A DNA stretch of 64,000 nt from Pseudomonas cannabina (lineage in GTDB: Bacteria > Pseudomonadota > Gammaproteobacteria > Pseudomonadales > Pseudomonadaceae), in NCBI RefSeq assembly GCF_900100365.1, contig NZ_FNKU01000001.1, positions 1,922,001 through 1,986,000 of the forward strand. The letters are read 5' to 3'. Every line of letters begins with the position of its first letter. The first letter of the stretch is position 1. Shown here piece by piece: positions 1 to 64,000 of the stretch. The notes under the pieces are model-generated. The model ran no database searches and was not told the DNA's origin. It saw only the letters and a list, made by a program, of their open reading frames with translations. Position numbers and translations under genes: made by a program.

Positions 1-572
1 TGTTGATCGCCATCCCGGCGGCTTACTCCATGGCGTTCTTCGAGACCAAACGCACCAAAAGCACGCTGCTGTGGATGCTCTCGACCAAAATGCTGCCACC
101 CGTGGGCGTGCTGATGCCGATCTACCTGCTGGCCAAGACCTTCGGCCTGCTGGATTCGCGGCTGGCGCTGATCATCATCTACACGCTGATCAACCTGCCG
201 ATCGTGGTCTGGATGATCTACACCTACTTCAAGGATATTCCCGGTGAAATCCTCGAAGCGTCGCGACTGGACGGGGCCAGCACCCGCCAAGAGATCTTTC
301 GGGTACTGATGCCGATCTGCAAGGGCGGCCTGGCGTCCACCGCGCTGCTGTCACTGATTCTGTGCTGGAACGAGGCGTTCTGGTCATTGAACCTCACTTC
401 GTCCGCCGCCGCGCCGCTGACCGCCCTGATCGCTTCCTACTCCAGCCCCGAAGGGTTGTTCTGGGCCAAGCTGTCAGCGGTGTCAACCCTGGCGTGCGCA
501 CCCATCCTGATTTTCGGCTGGATCAGTCAGAAACAACTGGTTCGCGGCCTGTCGTTCGGCGCTGTCAAATAG
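1..572 (+). CDS. mtlG: Polyol (mannitol/sorbitol) ABC transporter permease, 5'-truncated by window edge
   Basis: C-terminal part (about 190 residues) of a binding-protein-dependent inner-membrane permease. Several hydrophobic segments are visible. The cytoplasmic EAA loop that docks on the ATPase reads EASRLDGASTRQEIFRVLMP. The reading frame is open to the first base, so the start lies upstream and the first visible codon is not the true start. It lies 30 bp before the ATPase gene and heads a run of polyol-catabolism genes, so mannitol/sorbitol/arabitol import is the inferred role. The MtlG assignment rests on context plus family resemblance. Confidence 0.85.
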   Translation, partial: LIAIPAAYSMAFFETKRTKSTLLWMLSTKMLPPVGVLMPIYLLAKTFGLLDSRLALIIIYTLINLPIVVWMIYTYFKDIPGEILEASRLDGASTRQEIFRVLMPICKGGLASTALLSLILCWNEAFWSLNLTSSAAAPLTALIASYSSPEGLFWAKLSAVSTLACAPILIFGWISQKQLVRGLSFGAVK

Positions 573-602
573 CCCGGCCCAGAGAATAAAAAGGAGTTCA
601 CC

Positions 603-1709
603 ATGGCTAACCTCAGCATCAGAAACCTGCAAAAAGGCTTTGACGGTCATCAGATCATCAAGGGCATCGATCTGGACGTGAAAGACCGGGAATTCGTGGT
701 TTTCGTCGGCCCGTCAGGCTGCGGCAAGTCCACCCTGCTGCGGCTGATCGCCGGGCTCGAGGAAGTCACCTCCGGCACCATCGAACTCGATGGCCGCGAC
801 ATCACTCAGGTCACCCCGGCCAAACGCGATCTGGCGATGGTGTTTCAGACCTACGCGCTGTATCCGCATATGACGGTCGGTAAGAACCTGTCGTTTGCAC
901 TGGACCTGGCCGGTGGCGACAAGGCCGAGATCAAGAAGAAAGTTGATGAGGCCGCGCGCATTCTGGAACTCGGCCCGCTGCTGGAGCGCAAGCCCAAGCA
1001 ACTGTCCGGCGGGCAGCGCCAGCGTGTGGCGATTGGCCGGGCCATCGTGCGCAACCCGAAAATCTTCCTGTTCGACGAACCGTTGTCCAACCTCGATGCC
1101 GCGTTGCGCGTACAGACCCGACTCGAACTCTCACGGCTGCACAAGGAGTTGCAGGCGACGATGATCTACGTCACCCACGATCAGGTCGAAGCCATGACGC
1201 TGGCCGACAAAGTGGTGGTGCTCAATGGCGGCAAGGTCGAGCAGGTCGGCTCTCCGCTGGAGCTGTATCACCACCCGGCCAACCTGTTCGTCGCCGGTTT
1301 TCTCGGCACGCCGAAAATGGGCTTCCTCAAAGGCAAGATCAGCCGGGTGAGCGGCGCAGAGTGCGAAGTCGAACTGGACGCCGGCACGCGCATCAACCTG
1401 CCGGTCAACGGCGCAGGGCGAAGTGTCGGTGACGCGGTCACCCTGGGCATTCGTCCGGAACACCTGAACCTGGCGCAGGACGGCGATTGCCAGTTGCAGG
1501 TCATCGCCGATGTCAGCGAACGCCTGGGCAGTGATACGTATTGCCACGTGCGGACCCGCTCCGGTGAGCCGCTGACCCTGCGTATCCGTGGCGATCTGGC
1601 CAGTCAGTACGGCGAAACGCTGAACCTGCATCTGGATAGCGCCCATTGCCACTTGTTCAACGCACAAGGTCTGGTGATCGCCAAAGCCTTGCAGACAGTC
1701 GCTGCCTGA
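603..1709 (+). CDS. mtlK: Polyol ABC transporter ATP-binding protein
   Basis: ATPase energising the polyol importer, 368 aa, the MalK/UgpC size class. Walker A is GPSGCGKST at residues 36-44, the Q-loop Gln is near 82, the signature LSGGQ is at 134-138, and Walker B with catalytic Glu is FLFDEP at 155-160. The C-terminal third is the TOBE/regulatory region typical of carbohydrate importers of this subclass. The start ATG follows an AAGGAG ribosome-binding site. It sits between the permease and mannitol dehydrogenase genes in one operon. Substrate is inferred from neighbours. Confidence 0.92.
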   Translation: MANLSIRNLQKGFDGHQIIKGIDLDVKDREFVVFVGPSGCGKSTLLRLIAGLEEVTSGTIELDGRDITQVTPAKRDLAMVFQTYALYPHMTVGKNLSFALDLAGGDKAEIKKKVDEAARILELGPLLERKPKQLSGGQRQRVAIGRAIVRNPKIFLFDEPLSNLDAALRVQTRLELSRLHKELQATMIYVTHDQVEAMTLADKVVVLNGGKVEQVGSPLELYHHPANLFVAGFLGTPKMGFLKGKISRVSGAECEVELDAGTRINLPVNGAGRSVGDAVTLGIRPEHLNLAQDGDCQLQVIADVSERLGSDTYCHVRTRSGEPLTLRIRGDLASQYGETLNLHLDSAHCHLFNAQGLVIAKALQTVAA

Positions 1710-1727
1710 GTCCCGGAGAACCCTGTC

Positions 1728-3224
1728 ATGTCCGCTCAACACATCAAGCTGAACAAAAACAATCTGTCACAGCTGGACGCTGATATCGCCCTGCCCGCCT
1801 ACGCCGTCGACAACACTCGTCAGGGCATTGCCCACATAGGGGTCGGTGGTTTCCATCGTGCACATCAGGCGTTTTACACCGATGCGCTGATGAACAGCGG
1901 CGAAGGCCTGGACTGGAGCATCTGCGGGGTCGGCCTGCGACCTGAAGACCGCGCCGTGCGCGATGCCCTGGCCGAACAGGATTACCTGTACACGCTCTAC
2001 GAACTGGGCGATACACCGGACACCAAAACCCGCATCATTGCCTCGATCAGCGGCATGTTGCTGGCCGAAGACAGCCCGCAGGCGCTGATCGATACGCTGT
2101 CCAGCCCAGAGATTCGCATCGTCTCGCTGACCATCACCGAAGGCGGCTATTGCATCGACGACAGCAACGGCCAGTTCATGGCCCACCTGCCGCAGATCCA
2201 GCACGACCTGGCCAACCCGCAACAGCCAAAAACCGTATTCGGTTTCCTCTGCGCAGCGCTGGCGCGTCGCCGTGACGAAGGTACGCTGGCGTTTACTGTC
2301 ATGTCCTGCGATAACCTGCCGCACAACGGTGCAGTGGCGCGCAAGGCGCTGCTGACCTTCGCCGCCCTGCGCGACGCTGCGCTGCACGACTGGATCGCTG
2401 CCAACGTCACATTCCCCAATGCCATGGTCGATCGCATCACGCCAATGACCAGCACAGCCCATCGTCAGCAGTTAGCCGCCGACAAGCACATCGACGACGC
2501 CTGGCCGGTGGTTTGTGAACCCTTCGTGCAATGGGTGCTGGAAGACAAATTCGTCAGCGGCCGCCCTGCCTGGGAACACGTCGGCGTGCAGTTCACCGAC
2601 GACGTCACGCCCTACGAAGAGATGAAGATCAAGCTGCTCAATGGCAGCCATCTGGCCCTGACCTACCTGGGCTTTCTGAAGGGCTATCGTTTTGTGCACG
2701 AGACCATGAACGACCCGCTGTTCGTGCGTTACATCCGCGCCTACATGGACCTGGATGTCACCCCGCAACTGGTTTCGGTGCCAGGTATCGATCTGGACGA
2801 TTACAAGGACACGCTGATCAAGCGTTTCTCCAATCAGGCGATTGCCGACCAGTTGGAGCGGGTCTGTTCGGACGGCTCGTCAAAATTCCCGAAATTCACC
2901 ATTCCGACCATCAACCGGCTGATCGTCGATCAGGGCAATCTCGAGCGCGCTTCGCTGGTCGTCGCGGCCTGGGCGCTGTACCTGAAGGGCGTCGACGAAA
3001 AGGGCGCGGTCTACACCATTCCCGACCCGCGCGCGGAGTTCTGTCAGGCACTGGTGGCTGATGACGCACTGATTACCGAGCGTTTGCTGGACGTCGAAGA
3101 GATCTTCGGCCTGGCTATTCCACACTCCGCCGAGTTCGTCGCGGCCTTCGAGCAGAACCTCCGTGATCTACGCGAACTGGGTGTGAGTGGCACACTGGAA
3201 AAACTGCTGGCCAAAAGCCTCTGA
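1728..3224 (+). CDS. mtlD: Mannitol 2-dehydrogenase (polyol-specific long-chain dehydrogenase)
   Basis: Oxidises D-mannitol to D-fructose (also D-arabitol to D-xylulose in this family) with NAD+, in the cytoplasm. 498 aa, matching pseudomonad mannitol 2-dehydrogenases. The N-terminal block IGVGGFHRAHQAFY is a family hallmark, and the catalytic K-x4-N-x2-H motif is present at about K300, N305, H308. It starts 18 bp after the ATPase gene and is followed by xylulokinase and fructokinase, which phosphorylate the two possible products. This neighbourhood supports dual mannitol/arabitol use. Confidence 0.93.
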   Translation: MSAQHIKLNKNNLSQLDADIALPAYAVDNTRQGIAHIGVGGFHRAHQAFYTDALMNSGEGLDWSICGVGLRPEDRAVRDALAEQDYLYTLYELGDTPDTKTRIIASISGMLLAEDSPQALIDTLSSPEIRIVSLTITEGGYCIDDSNGQFMAHLPQIQHDLANPQQPKTVFGFLCAALARRRDEGTLAFTVMSCDNLPHNGAVARKALLTFAALRDAALHDWIAANVTFPNAMVDRITPMTSTAHRQQLAADKHIDDAWPVVCEPFVQWVLEDKFVSGRPAWEHVGVQFTDDVTPYEEMKIKLLNGSHLALTYLGFLKGYRFVHETMNDPLFVRYIRAYMDLDVTPQLVSVPGIDLDDYKDTLIKRFSNQAIADQLERVCSDGSSKFPKFTIPTINRLIVDQGNLERASLVVAAWALYLKGVDEKGAVYTIPDPRAEFCQALVADDALITERLLDVEEIFGLAIPHSAEFVAAFEQNLRDLRELGVSGTLEKLLAKSL

Positions 3225-3234
3225 GGGACACGCC

Positions 3235-4719
3235 ATGTTTCTTGGCATAGATTGCGGGACCCAAGGCAGCAAAGCGCTGGTACTGGATGCCGAAAACGGC
3301 AAGGTGCTGGGCGAAGGTTCGGCGCCGCATAGCCTGATCAGCGACCACAACGGTCGCCGCGAGCAAGACGTGCAGCAATGGCTGAATGCGCTGCAGCAGG
3401 CGGTCCGCGAAGCGTTGGCGCTGGCTGACGTCTCCGGGCAACAAATTCAGGGCATTGGCGTTTCCGGCCAGCAGCACGGGCTGGTGCTGCTTGACGATCA
3501 GGGCCAGGTACTGCGCCCGGCGAAACTCTGGTGCGACACCGAATCGGCCCCGGAAAACCAGCGTCTGCTGGATTATCTGGGCGGCGCACAGGGCTCTTTG
3601 CAGCGCCTGGGTCTGGTTATCGCGCCGGGCTATACCGTGTCCAAACTGCTGTGGACCAAAGAGCAGCACCCGCAGGTGTTCGAACGTATCGACAAGGTGC
3701 TGCTGCCGCATGATTACCTTAATTACTGGCTGACCGGGCGCGCCTGCACGGAATACGGCGACGCATCGGGCACCGGCTATTTCAACGTTCGCAGCCGCGA
3801 GTGGGACCTGCCACTGCTGGCCCACATCGACCCGAGCGGCAGACTGGGCAAGGCGTTGCCGGACTTGCTGAAAGCCGACGCGCCGGTTGGCACGCTGCTT
3901 CCCGAAATCGCCGCGCTGCTGGGCCTGAACCCTGCCGCGCGGGTGTCCAGCGGTGGCGGCGACAACATGATGGGCGCAATCGGCACCGGCAATATTCAGC
4001 CGGGGCTGATCACCATGAGCCTCGGCTCGTCGGGCACGGTATATGCCTATGCCGATGAGGCACGGGTCAGCGAGCATGAGTCGGTGGCGACGTTCTGCTC
4101 ATCGACAGGCGGCTGGCTGCCGCTGATCTGCACCATGAACCTGACCAATGCGACTTCGGCCATTCGCGAGCTGTTCGCGCTGGATATCAAGGGCTTCAAT
4201 CAGGCGGTCGCTCAGTCGCCCATTGGTGCTGAAGGCGTGCTGATGCTGCCCTTCCTCAACGGTGAACGCGTGCCCGCCCTGCCCGACGCCACCGGCAGCA
4301 TCATCGGGCTGGACAGCACCAACCTGACGCAGGCCAACCTCAGCCGGGCGGTCGTCGAGGGCACTACATTCGGGCTGCGTTACGGGCTCGACCTGCTGCG
4401 GGACAGCGGTATCAGAAGCGAGAAAATCCGGCTGATCGGTGGCGGCTCGAAAAGCCCGGTGTGGCGGCAGATCGTTGCCGACATCATGGACACGCCGGTG
4501 ATCTGTACCGATCATTCAGAGGCCGCAGCGCTGGGTGCGGCGATCCAGGCGGCCTGGTGCGTCGCGAAGAGCACTGGCGGGACGCTAAGCCTGCAACAAC
4601 TCTGCGACCGTTGCGTCAGTCTCGATCAGGGCAGCGAAACCCGTCCGGTCAGGCAGAATGTGGAGGCTTATCAGCAGGTCTACCAGCGCTATCAGGCACA
4701 GCTACATCAGGCACAATAA
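3235..4719 (+). CDS. xylB: Xylulokinase (FGGY family)
   Basis: ATP-dependent kinase converting D-xylulose to D-xylulose 5-phosphate, 494 aa. The N-terminal phosphate-binding motif GIDCGTQGSKALVLD and the C-terminal ATP-site block IRLIGGGSKSPVWRQ place it in the FGGY family; the central SSGGGDNMMGAIG is xylulokinase-like. I chose the ATG at 3235 over an upstream in-frame codon because the FGGY motif begins immediately after it and the gene then lies just past the mtlD stop. It handles the arabitol-derived ketose in this operon. Confidence 0.9.
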   Translation: MFLGIDCGTQGSKALVLDAENGKVLGEGSAPHSLISDHNGRREQDVQQWLNALQQAVREALALADVSGQQIQGIGVSGQQHGLVLLDDQGQVLRPAKLWCDTESAPENQRLLDYLGGAQGSLQRLGLVIAPGYTVSKLLWTKEQHPQVFERIDKVLLPHDYLNYWLTGRACTEYGDASGTGYFNVRSREWDLPLLAHIDPSGRLGKALPDLLKADAPVGTLLPEIAALLGLNPAARVSSGGGDNMMGAIGTGNIQPGLITMSLGSSGTVYAYADEARVSEHESVATFCSSTGGWLPLICTMNLTNATSAIRELFALDIKGFNQAVAQSPIGAEGVLMLPFLNGERVPALPDATGSIIGLDSTNLTQANLSRAVVEGTTFGLRYGLDLLRDSGIRSEKIRLIGGGSKSPVWRQIVADIMDTPVICTDHSEAAALGAAIQAAWCVAKSTGGTLSLQQLCDRCVSLDQGSETRPVRQNVEAYQQVYQRYQAQLHQAQ

Positions 4720-4755
4720 CGCGAAGTTTGAACCCGGTCTTTTCATGGAGCACTT

Positions 4756-5694
4756 ATGTTTCTGGTTTGCGGCGAAGCACTGTTCGATATTTTCACCCGC
4801 CCTGACGACGGCGGCTCTCTCAACAGACTGGGGTTCGACGCGATTGCCGGTGGTTCGCCGTTCAACGTCGCCATCGGCCTGCGTCGTCTGGGCGTGCAGG
4901 CAGGCCTGTTCGCCGGGCTGTCCACCGACTACCTGGGCCGTCGTTTGCGGGCGGTGCTCGAGCAGGAAACGGTCGCGGTCGATCACCTGATCGATTTCGA
5001 TGCACCCACCACGCTGGCCATGGTGGCGGTGGGCAGCGACGGCTCGCCCACCTATAGCTTTCGCGGTGACGGTTGCGCCGATCGACAACTGCGCCTTGAG
5101 CACCTGCCTGCGCTGGACGAGCAGGTCCGCGGGATTCACGTGGGCTCGTTCTCGCTGGTGGTGCAGCCGATTGCCGACACTTTGCTGGCACTGGTCGCAC
5201 GGGAAAGCGCCAACCGACTGATCTCGCTCGACCCCAACGTGCGCCTCAACCCGGCGCCGGACATTCAGCGCTGGCGCACCCAGGTGGCGGCCTTTGCCGA
5301 ACATGCTCATCTAATCAAGGTCAGCGACGAAGACCTGCACCTGCTGTATCCAGACAGTGATGCGCAGCAATTGGCAGAGGGCTGGTTAGGTAAGCAGACT
5401 CGACTGGTGATCGTGACCCGAGGCACACAGGGCGCCAGCGTGTTCACTCGCCAGCATGGCACCTGGTCGGTGCCCGCCAAAACCGTGGTGACGGCGGATA
5501 CGGTGGGCGCTGGAGACACATTTCAGGCGGCGCTGTTGACGTTCCTGAGTGAACGTCAGTTGGACACGCCAGAGGCGCTGTCGACGCTGTCGAAAGAAAC
5601 CCTGAACGAAATGCTGAATTTTGCCGTTGGCGCAGCGGCGCTGACCTGTACCAAGGTCGGCCCGGATCTGCCGTATCGGCATCAATTGGGGTAA
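4756..5694 (+). CDS. mtlZ: Fructokinase (PfkB family)
   Basis: Phosphorylates fructose formed by mannitol dehydrogenase, 312 aa, normal for PfkB sugar kinases. The N-terminal signature near residues 30-45 reads GGSPFNVAIGLRRLG and the C-terminal anion-hole/catalytic motif is GAGDTFQAALL with the catalytic Asp near residue 254. A modest ribosome-binding site (ATGGAG) precedes the ATG. It is the last gene of the polyol operon and is followed by a strong palindrome. The symbol follows the pseudomonad mannitol operon convention. Confidence 0.88.
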   Translation: MFLVCGEALFDIFTRPDDGGSLNRLGFDAIAGGSPFNVAIGLRRLGVQAGLFAGLSTDYLGRRLRAVLEQETVAVDHLIDFDAPTTLAMVAVGSDGSPTYSFRGDGCADRQLRLEHLPALDEQVRGIHVGSFSLVVQPIADTLLALVARESANRLISLDPNVRLNPAPDIQRWRTQVAAFAEHAHLIKVSDEDLHLLYPDSDAQQLAEGWLGKQTRLVIVTRGTQGASVFTRQHGTWSVPAKTVVTADTVGAGDTFQAALLTFLSERQLDTPEALSTLSKETLNEMLNFAVGAAALTCTKVGPDLPYRHQLG

Positions 5695-5757
5695 AAAGCG
5701 TCAGAGACAGACAAGAGACCGTGCAGCTCCACTCCTGCTGTGCTGCATCGAGCGTAA

Positions 5758-5827
5758 CCTTCGTGAGCAAGCTCACTCCCAAAATCGGAGTGTATTCCGA
5801 TTGTGGGAGTGAGCTTGCTCACGAAGG
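5758..5827. repeat. REP-type palindrome, likely bidirectional transcription stop
   Basis: Two near-perfect inverted arms of about 31 bases with core TTCGTGAGCAAGCTCACTCC surround a short centre. This is the pseudomonad REP core (GAGCAAGCTC). It lies between the convergent polyol operon and the minus-strand gene at 5872-6414, where a stable hairpin could terminate or protect both transcripts. Confidence 0.75.
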
Positions 5828-5871
5828 GGCCATTACAGTCAACGAACAAACAACTGAATAGGCTACCTCGA

Positions 5872-6414
5872 TCAGGCCACCATTCCGGCCTTGATCCCTC
5901 TGATGCGCGTATTGATATCATCCGCCACATCGTTCTGCTTGTCCTTGAGTGCGTCCTGGACTTTCTGGTCGATCGCCAATTGGTCCTGAGGCGCCATGGC
6001 GTCATAGGATTTCTGGCTGATGCCGGTCAGTTTCTCGCGCACTTTCTCTTCGGCTGTCTGCTTCAGAGCGTCCATGAATTTCTGTTCTACCGAACCTGTC
6101 GACCCGGTGTCAGTGGTGCTGGCAACGTTAGCCACCGAACCCGTAAAACCGTTGTCACGATCCCCCGTCTTCTCCGACAGCGACGTATCACCGGCAGATT
6201 TGAGGTTGATCATCATGCGGGCGAAAGATTCGTTGTAACCGCTGCTGTCTTGCGATGTCGAATTGCCGATTTGCTGAGTAACCGGGGCTGTACCTGAAGT
6301 CAGGCCAGCAGCGGCGACCGCGCTGAAAGCGTCCTGAGACACCTCGTCCACAGTCTTGCGCCCGCCAACCGCTCGGGACACCAACTGTTCAAGCGCATTT
6401 GTGCCAATAATCAT
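5872..6414 (-). CDS. Hypothetical protein, cysteine-free and Ser/Thr/Gln/Gly-rich
   Basis: 180 aa with no Cys, Trp or His. No membrane segment or classical signal peptide is visible. The first half is low-complexity (many S, T, G, Q, N); the second half is charged and predicted helical (an MDALKQTAEEKVREKL stretch). I do not recognise a domain. Composition recalls type III secreted or harpin-like proteins, but no hrp box was found within about 170 bp upstream, so secretion is speculation. A GGGAGGTGAAAG ribosome-binding site precedes the ATG. It is monocistronic and converges on the polyol operon. Confidence 0.7.
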   Translation of the reverse strand: MIIGTNALEQLVSRAVGGRKTVDEVSQDAFSAVAAAGLTSGTAPVTQQIGNSTSQDSSGYNESFARMMINLKSAGDTSLSEKTGDRDNGFTGSVANVASTTDTGSTGSVEQKFMDALKQTAEEKVREKLTGISQKSYDAMAPQDQLAIDQKVQDALKDKQNDVADDINTRIRGIKAGMVA

Positions 6415-6582
6415 CTTTCACCTCCCGATGAACATGCTGCGCAAGTTCAAAAGCAAGTCCAGTGCCAAGTGCGCGTTAAATGCCTAACCTGTTGATTTAC
6501 ATGGCGTCGCCTGAAAACGTCCGGCCAGCCACCGTCAAAAAACAGCCAGGCATTGCCGCCAGGGGCAGCGGCAAGCGGCAAT

Positions 6583-9477
6583 CTAAAGGCTTCTGGCTTG
6601 AAGCTTGCCACTGGAAACGTGCAACTGCTCAATAGGCACCGGTGCCGAAAAATAGTAACCCTGTGCCTGCCCTGCGCCGATCTCGCGCAGCAGCTCCAGG
6701 GTTTCCAGGTCCTCGACGCCTTCGGCCACCACGGTCAGGTCCAGCGATTCGGCCATGCGCACAATCGCGCGGACGATGGCGCGACTGCGCACGCTGGAGG
6801 CCAGGCCGAGGATGAACGACTTATCGATCTTCAAGCCGCTGAAATGATACTGATGCACATAGCTGAGGGATGAAAAGCCGGCGCCGAAGTCATCGAGCAT
6901 CACCGACATGCCCTGATCCGCCAGTTGCTTCATGGACAGCCGTGCCTGCTCGGGATCAGCGACCAGCGCGCCTTCGGTCAGTTCCAGACACAGGCGTCCG
7001 GGCGCAACGCCCTGTTCAGCGAGCATGGCCAGCACTTCGGCGGCAAAGGCCGGGCGGGTAATGCTGTAGCTGGAGCAGTTCACATGCACGGGCGGCCAGT
7101 CGCCGTTCTCGGGCTGAGCAAGAATGGTGATGACCTGCTTGAGCATGTACAGGTCGAGGCGGCCGATCAGTCGCAGCCCCTCCAGCGCCGGCAGGAAACT
7201 TTCCGGCGCGATGATGCGCCCGTCCGGCTGCCGCCAGCGGATCAGCGCTTCCAGTGCCAGCAACTCGCCCGTGGCGGTGCAGATCACCGGCTGGAAATAC
7301 GGGATCAGTTGATCCGTGCATTTCAGGGCCGTGCGTAACGCGCCTTCCTGCTCGACCTGATCCAGCACTTCACGGCGCAACGCCTGGTTGAACACCGCGA
7401 AGCTGTCGCGCCCGCCATTCTTGACGCGATACATGGCAGTATCCGCGTCACGTAACAGGTCGGCAGGTTCTTGATGAAACTGGCGATCAGCGCCCACCAC
7501 ACCAATGCTGCACGACGAAAACACCGTGTGATCGTCGATCACAAACGGCTGTTCGAACGCGGTCAGTATCCGCTGGGCGATATCCACGCCTGTTTGCAGC
7601 GCAGCATTGATGCCCAGCACGGCAAACTCGTCGCCGCCCAGTCTGGCCAGCAGATCACCTTCGCACATGCAACTGCGCAATCGCTCGGCGGCCTGAACCA
7701 GCAAGATGTCGCCGCAGTGATGCCCGAGGCTGTCATTGATCATCTTGAAACGGTCCAGATCGATGAACATGACAATCAGTTGCCGGTCCTGAACGCAGAA
7801 ATCCTGCCACGCCTGCTTCAGGCGTTGTTGCAACTGGCTGCGGTTCGGCAGCCCGGTCAACGAGTCGTGAGAGTTTTCGTATTGAAGCCGGGCATTGGCC
7901 TGGTCCAGCTCACGGGTGCGGTCGCGAACGCGGGCCTCGAGCCGCAGATTGGCGGTGTGGATCGCCTCGGCGGCGCTGCGCCGCGAGAGTGCGGTGTCGA
8001 TGTGACGGGAAACGAAAGTCAGCAGCTCCTGGTCACGCAATGTGTAGCTGACCGATTTGGAATAACTCTGCACCACCAGCACGCCCCGTACATCGTCGCC
8101 GTCGAACAGCGGAATACCGAGCCAGGAAGAGGAGCGACTGGACTTTTTCTGCACCTCGATTTCACCCATGCGCTCGAGCTTGCGCGCGTTCTCGTAATCG
8201 ATCAGGCACGGTCGGCGCTGACCGATCACATATTCGGTGAACCCCCGCTGCCCACGCCGTGAACGGGGCGATGTGAGCTGGTACTCATCGATGTAATACG
8301 GGAAGGTGACTTCACCCGTGGCATTATCGTAAAGCGCGATGTAGAAATTGAGCGCCACCAGCAGCTCGCCGACGATGGTATGCAGGCTGTGAAACAGCTC
8401 GTTCATGTCACCGGGCTGGCTGGAAAGCTCGGCGATGCGAAACAACGCACGCTGCAAGTGTTCGGCGCGCTCCCGGTCCTGCACCTCCTGCCGGAGCGCG
8501 TCATTGGCGGCCGACAGTTGCTGGGTGCGCAGCATCACGGTCTGTTCCAGATCGGTACGGCGTAACAGCCTGTCCAGCGCCATCGCCACATGCCGCGAAA
8601 CCACCGAAAACAGGGCGCGGTCCGGCGAACTGTAAACCCGGGACACGTCGTAGACCTGCATCGCGACCATGCCGAACACCTCATCCGAGGCATTTTTCAG
8701 CGGCGCGCCCATCCAGAACTCGGGACGACGGCCGACGCAGAAAAAACGTCCCTGAGCCTGCGCCTGCTCGATACAAGAGGCTCCCAGAAATAATGTGTCC
8801 CCGGACAGCAACACATGGCCAGTGAGCGAAATTCGATTGACGTCGAGAAACTCGAACGCCTCCGGTGCCAGCGCCTCGTCATCGAAACGGTCGATGTAAT
8901 AGGGATAGGTGATTCTGCTGCTTTGTCGATCATAGAGCGCGACGTAAAAGTTCTCGGCGTCAATCAATGTAGCCAACTGCTCGTGAATTCCTCGCAGAAA
9001 GGCACCCCTATCCAGCGTGGAGCTGGCCAGCAGGCTGATCTCGTAGAGTACCCGTTGGGTGCTCTGGGCCCTCACCAGCGCTGCCGTCTGCAACAGCGAA
9101 CCCAGTTGGACAGCGAGGTCATTCAATAATGTGTTGTCTTGCTCGGCAACGGGAGCCAGAACCCATCCCAGCACGCCCTCGCCTTTTCCAGCCACTCTGC
9201 GGTGCAATTGCCTTTCCGCGCAAAACGGCTCGAAGTCCTCGAACGGGATATGGGCCGGCCAACGCGCCTGCCCATCGCCCTGCCCCAGCAGGCATTTCTG
9301 TTCACCGGCGGAGTAAGCAGCCCACGCAACACCCGGTATGAGCAAGCGCGTGGCGCTCAAAAGCGCATCAATGCCCACCTGATCGGAAAACCTGACATGA
9401 CTGTCAACCGGAGCGACACGCGGATCGGATACGTCGCTCAGCGAGTGCGGGCCCGTGGCCAGATGATTGACTGTCAT
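6583..9477 (-). CDS. GAF-GAF-GGDEF-EAL cyclic-di-GMP turnover protein
   Basis: 964 aa cytoplasmic sensor-output protein. Two GAF-like sensor regions (about residues 120-310 and 345-490) are separated by a short coiled linker and followed by another before the diguanylate cyclase domain. The GGDEF motif is intact at residues 614-618 (RLGGDEFAVL) and the phosphodiesterase EAL motif is intact at 743-745 (LEALIRW), with DDFGAGFSSLSY and ELTEG blocks downstream. Both activities are therefore possible. No transmembrane segment is seen. It is monocistronic, with an ATG start at 9477. Confidence 0.9.
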   Translation of the reverse strand: MTVNHLATGPHSLSDVSDPRVAPVDSHVRFSDQVGIDALLSATRLLIPGVAWAAYSAGEQKCLLGQGDGQARWPAHIPFEDFEPFCAERQLHRRVAGKGEGVLGWVLAPVAEQDNTLLNDLAVQLGSLLQTAALVRAQSTQRVLYEISLLASSTLDRGAFLRGIHEQLATLIDAENFYVALYDRQSSRITYPYYIDRFDDEALAPEAFEFLDVNRISLTGHVLLSGDTLFLGASCIEQAQAQGRFFCVGRRPEFWMGAPLKNASDEVFGMVAMQVYDVSRVYSSPDRALFSVVSRHVAMALDRLLRRTDLEQTVMLRTQQLSAANDALRQEVQDRERAEHLQRALFRIAELSSQPGDMNELFHSLHTIVGELLVALNFYIALYDNATGEVTFPYYIDEYQLTSPRSRRGQRGFTEYVIGQRRPCLIDYENARKLERMGEIEVQKKSSRSSSWLGIPLFDGDDVRGVLVVQSYSKSVSYTLRDQELLTFVSRHIDTALSRRSAAEAIHTANLRLEARVRDRTRELDQANARLQYENSHDSLTGLPNRSQLQQRLKQAWQDFCVQDRQLIVMFIDLDRFKMINDSLGHHCGDILLVQAAERLRSCMCEGDLLARLGGDEFAVLGINAALQTGVDIAQRILTAFEQPFVIDDHTVFSSCSIGVVGADRQFHQEPADLLRDADTAMYRVKNGGRDSFAVFNQALRREVLDQVEQEGALRTALKCTDQLIPYFQPVICTATGELLALEALIRWRQPDGRIIAPESFLPALEGLRLIGRLDLYMLKQVITILAQPENGDWPPVHVNCSSYSITRPAFAAEVLAMLAEQGVAPGRLCLELTEGALVADPEQARLSMKQLADQGMSVMLDDFGAGFSSLSYVHQYHFSGLKIDKSFILGLASSVRSRAIVRAIVRMAESLDLTVVAEGVEDLETLELLREIGAGQAQGYYFSAPVPIEQLHVSSGKLQARSL

Positions 9478-9750
9478 GAAAACACCAGGTGCGTGGGCCA
9501 GCGACGGTCATATTCAACGGCGATGACCAAAGGTTACAAGCGTGTCGCGGCATTGTTACAAAGTTCAATGTTTTTTGGCAGCGCCCTGTGGTGCCGCGAT
9601 GCCCACATGTGACGCAGAACGCGTTGCGAAGCATAGATTGGCACACCCGCTGGTCGGATTTCGCTGTTGCACCCGCTTAAACACGAAAATGCGCGGCTCT
9701 ACTATGCTGTCGCCCAGCGCTACACATGTCCAACCTTGAAGGAGACACCC

Positions 9751-10815
9751 ATGGTCAAGACTTACAGCTACGCAGCCCAGTCCGCCAAGGACGTACTGAG
9801 GCCTTATCAGTTCGAGCGACGCGCCCCCGGCGCTGACGATGTGCAGATCGATATTCTTTATTGCGGCGTTTGCCACTCCGATCTGCATACGGCACGCAAT
9901 GAATGGCACAACACGTTGTACCCGTCCGTCCCGGGCCACGAAATCGTCGGCCGCGTGACCGCTGTCGGTGCCAGCGTCAAGACCTTCAAAGTGGGCGACC
10001 TCGCCGGGGTCGGCTGCATGGTCGACAGTTGCCAGCACTGTGCGTCCTGCGCCGAAGGTGAAGAACAGTATTGCGAGAGCGGTTTTACCGGCACTTACAA
10101 TGGCCCGGTATTCGGTGGCGAAAACACGTTCGGTGGCTATTCCGACACCATCGTGGTCAAGGAAAAGTTCGTTTTGCGCATCTCTCACGATGCCAATCTG
10201 GCCGCCGTAGCGCCGCTGCTGTGCGCGGGCATCACCACCTATTCGCCGCTGCGCCACTGGAAAGTCGGCCCCGGCAAGAAAGTGGGGATTGTCGGCCTCG
10301 GTGGGCTGGGCCACATGGGCGTCAAGATCGCCCACGCCATGGGCGCGCATGTGGTGCTGTTCACCACCTCGCCTGACAAACGCGAAGACGGCCTGCGTCT
10401 GGGCGCAGATGAAGTGGTGGTGTCGAAGGACCCGGCACAAATGGCCGCGCAGGCCAACAGCCTGGACTTCATCCTCAACACCGTAGCGGCACCCCACGAC
10501 CTCGATGCCTTTCTGGCGCTGCTCAAGCGCGACGGCACCATGACGCTGGTCGGTGCCCCGGCAGAGCCGCACCCGTCTCCGACCGTCTTCAATCTGATTT
10601 TCAAGCGTCGCAGCCTGGCCGGGTCGCTGATCGGCGGCATCCAGGAAACTCAGGAAATGCTCGATTTCTGTGCCGAGCACGGCATCGTGTCCGACATTGA
10701 AGTGATTGCCATGCAGGACATCAACGAAGCCTATGAGCGGATGCTGAAAGGTGACGTCAAATACCGCTTCGTCATCGATATGGCCAGCCTCAAGCAGGAA
10801 GCTTCAGCGGCCTGA
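9751..10815 (+). CDS. Zinc-dependent alcohol dehydrogenase (YahK/CAD family)
   Basis: NADP-preferring aldehyde reductase / alcohol dehydrogenase of the cinnamyl-alcohol-dehydrogenase-like branch, 354 aa. Catalytic zinc ligands are in CGVCHSD (C41) and GHE (H63, E64). The structural zinc is held by Cys94, 97, 100 and 108 in the DSCQHCASCAEGEEQYC stretch. The Rossmann motif is GLGGLGHMG. The ATG at 9751 follows AAGGAGACACCC; an upstream in-frame codon has no comparable site. Substrate unknown. Confidence 0.9.
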   Translation: MVKTYSYAAQSAKDVLRPYQFERRAPGADDVQIDILYCGVCHSDLHTARNEWHNTLYPSVPGHEIVGRVTAVGASVKTFKVGDLAGVGCMVDSCQHCASCAEGEEQYCESGFTGTYNGPVFGGENTFGGYSDTIVVKEKFVLRISHDANLAAVAPLLCAGITTYSPLRHWKVGPGKKVGIVGLGGLGHMGVKIAHAMGAHVVLFTTSPDKREDGLRLGADEVVVSKDPAQMAAQANSLDFILNTVAAPHDLDAFLALLKRDGTMTLVGAPAEPHPSPTVFNLIFKRRSLAGSLIGGIQETQEMLDFCAEHGIVSDIEVIAMQDINEAYERMLKGDVKYRFVIDMASLKQEASAA

Positions 10816-11134
10816 GTTCGTCAAGAACGCTTGAGAAAAACGTTGCCAGGGACGGCAACCTTGAAAAAAACCTTCCGTACGTCGCAACAGAGGAACTGAA
10901 ACCCTGCATTTGGCCACTGACGCTCCATACTTCATCCATAAGCTGACGATTGCGCTGATCGACCGCAGGTCACAGGCGCTCTTGGCCCTGCTGACGTACC
11001 ATCGGGCCTGAAGCTCGACAAAAATGAACTTTTTATTACAAATCAATGACTACAGCTGACTGCCCTTGGGTCTCAAGTTCACGAAGTCCTTGCAGATATT
11101 GATGGCAACGGACGTTTTAACAGGTGAACGAACT
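10816..11134. other. Gene-free stretch upstream of Nudix gene
   Basis: About 320 bp with no convincing coding frame. Its only clear content is the hrp-box-like sequence at 10892-10920, about 215 bp before the Nudix start, leaving a long leader of unknown role. Confidence 0.6.
10892..10920 (+). promoter_or_regulatory. Candidate HrpL-dependent promoter (hrp box)
   Basis: GGAACT at 10892-10897, 16 bases, then CCACTGA at 10914-10920. The known hrp box is GGAACC-N15/16-CCACNNA; this copy differs only in the final base of the -35 element. It points towards the Nudix gene at 11135. From memory, published HrpL regulons of P. syringae include a MutT/Nudix gene, which fits, but I could not check this. 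Confidence 0.6.
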
Positions 11135-11497
11135 ATGAAACAACGAGCGACAGTCATCTGCAAACGTGACGGCCAAATCCTCTACGTGCGCAAACCGAAG
11201 TCCAGGTGGGCATTGCCTGGCGGCAAGATCGAGTCTGGCGAAACGCCTGCCCAAGCCGCAATGCGCGAGCTGAGCGAAGAAACAGGGCTGGAAAACCTTG
11301 ATCTCTCGTACCTTGCTGTCTACGAGAAAGATCAGGTGACTCACTATGTCTTCGTGACGCAGGTGCCCAGCTCCATCGAAGCATCGCCGCAGAATGAGAT
11401 CTCCGCCTGCAAGTGGCTCGCGCCGAAGAACCTCGGTGATCTGAAAGCCAGCAAGGCAACCAAAACCATCGTCAAGTCACACGCCCGACAGGCCTGA
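11135..11497 (+). CDS. Nudix hydrolase
   Basis: 120 aa pyrophosphohydrolase of the MutT/Nudix fold, hydrolysing a nucleoside diphosphate linked to another moiety (substrate unknown). The Nudix box G-x5-E-x7-REL-x-EE-x-G-L is complete at about residues 30-52 (GKIESGETPAQAAMRELSEE then TGL). I chose the ATG at 11135 because the conserved N-terminal strand begins there; an earlier in-frame ATG (11102) would add 11 residues. A hrp-box-like promoter lies upstream, so it may be virulence-regulated. No N-terminal type III signal is obvious, so secretion is not implied. Confidence 0.88.
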   Translation: MKQRATVICKRDGQILYVRKPKSRWALPGGKIESGETPAQAAMRELSEETGLENLDLSYLAVYEKDQVTHYVFVTQVPSSIEASPQNEISACKWLAPKNLGDLKASKATKTIVKSHARQA

Positions 11498-11620
11498 CTT
11501 GTTCAGAAACACGCGCTCACTCAAGGGATTATCTGAACGATTGGATTGAACCGTATGGCCTCAAGCTGTTCCTAGACGGCAAGACGGTTATTACATTCAT
11601 CCCCGTCTCAGGAGAACCCC

Positions 11621-12682
11621 ATGACTCAGACCGCCCTGGTTGTTGGCGCAAGTGGCATTGTCGGCAGCGCGATCACACAATTGTTGCTGGAAAACAATTG
11701 GCAAGTCGCCGCCCTCTCCCGTAACCCGTCTACCGTGCCCGGCGTGATTCCGGTGGCTGCGGATCTTCAGGACCCGGCGTCGGTGAATGCGGCGCTGGCT
11801 GACCTGAAACCCACCCATGTGTTCATTACCACCTGGTCACGTCAGGCTACCGAAGCCGAGAATATTCGCGTCAACTCGGCGATGGTGCGTCACGTACTGG
11901 ACGCCGTGCGACCTGCCGGAAGCGTGCAGCACGTGGCACTGGTCACCGGCCTCAAGCATTACCTCGGCCCATTCGAGGCCTATGGCAAAGGCACATTGCC
12001 GCAAACGCCGTTCCGCGAAAACCAGCCACGCCTGGACATTGAAAACTTCTATTACGCGCAGGAAGATGAAGTCTTCGCCGCTGCGCAGAAAGACGGCTTC
12101 ACCTGGAGTGTGCATCGCCCGCATACCGTGACCGGTGTCGCGGTTGGCAATGCGATGAACATGGCGACCACATTGGCCGTCTATGCGTCGATCTGCAAAG
12201 CCACCGGCCGACCTTTTGTGTTCCCCGGCTCACGTGTGCAGTGGGACAGCCTGACGGACATGACCGATGCGCGTCAGTTGGCCAAACAGCAGCTGTGGGC
12301 GGCCACCACTCCGGCGGCGGCCAATCAGGCCTTCAATATCACTAACGGTGATGTGTTCCGCTGGAGCTGGATGTGGGGTCAGATCGCCAAGTTTTTCGAT
12401 CTGCAGCCGGCAGCGTTTCCGGACCGGCCGGCGCTGCTGGAAACGCAGATGGCCAATGATCAGGCGGCGTGGACTGAGATTGTCAGCAAGCATCAGCTCA
12501 AGGAAGCGGACATCAGCCGTTTGATTTCACCGTGGCACACTGATGCTGATTTGGGTCGTCCGATTGAAGTGGTCACGGATATGTCGAAAAGCCGCAAGTT
12601 GGGCTTTACGGCATTCGAGGCGAGCGATAATGCGTTTTTCAATGTGTTTGAGAAGTTGCGTCGGGATCGTTTGATTCCTTGA
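11621..12682 (+). CDS. PRISE-like SDR (progesterone 5-beta-reductase/iridoid synthase-type) NAD(P)H reductase
   Basis: 353 aa extended short-chain dehydrogenase. The dinucleotide motif GASGIVG is at residues 9-15. The PRISE hallmarks VTGLKHYLGPFE and NFYYAQEDEVF (with the catalytic Tyr) are both present. Family members reduce activated enones such as enals or beta-ketosteroids. A strong GGAG ribosome-binding site (CAGGAGAACCCC) precedes the ATG. It is monocistronic; the physiological substrate is unknown. Confidence 0.85.
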   Translation: MTQTALVVGASGIVGSAITQLLLENNWQVAALSRNPSTVPGVIPVAADLQDPASVNAALADLKPTHVFITTWSRQATEAENIRVNSAMVRHVLDAVRPAGSVQHVALVTGLKHYLGPFEAYGKGTLPQTPFRENQPRLDIENFYYAQEDEVFAAAQKDGFTWSVHRPHTVTGVAVGNAMNMATTLAVYASICKATGRPFVFPGSRVQWDSLTDMTDARQLAKQQLWAATTPAAANQAFNITNGDVFRWSWMWGQIAKFFDLQPAAFPDRPALLETQMANDQAAWTEIVSKHQLKEADISRLISPWHTDADLGRPIEVVTDMSKSRKLGFTAFEASDNAFFNVFEKLRRDRLIP

Positions 12683-12687
12683 GGGGT

Positions 12688-12982
12688 GTGACGCTCCGCG
12701 TGACACAGCGGTTCTGCGGTGTCAGTGATGTTTGTTTGTGGCCCAGGTCACCTTTGCGCCCTTACGGCGCCCTACTTTGAGGGACCAAAGTAGGCAAAGT
12801 CCCAGCTCCGTTTCCGGCCCGACTTCGTCGGGTTCCTTCGCCCTGTCACTGATCCGGCGGCCGCCGCAACGGGCCATCCTTGGCCCGGATGCGGCTTGCT
12901 CGGCGTCCTGCCTCGCATCCCCCGGATCAGCGCCAGGACTCAGCCATCACTTACGTCGCACTCTGCGTTGTCAGTGCCATCG
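12688..12982. repeat. 295-bp interspersed direct repeat, copy A
   Basis: Nearly identical, without length difference, to 13076-13370 (offset 388 bp). It contains internal palindromes such as CTACTTTGAGGGACCAAAGTAG and GCCCGACTTCGTCGGG. It begins about 6 bases after the reductase stop codon. Open frames across it appear to be chance frames of the repeat. No transposase is encoded, so it looks like a non-autonomous or REP-like element. Confidence 0.8.
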
Positions 12983-13075
12983 TGGTTGAAAAGCACATCA
13001 AAAGCATTTCGGTGGCAACTGCGTGGTGGCAAAACATGCACTATCGTGCCGATGCTCCGCGTCGGCATGCCTTTC

Positions 13076-13370
13076 GTGACGCTCCGTGTCACACGGCGAT
13101 TCTGCGGTGTCAGTGATATTTGTTTCTGACTCAGGTCATCTTTGCGCCCTTACGGCGCCCTACTTTGAGGGACCAAAGTAGGCAAAGTTCCAGCTCCGTT
13201 TCCGGCCCGACTTCGTCGGGTTCCTCCGCCCTGACACTGATCCGGCGGCCGCCGCAACGGGCCATCCTTGGCCCGAATGCGGCTTGCTCGTCGTCCTGCC
13301 TCGCATCCCCCGGATCAGCGCCAAGACTCAGCCGTCACTTACGTCGCACTCTGCGTTGCCAGTGCCATCG
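13076..13370. repeat. 295-bp interspersed direct repeat, copy B
   Basis: Second copy of the element at 12688-12982. The about 93-bp spacer between copies includes a further short palindromic motif (ATGCTCCGCGTCGGCAT) that resembles the GACGCTCCGCGT core inside the repeats. Together the two copies fill most of an 879-bp gene-free interval before the tRNA. Confidence 0.8.
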
Positions 13371-13500
13371 CGACAAAAAAGCGCTTTTATCTATGTGCCG
13401 TGATTACGGGCACAGCATAACGTTGTACCGCGACGGCTATGTGACGCCGAGCGTCGCGGGATGCGTAGCAATGCAGGGTATCGGTACGAAAGTCGCCAAC

Positions 13501-13534
13501 AAAAAAGGGCCAACCTTTCGGTTGACCCTTTTTG
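13501..13534 (-). terminator. Terminator downstream of tRNA-Val copy 1
   Basis: A stem with arms GGGCCAACC / GGTTGACCC (one mismatch), TTTC loop, flanked by A and T runs on both sides. It lies just past the tRNA 3' end on the minus strand. Confidence 0.7.
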
Positions 13535-13561
13535 TTACCGCCCAGCAGAGCGGATTTTGTT

Positions 13562-13638
13562 TGGTAGGCGCGATTGGACTCGAACCAACGACCCCCACCA
13601 TGTCAAGGTGGTGCTCTAACCAACTGAGCTACGTGCCT
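13562..13638 (-). tRNA. tRNA-Val (anticodon GAC), copy 1
   Basis: 77 nt including an encoded CCA end. Read on the minus strand it starts AGGCACGTAGCTCAG, has anticodon stem CCACC/GGTGG around loop TTGACAT (anticodon GAC) and T-arm GTTGG/CCAAT with loop TTCGAGT. The acceptor stem AGGCACG/CGCGCCT has an A-C mismatch at pair 5-68, present in both copies. Confidence 0.95.
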
Positions 13639-14081
13639 GCTGTGGGTCGGCATTCTACGGATATTCGATTACCTGTCAAATGCTTTTTTGCAGTAACTCT
13701 CTGAATACGCGAATTTTTTAGGCTCGACGTCAGAACTCTGCCTTGATCAGGCGGCGTCAGAAATCTCGTTGGTCCTTTCCGTACGCAAATCAAGCGACGC
13801 CCTGCGCACCCAGCTTTACGATGAGAATCTTACAAAACCCCAACCTAGCAAATTTACTAGTGTACTGTTTTCGAAAAAACCAGCTACTGACGAACGGAAA
13901 ATTCAAATTTTATCAATAACTTAGTTTGTAGGTCATGGGTAAATAATTTCGCAAACAGTACACTAGTATCACTCATCGCCATGCAGTTCTAACCTGACTT
14001 ACATACAAACACCTCGAACGTCCAACGCAGATATTTATGTTCGAGCACATTTATATTTAACAAACCACTCAGTTAAGCCAT
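13639..14081. other. Low-GC spacer between tRNA-Val copy 1 and the ubiquitin-like gene
   Basis: About 440 bp, visibly AT-richer than the surrounding chromosome. No coding frame is convincing. It holds the 21-bp inverted repeat pair at 13856-13967, then an AT-rich run containing a TATATT box at 14052-14057, 25 bases before the ubiquitin-like ATG. No clear -35 box, hrp box or Shine-Dalgarno sequence was seen. Confidence 0.6.
13856..13967. repeat. 21-bp inverted repeat pair bounding 70 bp
   Basis: The left arm at 13856-13876 and the right arm at 13947-13967 are inverted copies with one mismatch in 21 (core ACTAGTGTACTGTTT). The enclosed 70 bp is AT-rich. It could be a miniature terminal-inverted-repeat element, a recombination site or a paired operator. 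It lies 115 bp upstream of the ubiquitin-like gene inside the low-GC insert. Confidence 0.8.
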
Positions 14082-14303
14082 ATGATAATTCACATACAAC
14101 AATTCATAGGCGGAAAATTTCCGCTCGAAGTAGAAAACAGCGACACGATCGATAACGTGAAAGCCAGGATACAGGACGAGAAGGGTTTTTTGCCTGATAA
14201 CCAACGACTTATATTTGCAGGTAAGCAGCTGGAAGATGGACGAACGCTGGCTGATTACAACATCCAGATCGGAAGTACGCTGCAGTTGGTTTTTAAACTC
14301 TGA
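14082..14303 (+). CDS. Ubiquitin-like protein, eukaryote-type, lacking the C-terminal Arg-Gly-Gly
   Basis: 73 aa that align without gaps to residues 1-73 of eukaryotic ubiquitin; I count 48 identities (about 66%). Residues 41-56 and 58-62 are identical, including the surface Ile44 and Lys48; Lys27 and Val70 are kept. Lys6, 11, 29, 33 and 63 are changed (Q, G, R, E, I), Leu8 is Phe. The chain ends at Leu73 with TGA, so the Arg-Gly-Gly needed for E1 activation and conjugation is absent. GC is about 43% by my count and 5 of 9 Ile codons are ATA, rare in pseudomonads, which suggests horizontal transfer. No E1, E2, E3, protease or type III signal is evident nearby. It might act by binding ubiquitin-recognising host proteins; that is inference. 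Weak ribosome-binding site. Confidence 0.93.
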
Positions 14304-14396
14304 GTTGGCCCCCTGTAAAGCTCATGTATTGAGCTATAGGGTGGGAGTTTATACGCCTTCGCGCCGGAGAAATCAGGCCTTGAAAAAACACGTCAA

Positions 14397-14431
14397 CAAA
14401 AAAGGGCCAACCTTTCGGTTAGCCCTTTTTT
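14397..14431 (-). terminator. Terminator downstream of tRNA-Val copy 2
   Basis: Hairpin with A-rich left flank, TTTC loop and T-tract, in the same relative position as the copy 1 terminator. On the plus strand it could also end the ubiquitin-like transcript. Confidence 0.7.
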
Positions 14432-14457
14432 CACCGCCCAGCAGAGCGGATTTTGTC

Positions 14458-14534
14458 TGGTAGGCGCGATTGGACTCGAACCAACGACCCCCACCATGTC
14501 AAGGTGGTGCTCTAACCAACTGAGCTACGTGCCT
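14458..14534 (-). tRNA. tRNA-Val (anticodon GAC), copy 2
   Basis: 77 nt, identical over the mature sequence to the copy at 13562-13638, including the encoded CCA and the A5-C68 acceptor-stem mismatch. The 5' flank (GGGTCGGCATTTTACGG) differs from copy 1 by a few bases. Confidence 0.95.
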
Positions 14535-14716
14535 GCTGTGGGTCGGCATTTTACGGACATCCAACTGCCTGTCAATCTGTTTTTATCCTAAGCCCATGAA
14601 TTACAGTCCTTTTTGTTAAAAGGCAGGTCAGTGCTGTTTTCGTGTGTGGCTGGCAGAGGCTTAGTATCTCGGGTACGATCAGCGCCATCGTCAAGAATAT
14701 TAAACGGAGTCTCAGG

Positions 14717-16000
14717 ATGGCGAACACGCCCTACCCGCAGTCCTATTACGCTGCCTCGGCCAATCCCGCGCCAGAACGGCCCGCTTTGCAGGGCGAGGTC
14801 GAGACGGACGTGTGCATCATTGGCGCTGGCTACACGGGTTTGTCCAGCGCGCTGTTCCTGCTGGAGAACGGATTCCGGGTCACGGTGCTGGAAGCCGCCA
14901 AAGTCGGCTTTGGCGCCTCGGGGCGTAATGGCGGGCAGATCGTCAACAGTTACAGCCGTGACATCGACGTGATCGAGCGCACGGTCGGCCCGCGTCAGGC
15001 GCAGCTGCTGGGGCAGATGGCATTTGAAGGTGCGGCCATCATTCGTGATCGGGTTTCCCGTTATGGCATTCAGTGCGACCTGAAGGACTGTGGCGTGTTT
15101 GCTGCGCTGACCAGCAAACAGCTGGCGCATCTGGAAGCGCAGCAGCGCCTCTGGGAGCGTTACGGCCACAGCAAGCTGGAGCTGATGGACAAACGCCGCA
15201 TCAATGAGGTGGTGGCCTGCGATCAATACATCGGCGGTTTGCTGGACATGACCGGTGGCCACATCCACCCCCTCAATCTGGCGCTGGGCGAAGCGGCTGC
15301 CGTCGAGACACTGGGCGGCACGATCTACGAGCAATCTGCAGCGATCCGCATCGAGCGCGGCGCCAACCCGGTGGTCCATACCGCACAGGGCAAGGTCCGG
15401 GCGAAGTTCATCATTGTGGCGGGCAATGCCTACCTTGGTAATCTGGTCCCGGAGCTGGCGGCGAAATCGATGCCATGCGGTACTCAGGTGATCACCACTG
15501 AACCGTTGAGCGATGAGCTGGCGAAAACCCTTTTGCCGCAGGATTACTGCGTCGAAGACTGCAATTACCTGCTGGATTACTACCGCCTCAGCGCCGACAA
15601 GCGCCTGATCTTCGGCGGTGGTGTGGTCTATGGCGCAAGAGACCCGGCCAACATCGAGGCGATCATTCGACCGAAGATGCTCAAGGCGTTCCCGCAGCTC
15701 AAGAACGTGAAGATCGACTATGCATGGACCGGCAATTTCCTGCTGACCCTGTCGCGCCTGCCGCAGGTCGGACGGCTCGGCGAGAACATTTATTATTCAC
15801 AGGGCTGCAGCGGCCACGGCGTCACCTACACGCACCTGGCCGGCAAGGTGCTGGCCGAAGCATTGCGCGGCCAGGCCGAGCGTTTCGATGCGTTCGCTGA
15901 CCTGCCGCACTATCCGTTCCCTGGCGGCCAGATGCTGCGCACGCCGCTGACTGCGCTGGGCGCCTGGTATTACAGCCTGCGGGATAAACTGGGTTTCTGA
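14717..16000 (+). CDS. FAD-dependent amine oxidase (PuuB/DAO family)
   Basis: 427 aa flavoprotein of the D-amino-acid/glycine oxidase superfamily, closest in motif to gamma-glutamylputrescine oxidoreductases. The N-terminal dinucleotide motif IIGAGYTGLSSALFLLENG begins near residue 35, followed by GASGRNGGQIVNSY, a PuuB-type flavin-contact block. The C-terminal FAD motif is NIYYSQGCSGHGVTYTHLAG. The ATG at 14717 is preceded by GGAGTCTCAGG. Oxidation of a polyamine conjugate or N-methyl amino acid is likely; the exact substrate is unknown. A hairpin terminator follows. Confidence 0.85.
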   Translation: MANTPYPQSYYAASANPAPERPALQGEVETDVCIIGAGYTGLSSALFLLENGFRVTVLEAAKVGFGASGRNGGQIVNSYSRDIDVIERTVGPRQAQLLGQMAFEGAAIIRDRVSRYGIQCDLKDCGVFAALTSKQLAHLEAQQRLWERYGHSKLELMDKRRINEVVACDQYIGGLLDMTGGHIHPLNLALGEAAAVETLGGTIYEQSAAIRIERGANPVVHTAQGKVRAKFIIVAGNAYLGNLVPELAAKSMPCGTQVITTEPLSDELAKTLLPQDYCVEDCNYLLDYYRLSADKRLIFGGGVVYGARDPANIEAIIRPKMLKAFPQLKNVKIDYAWTGNFLLTLSRLPQVGRLGENIYYSQGCSGHGVTYTHLAGKVLAEALRGQAERFDAFADLPHYPFPGGQMLRTPLTALGAWYYSLRDKLGF

Positions 16001-16009
16001 TCAACCTCA

Positions 16010-16036
16010 TAACGGCACCTTCTCGGTGCCGTTTTT
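16010..16036 (+). terminator. Rho-independent terminator after amine oxidase
   Basis: Stem AACGGCACC / GGTGCCGTT with loop TTCTC, followed by a T-run. Confidence 0.85.
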
Positions 16037-16054
16037 GTCAACGCTGCGTAGATT

Positions 16055-16756
16055 TCATTTAACGCCGCGTGCCAGGGTTTTCCTGGCTTCGCCTGCCGCC
16101 TGTTCCTGACCAGCCTTCGCCAGCGCATCAGCCGCCTGTGACCAGCGCTGCTGATCGACGTTGGCGGGCAGCTGGCGAGGTGACTGAACCAGTACCGCCC
16201 AACTGCCAGCGCCTTTCCAGGCAGAGGTAAAGCTGCTGAAGCTCATCGAATAGCGGCGGTCCATCCCGACGTTGAGCAATACCGTTTCTTTAACCCGGTT
16301 GTAACCGATCAACACGGCGTAACGCGACCCTTTCCAGAATGCGGAGCCTTGGGCAAGACGCAACATCACCGGATAACCGGCCGAGACCTGAGCCAGCAAG
16401 TCCTGCAATTCGCCATCGAGCGGATAGACCATGAAGCCATATTCGCGTGCAACTTTCGGCAGGTTCTGCTCCAGGCGATCTTCTGCACCCGGCAGTTGCA
16501 GCGGCTTGTCGAGCAAGCCAGGCGTGGTCTGCACCTGCTGATTGGCCAGCATGCTTGCCAGCACCATTGGGCCGCTTTGATAGGCATTACCCCGGAAGAA
16601 CGGCACAGAGGTCAATTCGACCCGATCCGGAAGACGCTTGATGCCGGGCGTGACCATTGAAGTGCAACCGGCCAGACCAAGAACCAGCGCACCGGCAAGC
16701 CAGCAGCGTTTGAAGAGGTTGGAACTGGAAAAGACAGACAACGACAGCATGCTCAC
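16055..16756 (-). CDS. Lipoprotein with inactive C39-like peptidase domain
   Basis: 233 aa. Positive N-terminus, hydrophobic stretch and lipobox LAGC with lipidated Cys near residue 31, so membrane-anchored in the envelope. Residues about 50-170 match the papain-like C39-type fold, but the expected Q-C-G-P active site reads YQSGP with Ser61 in place of Cys, and the usual His block reads GSRYAVLIGY without a His. It is therefore probably a pseudo-peptidase or binding protein. The C-terminal about 40 residues are helical and TPR-like. Monocistronic. Confidence 0.75.
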   Translation of the reverse strand: MSMLSLSVFSSSNLFKRCWLAGALVLGLAGCTSMVTPGIKRLPDRVELTSVPFFRGNAYQSGPMVLASMLANQQVQTTPGLLDKPLQLPGAEDRLEQNLPKVAREYGFMVYPLDGELQDLLAQVSAGYPVMLRLAQGSAFWKGSRYAVLIGYNRVKETVLLNVGMDRRYSMSFSSFTSAWKGAGSWAVLVQSPRQLPANVDQQRWSQAADALAKAGQEQAAGEARKTLARGVK

Positions 16757-16971
16757 TCACTTGAACTGATGTCGGGCAACCCGCGACCCGATCCGGGCGT
16801 TGATCATAGAGCTGTCCGGCGTTCCGGTATAGCGTTGTTCAGCCGCCCGTTCGGCGGAAAACGAGCCAATCAGTCATAGCCCGATGCCATTGGTCAATTA
16901 AACCGAAACATGGCCCGTACTAGACTGTCAGTGATCAAGACCGTTACAAAAAGCAGGATGGGGAGGCACTT

Positions 16972-17154
16972 ATGAGCCTGGAACTGACAATCGTGATGCT
17001 GACCGCTTCGTGGCTCGCCGTGTCGAGCGCCATGCTGTGGGGGGTCATGCGCGTTTCGCGGCGCCGCCATCCTCCGCGCAGCATCGAGCCCATTGCGGTG
17101 CAGAAGCCGGACCTGGAAAAGCCGGTCAACGGGCAACCTGCGGTAATCGGCTGA
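16972..17154 (+). CDS. Small single-pass membrane protein
   Basis: 60 aa. One hydrophobic segment at residues about 4-26 is followed by a basic cluster (RVSRRRH), predicting an N-out, C-in topology. The ribosome-binding site GGGAGGCAC precedes the ATG by a good distance. No known domain. It converges on the terC gene, with a shared bidirectional terminator between them. Confidence 0.65.
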   Translation: MSLELTIVMLTASWLAVSSAMLWGVMRVSRRRHPPRSIEPIAVQKPDLEKPVNGQPAVIG

Positions 17155-17201
17155 GCCACGTACGCCTGTTTCCATGCATGTGCACGATGCATTGAATGCA
17201 A

Positions 17202-17236
17202 AAAGGTCGACCCGGTTACCCGGGTCGACCTTTTTT
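17202..17236. terminator. Bidirectional terminator between small membrane protein and terC
   Basis: Perfect inverted arms AAAGGTCGACCCGG / CCGGGTCGACCTTT with a 3-4 base centre and T-runs on both strands. Confidence 0.9.
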
Positions 17237-17252
17237 CCAGCCTAGCGCGCTA

Positions 17253-18014
17253 TCAGCTGGCTGATACTTTTGCGGCAGCAGCCTTCCTGCGACGTGCTCT
17301 GCGTACCAGCATGTTCAAGCCTTCGATGGCGGCCGAGAACGTCATGGCTGCGTAGATGTAGCCCTTCGGAACATGAGCGCCGAAGCCTTCGGCGATCAGC
17401 GTCATACCGATCATGATCAAGAAGCCCAGTGCCAGCATGACCACCGTCGGGTTGTCGTTGATGAACTTCGCCAACGGGTTGGCAGCTACCAGCATCACGA
17501 TCACGGCGGTCACTACAGCGATGATCATGATCGGCAAGAGCTCGGTCATGCCCACGGCAGTGATGATACTGTCGATGGAGAACACCAGGTCCAGCATCAG
17601 GATCTGCACGATTGCCGCGCCCATGCTCAACGCAACCACCGAACCGAGCGCTTTCTCTTCGTCAGTCTTGACGTCCATGCTGTGGTGGATTTCCGTGGTC
17701 GCTTTCCAGACCAGGAACAGACCACCGGCGATCAGGATCATGTCTTTCCATGAGAACGCCTGACCAAACACTTCGAACACCGGCTCTGTCAGCTGCACGA
17801 TGTAGGCCACCGTACTCAGCAGACCCAGGCGCATGACCAGCGCCATGCCGATACCCAGTTTCCGGGCTTTTTCCCGCTGATGTTCCGGCAGCTTGTTGGT
17901 GATGATCGAAATGAAGATCAGGTTATCGATACCCAGCACGACTTCCATCACCACCAGCGTCGCCAGGGCAATCCAGGCTGCCGGACTTGTCGCGAGTTCC
18001 AAAAGGTATTCCAT
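17253..18014 (-). CDS. TerC-family integral membrane protein
   Basis: 253 aa with about seven hydrophobic segments. The conserved acidic metal-site motifs are [10 protein letters not shown] (Asp30) and [10 protein letters not shown] in the fifth helix, characteristic of TerC/YgdQ metal exporters. The C-terminus is strongly basic ([12 protein letters not shown]). Members export Mn2+ or act in metal homeostasis during secretion. It lies 34 bp downstream of a small lipoprotein gene, and a hrp-box-like promoter within that gene points to it, so it may be expressed both with the lipoprotein and under HrpL. Confidence 0.9.
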
Positions 18015-18048
18015 AGATCACTGCCCCGCCTGAGCCAATAGTTATGCG

Positions 18049-18291
18049 TTAGATTTCTTTGTCGGACTTGCTTTCGGTTTCAGCCTTGCTTGGTGGCGTC
18101 TCAAGAATGGAAAGTTCCTGTTTGGCCTCATCCAGCGCCTTGGTCGCCGCCTGATGTGTATCTTCGATGGTCTGCTTTGCAGTCTCTGCTGCGGTATCGA
18201 GCGCCCGCTTGGTAGACGACTCTATCTGATCACATCCTGCCATTACCAGTAGCGAGCCGCTCAGCATTACCGCATAAATAGATGTCTTCAT
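18049..18291 (-). CDS. Small lipoprotein
   Basis: 80 aa. Signal peptide with lipobox VMAGC (Cys20). The mature part is a charged amphipathic helix rich in Ala, Glu, Lys and Thr, a likely coiled coil, with no known domain. It is upstream of terC on the same strand and may be co-transcribed with it. Confidence 0.75.
   Translation of the reverse strand: MKTSIYAVMLSGSLLVMAGCDQIESSTKRALDTAAETAKQTIEDTHQAATKALDEAKQELSILETPPSKAETESKSDKEI
18090..18118 (-). promoter_or_regulatory. Candidate HrpL-dependent promoter (hrp box) driving terC
   Basis: Read on the minus strand: GGAACT, 16 bases, CCACCAA. It matches GGAACC-N15/16-CCACNNA except the last base of the -35 element, the same variant as at 10892. 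It lies within the lipoprotein coding region, about 75 bp before the terC start. From memory, a TerC-family gene is listed in the P. syringae HrpL regulon; not checked. Confidence 0.6.
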
Positions 18292-18438
18292 GAGTTTTCC
18301 TCAATGTGCGAGGCCGGATGCCCTCTCAGGTGTTCTGTCAGAACCGGCGTTGGCAACAACTCTATACATTTTGAAACATCAGGAAAATTCGATTTTACAA
18401 GGCGTATACTTCGGTTTTTACGAATCGGCAAAAAACCC

Positions 18439-19341
18439 ATGCTCAACTATCGGCAGCTGCATTACTTCTGGGTCGTGGCCAAAACTGGCAGTATCGTGCG
18501 CGCGTGCGAGCAGCTGAACCTCACGGCCCAGACCGTCAGCGGACAAATCAGCCTGCTGGAGGCCTCGCTGGGCGTCGATCTGTTTCAGCGCGTAGGGCGA
18601 CAACTGGAAATGACCGAAGCCGGTCGCATGGCCCTGCCCTACGCCGAGCAGATGTTTCAACTGGGCAACGAGCTGGAAAACCTGCTGCGTTCGCAGCCGG
18701 ACGAACAACAGTTGCTGTTCCGTATCGGCGTGGCGGATGTGGTGCCCAAATCAATTGTGTATCGATTGATTTCACCGACCATGAATCTGCAGGAATCCAT
18801 CCGGATTACCTGTCGCGAGGACAAGCTGGAACGGTTGCTGGCAGAGCTGGCAGTGCAGCGTCTGGACCTGGTGATCTCGGACAGCCCGATGCCGCCGCAT
18901 CTGGATATCAAAGGTCACAGCCACAAACTGGGCGAATGCGGGATCAGTTTTTTCGCCACGCGCGAAGTGGCCGAACGCGTCGGGGCAGATTTCCCGCAGT
19001 GTCTGCACGGCGCGCCACTGCTGATTCCGGGGCCGGAAACCGTGGTGCGTGGCAGACTGACGCGCTGGTTTGCCGAGCTGAAAATCCAGCCGCGCATCAT
19101 CGGCGAGTTCGACGACAGCGCCCTGATGAAAGCATTCGGGAAATCAGGCAGCGGCATTTTCGTAGCACCCAGCGTGATCGCCGATGAAGTGCAGAGCCAG
19201 TATGACGTGCAGCTCATCGGCCAGACGGACGCGGTGACCGAGTCGTTCTACGCCATTACCGTCGAGCGCAAGGTTCGGCACCCCGGCGTAGTGGCCATCG
19301 CCGAAAGCGCCCGAAACCAGTTATTTACCGACGCGGGCTAG
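18439..19341 (+). CDS. nhaR: LysR-family regulator, NhaR-like
   Basis: 300 aa. N-terminal winged helix-turn-helix (residues about 4-62) begins MLNYRQLHYFWVVAKTGSI, the NhaR subtype rather than generic LysR. The effector-binding domain follows. NhaR activates Na+/H+ antiporter genes or biofilm genes in response to sodium. The ATG at 18439 sits at the conserved N-terminus; the longer open frame upstream lacks family similarity. It converges on and overlaps by 4 bp the MFS exporter gene. Confidence 0.85.
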   Translation: MLNYRQLHYFWVVAKTGSIVRACEQLNLTAQTVSGQISLLEASLGVDLFQRVGRQLEMTEAGRMALPYAEQMFQLGNELENLLRSQPDEQQLLFRIGVADVVPKSIVYRLISPTMNLQESIRITCREDKLERLLAELAVQRLDLVISDSPMPPHLDIKGHSHKLGECGISFFATREVAERVGADFPQCLHGAPLLIPGPETVVRGRLTRWFAELKIQPRIIGEFDDSALMKAFGKSGSGIFVAPSVIADEVQSQYDVQLIGQTDAVTESFYAITVERKVRHPGVVAIAESARNQLFTDAG

Positions 19342-20492
19342 GCGGCAAGCGGGCCTGGGTCACGCTTGATCAGCACCAGCGCCAGCACGATGGCCAGCAC
19401 GATGATTCCGGCGGCGGCGAAACCGACGTTGCCCAGCCCCAGATGATCAATCACCCGGCCGCCGATGACTGCGCCTATGCCGATGCCCAGGTTCGCCCCG
19501 GCAATGTTCAGCGATGCGCCGAACGCAGGCGCTTCGGGTGCGGCCTTGATCAGGCGCACATGACTGACCAGAAACAGCGCGGCCTGCGTGATGCACCACA
19601 CCGCCAGTGCCAGCGCCAGTGCAATGACCGAATGAATGCTTGGCACCACCGCCACCAGGCCGATCACCATAAACACGCAGAACAGCAGGCTGGCGATCAG
19701 CGGATGACGGTCGACCATGCGCCCGCCCAGCGAATTGCCAAGCAGACCGACCGCGCCAAAGCCCATCAGGCACCAGCCGACCAGATTGCTATCGAAACCG
19801 GCCAGGCGCTCCAGCATGTCTGCCAGGTAGGTGTATGCCGTGAACATGCCGCTGAACACCAACACTGAAAGCAGCACGTGCCCTTGCATCATCGGGCTGC
19901 GCAGAATGGCGAATTGCTTGAGGATTGAAACCGGATTTTTCTTCGCCGCCGTTCTGGGCAGGTAGACCACGAGCAACAGCGCCTTGGCGAGCGCCAGTAT
20001 GGCCAGTACTGCAAATGCGCTGCGCCAGCCAAAGGCATCGGAAATCAGTGTTCCCACTGGAATGCCAAACACCGTGGCGCAGACGATTCCGAAACCGATT
20101 CTGGCAATCGCCCGCCCGGCAAACTCCGGCCCGACGATATCCACCGCCGTTTCACTGGCCAGCGCCCAGAACACCGGCAACCCCAGCGCAGGGATCAGGC
20201 GCGCTACACCCATCACCGCCATATTAGGGGCCAGTGCAGCGAGCGCATTGGAGAATCCGAACAGGATGAGGATGCTGATGAACAGACGCTTGCGCTCGAA
20301 ACGCGAAAAGTAGGCGGTCAGGAAAGGACCGAAAGCGGCCACGGTAAACGCGAACAGGGTCACCAGCAGGCCTGCCTGAGAAACCGTGACATTCAGGTCA
20401 CGGGCCACTGCGGGCAACAGGCCGACAATGACGAATTCTGTAGTCAGCACGGTAAAACCGGCGGCCGACAACAGAAGGATGGGCAACAACAA
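19338..20492 (-). CDS. MFS transporter (drug/sugar efflux, AraJ-like)
   Basis: 384 aa with about 12 hydrophobic segments. The loop 2-3 region has YFSRFERKRLFI, an MFS motif A variant. Resembles the DHA1 arabinose-efflux-permease group. The substrate is unknown. The gene converges on nhaR with overlapping stop codons (19338-19341). The N-terminus begins directly with the first membrane helix, normal for this group. Confidence 0.85.
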   Translation of the reverse strand: MLLPILLLSAAGFTVLTTEFVIVGLLPAVARDLNVTVSQAGLLVTLFAFTVAAFGPFLTAYFSRFERKRLFISILILFGFSNALAALAPNMAVMGVARLIPALGLPVFWALASETAVDIVGPEFAGRAIARIGFGIVCATVFGIPVGTLISDAFGWRSAFAVLAILALAKALLLVVYLPRTAAKKNPVSILKQFAILRSPMMQGHVLLSVLVFSGMFTAYTYLADMLERLAGFDSNLVGWCLMGFGAVGLLGNSLGGRMVDRHPLIASLLFCVFMVIGLVAVVPSIHSVIALALALAVWCITQAALFLVSHVRLIKAAPEAPAFGASLNIAGANLGIGIGAVIGGRVIDHLGLGNVGFAAAGIIVLAIVLALVLIKRDPGPLAA

Positions 20493-20569
20493 GAATACTC
20501 CAGAACAGCGATACAGGCCGATAGCCAGACACTACGACCTGCGGGGGATTTAAGCGGGATGTAATGCTG

Positions 20570-20715
20570 ATCGCTCAGCGCGAGGGAGTGCGCTTGCTCA
20601 CGAAGGCAGGGGCTCGACTACCCGGTTATCAGAGCATGCCGCCATTCGCGAGCAAGCGAAGCGTCGCCCGGCTCGCGCCCACAGGGCTTAGGCCTTGTAG
20701 GAGTGAGCCGGGCGC
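20570..20715. repeat. Degenerate REP-like sequences
   Basis: The gap contains GAGGGAGTGCGCTTGCTCACGAAGG and TTCGCGAGCAAGCGAAGC-type segments resembling the pseudomonad REP core in opposite orientations, more diverged than the copy at 5758. They lie between two minus-strand genes. Confidence 0.5.
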
Positions 20716-20728
20716 CTGATTTCAGATT

Positions 20729-21238
20729 TTAAAACTTGCCCATGAAGTCGCGTTTGCCGATCTCGACGCCATTGTGGCGCAGCAGGTTATAAGCGGTGGT
20801 TACGTGGAAGAAGAACTGCGGCAAGGCGTAGCTGAGCAGGTAAGCCTGACCATTCAGGCGCTTTTCCTTTTCAGTGCCAGGGCGCAGGACGATCTCGATG
20901 CCTTCCTTGCCGTCTACCTGTTCAGGCGTGATGCTGCCGATGAAGGCGAGGGTCTTGGCCAGCAATGCCTGCAGCTCTTCGAAGGTGGTCTCGGTGTCTT
21001 CGTATTGCGGGATCTCGACGCCAGCCAGACGCGCCGACGCGCCTTTGGCGAAGTCGACAGCGATCTGCACCTGACGGGTAAAAGGCAGCATGTCCGGGAA
21101 CAAGCGGGCCTGTAGCAAGGCCGGGGGCTGGATTTTCTTCTCGTTCGCGTAGGTTTCAGCCTTGGTCAGCACATCGCTGAGCGCGTTGAGCATCTGCTGA
21201 AAGACAGGAATGGAGGCGGCGTACAGGGAAATAGACAT
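20729..21238 (-). CDS. DUF1993 domain protein
   Basis: 169 aa, all-helical predicted. Starts MSISLYAASIPVF, matching the DUF1993 N-terminus; an upstream in-frame ATG would add nine residues outside the family alignment. It contains the conserved Phe/His-rich C-terminal helix (LPQFFFHVTTAYNLLRHNGV), the DinB-like fold hallmark. Cytoplasmic, function unknown. Diverges from yceH. Confidence 0.85.
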   Translation of the reverse strand: MSISLYAASIPVFQQMLNALSDVLTKAETYANEKKIQPPALLQARLFPDMLPFTRQVQIAVDFAKGASARLAGVEIPQYEDTETTFEELQALLAKTLAFIGSITPEQVDGKEGIEIVLRPGTEKEKRLNGQAYLLSYALPQFFFHVTTAYNLLRHNGVEIGKRDFMGKF

Positions 21239-21392
21239 GACGTATCCTGAGTGAGAAAGGCGCAATTATAGACCGCCCGGCTGCGAATCACCGTGATACT
21301 TTTCAGTCGATGCGTAGATGATCGCCTGAGCCACTGGCAATAATTCCTGCCACGCCCTACGCTGATCCACCGCCATCACTCAGGGAAGCTTC

Positions 21393-22248
21393 ATGTCTAA
21401 CGAACCCTCCTCCAGCGAATCGCCCGCGACCACCGAGGCATTGCAGCTCAACAGCACGGAAATCCGCATTCTTGGCTGCCTGATCGAGAAGCAGGCGACC
21501 AACCCCGAGACCTACCCGCTGACCCTTATCGCACTGGTGCTTGCCTGCAACCAGAAGACCAGCCGTGATCCGGTCATGAACCTGACCCAGGGCCAGGTCG
21601 GTCAAAGCCTGCGCGCGCTGGAAGGACACGGCCTGACGCGTCTGGTGATGGGCAGCCGTGCTGATCGCTGGGAGCACAAGGTCGACAAGGGTCTTGAGCT
21701 GGTTCCTGCACAAGTGATCCTCACCGGTCTGCTGTTGCTGCGCGGGCCGCAGACCGTCAGTGAACTGCTGACCCGCAGCAATCGCATGCACGACTTCGAG
21801 GACAGCGAGCAGATCGTTCACCAACTCGAACGCCTGATCAGCCGCGGGCTGGCGGTGCTGGTGCCACGCCAGTCCGGCCAGCGTGAAGACCGTGGTTCCT
21901 GCACAAGTGATCCTCACCGGTCTGCTGTTGCTGCGCGGGCCGCAGACCGTCAGTGAACTGCTGACCCGCAGCAATCGCATGCACGACTTCGAGGACAGCG
22001 AGCAGATCGTTCACCAACTCGAACGCCTGATCAGGCGCGGGCTGGCGGTGCTGGTGCCACGCCAGTCCGGCCAGCGTGAAGACCGCTACATGCACCTGTT
22101 GGGTGATCCGCAAGACAGGCAAGAGCTTCTCGCGACTCGCCAGCAACCGCCGGAACGCGGCGCAGCGAATCCGGTCGCCAGTCAACGCATCGATGAACTG
22201 GAAGCGCGGGTTGCCGCACTGGAAGAACGCCTCGCCAGGCTGGAGTGA
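21393..22248 (+). pseudogene. yceH: YceH-like (DUF480) gene disrupted by a 193-bp tandem duplication
   Basis: The intact gene would encode about 220 aa of the UPF0502/YceH family (two winged-helix domains and a C-terminal coil). Bases 21700-21892 are repeated head-to-tail at 21893-22085 with one mismatch. Because 193 is not a multiple of three, translation leaves frame after residue about 167 and ends at 21956. The second copy continues in another frame to the native C-terminus at 22248 ([14 protein letters not shown]). Removing one copy restores a continuous frame. The start ATG at 21393 follows AGGGAAGCTTC. Confidence 0.9.
21700..22085 (+). repeat. 193-bp perfect-class tandem duplication inside yceH
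   Basis: Two adjacent 193-bp units, 21700-21892 and 21893-22085, differing by a single base (GATCAGC versus GATCAGG context). Near identity shows a recent event. Such duplications can collapse by recombination, restoring the gene. Confidence 0.95.
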
Positions 22249-22290
22249 AACGCACTGCCCTGCCCGCCTTGAGCGAACAGCAGCGTGTGG

Positions 22291-23106
22291 CTAGCCGGCT
22301 CTGGCGAAAGCCGCCGCTTGCTGGTACTGCTCATCGGTCGGGCGAACGCCTGTATAGAGCACGAATTGCTCCAGCGCCTGGATGGCCGCGACTTCATCGC
22401 CACTCACGACGCGCTTGCCCAGCCGACGGGCAGCCTGGATCAACGGTGTTTCAGCAGGCGTCGCCACGACGTCGAAAACAGTCTGCGCAGCTTCGATAGC
22501 CGGCAGGTCGAATGCCAGCTCATCGGCCTGCGCACCTTGCATGCCCAACGGGGTGACGTTGACCAGCAACGGAGGCCGCGCCGTTCCCGGTTCCGCCTGC
22601 CAGCGAAACCCGCAGGCCTCGGCCAGACGCTGCCCTGCCTGCCGATTGCGGGCCACGATCAGCCCATCGGTAAAGCCTGCATCCCGGAGTGCAAAGGCAA
22701 CCGCCTTGGCCATGCCGCCGCTGCCGCGCAGGGCAAATGCGCTGCGTGGCACAGCGTGACTGTCCATCAACTGCGCCACGGCAATGTAGTCGGTATTGAA
22801 CGCTTTCAGATGGCCGTCGGTATTGACGATCGTGTTGATCGACTGGATAGCGGCCGCCGACGCGTCCAGTTCATCGACCAGTTCGATGCAGGCCTCCTTG
22901 AACGGCATCGACACGGCGCTGCCGCGAATACCCAGCGAACGGATGCCCGCCACGGCAGCCGGCAGGTTATTCGGCGAGAAGGTCTTGTAATAGAAGTTGA
23001 GGCCCAATTGCTGAAAAAGATGATTATGAAAACGGACGCCGAAGTTTCCCGGGCGCGCGGCCATGGACATACACAACTGCGTGTCCCTGTTAGCTGTAAT
23101 GGGCAT
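22291..23106 (-). CDS. Shikimate dehydrogenase-like enzyme (SDH-like)
   Basis: 271 aa with the AroE fold. Catalytic Lys70 (VSMPFKEA) and Asp106 (FNTDYIAV) are present, and the nucleotide-binding block reads LRGSGGMAKAVAFAL. The canonical N-terminal Ser-x-Ser shikimate-binding motif is replaced (AARPGNFGVRFHN), typical of AroE paralogues such as SdhL, so it probably is not the housekeeping AroE. I start at the ATG at 23106 behind GGAGGAAACACC rather than at 23163. Substrate uncertain (shikimate, quinate or other). Confidence 0.82.
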   Translation of the reverse strand: MPITANRDTQLCMSMAARPGNFGVRFHNHLFQQLGLNFYYKTFSPNNLPAAVAGIRSLGIRGSAVSMPFKEACIELVDELDASAAAIQSINTIVNTDGHLKAFNTDYIAVAQLMDSHAVPRSAFALRGSGGMAKAVAFALRDAGFTDGLIVARNRQAGQRLAEACGFRWQAEPGTARPPLLVNVTPLGMQGAQADELAFDLPAIEAAQTVFDVVATPAETPLIQAARRLGKRVVSGDEVAAIQALEQFVLYTGVRPTDEQYQQAAAFARAG

Positions 23107-23306
23107 GGTGTTTCCTCCAGACGGTAATGGCTTGCCACTTTGACAACAGCGTAAGCTACGCAATAGCCGATGCGGAAACGCACCTTACATAAAATTTACT
23201 CAGCGCTTTCGCAGATTCTTACAATTTCGATGTCATAGTGTTATCCCGTGGCAGTGCTTGAGAGTGATGCAGGCGCGCGACAACGGGTTGAGAGCGAGGA
23301 ACAGTC

Positions 23307-23663
23307 ATGATTCGTCAAATCCCCAAAATTGCCTTGTTTGTAGGTGCCTTGGCCCTTGCTGGCCAGGCGAATGCTGACCGTGGCTGGGGTGGCCCTGCCG
23401 TGGTAGGTGCTATCGTAGGCGCTGCCGTTGTCGGGGCGGCGGTATCTTCAGGCCGTGACAGAACGGTTTACGTGGAACGCGAGCCGGTCTACGTGCAACA
23501 GCAGCCGGTTTATTACGCACCACCGCCGGTCTACTACCAGCCGGCTCCGGTGTATCAGGTTGTCGAGCGCTACCCGCCGCCCCCACCGCCCGGCTACTAC
23601 CATCGCTGGGGCCCGCCCCCAGGCCCCGGTTATTACTACGGCCCGCCACGTGGCCGTTGGTAA
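23307..23663 (+). CDS. Secreted Tyr/Pro-rich glycine-zipper protein
   Basis: 118 aa. Signal peptide of about 23 residues ending near AGQANA, then a short Gly/Ala/Val glycine-zipper-like segment (VVGAIVGAAVVGAAVSSG), then a Pro/Tyr/Gln-rich tail with repeated PVYYxP units. An exported envelope-associated protein of unknown function. Strong terminator immediately downstream. Confidence 0.75.
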   Translation: MIRQIPKIALFVGALALAGQANADRGWGGPAVVGAIVGAAVVGAAVSSGRDRTVYVEREPVYVQQQPVYYAPPPVYYQPAPVYQVVERYPPPPPPGYYHRWGPPPGPGYYYGPPRGRW

Positions 23664-23668
23664 CAGCA

Positions 23669-23700
23669 CAAAAAACCCGCCTTTGCAGGCGGGTTTTTTA
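23669..23700 (+). terminator. Rho-independent terminator
   Basis: Stem AAAACCCGCC / GGCGGGTTTT with loop TTTGCA and flanking A and T runs. Confidence 0.92.
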
Positions 23701-23838
23701 ATGGGTGTGCGCATGACATGGCGCGCTCGCGCAATGCTGCGAACCCCTGTTGTCATCAATGACTACTATTGAGAACGTCGATTTTTAACGTTGCCGATTG
23801 CCCCCTACAGTAACGGCACGGTTCGAGGAGGCAGCGTT

Positions 23839-24021
23839 ATGACCAAGGTAAACATCATGTCCGTCGTCGGCAGCGCAGTGCCAGCCACGCTGAGAGCAAA
23901 AGGCTTGCTGGCTTGCTGGTATCTGATTCAGGACGGCGATCCGGTCAGCGGCCCGCTCGCGTCGTTGCCGGTGGCCGAAGCGCTGTCCCGTCAACTGCAA
24001 CGTCAACCCCTCAACAGCTGA
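23839..24021 (+). CDS. Small hypothetical protein
   Basis: 60 aa, no signal peptide or membrane helix. The ATG at 23839 is preceded by GGAGGCAGCGTT, a strong ribosome-binding site; an earlier in-frame start lacks one. The sequence includes CWYLIQDGDPVSGPL. I do not recognise a domain. Confidence 0.6.
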   Translation: MTKVNIMSVVGSAVPATLRAKGLLACWYLIQDGDPVSGPLASLPVAEALSRQLQRQPLNS

Positions 24022-24039
24022 TCAGCACGCTGCTTTCAC

Positions 24040-24600
24040 TCAGATACGTTCGGCCATTGCCGCGTTGACCTGGCAGCGATGAGCCAGTTTCTGCAGGCGC
24101 TTCTCCAGCGCCATGAACACCACGCGGTCAGTGCGGCCGCTGTCGAGTTCGTCGATCAGGTCATTGGCGACCTGCCGCAATTCATGCGCCAACACTACCC
24201 GGTCGTCATTCAGGTCCTGCTTGTGGGACTCGAACAGCCGGTGCAGGTAATCCTGCAACGTGTACTTCAGGCTATGGCGGTCACTGGCACGCAAATGCGT
24301 CAGGTTCAGGCTGATGCGTCCCTGCAACTCGCTCAGCTCGCCACACAGGTATTGCATGCGACGGGCATAGCCCACTTCCCGATCACGCAACTGCTTGTGC
24401 GCCAGCGCTGCGTCCTGTTTGCGCTGAATGGCCGGAACCGCCACGGCAACCATCAAGCCGACGATCAGGCCGATGGCCTGCATCCAGCCAGCCCAGTCGG
24501 CCGGACGCGAGGTCAAGCCTGCGCCCAGTAACAGCACGACAACCAGCGAAGCAGCGATCACCAGTAGCAGATAATCCTTGCCGATAAACCCCTTGAGCAT
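24040..24600 (-). CDS. Membrane protein with two N-terminal helices and helical cytoplasmic tail
   Basis: 186 aa. Hydrophobic segments at about residues 10-30 and 38-58, then a charged helical region (residues 60-186) with heptad-like Leu spacing. No known domain. Converges on the small protein gene at 23839. Confidence 0.7.
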   Translation of the reverse strand: MLKGFIGKDYLLLVIAASLVVVLLLGAGLTSRPADWAGWMQAIGLIVGLMVAVAVPAIQRKQDAALAHKQLRDREVGYARRMQYLCGELSELQGRISLNLTHLRASDRHSLKYTLQDYLHRLFESHKQDLNDDRVVLAHELRQVANDLIDELDSGRTDRVVFMALEKRLQKLAHRCQVNAAMAERI

Positions 24601-24866
24601 TGCATGACTCCTTGAACCGCAGACCTGAATGCAGAGAATGCTAATCGGTGTGGGCCGCGCGCACCACGACTATTCAATGCCCGGGCCGTTTTAGCTAGCC
24701 CGCAAGCAGAAAGCCACTTAACAGTGACTTAACGGAATCCCGATTCCTGCATCTATTGATGAATCGCCCTGCATCACCCATCGACATACATTAAAGTCTG
24801 CTCATAAAATGCAGCGTTTTGACGCGATCCCTTCCATTACCACCCTTTATCGAGTGAGCCTTGCTC

Positions 24867-25802
24867 TTGAAAATTCGTCTGTCTGTTTTGGGCCTATTAT
24901 GTGTACTTACAGGTCCGGTACTTTCCACTGCCACGTTTGCCAATGAAACCGCCGTCCTCAACCGCGACCCTTCCAACCTGCATCTCGCCTCCGGCAGCGC
25001 GATGGTCATCGATTTGCAGACCGACAAAGTGCTGTATTCCAGCAATCCGGATGTCATCGTACCGATTGCCTCGGTAACCAAACTGATGACCGCCATGGTC
25101 GTGCTCGACGCCAAACAGTCGATGGATGAAGTCATCCCGGTGAATATTTCCCAGACTCCGGAAATGAAAGGCGTGTTCTCCCGCGTCAAGCTCGGCAGCG
25201 AAATGAACCGTCGGGACATGCTACTGATCACGTTGATGTCGTCGGAAAACCGCGCTGCTGCCAGTCTGGCGCACAGCTATCCGGGCGGGTATCCGGCGTT
25301 CATCCTGGCCATGAACGCCAAGGCCAAGGCGCTGGGTATGAAACACACGGCGTATGTCGAACCTACCGGCCTGTCGGTGTACAACGTTTCGACCGCACGT
25401 GACCTGACAAAGCTGGTGATGGCCGCACGCAAATACCCGATGCTCAGCGAGCTGAGCACCACCGAGCAAAAGACGGTGACCTTCCGCAAACCGACTTACA
25501 CCCTCGGTTTCAGCAACACAGACCATCTGGTGCGCAAGGATAACTGGGACATCAAACTGACCAAGACCGGCTTCACCAACCAGGCCGGTCACTGCCTGGT
25601 GCTGCTGACGACTATGGCCAACCGCCCGGTGTCGGTGGTGATTCTCGATGCTTTCGGCAAATACACCCACTTCGCCGACGCCAGCCGGATCCGCAAGTGG
25701 ATGGAAACCGGCCAGAGCGGTCCGGCACCGGAAGTCGCGCTGCAATACAAGAAAGAGAAGAACCTGGTCATGAAGCAGACTGGTATTCAGGCCAAGGATT
25801 GA
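24867..25802 (+). CDS. pbpG: D-alanyl-D-alanine endopeptidase (PBP7)
   Basis: Periplasmic serine peptidase cleaving DD-crosslinks in murein, about 311 aa. Signal peptide ends near STATFA. Active-site motifs are all present: SVTK (S-x-x-K), SEN (S-x-N) and KTG. No ATG is available; I prefer TTG at 24867 because GAGTGAG lies about 9 bases upstream, while TTG at 24861 is too close. It is followed by a bidirectional hairpin shared with the convergent aldehyde dehydrogenase gene. Confidence 0.9.
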
Positions 25803-25822
25803 TCATCCCTGCTGCGTAACGA

Positions 25823-25858
25823 AAAACGGTCGCGATGCTTGCACATCGCGACCGTTTT
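25823..25858. terminator. Bidirectional terminator
   Basis: Perfect inverted arms AAAACGGTCGCGATG / CATCGCGACCGTTTT around a 6-base loop, with A and T runs at the two ends, between convergent genes. Confidence 0.92.
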
Positions 25859-25876
25859 CATTTAACCGGCCAGCAC

Positions 25877-27307
25877 TCAGTTGTACTGGGTCACCAGCTT
25901 GGTGTTCAGGTATGCCTCGATGGCCTCGGTACCGCCTTCGGAGCCGTAGCCGGAATCCCTGATCCCGCCGAACGGCACTTCCGGCAAGCCGATGCCCTGA
26001 TGATTGATCGACAGCATGCCGGCTTCAATGTGGGTGCTCAGCGCCTGAGCAGTCTTCATCGACGTGGTGAATGCGTAGGACGCCAGCCCGAATGGCACAC
26101 GATTGGATTCGGCGATGGCCTCCTCGACCGTGTCGAACGGCACCAGCAGCGCGACCGGACCAAAAGGCTCTTCGTTCATGATGCGCATGGCAGGCGTCAA
26201 GCCGCTCAGCACCGTTGGTTCGAAGAAGTAACCCGGCCCGTTCATGGCCTTGCCACCGGCTGACAGCGTTGCACCGGCGCCCACTGCATCTTCAATCAGG
26301 TCCACCAGTGCCGGAATACGTCGGTCATTGGCCACCGGCCCCATGGTCGTGCCCGACTCCAGACCGTTACCGACCTTGATTTCGCGGGTCAGACCGACGA
26401 ATTTCTCGGTGAATGCGTCCAGCACCTTGCGCTGCACCAGAATACGCGTCGGTGATACGCAGACCTGCCCGGCGTTACGGAACTTGGCCGTGGCCAGTAC
26501 GCGAGCAGCGAGGTCAATGTCAGCATCGTCGAACACCAGAGCTGGCGCGTGCCCGCCCAGCTCCATGGTCGCGCGTTTCATGTGCTTGCCAGCCAACGCC
26601 GCGAGCTGCTTGCCGACCGGCGTAGAACCGGTAAACGTCACTTTGCGAATCACCGGGTGCGGAATCAGATAACCGGAAATTTCCGCTGGATCGCCATAAA
26701 CCAGACCAATAACGCCTGCTGGAACGCCAGCATCGGCAAACGCCCGAATCAACTCAGCAGGTGACGCAGGTGTCTCTTCCGGAGCCTTGACGATGATCGA
26801 GCAGCCGGCCGCCAGCGCCGAAGACAGTTTGCGCACCACCTGATTGATCGGGAAGTTCCACGGAGTGAACGCGGCGACCGGACCGACCGGTTCCTTGATG
26901 ACCTTCTGCTCGATGGACACGCCACGCGACGGTACAAGGCGGCCATACGAGCGGCGGCCCTCTTCGGCCAGCCAGTCGACGACATCCGCAGCCGAAAGGG
27001 TTTCCATACGCGCTTCGGCGAGCGGCTTGCCCTGCTCTTGGGTCATGATCCGGGCAATGCTGTCGGCACGCTCGCGCAGCAGATTGGCGGCTTTTTGCAT
27101 GATTTTGTAACGATCGTAGGCCGACGTGCTGCGCCAGGTGGCAAAGCCGCGCTCGGCTGCTGCAAGCGCTTCGTCAAGATCGGCGATACCGGCGTGCGCC
27201 ACGCTGCCCAGCGACTCGCCAGTGGCAGGATTGATCACTGGCAGGCTGCGGTTATCGCGGCTGGCGCGCCATTGGCCGTCGATATAAAGCTGTACGTCTG
27301 GATACAT
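25877..27307 (-). CDS. NAD(P)-dependent succinate-semialdehyde dehydrogenase-type aldehyde dehydrogenase
   Basis: 476 aa aldehyde dehydrogenase. The catalytic Glu lies in [18 protein letters not shown] and the catalytic Cys in [11 protein letters not shown]. The C-terminal block [20 protein letters not shown] is typical of GabD and ketoglutarate-semialdehyde dehydrogenases. Oxidises a semialdehyde to the acid. It is the first of three same-strand oxidoreductase genes, but gaps of over 150 bp make a single operon uncertain. Confidence 0.88.
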
Positions 27308-27462
27308 CGGAATTCTCCATGATGATTAGGAGGAAATCGCTCGAAAAAGCGGTGTGGCATTTAGGAAGGTAATACATGTCGGGTCAAGCAACATCGGGGG
27401 CTTGCGGGGAGAGGCGCACCCTGTCAGGTGCCCGCGCTGGACACCGGACAGGTCATACCACA

Positions 27463-28323
27463 TTACAGAATCGGTTTGCCGCCCGTCACACCATAACGCG
27501 AACCCGAGATGTAACTGGCTTCGTCGGAGGCCAGCAGCACATAGATCGGAGAAACCTCGACCGGCTGACCGGGGCGGCCCAGCGGGGTCTCGGCGCCGAA
27601 GCTTTTCACGTCTTCGTCGGTCATGGTTGCTGGAATCAGCGGGGTCCAGATCGGGCCGGGTGCCACGCTGTTCACGCGAATACCCTTGTCGCCCAGTAAC
27701 TGCGCCAGGCCACCGGTGAAGTTGGCAATCGCACCTTTGGTGGTCGCGTAAGGCAACAGCGTCGGCTTGGGCATGTCCGAGTTGACCGAACTGGTGTTGA
27801 TGATCGATCCGCCACGTGGCATGTGCGGAACCGCAGCCTTGCAGATCCGAAACATCGCGGTGATGTTGATATCGAAGGTTTTGACCCACTCTTCGTCGGA
27901 GATCTCTTCCAGCGTTTCGTGATTCATCTGGAACGCGGCGTTGTTGACCAGCACGTCGATACGGCCAAACTCGGCGACCGTCTTGCTGACGATGTCTTCG
28001 CATTGCTGTTTCTGCGCCAGATCGCCCGGCAACAACAGGCATTTTCTGCCAGCCTCTTCGACCCAACGCTTGGTTTCTTCAGCATCTTCGTGCTCGTCCA
28101 AGTACGAAATCGCGACCTGCGCACCTTCCCGAGCGAAGGCAATCGCCACGGCGCGGCCAATGCCGCTGTCAGCGCCGGTAATCAGTGCGATCTTGTCTTT
28201 GAGGCGGCCAGAGCCCTTGTAGCTCTTTTCGCCGCAATCCGGGTACGGGTCCATTTTGCCCTGCAGGCCTGGAACCTGTTGCGGCTGACTGGCAAACGGT
28301 GGTTTTGGGTAGTCTTCATTCAT
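27463..28323 (-). CDS. SDR oxidoreductase (YdaD/YhdF/GsiB-associated stress type)
   Basis: 286 aa. Has the N-terminal extension typical of this SDR group, TGADSGIGRAVAIAFAREGA for NAD(P) binding, NNAA, and the active-site Y-x3-K in PYATTKGA. Family members are general-stress or glucose/aldehyde dehydrogenases. An AAGGAGACG ribosome-binding site precedes the ATG. Confidence 0.88.
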   Translation of the reverse strand: MNEDYPKPPFASQPQQVPGLQGKMDPYPDCGEKSYKGSGRLKDKIALITGADSGIGRAVAIAFAREGAQVAISYLDEHEDAEETKRWVEEAGRKCLLLPGDLAQKQQCEDIVSKTVAEFGRIDVLVNNAAFQMNHETLEEISDEEWVKTFDINITAMFRICKAAVPHMPRGGSIINTSSVNSDMPKPTLLPYATTKGAIANFTGGLAQLLGDKGIRVNSVAPGPIWTPLIPATMTDEDVKSFGAETPLGRPGQPVEVSPIYVLLASDEASYISGSRYGVTGGKPIL

Positions 28324-28409
28324 CTGGATACGTCTCCTTGAACGGTAACAACCCTTGTCGGCGGCACTGTGGCCGGGCCCGACAAGGGGGTTGGTGCAGG
28401 CTGCGACAA

Positions 28410-29549
28410 TCAGGCGCCAGGCTTGAGCACGACTTTGGTCCAGCCCTCATCACGAGCATCGAAATGCCCATAGGCCGCCGGGCCTTCTTCCAGCTTCAGG
28501 CGGTGGGAAATGATCTGCGAAGGCTTGGCACGGTCGTGATGAATCAGCTCGGCCAACCGACGGTTGTAAGCCTTGACGTTGGCCTGGCCGGTGCGGATCT
28601 GCTGGCCCTTGAACCAGAACGAGCCGAAGTCGAAGGCCATCTTGCCTTCCTTCGCCAGGTCGTTGTGAACACCCGGATCCTGTGGCACGAACACGCCTAC
28701 GACGCCGATTCCCCCGGTCGCCTTGGTCGAGGCCACGAGGTTGTTCATCGTGACGTGATTGGCTTCGTGACCATGCCGGTCACAGCACTGATAACCGACG
28801 CACTCGCAACCCCGATCGGTGCCTTTGCCATTGGTCAGGTCGAGAATCTGATCCACAGCGCCCTGCTCCAGCGAGTTGATCGGCGTCGCCCCCATCTTCG
28901 CCGCGAGGGCCAGACGGTCCGGGTGGCTATCGACCACAAACACTTGCGAAGCGCCCTTGATCATTGCCGAGTGCGCGGCCATCAGGCCAACCGGCCCAGC
29001 GCCGTAAATGGCCACGCTTTCACCCGGCAGCAAACCCGCCAGCTCGGTGGCATGCCAGCCGGTCGGGAAGATATCCGAGAGCATGACGTAATCGTCTTCG
29101 CGCTCGGACGCATCTTCTGGCAGCAGCAGGCAATTGAAGTCAGCGTACGGCACGCGCAGCAGCTCGGCCTGGCCGCCTTCATGGTCGCCCATGTCGGCAA
29201 AGCCATACGCTGCGCCAGCACTGCCCGGGTTGGCGGTCAGGCAATAACCGGTCAGGCCTTTCTCGCAGTTTTCGCAGAAACCACAACCGATGTTGAACGG
29301 CAGGCAGACCCAGTCCCCCACTTTGATGCGGTCAACACCTGCGCCGACCTCGATGACCTGGCCCATGTTCTCATGGCCAAAGATACGCCCGGTTTCGAAC
29401 GAGGTCCGACCTTCGTACATGTGCAGGTCCGAACCACAGATATTGGTGGAAGTCACTCTGATCAGAGCGTCTGTCGGCTTCTCTATTTTCGCATCCGGTA
29501 CGTTCTTGACACTGACGTCACGCGGACCGCTATAGACGATCGCTTTCAT
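28410..29549 (-). CDS. fdhA: Glutathione-independent formaldehyde dehydrogenase
   Basis: 379 aa zinc enzyme that dismutates or oxidises formaldehyde with tightly bound NAD, without glutathione. Zn ligands appear in NICGSDLHMYEGRT and GHENMG, and the structural Cys cluster in CGFCENCEKGLTGYC. The segment GCECVGYQCCDRHGHE is a hallmark of the P. putida-type enzyme. The start ATG has an AGGAGAGCC ribosome-binding site. Diverges from the cluster beginning at 29808. Confidence 0.88.
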   Translation of the reverse strand: MKAIVYSGPRDVSVKNVPDAKIEKPTDALIRVTSTNICGSDLHMYEGRTSFETGRIFGHENMGQVIEVGAGVDRIKVGDWVCLPFNIGCGFCENCEKGLTGYCLTANPGSAGAAYGFADMGDHEGGQAELLRVPYADFNCLLLPEDASEREDDYVMLSDIFPTGWHATELAGLLPGESVAIYGAGPVGLMAAHSAMIKGASQVFVVDSHPDRLALAAKMGATPINSLEQGAVDQILDLTNGKGTDRGCECVGYQCCDRHGHEANHVTMNNLVASTKATGGIGVVGVFVPQDPGVHNDLAKEGKMAFDFGSFWFKGQQIRTGQANVKAYNRRLAELIHHDRAKPSQIISHRLKLEEGPAAYGHFDARDEGWTKVVLKPGA

Positions 29550-29758
29550 ATCCGGCTCTCCTGAGCTTAAAAATTCGCTGCAGCTTTTTACGGCTCACCG
29601 AATGTCTGTCACAACGAGAACTGGCATGTTCAAAACGATTGCCCGCACACCTGACGAGCGGTCATGGACGACGAAGACGGAGTCCACACTTCACAGCGGT
29701 TCAAGAGCAATCAAGTTGACGGATACACGCGTAAATAAGCGTTTGCACGCCTAATCTT

Positions 29759-29770
29759 ATGGTATACCAT
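29759..29770. promoter_or_regulatory. Candidate operator, ATGGTATACCAT palindrome
   Basis: A perfect 12-bp palindrome, 37 bp before the AA_synth gene. The same sequence with one change occurs at 35176-35187. Such symmetric TGGTATACCA sites are typical for FadR-subfamily GntR regulators, and one (33448-34200) is encoded between the two sites. Confidence 0.6.
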
Positions 29771-29807
29771 CATACGAAATACAAAGTAGCTGCTCCTGGA
29801 GTCGTTC

Positions 29808-30398
29808 ATGAGCTTTGAAATTCGCAAGATCGTCAATTACACCGAAGAAACCCTCATAGAAGGCGGCAAAGCCACCGACAAGCCGGTCACCATGGTTGGC
29901 CTGGCGGTCGTGATCAAGAACCCATGGCTGGGCCGTGGCTTTGTCGAGGATCTCAAGCCGGAAATTCGCGCCAACTGCTCGGATCTGGGTGAACTGATGG
30001 TCAAACGCCTCACCGATGCCATCGGCGGTGCAGACCGGATCGAGGCCTACGGCAAGGCGGCGGTGGTTGGTACGGACGGCGAAATCGAACACGCCTCGGC
30101 GGTGATCCACACCCTGCGCTTCGGCAATCACTACCGCGAAGCGGTAAAAGCCAAGAGCTACCTGAGCTTCACCAACAAGCGCGGCGGCCCTGGCACTTCC
30201 ATTCAGATCCCGATGATGCACAAGGACGATGAAGGCCTGCGTTCGCACTACATCACCCTGGAAATGCACATCGAAGACGCGCCGCGCGCCGACGAGATCA
30301 TTGTCGTGCTGGGCGCTGCCAATGGCGGGCGTCTGCACCCGCGCATTGGCAATCGCTACCTCGATCTGGAAGAACTGGCTGCCGAAAAGGCGCAGTAA
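29808..30398 (+). CDS. AA_synth (DUF1185) family protein
   Basis: 196 aa, resembling the amino acid synthesis family. Hallmarks are VGLAVVIKNPWLGRGF near the N-terminus and the C-terminal ANGGRLHPRIGNRYLD. Biochemical function is not established. It heads a five-gene run (hydrolase, aldehyde dehydrogenase, flavin reductase, GntR) and lies directly behind the palindromic operator. CCTGGAGTCGTTC supplies the ribosome-binding site. Confidence 0.85.
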   Translation: MSFEIRKIVNYTEETLIEGGKATDKPVTMVGLAVVIKNPWLGRGFVEDLKPEIRANCSDLGELMVKRLTDAIGGADRIEAYGKAAVVGTDGEIEHASAVIHTLRFGNHYREAVKAKSYLSFTNKRGGPGTSIQIPMMHKDDEGLRSHYITLEMHIEDAPRADEIIVVLGAANGGRLHPRIGNRYLDLEELAAEKAQ

Positions 30399-30431
30399 TC
30401 GTCCCTATCACTTTCTGCGCAGGAGCGATCC

Positions 30432-31265
30432 ATGACTCAGCTCACCGCTGAACGCACCCCGGCGGGTACCAGCTATCTGGCTACCGGCCAAGGTCACCCT
30501 GTGGTGTTGATTCACGGGGTGGGCCTGAATAAAGAGATGTGGGGCGGCCAGATCGTAGGGCTGGCGCCGCATTATCAGGTCATTGCCTACGACATGCTCG
30601 GGCATGGCGCCAGCCCGCGCCCCGATCCGGACACCGGCCTGCCAGGCTATGCCGAGCAATTGCGCGAGCTGCTGGCGCACCTTGGCCTGACGCAGGCAAC
30701 GGTGATCGGCTTCTCGATGGGCGGGCTGGTGGCACGCGCATTCGCGCTGCAGTTTCCCCAGCACCTCTCGGGGCTGGTCATTCTCAACAGCGTCTTCAAT
30801 CGCAGCCCGGAACAGCGCGCGCGCGTCGTCGAGCGCACCAGTCAAGCAGCCGAGCACGGTCCGGATGCCAACGCCGCCGAGGCCTTGTCACGCTGGTTCA
30901 GCCGCGAGTATCAGGCGGCCAATCCGGCGCAGATCGCGGCCATCCGGCAAAATCTTGCCAGCAACGACCCGCAGGGCTACCTGACCACGTACAAGCTGTT
31001 TGCCACTCAGGATATGTACCGCGCGGAGGATCTGGGCGATATTCGCGCACCGACATTGATCGCCACTGGCGAGCTGGACCCTGGCTCCACACCGGAAATG
31101 GCCCGTGAACTGGCCATGCGCATCCGCGGTGCCGAAGTTGCGATACTGCCTGATCAGCGCCACATGATGCCGGTGGAGTCTCCGCGCCTGGTCAACCAGG
31201 TGTTGCTCGACTTTCTGGACAAGTCGGCGTCCGTTCACAATTCGATAAAGGGGATCGTTGCATGA
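30432..31265 (+). CDS. Alpha/beta-fold hydrolase
   Basis: 277 aa. Oxyanion-hole HGVGLNKEMW, nucleophile elbow GFSMGG with catalytic Ser, acid Asp in GELDPGSTP and His in DQRHMMPVE. Resembles enol-lactone or amide hydrolases of ring-cleavage pathways. The stop overlaps the aldehyde dehydrogenase start by 4 bp (ATGA), so translation is coupled. The substrate is unknown. Confidence 0.88.
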   Translation: MTQLTAERTPAGTSYLATGQGHPVVLIHGVGLNKEMWGGQIVGLAPHYQVIAYDMLGHGASPRPDPDTGLPGYAEQLRELLAHLGLTQATVIGFSMGGLVARAFALQFPQHLSGLVILNSVFNRSPEQRARVVERTSQAAEHGPDANAAEALSRWFSREYQAANPAQIAAIRQNLASNDPQGYLTTYKLFATQDMYRAEDLGDIRAPTLIATGELDPGSTPEMARELAMRIRGAEVAILPDQRHMMPVESPRLVNQVLLDFLDKSASVHNSIKGIVA

Positions 31266-32743
31266 GCCTTACCCGCTTTCAGATGTGCATCGACGGCCAG
31301 TGGGTCGATGCGCTGTCCGGCAAGACCTTCGACAGCCTCAACCCGGCACTGGCCGAACCTTGGGCGCAATTGCCCGACGCCGATGAAGCGGACGTCGAAC
31401 GCGCTGTGCAAGCGGCGCAAAAAGCCTTCGAAAGCCCGGCATGGCGCGGTCTGACGGGCACCGCACGCGGCAAGCTGCTGCGCAGGCTGGGTGACCTGAT
31501 CGCCGAGAACAAGGAGCAACTGGCACAACTGGAAAGCCGCGACAACGGCAAGCTGATTCGTGAAACCCGTGGCCAGGTCAGTTACCTGCCAGAGTTCTTT
31601 CACTACACCGCCGGGCTGGCTGACAAACTCGAAGGCGGCACCCTGCCCCTCGACAAGCCTGACCTGTTTGCCTACACCGTGCACGAACCGATGGGTGTGG
31701 TGGCCGGGATAATTCCCTGGAACAGCCCGCTGTACCTGACCGCCATCAAGCTCGCTCCGGCGCTGGCGGCAGGCAACACCATCGTCCTCAAGCCTTCGGA
31801 ACACGCCTCGGCCACCGTGCTGGAACTGGCGCGACTGGCGCTTGAAGCAGGCATTCCGCCCGGCGTGGTCAACGTCATCACCGGTTACGGCCCCACCACC
31901 GGCGCAGCCCTGACCCGCCACCCGCTGGTGCGCAAGATTGCCTTCACCGGCGGCGCTGCCACGGCACGTCACGTGGTGCGCAGCAGCGCCGAAAACTTTG
32001 CAAAGCTGTCGCTGGAACTGGGCGGCAAGTCACCCAACATCATTTTTGCCGACGCCGACCTGGACAGTGCCATCAACGGCGCAGTCGCCGGTATCTATGC
32101 CGCATCCGGGCAAAGCTGTGTGTCCGGCTCGCGCCTGTTGGTGCAGGATGACATCTACGACGAATTCGTAGAGCGCCTGGTCGAACGTGCGAGCCGGATC
32201 CGCATCGGCAACCCTCAGGACGAAACCACTGAAATGGGCCCGATGGCCACCGCTCAACAGCTGGCGGTAGTCGAAGGCCTGGTGGCCGACGCGCTAGCCG
32301 AAGGGGCGCGCCTGCGCCTGGGCGGCAAGCGGCCCGAACTGGACAGCAAAGGCTGGTTTTATGAGCCGACGCTGTTCGAGTGCGACCACAACTCGATGAA
32401 GATCATGCAGGAAGAAGTGTTCGGTCCTGTGGCATCAGTGATTAGGTTCAAGGACGAAGCCGAAGCACTGGCGATTGCCAACGACTCGCAGTTCGGCCTG
32501 GCCGCCGGAATCTGGACCCGCGACCTGGGCCGCGCCCACCGGCTGGCTCGGAATATTCGTTCCGGTATCATCTGGGTCAACACGTATCGCGCCGTATCGG
32601 CCATGGCGCCCATCGGCGGTTTCAAAAACAGCGGCTACGGCCGCGAGAGCGGGATAGACTCCGTGCTGGCCTACACCGAACTGAAAACGGTGTGGATCAA
32701 CCTTTCGCAGGCGCCCATGCCTGATCCATTTGTCATGCGTTAA
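31262..32743 (+). CDS. Aldehyde dehydrogenase
   Basis: 493 aa NAD(P)-dependent aldehyde dehydrogenase. Catalytic Glu in LELGGKSPNIIFADADLD, catalytic Cys in ASGQSCVSGSR; the Asn of PWNSPL is present. Likely oxidises the aldehyde formed by the pathway in this operon. It begins inside the hydrolase stop codon (4-bp overlap) and is followed after 13 bp by flavin reductase. Confidence 0.9.
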   Translation: MSLTRFQMCIDGQWVDALSGKTFDSLNPALAEPWAQLPDADEADVERAVQAAQKAFESPAWRGLTGTARGKLLRRLGDLIAENKEQLAQLESRDNGKLIRETRGQVSYLPEFFHYTAGLADKLEGGTLPLDKPDLFAYTVHEPMGVVAGIIPWNSPLYLTAIKLAPALAAGNTIVLKPSEHASATVLELARLALEAGIPPGVVNVITGYGPTTGAALTRHPLVRKIAFTGGAATARHVVRSSAENFAKLSLELGGKSPNIIFADADLDSAINGAVAGIYAASGQSCVSGSRLLVQDDIYDEFVERLVERASRIRIGNPQDETTEMGPMATAQQLAVVEGLVADALAEGARLRLGGKRPELDSKGWFYEPTLFECDHNSMKIMQEEVFGPVASVIRFKDEAEALAIANDSQFGLAAGIWTRDLGRAHRLARNIRSGIIWVNTYRAVSAMAPIGGFKNSGYGRESGIDSVLAYTELKTVWINLSQAPMPDPFVMR

Positions 32744-32756
32744 CGAGGCCACTGCG

Positions 32757-33242
32757 ATGATTGAACCGAGTATCTACAAAGAAGTCATGGCGTCATTCCC
32801 TTCTGGCGTGACGATTGTCACCACACTGGACCCCGAGGGCAATCTGGTCGGCATCACCGCCAGCGCGTTCAGTGCGCTGTCCATTGACCCGGCGCTGGTG
32901 CTGTTCTGCCCCAACTACGCGTCCGACACTTATCCGGTGCTGCGCGACAGCAAGAAGTTTGCGATTCACCTGTTGTCTGCCGATCAGCAAGTCGAGGCCT
33001 ACGCGTTCGCCAGCAAGGGCAAAGACAAGACCAAGGGCATCGAATGGCAGTTGAGCGCGCTGGGCAACCCGTTGCTGGACAAGGCCACGGCGATCATCGA
33101 GTGCGAATTGTGGCGCGAATATGACGGCGGTGATCACGCGATCATCGTCGGCGCGGTGAAAAACCTGATTCTGCCGGCGATCCCGGTAACCCCGATGATC
33201 TATCACCGGGGCAAGATGGGGGCGCTTGCGCCGATCGTCTGA
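32757..33242 (+). CDS. Flavin reductase (HpaC/split-barrel type)
   Basis: 161 aa. The FMN-binding split-barrel motif FPSGVTIVTT near residues 12-21 and GITASAFSALSIDP are conserved, with the C-terminal HAIIVGAVKNL block. It supplies reduced flavin to a partner monooxygenase. No such monooxygenase lies in this operon, so the partner must be elsewhere or lost. I start at ATG 32757 behind GAGGCCACTGCG. Confidence 0.87.
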   Translation: MIEPSIYKEVMASFPSGVTIVTTLDPEGNLVGITASAFSALSIDPALVLFCPNYASDTYPVLRDSKKFAIHLLSADQQVEAYAFASKGKDKTKGIEWQLSALGNPLLDKATAIIECELWREYDGGDHAIIVGAVKNLILPAIPVTPMIYHRGKMGALAPIV

Positions 33243-33447
33243 GGCTGCGGCGGGGGCTTTTGGTGGTGGCAGGCATCGGCGTGATAAACTCGGCCGCGAC
33301 CCGGGTTCAAAGCTCCGGGGCATGCAGCAGCCCGCGCGTTTCGCGGGCTGACGACATGAGCAGGGCGTTGGTTACGATCATGTCTACCGTCATGTTTTTT
33401 ACACCGCCAGCCTTTTTACATTGACAGCCCAATACCGAGCACACCCG

Positions 33448-35126
<1,679 letters not shown>

Positions 35127-35175
35127 CGCGATCTCACTGTTTCATTGATTGGGAATCTGTGAAATATTCTGTCTT

Positions 35176-35187
35176 ATGGTATACCAC
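35176..35187. promoter_or_regulatory. Candidate operator, ATGGTATACCAC
   Basis: Eleven of twelve bases match the palindrome at 29759-29770. It lies in the divergent gap, 34 bp before the ribBX start and 50 bp before the DUF1330 start. Confidence 0.6.
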
Positions 35188-35220
35188 GATTTAGTCATCC
35201 ATTAAACCGGGATCCCGAGC

Positions 35221-36330
35221 ATGGCATTCGATCGCATCGAAGACATTATTGAAGACTACCGCCAAGGCAAGATGGTCTTGCTGGTCGACGACGAAGACCG
35301 GGAGAACGAAGGTGATCTGCTGCTGGCCGCCGACTGCTGTTCGGCGCAGGCCATCAGCTTCATGGCCCGTGAGGCACGCGGGCTGATCTGCCTGACGCTG
35401 ACCGATGAGCATTGCCAGCGTCTGGGCCTGGAACAGATGGTGCCGAGCAACGGCAGCGTATTCGCCACCGCCTTCACAGTGTCCATCGAGGCCACCACCG
35501 GCGTGACCACCGGCATCAGCGCTGCGGATCGCGCCCGCACGGTGCAGGCAGCGGTCAATCCGGCTGCAATTCCCGAAGACCTCGTGCAGCCAGGCCATAT
35601 CTTCCCGTTGCGTGCGCGGGACGGCGGCGTCCTCACTCGCGCCGGTCACACCGAGGCAGGCTGCGATCTCGCAAGGCTGGCCGGTTTTACGCCCGCGTCG
35701 GTCATTGTCGAAGTCATGAACGACGACGGCAGCATGGCGCGGCGTCCGGACCTGGAGCGGTTCGCGGAAAAGCACGGTATTCGCATCGGCACCATTGCCG
35801 ACCTGATTCACTACCGGCTGAGCACCGAACACACCATCGTCAGAATCGGTGAGCGCGAACTGCCCACGGTGCACGGCACCTTCCGCCTGTTCAGCTATGA
35901 AGACCGCATCGAAGGTGGCGTGCACATGGCCATGGTGATGGGCGAGATTCGCCGTGACAACCCCACGCTGGTGCGCGTGCATGTGGTCGATCCACTGCGT
36001 GACCTGGTCGGTGCAGAATACACCGGCCCCGCCAGCTGGACGTTATGGGCGGCTCTGCAACGGGTCGCCGAAGAAGGACGCGGCGTGGTCGTGGTGCTGG
36101 CCAATCACGAATCCTCCCAAGCCTTGCTGGAGCGCATTCCACAACTCACTCAGCCGCCCCGGCAATATACACGTTCGCAATCGCGCATCTATTCCGAAGT
36201 CGGTACCGGTGCGCAGATCTTGCAGGACCTGGGCGTCGGCAAGCTGCGTCACCTTGGCCCGCCGCTGAAATACGCCGGCCTGACCGGCTACGATCTGGAA
36301 GTGATTGAAAGCATTCCGTTTCCCGGCTGA
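35221..36330 (+). CDS. ribB: RibBX: 3,4-dihydroxy-2-butanone 4-phosphate synthase fused to a degenerate GTP cyclohydrolase II domain
   Basis: 369 aa. Residues 1-205 are a complete RibB domain with DDEDRENEGDLLLAA and GHTEAGCDLARLAG, making the four-carbon riboflavin precursor from ribulose 5-phosphate. Residues about 206-369 match the RibA fold, but the Cys-rich zinc site (C-x10-C-x-C) of GTP cyclohydrolase II is absent (region reads DLVGAEYTGPASW), so that activity is probably lost. Such RibBX hybrids are known. Its place beside flavin-using enzymes and its operator suggest it boosts flavin supply for this pathway. Confidence 0.88.
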   Translation: MAFDRIEDIIEDYRQGKMVLLVDDEDRENEGDLLLAADCCSAQAISFMAREARGLICLTLTDEHCQRLGLEQMVPSNGSVFATAFTVSIEATTGVTTGISAADRARTVQAAVNPAAIPEDLVQPGHIFPLRARDGGVLTRAGHTEAGCDLARLAGFTPASVIVEVMNDDGSMARRPDLERFAEKHGIRIGTIADLIHYRLSTEHTIVRIGERELPTVHGTFRLFSYEDRIEGGVHMAMVMGEIRRDNPTLVRVHVVDPLRDLVGAEYTGPASWTLWAALQRVAEEGRGVVVVLANHESSQALLERIPQLTQPPRQYTRSQSRIYSEVGTGAQILQDLGVGKLRHLGPPLKYAGLTGYDLEVIESIPFPG

Positions 36331-36423
36331 TGCAGTGACGAACGGCCTTTGACCCTCGGCTTTCACGCTTGAAAAGCATCGAATGAAGGCATTTTGACAG
36401 GGCAAAACCCTTGCAGAAAGTTT

Positions 36424-36446
36424 GGAATACCATAATATGACATTCC
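36424..36446. promoter_or_regulatory. Possible weaker GntR-type site upstream of ABC importer
   Basis: GGAATACCAT shares 9 of 10 bases with GGTATACCAT. It sits in a TGGAAT...ATTCCA inverted arrangement, about 155 bp before the substrate-binding protein gene. Weaker than the other two sites. Confidence 0.35.
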
Positions 36447-36600
36447 ATAAACCGTAAGTTTTCGTCAGGTACACCCGGCACGGGACAGCATCAATAAAAG
36501 CACCTGACCGTTTCAAGTTTCGAGGCCCACTGGACCTACTGCTCCCGACTAAGCGGGCGACAAAAGCCCGCTCAAAAACACAACAAATGAGGGCGTGAAC

Positions 36601-37626
36601 ATGGTGTTTAACAAACGTGCAACGGCAGTCTTGGCAGCTGGGATGCTGGCTTTGTCGAGCGTTGCCGCCATCGCTGCCGAAAGCGTCAATTTCGTGAGCT
36701 GGGGCGGTTCCACGCAGGACTTCCAGAAACAAGCCTGGGCAGTACCCTTCAGCAAAACCAGCGGCATTACCGTGGTGCAGGATGGCCCGACTGACTACGG
36801 CAAACTCAAGGCCATGGTCGAAAGCGGTAACGTGCAGTGGGATGTGGTCGATGTCGAAGCCGACTTCGCCCTGCGCGCCGCCAGCGAAGGCCTGCTGGAG
36901 CCTCTCGATTTCAAGACCATCAAGCGCGACGAGATCGACAAGCGTTTTGTCACCGATCATGGCGCAGGCTCGTTCTTCTTCTCCTTCGTCCTCGGCTTCA
37001 ACGAGAGCAAAGTAGGCGCCAAACCGCCTGCCGATTGGTCCGCCATGTTCGACACCAAGACCTGGCCCGGCAAACGCGCCCTGTACAAATGGCCTAGCCC
37101 CGGCGTACTCGAGCTGGCCCTGCTGGCAGATGGCGTAGCGCCCGACAAACTCTACCCGCTGGACCTGGACCGTGCCTTCAAGAAACTCGACACCATCAAG
37201 AAAGACATCGTCTGGTGGGGCGGCGGTGCGCAATCGCAGCAACTGCTGGCTTCTGGCGAAGTGTCGATGGGCCAGATGTGGAACGGCCGGGTCTACGCCC
37301 TGCAACAGGACGGCGCGCCGGTGGGCGTGAGCTGGAAGCAGAACCTGGTCATGGCTGATTTTCTGGTGGTGCCCAAAGGCGCAAAAAACAAGGACGCTGC
37401 GATGAAGTTCATCGCCAATGCGACCAGCGCCAAAGGTCAGGCCGACTTCTCCAACCTCAGCGCCTACGCGCCGGTCAACACCCAGAGCGTGGCGCGACTG
37501 GACTCCACGCTGGCGCCTAACCTGCCGACCGCGCATGTTGCCGACCAGATCACCCTCGACTTCGCCTATTGGGCCAAGAACGGTGCGGACATTGCGACAC
37601 GGTGGAACGAATGGCTGGTCAAGTAA
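36601..37626 (+). CDS. ABC transporter substrate-binding protein (PotD/spermidine-putrescine class)
   Basis: 341 aa periplasmic solute-binding protein. Signal peptide of about 27 residues ending AAIAAES. The mature start NFVSWGGSTQDFQKQAW and DVVDVEADFAL are typical of the polyamine/opine class. I use ATG 36601; a GTG two codons earlier is also possible. It is the first gene of a four-gene importer (binding protein, two permeases, ATPase). The ligand may be the substrate of the adjacent catabolic genes rather than a polyamine. Confidence 0.87.
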   Translation: MVFNKRATAVLAAGMLALSSVAAIAAESVNFVSWGGSTQDFQKQAWAVPFSKTSGITVVQDGPTDYGKLKAMVESGNVQWDVVDVEADFALRAASEGLLEPLDFKTIKRDEIDKRFVTDHGAGSFFFSFVLGFNESKVGAKPPADWSAMFDTKTWPGKRALYKWPSPGVLELALLADGVAPDKLYPLDLDRAFKKLDTIKKDIVWWGGGAQSQQLLASGEVSMGQMWNGRVYALQQDGAPVGVSWKQNLVMADFLVVPKGAKNKDAAMKFIANATSAKGQADFSNLSAYAPVNTQSVARLDSTLAPNLPTAHVADQITLDFAYWAKNGADIATRWNEWLVK

Positions 37627-37628
37627 AA

Positions 37629-38567
37629 ATGACGGCTGCCGTCCCTCGTCAACCCGACCCGGCCGGTGGTGCGCACAGCACTGCTGGCGCGGCCCACCAC
37701 AAGGCGACGAGCATGCAGTCACCCCCATCCCTCGCACAGCGCTGGCGTGGCAGCCGCAACCTGCTGCCGGCGCTGCTGTTCCTAGGGCTGTTTTTCTTTG
37801 CGCCGCTGATTGGTTTGCTGCTGCGCGGTGTACTTGAACCCGTGCCCGGTCTGGGCAACTACGAGCAGTTGTTCGCTAACTCGGCCTACTCCAGAGTCTT
37901 GCTGAACACCTTCTCGGTTGCCGGGCTGGTCACGCTGTTCAGCCTGTTGCTGGGCTTCCCGCTGGCCTGGGTAATTACATTGGTGCCACGCGGCTGGGGA
38001 CGCTGGATTCTCAATATCGTGCTGCTGTCGATGTGGACCAGCCTGCTGGCCCGCACCTATTCGTGGCTGGTATTGCTGCAGGCTTCCGGGGTCATCAACA
38101 AGGCGCTGATGGGCATGGGCCTCATTGATCAGCCGCTGGAAATGGTCCACAACCTGACCGGCGTGGTGATCGGCATGAGCTACATCATGATTCCGTTCAT
38201 TGTCCTGCCGTTACAGGCGACCATGCAGGCCATCGACCCGATGGTGTTGCAAGCCGGTTCGATCTGCGGCGCAAGCCCGTGGAGCAATTTTTTCCGGGTG
38301 TTTCTGCCGCTGTGCCGTCCGGGGCTGTTTTCCGGAGGCCTGATGGTGTTTGTCATGTCGCTCGGTTACTACGTCACGCCCGCGCTGCTGGGCGGCGCAC
38401 AGAACATGATGCTGCCTGAGTTCATCGTTCAGCAGGTGCAATCGTTCCTCAACTGGGGGCTGGCCAGTGCCGCCGCTGCGTTGCTGGTGCTGATCACGCT
38501 GGTGCTGTTCTACTTCTACCTGAAGCTCCAGCCGGAATCCCCGGTCGGCGCCAGTAACGCGAGGTAA
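37629..38567 (+). CDS. ABC transporter permease (PotB-like)
   Basis: Inner-membrane permease, about 312 aa from this start, with six hydrophobic segments and the EAA-like loop MVLQAGSICGASPWSNFFRV. The start is uncertain: ATG 37629 is two bases after the upstream stop; ATG 37713 has a better AAGG site and would remove a Pro/Ala-rich 28-residue leader. Part of the importer operon. Confidence 0.85.
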   Translation: MTAAVPRQPDPAGGAHSTAGAAHHKATSMQSPPSLAQRWRGSRNLLPALLFLGLFFFAPLIGLLLRGVLEPVPGLGNYEQLFANSAYSRVLLNTFSVAGLVTLFSLLLGFPLAWVITLVPRGWGRWILNIVLLSMWTSLLARTYSWLVLLQASGVINKALMGMGLIDQPLEMVHNLTGVVIGMSYIMIPFIVLPLQATMQAIDPMVLQAGSICGASPWSNFFRVFLPLCRPGLFSGGLMVFVMSLGYYVTPALLGGAQNMMLPEFIVQQVQSFLNWGLASAAAALLVLITLVLFYFYLKLQPESPVGASNAR

Positions 38568-38573
38568 ACCGCC

Positions 38574-39389
38574 ATGCTCCTCACACCCAATGCCATGAGC
38601 CCGGGGCTGCGTACGGGCCTGTACCTGACCACGGTGGTGATCGCACTGTTTCTGCTGCTGCCGATCCTGTTCATCATTCTGCTGTCGTTTGGCTCATCGC
38701 AGTGGCTGGTGTTTCCGCCGCCTGGCTGGACGTTGAAGTGGTATCAGCAGTTCTTTTCCAACCCGGACTGGATGGCGGCGGCGATGTCCAGCCTCAAAGT
38801 CGCGATACTGACCACCATCGCCTCGGTGGCACTGGGCCTGCCGACCGCCTTTGCCTTGGTGCGCGGCCGGTTTCCGGGGCGTGACATGCTGTACGGTGTG
38901 TTCACCCTGCCGATGATCGTGCCGTTGGTGATCATCGCCGTGGCGGTGTATGCGCTATTCCTCAAGCTCGGTTACACCGGCACGCTGTTCTCCTTCGTCG
39001 TCAGCCACGTGATCGTCGCCCTGCCGTTCACCATCATCTCGATCATCAACTCGCTGAAGCTCTTCGATCAGTCCATTGAGGATGCTGCGGTGATCTGCGG
39101 CGCATCGCGTTTGCAGGCGATCTACAAGGTAACCTTCCCCGGTATCCGGCCGGGCATGATGGCCGGCGCGCTTTTCGCGTTTCTGGTGTCGTGGGACGAA
39201 GTGGTGCTGAGCGTCATGATGGCCAGCCCGACCCTGCAGACCCTTCCCGTGAAAATGTGGACCACGCTGCGTCAGGACCTGACGCCCGTCATCGCTGTCG
39301 CCTCAACGCTGCTGATCGCGCTGTCGGTGGTGATCATGTTCATCGCTGCGACCCTGCGTCGTCGCAACGAAGCCAGGAGTATTTCATGA
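38574..39389 (+). CDS. ABC transporter permease (PotC-like)
   Basis: 271 aa, six hydrophobic segments; the EAA loop reads EDAAVICGASRLQAIYKVTF. It is 6 bp after the first permease and its stop overlaps the ATPase start by 4 bp (ATGA). Confidence 0.88.
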   Translation: MLLTPNAMSPGLRTGLYLTTVVIALFLLLPILFIILLSFGSSQWLVFPPPGWTLKWYQQFFSNPDWMAAAMSSLKVAILTTIASVALGLPTAFALVRGRFPGRDMLYGVFTLPMIVPLVIIAVAVYALFLKLGYTGTLFSFVVSHVIVALPFTIISIINSLKLFDQSIEDAAVICGASRLQAIYKVTFPGIRPGMMAGALFAFLVSWDEVVLSVMMASPTLQTLPVKMWTTLRQDLTPVIAVASTLLIALSVVIMFIAATLRRRNEARSIS

Positions 39390-40540
39390 GTGCCGTGATC
39401 AAAGACCCCGCCCAGCCACAGCAAAAACCGCTGGTCGTGCTGTGCAACCTGAACAAGCATTACGGCAACTTCGCCGCCGTTGACGACATTTCTCTGGATA
39501 TCCAGGAGGGCGAGTTTCTGACCTTTCTGGGCTCCAGTGGCTCGGGCAAAAGCACCACGCTGTCGATGCTGGCCGGTTTCGAAACCCCCAGTTCAGGCGA
39601 GATTCTGGTCGGCGGCAAGTCGCTGGTGAATGTGCCGCCGCACAAGCGTGATATCGGCATGGTGTTCCAGCGCTACTCGCTGTTTCCGCACCTGTCGGTT
39701 CGCGACAACATTGCCTTCCCGCTGGCGATCCGCAAGCTGCCGACGGCCGAGCGCGAGAAAAAGGTCGATGCGATGCTCAAGCTGGTTCAACTGGAAGAGT
39801 TCGCTCACCGCCGCCCTTCGCAATTGTCCGGCGGTCAGCAGCAACGGGTTGCCATTGCCCGAGCGCTGGTCTACGAACCGCGCATCCTGCTGATGGATGA
39901 ACCACTCGGTGCACTGGACAAGAAACTGCGCGAAGACTTGCAGGATGAACTCCGTCAGTTGCACCGTCGGCTGGGCATCACCATTGTTTACGTGACCCAC
40001 GATCAGGAAGAAGCCATGCGCCTGTCCCAGCGCATTGCGATTTTCAGCCACGGCAAGATCGTCGGTCTGGGCAGCGGTTACGACCTGTTTCAGAACCCGC
40101 CAAACGCCTTTGTGGCTTCGTTTCTCGGTAACTCCAACTTCCTCAAGCTCAAGGCACAGGGCAACGCCGTGGCCGCGTTCGAAGGCAGTTCGCTGGCGAT
40201 ACGCCTTACGTCGGGGCTCAATACCGATCAAGACGTGCTGCTGATGGTGCGTCCGGAGAAGGCTCAAGCGTTGAGCGTTTCCCAGGCGGCCGCCACGCCA
40301 CTGGAAGCCGGCTGGAACGAAGTCAGCGCGAATGTCGCTGAAGTGCTGTTTCTCGGTGAGAGCCAGACCTGCTCGTTGGTGACCACCGGTGGCACGGCGA
40401 TGACCGTCAAGGCCTTGTCGGCCACCGGCATGCCGCTCAAGGCCGGCGATCCGGTGCGGGTGCGCTGGGCCGCCGCCGATGCGTGTATCTACACCGAGTG
40501 GACCGACAGCGACCTGAACAAAGCAGCCGGGGCGCACTGA
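39386..40540 (+). CDS. ABC transporter ATP-binding protein (PotA-like)
   Basis: 384 aa. Walker A GSSGSGKST, signature LSGGQQQR and Walker B ILLMDEP are present, with a C-terminal TOBE domain typical of polyamine/iron-type importers. The ATG at 39386 overlaps the upstream permease stop; the longer frame from 39191 is spurious as it lies within the permease gene. Confidence 0.9.
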   Translation: MSAVIKDPAQPQQKPLVVLCNLNKHYGNFAAVDDISLDIQEGEFLTFLGSSGSGKSTTLSMLAGFETPSSGEILVGGKSLVNVPPHKRDIGMVFQRYSLFPHLSVRDNIAFPLAIRKLPTAEREKKVDAMLKLVQLEEFAHRRPSQLSGGQQQRVAIARALVYEPRILLMDEPLGALDKKLREDLQDELRQLHRRLGITIVYVTHDQEEAMRLSQRIAIFSHGKIVGLGSGYDLFQNPPNAFVASFLGNSNFLKLKAQGNAVAAFEGSSLAIRLTSGLNTDQDVLLMVRPEKAQALSVSQAAATPLEAGWNEVSANVAEVLFLGESQTCSLVTTGGTAMTVKALSATGMPLKAGDPVRVRWAAADACIYTEWTDSDLNKAAGAH

Positions 40541-40547
40541 TTCTGAG

Positions 40548-41453
40548 TCAGACGGGCGCGTGATGCACGGCGAAGTAATCGCGCAGGAATTCCACTGTGA
40601 CGCGCATCTTCGCCGAGCTCATCAGCGGTGAGGTGTGCACCGCCCAGATATCCGCATCCTGCCGATACTCCGGCAGAACCTGAATCAGCCGACCTTCGGC
40701 CAGGTCGGTGCGCACATCCCAGAGCGAACGCAATAACAGCCCTCGCCCGTCCAGGCACCACTGGCGGGCAATTTCGCCATGGTTGGTCGACAGACTGCCG
40801 GTCACCTTCACGGTCTCTGCGCCTTGCGGCCCGTGCAGATGCCAGATGCCGAATGGCCGATCACGTTCCTTGATCACCAGGCAATCGTGGTTGGCCAGTT
40901 CACCCGGATTGACCGGCGTGCCCTGCCGTTGCAGATACGCCGGGCTCGCGCACAAGACCCGCCAGTTGCGGGCCAGATGACGGGCGCGCAGGTGCGGGGC
41001 GATCTGGTTGCCAACACGGATGTCCAGATCCACGCCTTCCTCGATCAGGTCGACCAGCCGATCCTGAATATCCAGCCGGATATCCAGCTTCGGGTAGCGC
41101 GCGGCCAGCTCTGACAAGGCCGGCGCAACAAAGCGCCGGCCGAAGCCCTGACTGCTGACCACACGCAACAGGCCGCTCGGTTCGCCGTGCAACGCCGCCA
41201 CTTCATCACCCATCTGCTGCACGGACTCCAGAATGCCCTTGGCCCACTCGTAGACCCGCTCGCCGTCTTCAGTGATCGACACCTGCCGCGTGGAACGGTG
41301 CAGCAACACCACGCCCAGGTTCTGCTCCAGCAGCTTGACACGCTTGCTGACGTACGCAGCAGACATGCCCAGCTCATTGGCCGCCCCCACGAAGCTGGAA
41401 CGCCGCGCAACGTGAATGAACACGTTCAGGTCATCAAGGTTTGGATAATTCAC
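40548..41453 (-). CDS. LysR-family regulator, DmlR-like
   Basis: 301 aa. N-terminal HTH LGMSAAYVSKRVKLLEQNLG, then the ligand domain. The NLDDLNVFIHVARRSSFVGAA start resembles DmlR, the activator of D-malate dehydrogenase. It diverges from a tartrate/D-malate dehydrogenase gene 114 bp away, the same arrangement as dmlR-dmlA in enterobacteria, so it probably controls that gene. Confidence 0.85.
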   Translation of the reverse strand: MNYPNLDDLNVFIHVARRSSFVGAANELGMSAAYVSKRVKLLEQNLGVVLLHRSTRQVSITEDGERVYEWAKGILESVQQMGDEVAALHGEPSGLLRVVSSQGFGRRFVAPALSELAARYPKLDIRLDIQDRLVDLIEEGVDLDIRVGNQIAPHLRARHLARNWRVLCASPAYLQRQGTPVNPGELANHDCLVIKERDRPFGIWHLHGPQGAETVKVTGSLSTNHGEIARQWCLDGRGLLLRSLWDVRTDLAEGRLIQVLPEYRQDADIWAVHTSPLMSSAKMRVTVEFLRDYFAVHHAPV

Positions 41454-41567
41454 GATTCGTGTTTTCTCAATCCATTAATCGGCTGATTATCTTTGTATCG
41501 TGCGCTTATAGCATGGATAGCCTGTGCTACTCAGCCCTTACCTGCCGTTCAAAAAGAGTGCCCTGCC

Positions 41568-42662
41568 ATGAACAACAAGAAACCGCGTATAGCGGCCATC
41601 GCCGGAGACGGCATCGGTCTTGAAGTCTTGCCCGAGGGAGTCAAGGTCGTTCAGGCAGTCGCTGCGAAACACGGGCTGGATCTGGAATTCGAGTACTTCG
41701 ACTGGGCCAGCTGCGATTACTACCTAGAACACGGCAAGATGATGCCGGACGACTGGTTTGACCAGCTGAAAGGCTTCGACTCGATCTTTTTCGGCGCTGT
41801 GGGCTGGCCGGACAAAGTGCCTGACCACATTTCCCTGTGGGGCTCGCTGCTCAAGTTTCGACGCGAATTCGACCAGTACGCCAATATCCGCCCGGTGCGG
41901 TTGTTCCCCGGCGTACCCTGCCCGCTCGCCAATCGCAAACCGGGTGACATCGACTTCATCGTAGTGCGCGAAAACACCGAAGGCGAATACTCGTCGCTGG
42001 GCGGGATCATGTTCGAAAACACCGAAAACGAGTTTGTGCTGCAGGAATCGGTGTTCACTCGTCGCGGCGTCGACCGCATTCTCAAGTTCGCCTTTGAAAT
42101 GGCCAGCAAACGCGAGCGCAAGCACGTCACTTCGGCGACCAAATCCAACGGCATGGCGATCAGCATGCCCTACTGGGATAAACGCACAGAGGCCATGGCG
42201 AGTCAGTACCCGGACGTCAGCTGGGACAAGCAGCATATCGACATCCTCTGTGCGCGCTTCGTGCTGCAACCCGAGCGCTTCGACGTGGTCGTCGCCTCCA
42301 ACCTGTTCGGCGACATCCTCAGCGACCTCGGTCCGGCGTGCGCTGGCACTATCGGCATCGCGCCCTCGGCCAACCTCAACCCGGAACGCAACTTCCCGTC
42401 GCTGTTCGAACCGGTGCATGGCTCGGCACCGGATATCTTCGGCCAGAACATCGCCAACCCGATTGCGATGGTCTGGTCAGGTGCGTTGATGCTGGAATTC
42501 CTCGGTCAGGGCGATGAGCGATTCACAACGGCGCATGACGACATCATCACGGCTATCGAGCAGGTGATCGCCAATGGTGACGTGACGCCGGATCTAGGCG
42601 GCACGCTTTTGACTCAGCAGGTGGGCGCGGCGATTGTCGAGCGCGTTTCTGCGGCCCGTTAA
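41568..42662 (+). CDS. dmlA: Tartrate dehydrogenase / D-malate dehydrogenase (decarboxylating)
   Basis: 364 aa beta-decarboxylating dehydrogenase of the isopropylmalate/isocitrate group, NAD+ and divalent-metal dependent. [17 protein letters not shown] is the N-terminal block, [15 protein letters not shown] the tartrate/malate-specific substrate loop, and [19 protein letters not shown] the C-terminal signature. I start at ATG 41568, where the conserved N-terminus begins. Converges on and overlaps by 4 bp the next regulator gene. Confidence 0.9.
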
Positions 42663-43546
42663 GCGCTTTGCGTGACGCTGGCAGGCGTGCCGCGCTGCTC
42701 CAGCAACTCCACGAAGCGAGTCAGGCTGCGCGACACCGCGCCCCTGCGCCAGATCAGCCAGGTGTGCAGAAAGCGAAATTTCTCGGACAGCGGCCAGACG
42801 CTGACCGTGGCGCAGCCGGGCATGCTTTTCAGCATGCTGCGCGGCATCAACGCCAGCCCGGCACCGGCGCTGACGCAGGCCAGCATGCCGTGGTAGGACT
42901 CCATCTCATGGATCTTGCCCGGCACCGCGGCATCATCAGTGAACCAGCGCTCGAAATGGTGGCGGTACGAGCAGTTGGCACGAAACGCATAGATGCTTTC
43001 ACCATTGACATCACGGCCACGCTTGACCGGGCTGTGGTTGAGCGGCGCAATAATAACCATCTCTTCTTCAAATACCGGGACGCCTTCCAGGGATGGATGC
43101 AGCACGGGCCCGTCGACGAACGCGGCCACCAGTCGTCCCGCCAGCACGCCATCGATCATCGTACCGGACGGTCCGGTGGACAGGTCCAGTTCGACCTTGG
43201 TGTTCTGCTGATTGTAGGCCGCCAGCAATGCCGGAATACGCACAGCGGCAGTGCTTTCCAGTGAACCCAGCGAAAAAGGCCCCTGTGGCTCGTCTCCGGA
43301 AACGGCCGCACGCGCCTCCTGCACCAGGTCCAGAATCCGTCGCGTGTAATCGAGAAAATTCCAGCCTGCGGGAGACAGACGCAGGCGATGTTTTTCGCGA
43401 ATGAACAGGTCGACGCCAAGGTCCTGTTCGAGCTGCTTGATGCGCGTGGTCAGGTTTGAAGGCACGCGATGAATCTGCTGCGCGGCAGCACTGATGCTGC
43501 CGTGCTCGGCGACGGCCGTGAATATTTCCAGCTGGACCAGATCCAC
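42659..43546 (-). CDS. ptrR: LysR-family regulator, PtrR/YneJ-like
   Basis: 295 aa. The HTH region [20 protein letters not shown] and the block [20 protein letters not shown] match E. coli YneJ (PtrR), which regulates the adjacent succinate-semialdehyde dehydrogenase gene in putrescine use. The same divergent partner is present here at 43649. Its stop codon overlaps that of dmlA. Confidence 0.85.
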
Positions 43547-43648
43547 TTAATTCTCCAATCATGAACAATACGATCATTATTGTTCAGTTTTAGAGAGCAT
43601 AGCACGCCGATAGACTGGTCCCACTCCCCACCTGGACAGGATGGCGCA

Positions 43649-45040
43649 ATGACCACTATCAATAGTAATACCCATGCAATCTCGATCAACCCGGCCACCG
43701 GCGAGCAGATCGGCCACTATCCGTTTGAATCCGCAGCGGCGCAGGACATTACCCTCTCGCGTGCGGCCGCCGGTTTCGCAGGCTGGAAACGCAAGCCCGT
43801 GCAGGAGCGCGCACAGTTGATCGTCGCCATGGGCAAGGCGCTGCGCGACGACGCGGAAACCATCGCCCGGATGATCAGCGAAGAAATGGGCAAGCCCATC
43901 GCCCAGGCCAGAGGCGAGGTCGAAAAATGCGCGCAGTTGTGCGACTGGTACGCAGCACAGGGCCCGGCGATGCTAACGGCCGAATCGACTCAGGTCGAGG
44001 ATGACAAGGCCCGTATCGAGTACCGCCCGCTGGGGCCGATTCTCGCGGTGATGCCGTGGAACTTCCCGATCTGGCAGGTGCTGCGCGGCGCCATCCCAAC
44101 CTTGCTGGCTGGTAATACCTACGTGCTCAAGCATGCACCGAATGTGATGGGCTGTGCGTATCTGATGCGCGACGCGTTCCAGCGAGCAGGTTTTCCCGAG
44201 GGCGTGTTCGAAGTGCTTAACGTGTTGCCAGAGGGCGTTTCAAAGGCCATTGCTGACCCGCGCATTGCGGCGGTGACGCTGACCGGCAGCGTGCGTGCCG
44301 GCCAGGCGATTGGCGCTCAGGCCGGTGCCGCACTGAAGAAGTGTGTACTGGAACTGGGCGGCTCCGATCCGTTTATCGTGCTCGACGACGCCGATCTGGA
44401 TCAGGCGGTGAAAGCGGCGGTGATTGGCCGCTTCCAGAACACCGGGCAGGTCTGTGCGGCGGCCAAGCGCCTGATCATCGAGCAAGGCGTGGTCGAGGAG
44501 TTCACCCGCAGATTCGTCGAGCAAACGCGTCAACTGGTGACAGGCGACCCCCTCTCCAGCGAAACCTACATTGGCCCCATGGCGCGCTTCGACCTGCGCG
44601 ACGAACTGGATGCCCAGGTACAGGACACGCTCGCCGAAGGCGCCACGCTGTTGCTGGGCGGCCAAAAGGCTGAAGGCCAGGGCAATTATTATCAACCGAC
44701 CGTGCTCGGTGACGTCACCGATAAGATGACCTCGTTCCGGCAGGAGCTGTTCGGCCCGGTAGCGTCGATCATCACCGCCAGAGACGCGCAGCACGCTCTG
44801 GAGCTGGCCAATGACAGTGACTTTGGCCTGACCACGACGATTTATACCCGTGACCTGCAACTGGCCGAGCACATGACCGAAGAACTGGAAACCGGCGGTG
44901 TGTTCATCAACGGCTACAGCGCTTCAGATCCACGCGTGACCTTCGGCGGCGTGAAAAAAAGCGGTTTTGGTCGTGAGCTGTCGCACTTCGGGGTACGCGA
45001 ATTCTGCAATGCGCAGACCGTGTGGCGGGATCGTCACTGA
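43649..45040 (+). CDS. sad: NAD-dependent succinate-semialdehyde dehydrogenase (Sad/YneI)
   Basis: 463 aa. Strong match to E. coli Sad over the length: AISINPATGEQIGHYPF, EYRPLGPILAVMPWNFPIW, VLELGGSDPFIVLDDADLD (catalytic Glu), QNTGQVCAAAKR (catalytic Cys), GGVKKSGFGRELSHFGV. Oxidises succinate semialdehyde to succinate, feeding putrescine or GABA carbon into the TCA cycle. ATG 43649 fits the family start. Diverges from ptrR. Confidence 0.92.
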   Translation: MTTINSNTHAISINPATGEQIGHYPFESAAAQDITLSRAAAGFAGWKRKPVQERAQLIVAMGKALRDDAETIARMISEEMGKPIAQARGEVEKCAQLCDWYAAQGPAMLTAESTQVEDDKARIEYRPLGPILAVMPWNFPIWQVLRGAIPTLLAGNTYVLKHAPNVMGCAYLMRDAFQRAGFPEGVFEVLNVLPEGVSKAIADPRIAAVTLTGSVRAGQAIGAQAGAALKKCVLELGGSDPFIVLDDADLDQAVKAAVIGRFQNTGQVCAAAKRLIIEQGVVEEFTRRFVEQTRQLVTGDPLSSETYIGPMARFDLRDELDAQVQDTLAEGATLLLGGQKAEGQGNYYQPTVLGDVTDKMTSFRQELFGPVASIITARDAQHALELANDSDFGLTTTIYTRDLQLAEHMTEELETGGVFINGYSASDPRVTFGGVKKSGFGRELSHFGVREFCNAQTVWRDRH

Positions 45041-45138
45041 GGGTTCAGCAGATACACAGCCGTTGCGGGAGTGACCGGGGCGGCGATCCGCGCTGCTCGC
45101 GAAGAGACTGATGCAGCCGCTGACTATTTGCTGAGCAG

Positions 45139-45232
45139 TTAGTCCGCCTTCGCGAGCAAGCTCGCTCCCACGGGAGTCATCTGTGGGAGCGATGAGTGTG
45201 CTTGTGTGGGAGTGAGCTTGCTCACGAATAGG
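45139..45232. repeat. REP palindromes (multiple)
   Basis: CCTTCGCGAGCAAGCTCGCTCCC and a second GTGGGAGTGAGCTTGCTCACGAA element in opposite orientation, with a shorter TGTGGGAGCGAT copy between them. They occupy the gap between the convergent sad and flavin reductase-like genes. Confidence 0.8.
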
Positions 45233-45273
45233 CCCTTACGGTCGGCGAAGATCGTTAGAGCCAGACATCGCGA

Positions 45274-45858
45274 TCATTCCTCGCCTGTTTCCACTACCGC
45301 AGGCTCGCCAATGGTATAGAAGTGCCCACCCGCCACGTAGTGCAGGCTGCGCCATTTCGGGTCGGCTGTTTCGAATTCCCAATGCCCGTCTTTAAACACC
45401 CGGGTATCGGCCCAGGCACCCACCACTTCGCCGATGAACAGGTCGTAGGCCTGCTGATTATGCGGCTCGGGAATCACCTTGCAGATCAGCCAGGCCGAAC
45501 AGCCGACGACCAGCGGCGAGACGTGCCCCTCAATGCGAAACAGGTCCACGTTGGCCTTGTCCAGCTTGTCCGGGGTGAAAACCTTGCTCTGGGTGCCGAC
45601 GTCAAAGGTCATCTGCAATTGATCCAGATTAGGCACCTGCAGCGCGAAATAACCGCTCTTCTCCACCAGCCCGCGGGTCTTGGTCATCTTGTCGATCACC
45701 AGCGTCGCCTTGGGCGGCGAGAAGTCCAGCGCACAGGCCCAGGCCGCAGCCATGACGTTATGAACGCCTTCGTGACTGGAAGACACCAGCACGGTCGGTC
45801 CGTGGCTGAGCAGACGGTAAGCTTTTTCCAGCTCGACAGGACGAATGTGATTGTCCAC
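45274..45858 (-). CDS. Flavin reductase-like split-barrel protein
   Basis: 194 aa of the FMN-binding split-barrel superfamily (DIM6/NTAB-type): GPTVLVSSSHEGVHNVMAAAW, FALQVPN, and a C-terminal LHYVAGGHFYTIGEP that is typical of this conserved bacterial group. Probable FMN-binding oxidoreductase; the substrate is unknown. Confidence 0.85.
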   Translation of the reverse strand: MDNHIRPVELEKAYRLLSHGPTVLVSSSHEGVHNVMAAAWACALDFSPPKATLVIDKMTKTRGLVEKSGYFALQVPNLDQLQMTFDVGTQSKVFTPDKLDKANVDLFRIEGHVSPLVVGCSAWLICKVIPEPHNQQAYDLFIGEVVGAWADTRVFKDGHWEFETADPKWRSLHYVAGGHFYTIGEPAVVETGEE

Positions 45859-45987
45859 GTGTAACCCTCGGAAACATGATTCGTACCGCTACCGGCAGAG
45901 CAGCGAAATAAGGCATTCTGCATGCGCCACGCCGTGCGGCGTCGCGCGGCTGCAAGCGAACCTCCTCACCACTCATAAGGCATCGGA

Positions 45988-46611
45988 TTGAGCAGCATAG
46001 ACAGCCAGAACCCCGAAGTGTTCGCCCTGGTCCTCGCCGCAGGCCGCAGTCGGCGATTTGATGGAGACAAACGTCAGGCGCCGCTGCCCGGTGGGCATAC
46101 GTTGCTGACTGCAAGTCTCGAAAATGCCAGCAAAGCCTTCGTGCATGTCGCCGTGATACTGCGTGCGGACGATGATGCCGAAGCGCTGAATATTCCCGCA
46201 GAGGTCAAGATCATTCGCAGCGAACACGCCGACCTCGGCATGGGCCACAGTCTGGCCAGCGGAGTCGCAGCAGTGATGAACTCGTCGGCCGACGCAGTCG
46301 CAGTTCTGCTGGCAGACATGCCCTGGATACAGCCACAGACCTTGCGCGACCTGGCCGTGCTGGCTGATCCTCTGCGCATTGCCCTGCCGATGCATGAAGG
46401 CCAGCGCGGCCATCCTGTAATCATCGGGCGCCGGTTCTGGCCCCAGTTGCTGACACTCGAAGGTGATCAGGGCGCAAAGGCGCTGATCGTCAATAATCCA
46501 GAGCGCTGCGACGTACTGCGATGCGACGATCCCGGCGTTTTGCGCGATGCAGACACGCGATCAGCGCTGGCCATGGCCTGCCAGCAACAGCTTAAAGATC
46601 GTCGCGACTGA
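45988..46611 (+). CDS. mocA: MobA-like nucleotidyltransferase, probable molybdopterin cytidylyltransferase
   Basis: 207 aa GT-A fold. The nucleotide-binding motif LVLAAGRSRRFDGDKRQAPL and LLADMPWIQPQTL are MocA-like. It would make molybdopterin cytosine dinucleotide for the nearby Pao-type oxidase. The start appears to be TTG at 45988, with ATAAGG 8 bases upstream and no better ATG. It overlaps the convergent xdhC by 20 bp. Confidence 0.85.
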   Translation: MSSIDSQNPEVFALVLAAGRSRRFDGDKRQAPLPGGHTLLTASLENASKAFVHVAVILRADDDAEALNIPAEVKIIRSEHADLGMGHSLASGVAAVMNSSADAVAVLLADMPWIQPQTLRDLAVLADPLRIALPMHEGQRGHPVIIGRRFWPQLLTLEGDQGAKALIVNNPERCDVLRCDDPGVLRDADTRSALAMACQQQLKDRRD

Positions 46612-47560
46612 CACCGTTGGCAACCCGCAGAATATCGGCCATCACCGCAATCGCAATTTCTGCCGGCGTCTTGCTGCCAAGATTCAAACCGATAGGCGCG
46701 TGAATGCGCGCCAGCGCCGCGGCCTCCAGCCCGCCGATCCGCGCCAGACGCTCCAGACGCTTGCTGCTGGTGCGCATCGAGCCCATTGCGCCGATATAAA
46801 ACGCCTCGGTACGTACGGCTTCAAGCATGCTCAGGTCGTCCAGTTTCGGATCGTGCGTCAACGCCAGTACCGCCGTCGAACTGTGGCAGCCGCCTTCGGC
46901 GATGAACACGGCAGGCAAGACCCCGCGCACTTCAACGCCCGGCATCGAGAAACCTGCCGTGACCTCGACACGCGGGTCACAGACAATCACTTCGTAGCCC
47001 ATGGCGACGGCAAAACTGGCGCAGAACTCGGCCACGGGTGACAGACCGGCAAGCAGTACGCGATAGACCGCGCCCATGCGGATCCTGATGCGTTCACCGT
47101 CGACCTGTACCCGCGCCTCACCCAGCGCGGCAGGTCCCACGCTTCTCTGCATGCCACCCAGTTGCACTTCCCTGCTGACCAGCTCGCGTCCGGCCAGCGC
47201 CTGTTCGATAGCCGCCAGATGGGCGTCGGCTTCCGGGCTCGGTGCAATGCACTCGATCAATACGTCCAGCACGCCGCCACAAGGCAAGGCCCGCGTGGGC
47301 GCAAAACCACCATCACCATAACGAACCACCTGATTGACCGGCTGAAACTGTCCGGCGACGACGCGCTCCAGAAAGTCTTCTTCCACGCAACCACCCGACA
47401 GCGATCCGCGATGCTCGCCACTGCCCAGCGCCACCAGCATGGCCCCCGGCCCACGCGGGGCCGAGCCGAAGGTCGAGAGCACGGTGCACAGCCAGACCGG
47501 CTTGCCAGTGGCCAGCCAGTCACGCGCCTGTTGCACAACCTGCAAATCGAGTTGTTTCAT
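46592..47560 (-). CDS. XdhC/PaoD-like molybdenum cofactor insertion chaperone
   Basis: 322 aa. N-terminal XdhC/CoxI domain (WLCTVLSTFGSAPRGPGAML) and C-terminal Rossmann-like domain (YEVIVCDPRVEV, LTHDPKLDDL). It binds matured cofactor and inserts it in the large oxidase subunit. It begins 2 bp after the oxidase large-subunit stop, so it is the last gene of the oxidase operon. Confidence 0.9.
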   Translation of the reverse strand: MKQLDLQVVQQARDWLATGKPVWLCTVLSTFGSAPRGPGAMLVALGSGEHRGSLSGGCVEEDFLERVVAGQFQPVNQVVRYGDGGFAPTRALPCGGVLDVLIECIAPSPEADAHLAAIEQALAGRELVSREVQLGGMQRSVGPAALGEARVQVDGERIRIRMGAVYRVLLAGLSPVAEFCASFAVAMGYEVIVCDPRVEVTAGFSMPGVEVRGVLPAVFIAEGGCHSSTAVLALTHDPKLDDLSMLEAVRTEAFYIGAMGSMRTSSKRLERLARIGGLEAAALARIHAPIGLNLGSKTPAEIAIAVMADILRVANGVSRDDL

Positions 47561-47562
47561 CC

Positions 47563-49778
47563 TTACAGCCCTGCCATCAGTTTTTCCTTGGTGATCGGCA
47601 GACTGCGCACCCGTTTGCCCGTCGCGTGATAGACCGCATTGGCGACAGCCGCTGCCAGGCCGGTCACGCCGATTTCGCCGATGCCGCGCACACCGAACTC
47701 GCCGAGGTTGTAATCCGGGTAATCGAGCAACAGCACATCGATGTCAGGCTGGTCGGCATGCACCGGCACCACGTACTCGGCGTAGTTGTTATTGACCGGC
47801 ATGCCGCTGCGCGGGTCGTACTCGGCTGCCTCGAACAGCGCCATGCCGATACCCATGACAATCGCGCCTTCAACCTGGTTGCGAGCCGCCAGCGGGTTGA
47901 CCACCTTGCCCACGTCAATCGCGCTGACCACACGCGAAACCCGCAGGCTGGAAATGCCCGGGTCCAAGCGCACTTCGACAAAGTGCACACCGAATGAACG
48001 AAACGAGTGCTTGCCAGCTTCGGGCATGCCGCTCTGGAAATTACCCTCGGCCCGCGCCAGACGCTGGCCGTTTAGAACATCGACAAAACCGACGCGCTGC
48101 TCGCCCATCACCAGTTGACCGTTTTCGACCTTGATCGACTCGGCGTCCTGCCCGGCGAATACCGCACCCTTGCTCACCGCATACTGACGCAGCTTCTGCA
48201 AGGCTTCACGCGTTGCCCCGGCAATCGCCGGCATTACGCTGGCGGTGACCCATGAGCCACCGGAAACCGGGCCTGCCGGAAACGACGAACTGCCCAGCTC
48301 CACCTCGACACGCTCCATCGGGATACCGGTCAACTGGCTGACGGTCTGTGCAACGATGGTGTAAGTTCCGGTACCAATGTCCTGCAAGCCACACTGCGCC
48401 AGCGCCGTGCCATCGGCACGTAGAATGACGCGCGCATCGGTCGGTACTTGATAAGCCTCCCAATTGCACGCGCCCATGCCGTAACCAATGATTTCATCGC
48501 CTTCACGCATCGAGCCGACTTCAGCCTTGCGCGCCTGCCAGCCGAACCGTTCGGCGGCCTTGTCGATGGCTTCCGGCAAGTGATTGCTCGACCATGGCAA
48601 GCCCATGCTCTGATCTCTGTCGGACAGGTTCAGCTTGCGGAACGCCAGCGGGTCCATGCCGCTGGCGAGAGCCATTTCGTCGATAGCCGACTCCAGCGCG
48701 AACAGGCCCGGGGCCGCACCCGGGGCGCGCATCGATGTGGGCGTACCACGATTGATCGGGCTGATCTTGTGGCTGACCATCACGTTGTCACAGGCGTACA
48801 GGCTTTTCGTCACGCCACCGCAGTTTTCGGTGTAGTCATCGAGCATCGAGGTGTTGTTGAGCGACTCATGCCGAATCGATACCAGTTTGCCGCTGGCATC
48901 AGTGGCCAGACGCAGACGCTGGCGGGTTTCCGGGCGGTGGCCCACGGTGGTGAACATCTGCGCGCGCGGCAGCACCAGCTGCACCGATCGCCCGGTCGCT
49001 TTGGCGGCAGCGCAGGCGGCCACCGAATGCGGCCACGGCCAGAGTTTGCCGCCAAAGCCGGAGCCTATGAACGGTGCCCGCACTTCCACCCGGTCGGGCG
49101 GAAGGTCAAAAACGTTGGCCAGCAGGTTGCGATGGTTGACCACGCCCTGAGTGCTCTCGTAAACGAATAGCTTGCCGTCCTGCCACCACGCGGTACTGGC
49201 GTGCATTTCCATCGGGTTATGCACTTCGACCGGCGTGGTGTAAGTCTGATCGACCTGAGCCTTGGCGCTCTGAAATGCGCGGTCCGGGTTGCCACGGTTA
49301 TGCCCCGCACCGCCATCGCGGACGCCATTGACGCGCATGCCTTCCTGCAGATCCTTGACCGTCGGGCGCTGCTGGTAATCGACGGTTACACGATGCGCGG
49401 CTGCCCTCGCCTGCTCGAAGCTTTCGGCGACCACCAGTGCGACGAACTGTCCTGGGTAGTAAACCTGATCATCTTCAAACGGCAGGCGGTGCTCGTCGGC
49501 TTTGCTCGCCGACAGCATCCTGGCGAAGCTCAGCTTGGTATTCGGGGTGCGGTGCAGCGCAGGAAAGTGGCCGTGATGGAAGACATCCACCACGCCCGGC
49601 ATCGCTTTCGCCTGCTGGTCGTTGATGGCCACGATGCGCCCGTTGCCAATCGTGCTGTAGACGCCATAAGCGTAAAGCATCTCGCCCATGGGATGGTCCG
49701 CCGCGTAGCGCGCCTGACCACTGACTTTCTGGCCGCCGTGATGCGACGTTGCGGCGTGCCGATAATATTTTCGCTCAT
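47563..49778 (-). pseudogene. paoC: Periplasmic aldehyde oxidase molybdopterin subunit (PaoC-like), frameshifted near the N-terminus
   Basis: About 735 aa large subunit of a xanthine-oxidase-family enzyme. Hallmarks include RAPGAAPGLFALESAIDE, the MPT-binding GIGTG-type region (QDIGTGTYTIVAQT) and a C-terminal ARNQVEGAIVMGIGMALFE with GEFGVRGIGEIG. The natural start is ATG 49778 (MSENIIGTPQRRI), but the downstream body (KVSGQARYAADHPMG onwards) is in another frame. One base seems to be missing near 49737 (CGCATCACGGCGGC, expected an extra G). The long open frame starting at 49962 is unrelated upstream sequence. Either a real loss or a sequence error. Confidence 0.8.
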
Positions 49779-49787
49779 GAGAATTTC

Positions 49788-50771
49788 TTAGGCCGTGAGG
49801 TCGCGAAGATTGCGGACGATGACCTGCTGACCCAGCGGGATCTTGAAGGCATTGTGTTCGTAGGCGCGCGAGCCTTTCATCGCCAGCTCTGCGACCCTGG
49901 TGAAGGTGTTCATGTCGGCGCGCTGACCGATCAGCGCCCGTTCCGCCTCGACCGCACGCCATGGCTTGGTGCCCACGCCACCCAGTGCAAGGCGTGCATC
50001 GGCAATGCGCTTGCCGTCCATCACCAGAATCACCGCGCTTGACGCAAGGGCAAACTGGTAGGAGGTGCGATCACGCAGTTTCAGATAAGAGGATCGTCCG
50101 CCCGCCAGTGGCGCATCCAGGGTCACATGGGTGATCAGTTCGTGAGGGGCCAGCGCATGTTCATGCTGCGGCGTGTCACCGGGCAGCAGGTGAAAGTCGG
50201 CAAACGGAATATCCCGTGTTCCATTGGCACCTTGCACCGTGACCTGCGCACCAATCGCCGCCATGCCCACACACATGTCCGAAGGGTGCGTTGCAATGCA
50301 GTGATCGCTGCTACCCAGCACGGCGTGCACGCTGCGGTTCAGACCGCCGATGGCTGCGCAGCCCGAACCAGGCTGACGCTTGTTGCAGGCTGATACATTG
50401 TCGCGAAAATACGGGCAGCGCACGCGCTGCATGAGGTTGCCGGCTGTGGTGGCCTTGTTGCGCAACTGAGTCGATGCCCCGGCCAGCAACGCTTCGGACA
50501 ATAGCGGGTAGCGCTGCTGTACCAATGGATGACTGGCCAGGTCGGTATTACTGACCAGAGCGCCAATGCGCAGACGCCCGTCGGGCAGCGATTCGACCTG
50601 TTTCAGCGCCAAGTGGTTGATGTCCACCAACTGTTCCGGCTGCATGACATCGAGCTTGACCAGATCGAGCAAGGTGGTGCCGCCCGCCAGATAAAAGCGC
50701 TGGCCCTGGCCCGACGCCGAAGTGACCGCCTGTGCAGGCGAAGCCGCGCGTGCGTAATCGAAAGTTCGCAT
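49788..50771 (-). CDS. paoB: Aldehyde oxidase FAD-binding subunit with extra Fe-S cluster (PaoB-like)
   Basis: 327 aa. FAD motifs YLAGGTTLLDLVK and AGASTQLRNKATTAGNLMQ. The Cys-containing insert RCPYFRD...C...GSGC is the [4Fe-4S] site of PaoB, not found in ordinary xanthine dehydrogenase medium subunits. Its start ATG (50771) overlaps the stop of the upstream [2Fe-2S] subunit. Confidence 0.9.
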   Translation of the reverse strand: MRTFDYARAASPAQAVTSASGQGQRFYLAGGTTLLDLVKLDVMQPEQLVDINHLALKQVESLPDGRLRIGALVSNTDLASHPLVQQRYPLLSEALLAGASTQLRNKATTAGNLMQRVRCPYFRDNVSACNKRQPGSGCAAIGGLNRSVHAVLGSSDHCIATHPSDMCVGMAAIGAQVTVQGANGTRDIPFADFHLLPGDTPQHEHALAPHELITHVTLDAPLAGGRSSYLKLRDRTSYQFALASSAVILVMDGKRIADARLALGGVGTKPWRAVEAERALIGQRADMNTFTRVAELAMKGSRAYEHNAFKIPLGQQVIVRNLRDLTA

Positions 50772-51451
50772 CAGGCAGCTCCCCCCATTTTCGAACGCGC
50801 CGACTGCACGGCCGACAGAATGTTCTTGTAAGCACCACAACGGCAGATGTTGCCGCTCATGGCTTCGCGCACGCTGGCATCATCGGACGGGATGTTCGGG
50901 TCCTTGAGAATGGCGACGGCACTCATGATCTGCCCTGACGTGCAATAACCGCACTGGTAGGCGTCATGCTCCCAGAAGGCTTCCTGAACCGGATGCAACG
51001 TGCCGTTCTCGGCGAGCCCTTCGATGGTGGTGATGCTGTCGCCCTGGTGCTGCACCGCGATGGACAGGCAGGAGTTGATCGCCACGCCGTTGACCAGCAG
51101 CGTGCAGGCGCCGCACTGACCATGGTCGCAGCCTTTCTTGGTGCCGGTCAGTTGCAGGCGATCACGCAACACGTCGAGCAGCACCGCGTTGGCCGGCACG
51201 TTCAGGGTATGAACCTGACCGTTGACCTTGAGCTGGATACGGTGCTCGCCGGCTGCCGGTGCGTCATTGTCCTCGACCACTGGCGCCAGCGCTGCGGCGG
51301 GTGCGGCCTGCAGCATGCCGTCGGCGGGTATCCAGCTGGACAACGTGGCGGCAGCTATACCCGATGCGCCGAACTTCAGAAAGTTGCGGCGCGAGGGCTG
51401 CACGGCACTGCTGTCAGCAGCAGGTTCCTTGTGCTTTTTTGGTTCAGTCAT
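50771..51451 (-). CDS. paoA: Aldehyde oxidase [2Fe-2S] subunit with Tat signal (PaoA-like)
   Basis: 226 aa. Twin-arginine signal SRRNFLKFGASG (Arg21-22) exports the folded heterotrimer to the periplasm. Two [2Fe-2S] clusters: plant-ferredoxin type CDHGQCGACTLL and the C-terminal CGYCTSGQ...CRCG pair. First gene of a paoABC-xdhC operon. I start at ATG 51451; an upstream ATG (51460) adds three residues. Confidence 0.9.
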   Translation of the reverse strand: MTEPKKHKEPAADSSAVQPSRRNFLKFGASGIAAATLSSWIPADGMLQAAPAAALAPVVEDNDAPAAGEHRIQLKVNGQVHTLNVPANAVLLDVLRDRLQLTGTKKGCDHGQCGACTLLVNGVAINSCLSIAVQHQGDSITTIEGLAENGTLHPVQEAFWEHDAYQCGYCTSGQIMSAVAILKDPNIPSDDASVREAMSGNICRCGAYKNILSAVQSARSKMGGAA

Positions 51452-52344
51452 CAGGATCACTCGGTCATAGCCGACGCTGCTATCAAGCGACGGGCGTTAT
51501 TTTTGGTCAGCGGCCCGGACGTGCTGGTACTCACTGACCTGTTATTTCATCGGTCAAGAGAGTCAAAACGCTATCACCGGCATAAGTGTTTAACTGGCCA
51601 GCGCCGCTAAAGTTCCAACTCATTGACGGGCGTCTGTATCCGCAGGTTGGCCGCACGGCGCACGATCATCTGTTGACCCTAACAGCTGGTTCAGGCGCTG
51701 ATTAGCCAGCCAGATTGACTAGCGGTCATGAAAAACATTCATGAATAGGCAGAGAGAGGGCCGAGTACGCTCAGCAACGCTTGCATCAGCGGGCGGGAAA
51801 GGCGTGGTCGATACAGGCACGGACGGTCCAGCGCCCGCTCAAGACTTGCTCGAAAATGACGATATAGAAGGTCAGGAAAGTCGTGAGGCGTCTAAATCGG
51901 GGCATTGACGACCGATTTGATGGTGGCACCTCGCAACCGGTACCCGGTTTATGCGAAAATGCCGCGTCTTCGCCGAATGGCACCATGGTTTTGCGCAGAG
52001 CGGGTAGAAAAATACGCCTCTAGCGTGCCTCCATGCCCCAGTGCGGCGTCTCAGACTCCGTGAGCAGGCTGACCCGGTGTGATTTGCCTGGGTGTAGCCG
52101 GATAGATTTCCGGACACCGCAACACACCGACAGAGCAAGAATGTCACTCATGACGCTGAGTCCAACGATGATAAGAAGCCAGCGCAGCAGGACATAAATT
52201 GAGGTCTCGAGCGGTATTATATTGGCCTTGTATGTCCACCTCTAGTCCCTGTGGGTGCGAGAGTTTGTCGCATGCATCGAAGCATGTGACAGGCCGCAGC
52301 TTCAGGAACAGTCGGCGGATGGCGTTTATCAAATGGATGGCAGA
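51452..52344. other. Gene-free interval between pao operon and mqo
   Basis: About 890 bp in which I support no gene. Short open frames on both strands lack ribosome-binding sites or recognisable motifs. It should hold the divergent promoters of paoA and mqo. Decayed coding sequence cannot be excluded. Confidence 0.5.
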
Positions 52345-53982
52345 ATGTTTAAGAAAGTGAATACGGCCCTTTTGGGTATGGCCATTTCCATGGGCATCAT
52401 GCCCGTGCATGCAGCTGAAACCAAAAAAGTCGACGTACTGCTCGTCGGCGGCGGCATCATGAGTGCAACCCTGGCGGTCTGGCTCAACGAGCTGGAGCCA
52501 AGCTGGTCGATGGAAATGGTCGAGCGTCTCGACGGCGTCGCCGAAGAAAGCTCCAACGGCTGGAATAACGCCGGTACCGGTCACTCGGCACTGGCCGAAC
52601 TGAACTACACCCCGGAAGACAAGAACGGCAACGTCGACATCTCCAAGGCGATCGAGATCAACGAAGCTTTCCAGATCTCCCGTCAGCTCTGGTCCTGGCA
52701 GGTCAAGACCGGTGTTCTGAAGAACCCGCGTTCGTTCATCAACTCCACGCCGCACATGAGCTTCGTATGGGGCGACAACAACATCCAGTTCCTGCGCAAG
52801 CGTTACGCGGCATTGCAAGCCAGCCCGCTGTTCAGCGGCATGCAGTACTCCGAGGACCATGAGCAGATCAAGAAGTGGGTCCCGCTGATGATGGAAGGTC
52901 GTGACCCGGCGCAGAAGCTGGCCGTGACCTGGAGCCCGATCGGCACCGACGTCAACTTCGGCGAGATCACTCGTCAGTTCGTCGCCAATCTGAAAGCCAA
53001 GCAGAATTTCAATCTGCAGTTGTCGAGTGAAGTCGAAGATATCAATCACAACGATGACGGCACCTGGCGCGTCAAGTACAAGAACCTGAAAGACGGCACT
53101 GTCACCGAAACCGATACCAAGTTCCTGTTCATCGGTGCCGGCGGTGCGGCTCTGCATCTGCTGCAAGAGTCGGGCATTCCTGAAGCCAAGGAATACGGCG
53201 GCTTCCCGGTCGGCGGTTCGTGGCTGGTGACCGAGAACCAGGACCTCGCCATGCAACACATGGGCAAGGCCTATGGCATCGCGTCGACCGGTGCGCCGCC
53301 CATGTCGGTTCCTCACCTGGACACCCGTGTCCTGGACGGCAAGCGCGTGATCCTGTTTGGCCCGTTCGCGACCTTCTCGACCAAGTTCCTGAAAAACGGC
53401 TCGTACTTCGATCTGCTGACCAGCACCACCATGCACAACGTGTGGCCGATGACCCGCGTCGGTATCGAACAGTACCCGCTGATCGAATACCTCGCAGGCC
53501 AGGTGATGATGTCTGACGACGATCGCTTCGCTGCTCTGAAAGAGTACTTCCCGAACGCCTAGAAAGAAGACTGGCGCCTGATGCAAGCCGGTCAGCGCGT
53601 ACAGATCATCAAGCGTGATGAAGAGAAAGGCGGCGTTCTGAAGCTGGATACCGAAATCGTTGCTTCCAAGGACGGCTCGATTGCCGGTCTGCTGGGCGCA
53701 TCGCCAGGTGCTTCGACTGCAGCGCCTATCATGCTGGGCGTGCTTGAGAAGGTCTTCAAGGACAAGGTAGCGACCCCGGCGTGGCAGGAAAAACTGCGCC
53801 AGATCGTGCCTAGCTACGGCACCAAGCTGAACAACAACCCGGATCGCGTTGCCGAGGAATGGGCTTACACCGCCGAAGTCCTGCAGCTGACTCCACCACC
53901 GCCGGTCAACAAGGCAGGCACCGCGCCAACGCCTGCTGCCCAGCCAGCGAAAAGCAATCCAGCCAGTGACATGGCGCTTTAA
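52345..53982 (+). pseudogene. mqo: Malate:quinone oxidoreductase interrupted by an in-frame amber codon
   Basis: Membrane-associated FAD enzyme oxidising malate to oxaloacetate with quinone. The frame from ATG 52345 ([17 protein letters not shown], a signal-like N-terminus ending near VHAAE) is intact through FAD motif [18 protein letters not shown] to residue 405. It then meets TAG at 53560-53562 in FPNA[15 protein letters not shown], and continues in the same frame to 53982 with the normal C-terminal [13 protein letters not shown] block. AAG (Lys) to TAG is the simplest change. The truncated 405-aa protein would lack the C-terminal FAD contact. Pseudomonads often have further mqo copies. 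Confidence 0.92.
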
Positions 53983-54002
53983 GGCCTACACCGCTTGAAG
54001 CG

Positions 54003-54040
54003 AAGCCCCGCCAGACCCTGTCTGGCGGGGCTTTTTTTTG
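54003..54040 (+). terminator. Rho-independent terminator after mqo
   Basis: Perfect stem AGCCCCGCCAGA / TCTGGCGGGGCT, loop CCCTG, followed by eight T. Confidence 0.95.
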
Positions 54041-54127
54041 GCGATTAGTGCGGCCAGCCGAAAATACATCGAACTCCCCCTTTCATACGTCCCTCCAATC
54101 CATACGATCCACTTGCGAGGAACTGCC

Positions 54128-54355
54128 ATGAACGATCAGAACGACATCAGCAAAGACGCTCCTTACACGCCAACCGTTGACCACTCCGGCAAACCGGTTG
54201 AAGTCGTGCGTAAGGACATTGAACACGAACACGCCGACACAGAGGGCGTAGACAAGACTATTACGCCAACCTCGATCAAGGAAAAAGAGCAGGACGCCGA
54301 AACATTGCGTCAGAAAAACGCCGAAGTAGAGCGTATGCTGAATGGTCAGGGCTGA
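54128..54355 (+). CDS. Small acidic hydrophilic protein
   Basis: 75 aa, rich in Asp, Glu and Lys, likely disordered with a C-terminal helix (ETLRQKNAEVERMLNG). The ATG at 54128 follows GAGGAACTGCC. No known domain. It stands alone between mqo and the phytochrome gene. Confidence 0.7.
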   Translation: MNDQNDISKDAPYTPTVDHSGKPVEVVRKDIEHEHADTEGVDKTITPTSIKEKEQDAETLRQKNAEVERMLNGQG

Positions 54356-54740
54356 CCACGCCTGAAACGCTGCGCAGGACTGAACACCAACAGCGTTATT
54401 TGTCATGGATGACCTGACACCCGCCTGGCAGTTACTGGCCAATCAGGCAACCGAATCGCGCTTGCCTTCGGCCTTTGTCATTGTGAGTGGCTGCAAGCGT
54501 CTGTTCATCACGTTTCGGCTCTGGTTCTTATCGACAGAGCTGTCTCATAAAAGCTCAACACCGCCATTTTGCGGCAGCCCCTCTGACATTTGCGCCGTTA
54601 ATCCAGGCCGCTGAGCGCTTCAAGCATTGCCGCGGCCGACCACTATTTTCTCCACGTGTTCGCGACTGCGCGGCGACTGCCTGTTGCCTCAGCGCTGCAT
54701 TTGGTCGTTACCGATTGAAATACTATTTGGAGCTCACACA
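54356..54740. other. Gene-free interval upstream of bacteriophytochrome
   Basis: About 385 bp without a supportable gene. The immediate upstream TTTGGAGCTCACACA contains the phytochrome ribosome-binding site. No heme oxygenase gene precedes the phytochrome. Confidence 0.55.
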
Positions 54741-57737
54741 ATGAGCGAGCACACGCGGGACTCAGGTCCCGATGCAGCTCTCGAAGCGGCACTTGCCGAG
54801 TGCGCCCGTGAACCGATTCGTGTACCTGGCGCAATTCAGCCGCATGGCGTGCTTCTCACCGTTACCGGCGATCCCTTGTGTATCGAGCAAGTCAGCGCCA
54901 ACTGCGCTGACAAACTGGGGCTTGAGGCCAGCGAACTCTTGGGCGTTCCGTTGTCGCAATGGGTCTCGCCCGAGCACGCACGGTTAATCACTCAGGCCTA
55001 CCAGAAGCCCGGTGCAGCAGACATTGAGCCTTTGCGGCTCAGCTTTGCTGCCACCGATTACAGTGCAGTACTTCATCGGTCTGCTGATGTATTGATCATC
55101 GAACTGGAGCCCTACGTTGAACCCGCCCGGGAACAACCCGGCGTCATTACCCGGGTTTTGCGCAACCTGCATGCCGCCACAGACCTTGAAACCCTGTTTG
55201 ATATCAGCGTGCATGAAATACAGGCGCTCACTGGCTACGACCGGGTCCTGATCTACCGGTTTGAGCCCCAGGGGCACGGTGAGGTAGTCGCCGAAGCACT
55301 GACAGGTACGCTGCCCAGCTACAGCGGCCTGCATTTTCCGGGTTCGGACATTCCTGCCCAGGCGCGCGAGCTGTATCGCTTGAACTGGATCAGGGTCATT
55401 CCCGATGCAGGCTACATACCGGTCCCGCTGATACCGACGTTGCGTCCTGACACCGGGCTGCCGCTGGACCTGAGCTTTTCGTCGTTGCGCAGCGTTTCGC
55501 CTGTTCACTGCGAGTACCTCAAAAACATGGGTATAGGTTCGTCGATGAGCATCTCGCTGCTGGACAACGGTGAATTGTGGGGGCTGATTGCCTGCGGTCA
55601 CCCTGATCCGCTGCTGGTTTCAAGGGAGTATCGCGACGCCTGTGCCATGATCGGGCAGCTTTTGTCGGTAAAGATCTCTGCCATCGTTGCCACTCAGCTT
55701 CAGCGCGAACGGGAAGAGAAAGTTGCACTGCTCAGGCAACTGGCGGATGCCATGAGCCATGCCGACCATGAGATTCTGGACGGCCTGGTGGGTCGACCGG
55801 AGCTTCTTCAGTCGCTGACGCAAGCGCAGGGTGCCGCCGTTTTGATCGACGACCATCTTCATCTGTTCGGAGATTGTCCGGCACCTGAACAGGTACGAGC
55901 GTTACATCGCTGGATTCGCGACGAGGGCATGCTCGGTCAGCGTCGTCATGAGCATGCCAAGGGACTTCAAGGGCTGGGAATTTTCTACACGGACTCGATG
56001 CAGCAGCACTGTATCGACAGTAAAGCCTACCGCGACGTGGCGAGTGGCGTTATTGCGTTCACCCTGCCCAAGCCGGTGGACAACGCCGTCATGTGGTTCC
56101 GCCCGCAGCTCACTTCCACCATGAACTGGAGCGGCGATCCGGCCCAGCACCTGAGCGCCGGGCCGGCCGGAACGGCCAGTCATCGCCTGCATCCCCGGCA
56201 ATCGTTCGACCTGTGGGAACAACAGGTCACCGGAATTGCACGGCCATGGTCAATGGGCGATCTCTATGCGGCTGAAGATATGCGGCGCTCTGCTCTGGAA
56301 AATGACCTGGAGCGTCAGGTCCAGCGTGAACAGGAGGCCGTGCGACTGCGTGACGAGCTGGTCGCGGTGGTATCTCATGACCTGCGCAACCCGATGTCAA
56401 TCATCATCATGCAGTGCGGCATGATGCAGCGCTGGGCGGTTGACGATACCAGCGTTGAAAACCGCAATATCCGCCGTGCGCTGGCGACCATCGAAAAAGC
56501 GACAACGCGCATGAACAGCCTGCTGGAAGACCTGCTGGATACTGCAAAAATCGAAACAGGCCGTTACCCGTTGTCCTGCCTGCCCTTGAACGTCACCAGC
56601 CTGCTTGAAGAGGCGTGCAGTCTTCTGGTGATGCTGGCGACGGAAAAAGGTATCGAGCTCAATTGCACCGCAGCTGTTGGTCTGGTGATTGACGCTGACT
56701 CGGAGCGCGTCTTCCAGGTGCTTTCGAACCTGGTCGGCAACGCCATCAAGTTCACTGCCAAGGGTGGCAAGATCGATATCGACGCGGTCGCCAGCGGCGA
56801 TGAGGTCCTGTTCAGAATCAGTGACAACGGCGTCGGCGTTCCGGCAGATCATTTACCCCACATTTTCCAGCGCTACTGGTCCGTCAAGGAAGGCAACCCG
56901 CACGGCAACGGCCTTTGACTCTACATCTCGCAGGGCATCATCAGCGCTCACGGTGGGCGTCTTTGGGTTGACAGCACACCCGGCTGCGGGAGCGTATTCT
57001 CGTTCAGTCTGCCAAGACATCAAGGGGCAGCGACATCCGGCGAAACGACTTTTTTGCAACAAGGCGGCAATACCGAGCGTCTGGCGCAATCAATATCAGC
57101 CAGGCTGGAGCGCCAGCAAATTGAAGACCGTGTCGCTCGGGCCGGGTTGTTGAATGAGCTCAACCACCGGGTCAAAAACACCTTGGCAACTGTTCAGGCG
57201 ATGGCCGCACTTACCGCCAACAGCTCTGAATCACTCCCGGCGTTTCGCAGAAGTTTCGATGCACGTCTGCATGCCCTGAGCCATGCCCATGATGCCTTGA
57301 CGCGTACTGAATGGGTGTCCACTCAGTTGGCTGACCTGGTCGAACAACTTCGGGAGCAGGACGCCGGGCTGCACAGGATCACCTTCAAGGGCGACCCGAT
57401 CACCCTTGAGCCGCGAACGTCTCTGACATTTTCAATGGTGCTACATGAGTTGATGGCAAACGCTGTACAACACGGCGCGCTTTCGTCGGCAGCAGGTCGG
57501 GTCACTGTCACCTCCCGACTGAACACAGGGCCGCACTCCCCTGCCTTATCGGTTGAATGGACAGAAACAGGCGGCCCACCGGTCGTTGCGAGTACGGTGA
57601 AGGGCTTCGGTTTCAAATTGATCAGCCGCAGCGTCGAGCGCGAGCTCAAGGGCAAAGCCGAGGTTGAATTCCTCAATACCGGCATCGTCTGGTCGATGCT
57701 GATTCCCTGGCCAGACAAACCGGAGAGCGACTTATGA
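54741..57737 (+). pseudogene. bphP: Bacteriophytochrome fused to a second (HWE-type) histidine kinase, interrupted by in-frame opal codon
   Basis: One continuous frame of 999 codons. Cys21 (LAECAREP) is the biliverdin attachment site; PAS, GAF (DIP motif at Asp203), and PHY (FDLWEQQVTGIARPW) domains follow. A HisKA domain has H546 (VSHDLRNP), and its HATPase domain has N667 and DNGVGVP. At 56916-56918 TGA replaces the Gly codon of the G2 box (GNGL-stop-LYISQG). The same frame then encodes a linker and an HWE/HisKA_2 kinase: NELNHRVKN with H809, LHELMANAVQHG and VEWTE. The truncated 725-aa product would keep photosensing but lose the end of the first ATPase domain and the whole second kinase. 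The response regulator overlaps the end by 4 bp. Confidence 0.9.
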
Positions 57738-58111
57738 GCCACAAATCAGAGAGTGAACACCTGCCGCGCAGGGTTCTGCTGGTGGAAGACGAGACGATGG
57801 TCGCGATGCTGATGGAAGCCATGCTCGAAGACCTGGGGTTCACGACCGCAAGCCATGCCAGCACGCTTGAAGAAGGTATCGCCTGTGCGCGCGACGGTGA
57901 TTACGACCTGGCGATACTGGATATCAACATTATCGGTGGCACTTCGTTTCCAGTCGCGGCCATCATCGCCCAGCGAGGTCTCCCGTTCATGTTCTGCTCA
58001 GGATACGGGCGACTGGCTCTCCCAGAGATATGGACAGAGCGGCAGTGCATCGCCAAACCGTTCAGTGCAGATCAGCTGGAGCGGGCTTTGCACCAACTGC
58101 TTCAGGCTTGA
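57734..58111 (+). CDS. CheY-like response regulator partner of the phytochrome
   Basis: 125 aa single receiver domain. Acidic pocket LLVEDE, phospho-acceptor Asp63 (LAILDINI), Ser in FMFCSGYG and Lys in IAKPF. No output domain. The ATG overlaps the phytochrome-kinase stop by 4 bp (ATGA), typical for HWE-kinase/receiver pairs. Confidence 0.92.
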   Translation: MSHKSESEHLPRRVLLVEDETMVAMLMEAMLEDLGFTTASHASTLEEGIACARDGDYDLAILDINIIGGTSFPVAAIIAQRGLPFMFCSGYGRLALPEIWTERQCIAKPFSADQLERALHQLLQA

Positions 58112-58193
58112 CCCGCTTTTTCAACGGGCGTCGTTATTCGGCAACTGGAGGATGGATTATTGAATGCGCTTGAGAATGGGCGTGCGGTGCTGC

Positions 58194-58922
58194 CTATTGG
58201 CTCATGGTCTGAAGCAACAATGCATCGCCGACAGCGGCACCGCTGGCTGTATTATCGAATACGCACCATGTTTCAACGCCCTCTTCGACCGATGCCTGCA
58301 CTTGTCGGGCCAACGATGCCAGTCGTTCAGCGCCATAGGCGCTGTGATAAATCTGCGGTGAGCCATGCAGCCGCCAGTAACGTGCTCCTTGCCATCCTGC
58401 GGGGATACCGCCCTGGCTTATCGGCGAAGGATCGGCTGCCACTTGTGCAATACGCTGCGCAATCAATAAAGCTTCGGCCTGGCGCCAGGACTCATGACGT
58501 GGTTCAAGAACCAGTGTGCCTGCATAACGATCACGCAGTGCGTCGAAAAAGCGTTCCGCAACATCCGGGACGTAGTCCAGAGAAGGCGGCAACTGGATAA
58601 GCAGGCAGCCCAGTTTTTCGCCCAGCTCGCAGCACTGAGCAAGAAACGTATCCAGCAACATTTCACAGCCCTGTAAACGTTGTTCATGGGTAATACGTTT
58701 GGGGATCTTGACCGAAAAGCGAAAGTCGGCAGGCACCGACTGCGCCCAGCGCCTGTAAGTCTGCGGCCGATGCGGCCTGTAAAAGGAGCTGTTGATTTCG
58801 ACGGCGTTGAAGCGCGACGCATAACGCTGCAAATGGCTCCCTTGCTCAGGAAACGCAGGCCAGTGCTCGCGCCCGAGACTCCAGCCAGCGCAGCCGATAC
58901 GTGATGCTTGCGCAATATTCAA
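58194..58922 (-). CDS. DUF72 protein (YecE family)
   Basis: 242 aa TIM-barrel-like protein: IGCAGWSLGREHWPAFPEQG at the N-terminus, NAVEINSSFYRP, FSVKIPKRITHEQRL and YWRLHGSPQIYHSAYG are all family blocks. Function unknown. The start is TTG at 58922, which overlaps the stop of an upstream fragment (TTGA), so translation may be coupled. Confidence 0.88.
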   Translation of the reverse strand: MNIAQASRIGCAGWSLGREHWPAFPEQGSHLQRYASRFNAVEINSSFYRPHRPQTYRRWAQSVPADFRFSVKIPKRITHEQRLQGCEMLLDTFLAQCCELGEKLGCLLIQLPPSLDYVPDVAERFFDALRDRYAGTLVLEPRHESWRQAEALLIAQRIAQVAADPSPISQGGIPAGWQGARYWRLHGSPQIYHSAYGAERLASLARQVQASVEEGVETWCVFDNTASGAAVGDALLLQTMSQ

Positions 58923-59012
58923 TACAACACCTTCCCTGCCTCACGCATGAATATTTCCACCGTCTTGGGGCCTACGCCGTCAAAGGCAGCCAGACAGGAA
59001 TCAAAGCTTGCC
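58919..59012 (-). pseudogene. Helix-hairpin-helix fragment
   Basis: A 30-residue open frame, FDSCLAAFDGVGPKTVEI then FMREAGKVLY, reads into the DUF72 start. GVGPKT is the DNA-backbone-binding hairpin of endonuclease III-like proteins. No start of its own is visible. It could be the frameshifted end of the gene at 59001-59243 or a remnant of a lost gene. Confidence 0.4.
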
Positions 59013-59243
59013 GATTTCCCCGGTCGCCTCACCAATCGTGGCCAGCGTGGCCTCGATATCATCGAGCGCCTGATCAAGACCTACAAACGATTGCTGGATG
59101 GCTTCCCGGTCATCGACTGTCTGCCGACCACGCAAACTTTCGTCGCGTTCCAGTTCACTGAGCTGCAGGTTACGAACCTCTTCGCGTAACGTTTGCAGAG
59201 CCGTCCAGACCAGACGGTACTGTTGCTGGCTGCTGTGTCCCAC
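59001..59243 (-). CDS. Small helical hypothetical protein
   Basis: 80 aa from GTG 59243, chosen because GAGAGGATAAAAAG lies directly upstream. Charged, helix-rich with probable coiled coil (LQTLREEVRNLQLSELERDE and GLDQALDDIEATLATIGEA). No known domain. The frame may have continued into the HhH fragment downstream before a frameshift. Confidence 0.5.
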   Translation of the reverse strand: MGHSSQQQYRLVWTALQTLREEVRNLQLSELERDESLRGRQTVDDREAIQQSFVGLDQALDDIEATLATIGEATGEIGKL

Positions 59244-59450
59244 CTTTTTATCCTCTCGATTCTCTTGAGCATACGGTTGAGACAGCCTGTAACCCGGATA
59301 CTCCGTTTTATTCCTCGACAACGAGCTGAAAACACCGCCGGTCAGGGTCGCTGCCCATCGCTTTGAATTTACCTCCGCTATGACGATCACTTTTCTATAC
59401 CTGCATCGACAGCAATCGGTGACAGCTTTTAAATCCCGCCGGAGGAACCG

Positions 59451-59612
59451 ATGACTGCTGCAATCGACCGACAACGACGCGTGAAACTGTCTTTGCCTGC
59501 CTGCGCCATGCTGCGAATAACGTATTTCCTGCAGACAATCGCTTACGCGCTGCGTCCGGAGGCGCCGCGTCAACGTCTGCTCGACCGCTGTAGAACGCAG
59601 CGCAGGCGTTGA
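59451..59612 (+). CDS. Possible small basic protein
   Basis: 53 codons after a strong ribosome-binding site GGAGGAACCG. The product is basic (13 Arg, 1 Lys by my count), begins MTAAIDRQRRVKLSLPACAM and ends RTQRRR. No known domain. Supported only by the ribosome-binding site and frame. Confidence 0.4.
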   Translation: MTAAIDRQRRVKLSLPACAMLRITYFLQTIAYALRPEAPRQRLLDRCRTQRRR

Positions 59613-59714
59613 GCAAATCACGCGAAGACCCCTGACTGAACCACCACTCGATTACGCCCTCTCGCCGTGAGCCCAACCCCCGCAGCAGCGCTAATGAAAA
59701 AGGAATCTTTCACC

Positions 59715-61015
59715 ATGGCCACTTCAGACACACCGTCGCTGCACCGGGCAATCACCGCCCCGATGTTGATGCTGTTCATCCTTGGCGACGTACTCGGCGC
59801 CGGGGTCTACGCATTGGCTGGCACAATCGCCGGCCGCGTCGGAGGCGCCATATGGGCGCCGTTGCTGATTGCCCTGTGCTTTGCGCTGTTGACCGCCGCT
59901 TCCTACGCTGAGCTGGTCACCAAATACCCGCGCGCGGGCGGTGCCGCCGTGTACGCCGAAAAGGCGTTCGGTAAACCGCTGCTGTCGTTTCTGGTGGGGT
60001 TTTCCATGGTCGCCGCTGGCGTCACCAGTGCCGCCGGGCTGGCGGTGGCATTTGCCGGCGACTACTTTCAGGCTCTGGTCAATTGGCCTGCGCAGTGGGT
60101 CTGTGTCGGGTTTCTGGTCATTGTCGGCCTGCTCAATGCGCGCGGTATCAAGGAGTCGCTGTCGGCTAATCTGGTCATGACAGTCATCGAATTGAGCGGC
60201 CTGCTGATGGTCATTGCCGCCGCTGCCTGGTTCGTCAGCCAGGGGCATGGCGTTGCGCAACGAGTGTTCGAGCTGGATACGGCCTCTCCGGCCACCGCGA
60301 TTCTGGCCGCGTCGCTGCTGGCGTTCTATTCATTCGTGGGTTTTGAAACGTCGGCCAGATCAAGGATGTGCGCAGGGTCTACCCGCGCGCCCTGTTCGGC
60401 GCGCTGCTGATCGCCGGTGCGATCTACATGCTGGTCGGCGTGGGCGCGGCAATGGTGTTGCCCGTTGAACAGTTGAAGGATTCGCACGCGCCACTGATGG
60501 ACGTGGTCAGTGCCTCGGGCCTCAGAATACCCGCCCCCTGGTTCGCAGTCATGGCGTTGATTGCGGTCGCCAATGGCGCGCTGTTGACCATGATCATGGC
60601 CAGCAGACTGACCTTCGGCATGGCCCGCGAAGGCCTACTGCCCGCGGCGATGGGCTCGGTGCTGCCCAAGCGGCGCACACCGGGCCTGGCGATTCTGGCA
60701 ACCACACTGGTGGCCATCGCCCTGTCGTTTACCAGCACCCTGACCATCCTCGCTGAAACCGTGGTGCTGTTGCTGCTCTTCGTGTTTCTCAGCGTGAACA
60801 TCGCTGTGCTGGTTCTCAAGCGTGACAAGGTCGAAGCCGACCACTTCGAGGTTCACTGGGTGATCCCGGCCCTGGGCATTCTCTCCTGCCTGCTGCTGCT
60901 CACTCAGCAAGGTCCGGAAACCTGGCTGCGCGCAGGCATCATGCTGGTGGTCGGAGCAGTGCTGTACGGGCTGACTCGACTGAGCGGCTCGGCCCTGGCT
61001 TCGCCTACTCGCTGA
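59715..61015 (+). pseudogene. APC-family amino acid permease with small frameshifting deletion
   Basis: Twelve-helix amino acid permease split over two frames. The first frame runs to about 60357 (FYSFVGFETSA), the second from 60358 (IKDVRRVYPRALFG) to the native end at 61015. The expected NVAEE-like residues between ETSA and IKDV in helix 6-7 are missing, consistent with loss of about 13 bp. AGGAATCTTTCACC precedes ATG 59715. The truncated product would have only about half of the transporter. Confidence 0.85.
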
Positions 61016-61050
61016 GCTTCGCCTGCTTGATGAGCCGGGCCGCAATTGCC

Positions 61051-61833
61051 TCAGCGCTTGCCGGTGCCCCGCAGGGCCTCGGCAAGCGCCAGGTTCAGCC
61101 CGTCGATGATCAGCTTCAAGCCGAACCTGAACTCATCCTCCACAGAAATACCGGGCAGATGGCGTCCGGCGGCGGCAATCGCCGGGTATTCGCTCGCATC
61201 GAGTGCAGCGAAAAACCCGATCAGATCCTCGCCTTCCGCGGCCTCGTTTGAAACGTTTGAATGCTGCTGGATGGCAAAACCCAACACATAGTGGGCGACT
61301 GACGTGTAGGCACGAGCAGCCAGTTCGGCAGGAAAGCCGTTGGCCAGAAACAGCGCAATGCCCTGCTCGCGACGCTTGAGCCCATTAGGCCCGATGGGTA
61401 TTTGCGACACCAGCAACGGCAAGATACCTTGATGCTTGCGCAACACGCCATAAAGGCGCTCGGCCCCGGCTGCGCAGGCTTTTTGCCAGGAATTCCCTTC
61501 GCTGCCCTGCCCGTGCAGCGCGCGTTCAGCCATCTCGGGTTGATCCGTACTCATTTCGCCAAGCACTCTGTCGACCACGTAAATCAGTATCTCGTCCTTG
61601 CTGGCGAAATGCCGATAGAGCGTCGCCGTCCCGGACCCGAGACGCTCGGCAAGCATGCGCATATTGAACGCCTGCGCACCCACCTCATCGACCGTCTCAA
61701 GTGCCGTGGCAATGATCCGCTCGACCGACAGCGAAGGACGGCCCCGCCCTGCAACTTTTTCCAAGCGGGGTTGGCGGCTCATCCACCAGCGAGGGCTTCC
61801 GGGAACGGTTTGGCACTTCAGGTCTTCAGTCAT
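61051..61833 (-). CDS. TetR-family transcriptional repressor
   Basis: 260 aa. HTH region MRMLAERLGSGTATLYRHFASKDE at about residues 58-81 is TetR, and the C-terminal ligand domain is of the TetR_C type. It diverges from the hydrolase/monooxygenase pair, with a palindrome at 61955 in between, so it probably represses those genes. Confidence 0.9.
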   Translation of the reverse strand: MTEDLKCQTVPGSPRWWMSRQPRLEKVAGRGRPSLSVERIIATALETVDEVGAQAFNMRMLAERLGSGTATLYRHFASKDEILIYVVDRVLGEMSTDQPEMAERALHGQGSEGNSWQKACAAGAERLYGVLRKHQGILPLLVSQIPIGPNGLKRREQGIALFLANGFPAELAARAYTSVAHYVLGFAIQQHSNVSNEAAEGEDLIGFFAALDASEYPAIAAAGRHLPGISVEDEFRFGLKLIIDGLNLALAEALRGTGKR

Positions 61834-61954
61834 GCGCGGATTATAAGCTCAACGTGATCGCTTGCGGCGAGCACTGTGATGCATCGAGCCTTATCGCCGT
61901 TCGTCTGTTCACTTGCCTGGCGAGGCATTTGATTCGTTGACAGAAACCCATTAT

Positions 61955-61969
61955 GGATACATCGTATCC
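61955..61969. promoter_or_regulatory. Candidate TetR operator
   Basis: GGATAC-ATC-GTATCC, a perfect 6-bp inverted repeat with 3-bp spacer in the tetR/hydrolase gap, 13 bases after a TTGACA hexamer (61937-61942). Position and symmetry suit a TetR site overlapping the hydrolase promoter. Confidence 0.6.
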
Positions 61970-62029
61970 GAAATAGGAGAATGAACGATCAGCCGCTGGA
62001 AGTGGCTCCCACACATGCGGAGTTCTGAC

Positions 62030-62869
62030 ATGTCAGAAGGCGGTATTTATCTCGATACCCATTCACAATTCCTTTCCCTCGACGGCATGCAAGTACACTT
62101 CAGGCGGCAAGGCTCAGGCCCCGCAGTGGTGCTGCTGCACGGCAGCGGCTCATCACTGCATTGTTTCGACGAAGTGGTCGCACAGCTAGCCCGGAATCAT
62201 GAGCTGATACGTCTAGACCTACCGGGCTTTGGCTTTACCGGCCCGCGCCCGGATGGCGATTACCGCATCGACACCTATGTGCGCTTTCTCAAACAATTCA
62301 CGTCAGCGTTGTCCGTCGGTGCCTTCAGCCTGGCCGGTAATTCCCTGGGTGGGAATATCGCCTGGAACTACGCGCTGGACTACCCGCAGGACGTCGAACA
62401 GTTGATTCTGATGAATGCTACTGGCTACCCCGAGAAATCGCTGCCGATGATCATGCAACTGGCGAAAAACCCGGTGGGTCGAGCGCTGCTTGAAAAGAGC
62501 TTTTCGCGTGATGCCATTGCCAAAAGTCTGAGCAAACTGGTCGGTGCCAGGATGTCCTGGCCAAACGAGGTGCTTATTGAGCGGGTATTCAAGCTTTCAA
62601 ATCTGCCCGGTAATCTCCAGGCATTCATCGATTTTGCCGCAACGGATCAGCGTGATCGCTCGGCTGAAATCCGCACTATCCAGACACCTACGCTGGTCTT
62701 GCGCGGCGAACATATCGACAGTCAGTACTTCACTCGGGATATCGCAAACAGCATAGAAACGGTGTGTCCCGAAGTCGGCCATCTACTGCCTGACGAGGCG
62801 CCGGACTATGTGGTCGCAGCAATAAGGCAGCGCACAGCCCTCGCCGAACACCAGACAGCGCAGGTTTGA
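62030..62869 (+). CDS. Alpha/beta-fold hydrolase
   Basis: 279 aa. HGSGSS oxyanion hole, nucleophile elbow GNSLGG with catalytic Ser, and His in EVGHLLPDEAP. Similar to meta-cleavage product and haloalkane-type hydrolases. The start at 62030 has GCGGAGTTCTGAC upstream; ATG 62015 is an alternative. Followed by a FAD hydroxylase gene, suggesting an aromatic degradation step. Confidence 0.87.
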   Translation: MSEGGIYLDTHSQFLSLDGMQVHFRRQGSGPAVVLLHGSGSSLHCFDEVVAQLARNHELIRLDLPGFGFTGPRPDGDYRIDTYVRFLKQFTSALSVGAFSLAGNSLGGNIAWNYALDYPQDVEQLILMNATGYPEKSLPMIMQLAKNPVGRALLEKSFSRDAIAKSLSKLVGARMSWPNEVLIERVFKLSNLPGNLQAFIDFAATDQRDRSAEIRTIQTPTLVLRGEHIDSQYFTRDIANSIETVCPEVGHLLPDEAPDYVVAAIRQRTALAEHQTAQV

Positions 62870-62981
62870 AGACTGTTTCATCGCTCAACAAAACCATTAT
62901 CAAAATAGTTTCGCTCCCTGACAGCGGTGAAAGCAGCGCCGGACTTCACCACGCCCTGAACCTACAGACAGGCATTATCAA

Positions 62982-64000
62982 ATGAATACACATCAGCATA
63001 TCGAACAGGACATTTGCGACGTCCTGATTATCGGCTCCGGACCCACCGGACTGACCCTGGCCTGCGACTTGGCCCAGCGTGGTATCAACGTCAGAATCAT
63101 TGAAAAAGCGGCGGAGCCGTTCAATGGCTCGCGCGGCAAAGGCATACAACCGCGCACCATAGAAGTGTTCGATAGCCTTGGCGTCGCAGCGCCTCTATTG
63201 CGCGCCGGGCAGTTGTATCCACCCATGAAGTTTCATGTTTCTTTGTTAAGCCTCAAATGGAACATGATGAAGTACCAGAAACAGACAGCGGATATCCCCT
63301 ACCCGAACGTATGGCTCGTGCCGCAATGGCGCACCGAACAGGTGTTGCGTGACCGACTGGCCGAATGGGGCATTCAGGTCGAATGGGCCACTGAAGCCCT
63401 CGACATCAAACAGAATGCCGAAGGTGTCACTGTGCAGCTCGATTGCCGAGGGCAGACTCGTAGCGTGCACGCGCGCTATCTGGTCGGCGCTGACGGCGGC
63501 AAGAGTTTCGTGCGCAAGCAACTGGGCGTTAACTTTGCGGGCGTCACGTCTCAGGAAGGCCGGATGATCGTCGGCGACCTGGAGGTGGACGGGCTTTCAC
63601 GGGATGCATGGCACGTATGGCCGATGCGCAAAGGCGCAATGATCGGCCTGTGTCCAATGCCGCATTCAAACCTGTTCCAGTTGATGATGCGTCTTGACGC
63701 CGACGAACCCGTCCCGGAGCTGTCGGAGCACACTCTTCAGACCCGCTGGCTGGCAGCCACCGGCGAGAAGAAGATTCGCCTGCACAGTCCGACCTGGCTT
63801 TCAGTGTTCCGGCCCAATGTGCGCCTGGCCGAGCGCTATCGGGTCGAACGGGTGTTTCTCGCGGGCGACGCTGCCCACGAGCACACCCCGGCAGGCGCAC
63901 AAGGCCTCAACACCGGCGTGCAGGATGCCTGGAACCTGGGCTGGAAACTCGCAGCGGTGCTGGGTGGCGCGCCCGAAACACTGCTCGACACTTACGAAGA
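62982..64000 (+). CDS. FAD-dependent aromatic-ring hydroxylase (PheA/TfdB/MhpA family), 3'-truncated by window edge
   Basis: The first 339 residues are in the window. VLIIGSGPTGLTLACDLAQR is the GxGxxG motif, RGKGIQPRTIEVF is the family's substrate-side loop, and GDAAHEHTPAGAQGLNTG is the GD motif contacting ribityl. ATG 62982 has no clear ribosome-binding site. The frame is open at the last base. Likely hydroxylates a phenolic or related compound; the upstream hydrolase may act on a later intermediate. Confidence 0.88.
   Translation, partial: MNTHQHIEQDICDVLIIGSGPTGLTLACDLAQRGINVRIIEKAAEPFNGSRGKGIQPRTIEVFDSLGVAAPLLRAGQLYPPMKFHVSLLSLKWNMMKYQKQTADIPYPNVWLVPQWRTEQVLRDRLAEWGIQVEWATEALDIKQNAEGVTVQLDCRGQTRSVHARYLVGADGGKSFVRKQLGVNFAGVTSQEGRMIVGDLEVDGLSRDAWHVWPMRKGAMIGLCPMPHSNLFQLMMRLDADEPVPELSEHTLQTRWLAATGEKKIRLHSPTWLSVFRPNVRLAERYRVERVFLAGDAAHEHTPAGAQGLNTGVQDAWNLGWKLAAVLGGAPETLLDTYE

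Follow-up and report, generated by a model that had tools for sequence, protein, structure and literature searches.

What ubiquitin does depends on its tail, and the question raised by this locus is what a ubiquitin that lacks the tail is doing in the chromosome of a Pseudomonas. The gene lies in a 64,000-nt stretch of Pseudomonas cannabina DNA, which is analysed here as a whole and is referred to as the window.

A ubiquitin that ends at Leu73

The open reading frame at 14082-14303 (plus strand) runs from ATG to TGA and encodes 73 amino acids. Upstream of the ATG the frame is open for just 7 codons and contains no start codon, so that there is no other in-frame start. The product matches the Pfam ubiquitin family PF00240 (E-value 5.6e-24, residues 5-72) with 84.1 bits against a curated cut-off of 25.4, and the closest PDB sequences are ubiquitins. 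Aligned with human ubiquitin without gaps it shows 48 identities in 73 positions, exactly the number counted by hand in the preliminary description, while the maximum among 5000 shuffles was 16; residues 41-56 are identical at 16 of 16 positions, including Ile44 and Lys48, as had also been noted, and Lys27 and Val70 are retained as well. Twelve of 14 core positions are identical, the other two being the hydrophobic swaps V5I and I13F. These data support the assignment of the window gene as a true member of the ubiquitin family. Five lysines are replaced (K6Q, K11G, K29R, K33E and K63I). The loss of Lys63, Lys11 and Lys29 had been described as biased, and all three are indeed gone from the window protein, but the pattern is not common to its relatives, given that K63 is retained in the corresponding proteins of two other genomes (G018 and G370, below).

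The protein ends VFKL, with Leu73 as its last residue, and therefore has no Arg74-Gly75-Gly76, in agreement with the earlier reading that the conjugation tail is missing. The C-terminal Gly-Gly of a conjugatable ubiquitin is thus absent, which, according to established ubiquitin chemistry, excludes activation by E1. The GC content of the gene is 0.432 compared with 0.594 for the window, and five of its nine Ile codons are ATA, bearing out the figure of about 43% and the frequent ATA codons reported before. No second ubiquitin match was detected in the window's genome (G000) at an E-value of 0.001.

Signals for expression, export or partnership are sparse around the gene. The promoter-like sequence that scores best in the orientation of the gene overlaps its ATG, and no convincing promoter was found upstream. 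A good Shine-Dalgarno sequence (AGGTGA) precedes the homologous genes of G018 and G370, and no clear ribosome-binding site was seen in G000 or in a fourth genome, G716. By eye, there is no signal peptide of the kind that marks the secreted ubiquitin BfUbb of Bacteroides fragilis, and no spare segment ahead of the first strand to act as a signal for type III secretion. No hrp box with up to 2 mismatches was found in the 443 nt upstream of the window gene or ahead of its counterparts in G018, G370 and G716. Neither E1, E2 nor protease genes lie beside the window ubiquitin, whose neighbours are the tRNA-Val genes and, by eye, NUDIX-like, epimerase-like and oxidoreductase-like genes, and no gene for a partner was found next to it. 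A conjugation operon was rejected on the absence of such neighbours and of any PADLOC match for six stand-alone proteins; the E2 profile PF00179 was found in 0 of 9 genomes, a result that shows little, since 0 of 14 controls matched either.

The slot between tRNA-Val genes

The ubiquitin gene is flanked on both sides by tRNA-Val(gac) genes predicted by ARAGORN on the opposite strand, a setting that the preliminary description does not mention. The features of the locus are as follows; many of the neighbouring gene names, including the NUDIX-like one, were assigned on reading the translations and are to be taken as presumptive.

11066-11497, plus strand: NUDIX-like gene on the other side of the slot, with a counterpart next to the slots of G018, G370 and G716
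13502-13688, unstranded: direct repeat copy 1, 187 nt, 87% identical to copy 2, containing the upstream tRNA-Val
13562-13638, minus strand: tRNA-Val(gac), upstream copy (ARAGORN)
13725-14397, unstranded: 673-nt stretch that corresponds to 20 nt in the relative G056 (alignment with G056)
13857-13966, unstranded: MITE-like repeat of 110 bp, inverted at its ends, which precedes the ubiquitin gene (repeat search and genome comparison)
14082-14303, plus strand: 73-residue tail-less ubiquitin open reading frame (list of open reading frames, Pfam, alignment to human ubiquitin)
14398-14584, unstranded: direct repeat copy 2, 187 nt, containing the downstream tRNA-Val; the copies lie 896 nt apart
14458-14534, minus strand: tRNA-Val(gac), downstream copy (ARAGORN)
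14717-16000, plus strand: flanking FAD-dependent oxidoreductase-like gene, which we take to be puuB-like and use as a yardstick of rate (list of open reading frames)

Of 95 genomes compared, G056 matches this locus best: positions 32794-33018 of its contig C307 align with positions 2-225 of the query (95%) and positions 33039-33941 with positions 899-1801 (85%), leaving a nearly empty site. This insert, together with the low GC content and a patchy distribution, supports the acquisition of the ubiquitin gene by transfer that the preliminary description had suggested. Eukaryotic contamination, which had been named as a possible refutation, is ruled out by the position of the gene on a 5.8-Mb contig of a Pseudomonas genome (6.39 Mb in 9 contigs) and by the ubiquitin genes that three other genomes carry in this slot.

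In these three genomes, G018, G370 and G716, the ubiquitin gene likewise lies between two tRNA-Val(gac) genes and is surrounded by the same oxidoreductase-like and NUDIX-like genes, giving four slot carriers with G000. The inserts of G000 and G716 are homologous across about 510 nt (73%), and the MITE-like repeat is missing from the latter. The G716 protein has four residues inserted and ends PLDGPISP, so that the 73-residue end is not common to all four slot members. In 15 further Pseudomonas loci, taken from locus matches and all without a ubiquitin match, two tRNA-Val(gac) genes were present in ten, spaced by 159 to 12,942 nt, and a single one in five, indicating that the slot is variable. 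G370 carries a phage-type integrase gene in an island immediately outside the slot.

Several other features of these regions deserve mention. The MITE-like element has identical copies elsewhere in G000 (C2:176368-176477 and C1:5642196-5642305), its inverted ends lie near CTAG, and it appears to have been active recently. Upstream of the first tRNA-Val there are two further direct repeats (12700-12994 and 13088-13382; 295 nt, 93% identical), and at 21393-22248 two overlapping open reading frames, in what we presume to be a YceH-like gene, share a long near-identical stretch that suggests an internal tandem duplication. The tRNA slot of G716 also contains an acetyltransferase gene (L158:9691-11405) and, by eye, a degenerate additional tRNA-Val.

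Ubiquitin genes in Pseudomonas and other collections

Three overlapping draws of genomes, with one genome per species, were searched. The genus draw gave matches in 14 of 398 genomes; a family draw searched with PF00240 also gave 14 of 398, 13 of them above the cut-off and 10 in the window's genus; and a second genus draw gave 15 of 397, with G085 the sole match that the other two draws had not given. The union comprises 20 genomes of the genus, from which G701 was dropped as below the cut-off and probably a chance match. Six of the remaining 19 carry intact stand-alone genes whose stop falls exactly 73 codons past the aligned Met (G000, G018, G370, G126, G339 and the very divergent G085, with 17 identities to human ubiquitin). 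Upstream in-frame starts are absent in G000 and G126 and present in G018, G370, G339 and G085, for which the full length is therefore assumed; the C-terminal end is not an assumption. One more is stand-alone with the four-residue insertion (G716), two are stand-alone with Gly-Gly (G245, ending RGG, and G228, ending KGGL), two have an extra N-terminal domain and no Gly-Gly end (G722 and G105), and five are fusions of an exported type (G166, G187, G325, G092 and G628; G166, the one checked for an autotransporter domain, contains it). The remaining three genes are broken (G016, G726 and G033). Stand-alone tail-less ubiquitins thus recur in Pseudomonas and the window gene is not unique; ubiquitins are moreover widespread in bacteria (below). 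Among the matches listed in literature searches on bacterial ubiquitins and P. syringae ubiquitin genes, which include PMC3352274, PMC5705921 and PMC12751079 in excerpt, there was no stand-alone Pseudomonas ubiquitin.

In G722, G726, G033 and G228 (L159, L160, L024 and L022) a whole or fragmentary ubiquitin gene occupies a second recurring site, flanked by what are presumably fructose-bisphosphate-aldolase-like and polysaccharide-lyase-like genes; three small neighbours at this site, a pair from L160 and a single one from L024, gave no Pfam match.

In the wider class, one of 368 other genomes matched, with an open reading frame in which a signal-like stretch precedes the ubiquitin. Plasmid records gave 2 matches in 72,556 (Ruminococcus albus, 61%, and Pseudoalteromonas, 42%) and phage records 0 in 50,697, on which counts a plasmid or phage source was rejected. 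Viral contigs gave one locus and then six, including the first, none of which resembles the window's slot by eye. Also by eye, L143, L162, L163 and L164 look like contigs of large eukaryotic viruses and L161 and L165 are phage-like: in the tailed-phage-like L165 (7962-8702, plus strand) a ubiquitin domain is fused ahead of a stretch resembling the product of the preceding gene, and in L161 (2471-3007 and 4811-5137) a ubiquitin with a signal-peptide-like start and the ending RGG lies near a cyclophilin-like gene.

A scan of genome contigs yielded 107 relatives, the best 80 of which (L028-L107, bacterial and archaeal, many from metagenome-assembled genomes) were examined. In 65 of these, by a crude test (an 11-residue stretch with mean hydropathy >2.0 in the 40 residues ahead of Met1), the ubiquitin Met1 is closely preceded by a hydrophobic stretch that resembles a signal. 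In nearly all 80 the frame runs well past the domain, ending within 80 residues of the domain start in six (L028, L030, L046, L065, L079 and L103), among which L103 is truncated at the edge of its contig and the partial match in L030 was misread. These loci apparently represent a widespread type of exported, ubiquitin-headed protein. A Pseudomonas member (L015:9369-10670, minus strand) combines a signal-like N-terminus, a ubiquitin domain and an autotransporter beta-domain, and its ubiquitin is probably displayed on the cell surface; open reading frames similar by eye occur in L016, L019, L020, L144 and L146.

In a tree of 40 rows and 73 columns, in which 4 of 37 inner branches were starred and the bootstrap was still unsettled, the four slot proteins cluster with a single ubiquitin from an Acidobacteriaceae metagenome-assembled genome that ends RGG (94/86, an unstarred branch), and all five fall in a wider fork with human ubiquitin. 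The resolution of this phylogeny, a check proposed earlier, is poor, and the source may have been either a eukaryote or another bacterium.

Rates of change, possible roles and known systems

The pairs G018/G370 and G000/G716 were used to estimate omega (NG86, with bootstrap intervals and Fisher tests), giving 0.38 (0.15-1.06, p 0.039) and 0.58 (0.33-1.05, p 0.10), respectively. The dN/dS check suggested in the preliminary description thus gives values below 1 for both pairs, with intervals that reach 1. Between G000 and G018 or G370, dN is 0.39 or 0.37 and silent sites are saturated. For the flanking oxidoreductase-like gene dN is 0.015 between G000 and G716, against 0.32 for ubiquitin, and 0.010 between G018 and G370, which amounts to a 10- to 20-fold higher rate of protein change in the ubiquitin than in its neighbour. 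It is also conserved no better than the non-coding DNA of the slot: G000 and G716 differ at 63 of 219 positions in the gene and at 17 of 118 in the adjacent upstream non-coding DNA (Fisher p 0.003, the gene being more changed), an excess that is not significant when the comparison takes in all of the slot's aligned non-coding DNA (39 of 181, p 0.11), and G018 and G370 differ at 27 of 222 and 43 of 414 positions, respectively (p 0.51).

The gene is thus fast-evolving and near neutral apart from residues 41-60, which are relatively constrained. There, pN is 0.09 and pS 0.40 for G000/G716, and 0.04 and 0.35 for G018/G370, compared with 0.32 and 0.39, and 0.12 and 0.19, outside this block. Fisher p values for the block are 0.051 and 0.15 singly and 0.006 when pooled on rounded counts, all of them optimistic because the block was chosen after it had been seen. 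Ubiquitin-fold proteins are generally well conserved across 41-60, and the constraint may therefore reflect folding.

We tentatively propose, with somewhat less than even confidence, that an acquired, non-conjugatable ubiquitin has been kept, or repeatedly gained, in the slot and that, if active, it acts non-covalently in the bacterial cytoplasm. In a Pseudomonas lineage with harpin, the gene would have entered between the two copies of a duplicated tRNA-Val gene and then have been retained, or have arrived there more than once. Judging from the conservation of its core, the product would fold as ubiquitin, and as the protein ends where the folded domain ends it could be neither adenylated by E1 nor attached to anything; its 41-60 face may bind a partner that is not encoded nearby, while the remaining surface drifts or diversifies. 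Because neither an export signal nor a partner gene was seen, a non-covalent cytoplasmic protein is the most economical working model. That the 73-residue core ubiquitins of pseudomonads form a class, acting non-covalently through this face while the rest of their surface diversifies rapidly under conflict, is a bolder version that we consider rather doubtful.

A serious rival and close alternative, which we regard as quite possible, is that the gene is an acquired former ubiquitin without present function, its frame open by chance and short age. This decay would account for the omega of G000/G716 and for gene sequences that change as fast as the non-coding DNA around them or faster, and in neutral simulations of substitutions alone 12.5% of the runs with 63 changes, 30% of those with 27 and 6.9% of those with 88 kept a frame without stops; the unclear ribosome-binding site in G000, the MITE in the slot and the three broken genes fit it as well. 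Against it stand the intact frames of six stand-alone genes, the low pN of 41-60, the Shine-Dalgarno sequences and the lower omega of G018 and G370, and the failure of the G000/G716 excess to reach significance against all slot non-coding DNA.

The preliminary description had raised a host-directed role, in which a ubiquitin that cannot be conjugated, delivered into plant (or amoeba) cells, would occupy ubiquitin readers or cap Lys48 chains. Harpin matches occurred in five of seven genomes tested, namely all four slot carriers and G056, which has no ubiquitin there, making the supposed plant-associated host plausible. For this reason, and given that Ile44 and Lys48 are intact, the decoy keeps a small probability; excerpts of PMC3352274 moreover describe inhibition of ubiquitination in vitro by BfUbb. 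Delivery itself finds no support in the window protein, with neither signal peptide by eye, hrp box nor N-terminal extension, G126 and G339 have no harpin match, and divergence this rapid would be odd in the mimic of a nearly invariant host protein.

Less likely still, and in our view improbable, is a role in the counter-defence of mobile elements, as a dominant-negative ubiquitin that jams ubiquitin-like conjugation defences of bacteria. The tRNA-gene slot, the phage-type integrase in the adjacent island of G370, a Mu portal gene next to the ubiquitin of G339 and the ubiquitin domains, of other kinds, in L161 and L165 agree with this, whereas the phage records gave no match, PADLOC recognised none of six stand-alone proteins, inspection by eye showed no integrase next to the G000, G018 and G126 genes and no target system was found.

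If the non-covalent model is true, a recurring bacterial ubiquitin without tail, conjugation operon or export signal would mean that the fold by itself is of value to bacteria, and it would supply binding studies with a natural non-conjugatable ubiquitin; were the diversifying class real, a highly conserved eukaryotic protein would have been turned into a fast-evolving bacterial one. Even if it is decaying, the gene documents that ubiquitin genes have been present repeatedly at particular sites in Pseudomonas chromosomes.

Among known systems, Bub and Bil are bacterial conjugating ubiquitin-like systems with the ubiquitin fold, from which the window protein differs in having no Gly-Gly, no E1, E2 or protease neighbours and no PADLOC match. 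The window protein is probably far closer to ubiquitin itself in sequence than is Hub1, and bacteria have no spliceosome. Hub1/UBL5 is described in excerpts of PMC8431670 and PMC4141198 as a ubiquitin-like protein without a di-glycine end that acts non-covalently, and the window protein, which likewise has no such end, would work in that manner under our model. With the exported ubiquitin-headed proteins (most of L028-L107, and L015) it shares a high-identity ubiquitin domain, often without a free Gly-Gly end, but in them a signal-like stretch immediately, or all but immediately, precedes Met1 and further sequence follows the domain, while the window protein stands alone and lacks that stretch. 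BfUbb, aptly cited in the preliminary description, comes closest as a precedent for a ubiquitin that a bacterium has acquired and that has no terminal glycine. According to excerpts of PMC3352274 and PMC5705921 it is likewise encoded in low-GC DNA and lacks the terminal glycine for conjugation; it has a signal peptide and a C-terminal cysteine, where the window protein shows, by eye, no signal peptide and ends at Leu73, and it is secreted and antibacterial, inhibiting other B. fragilis strains.
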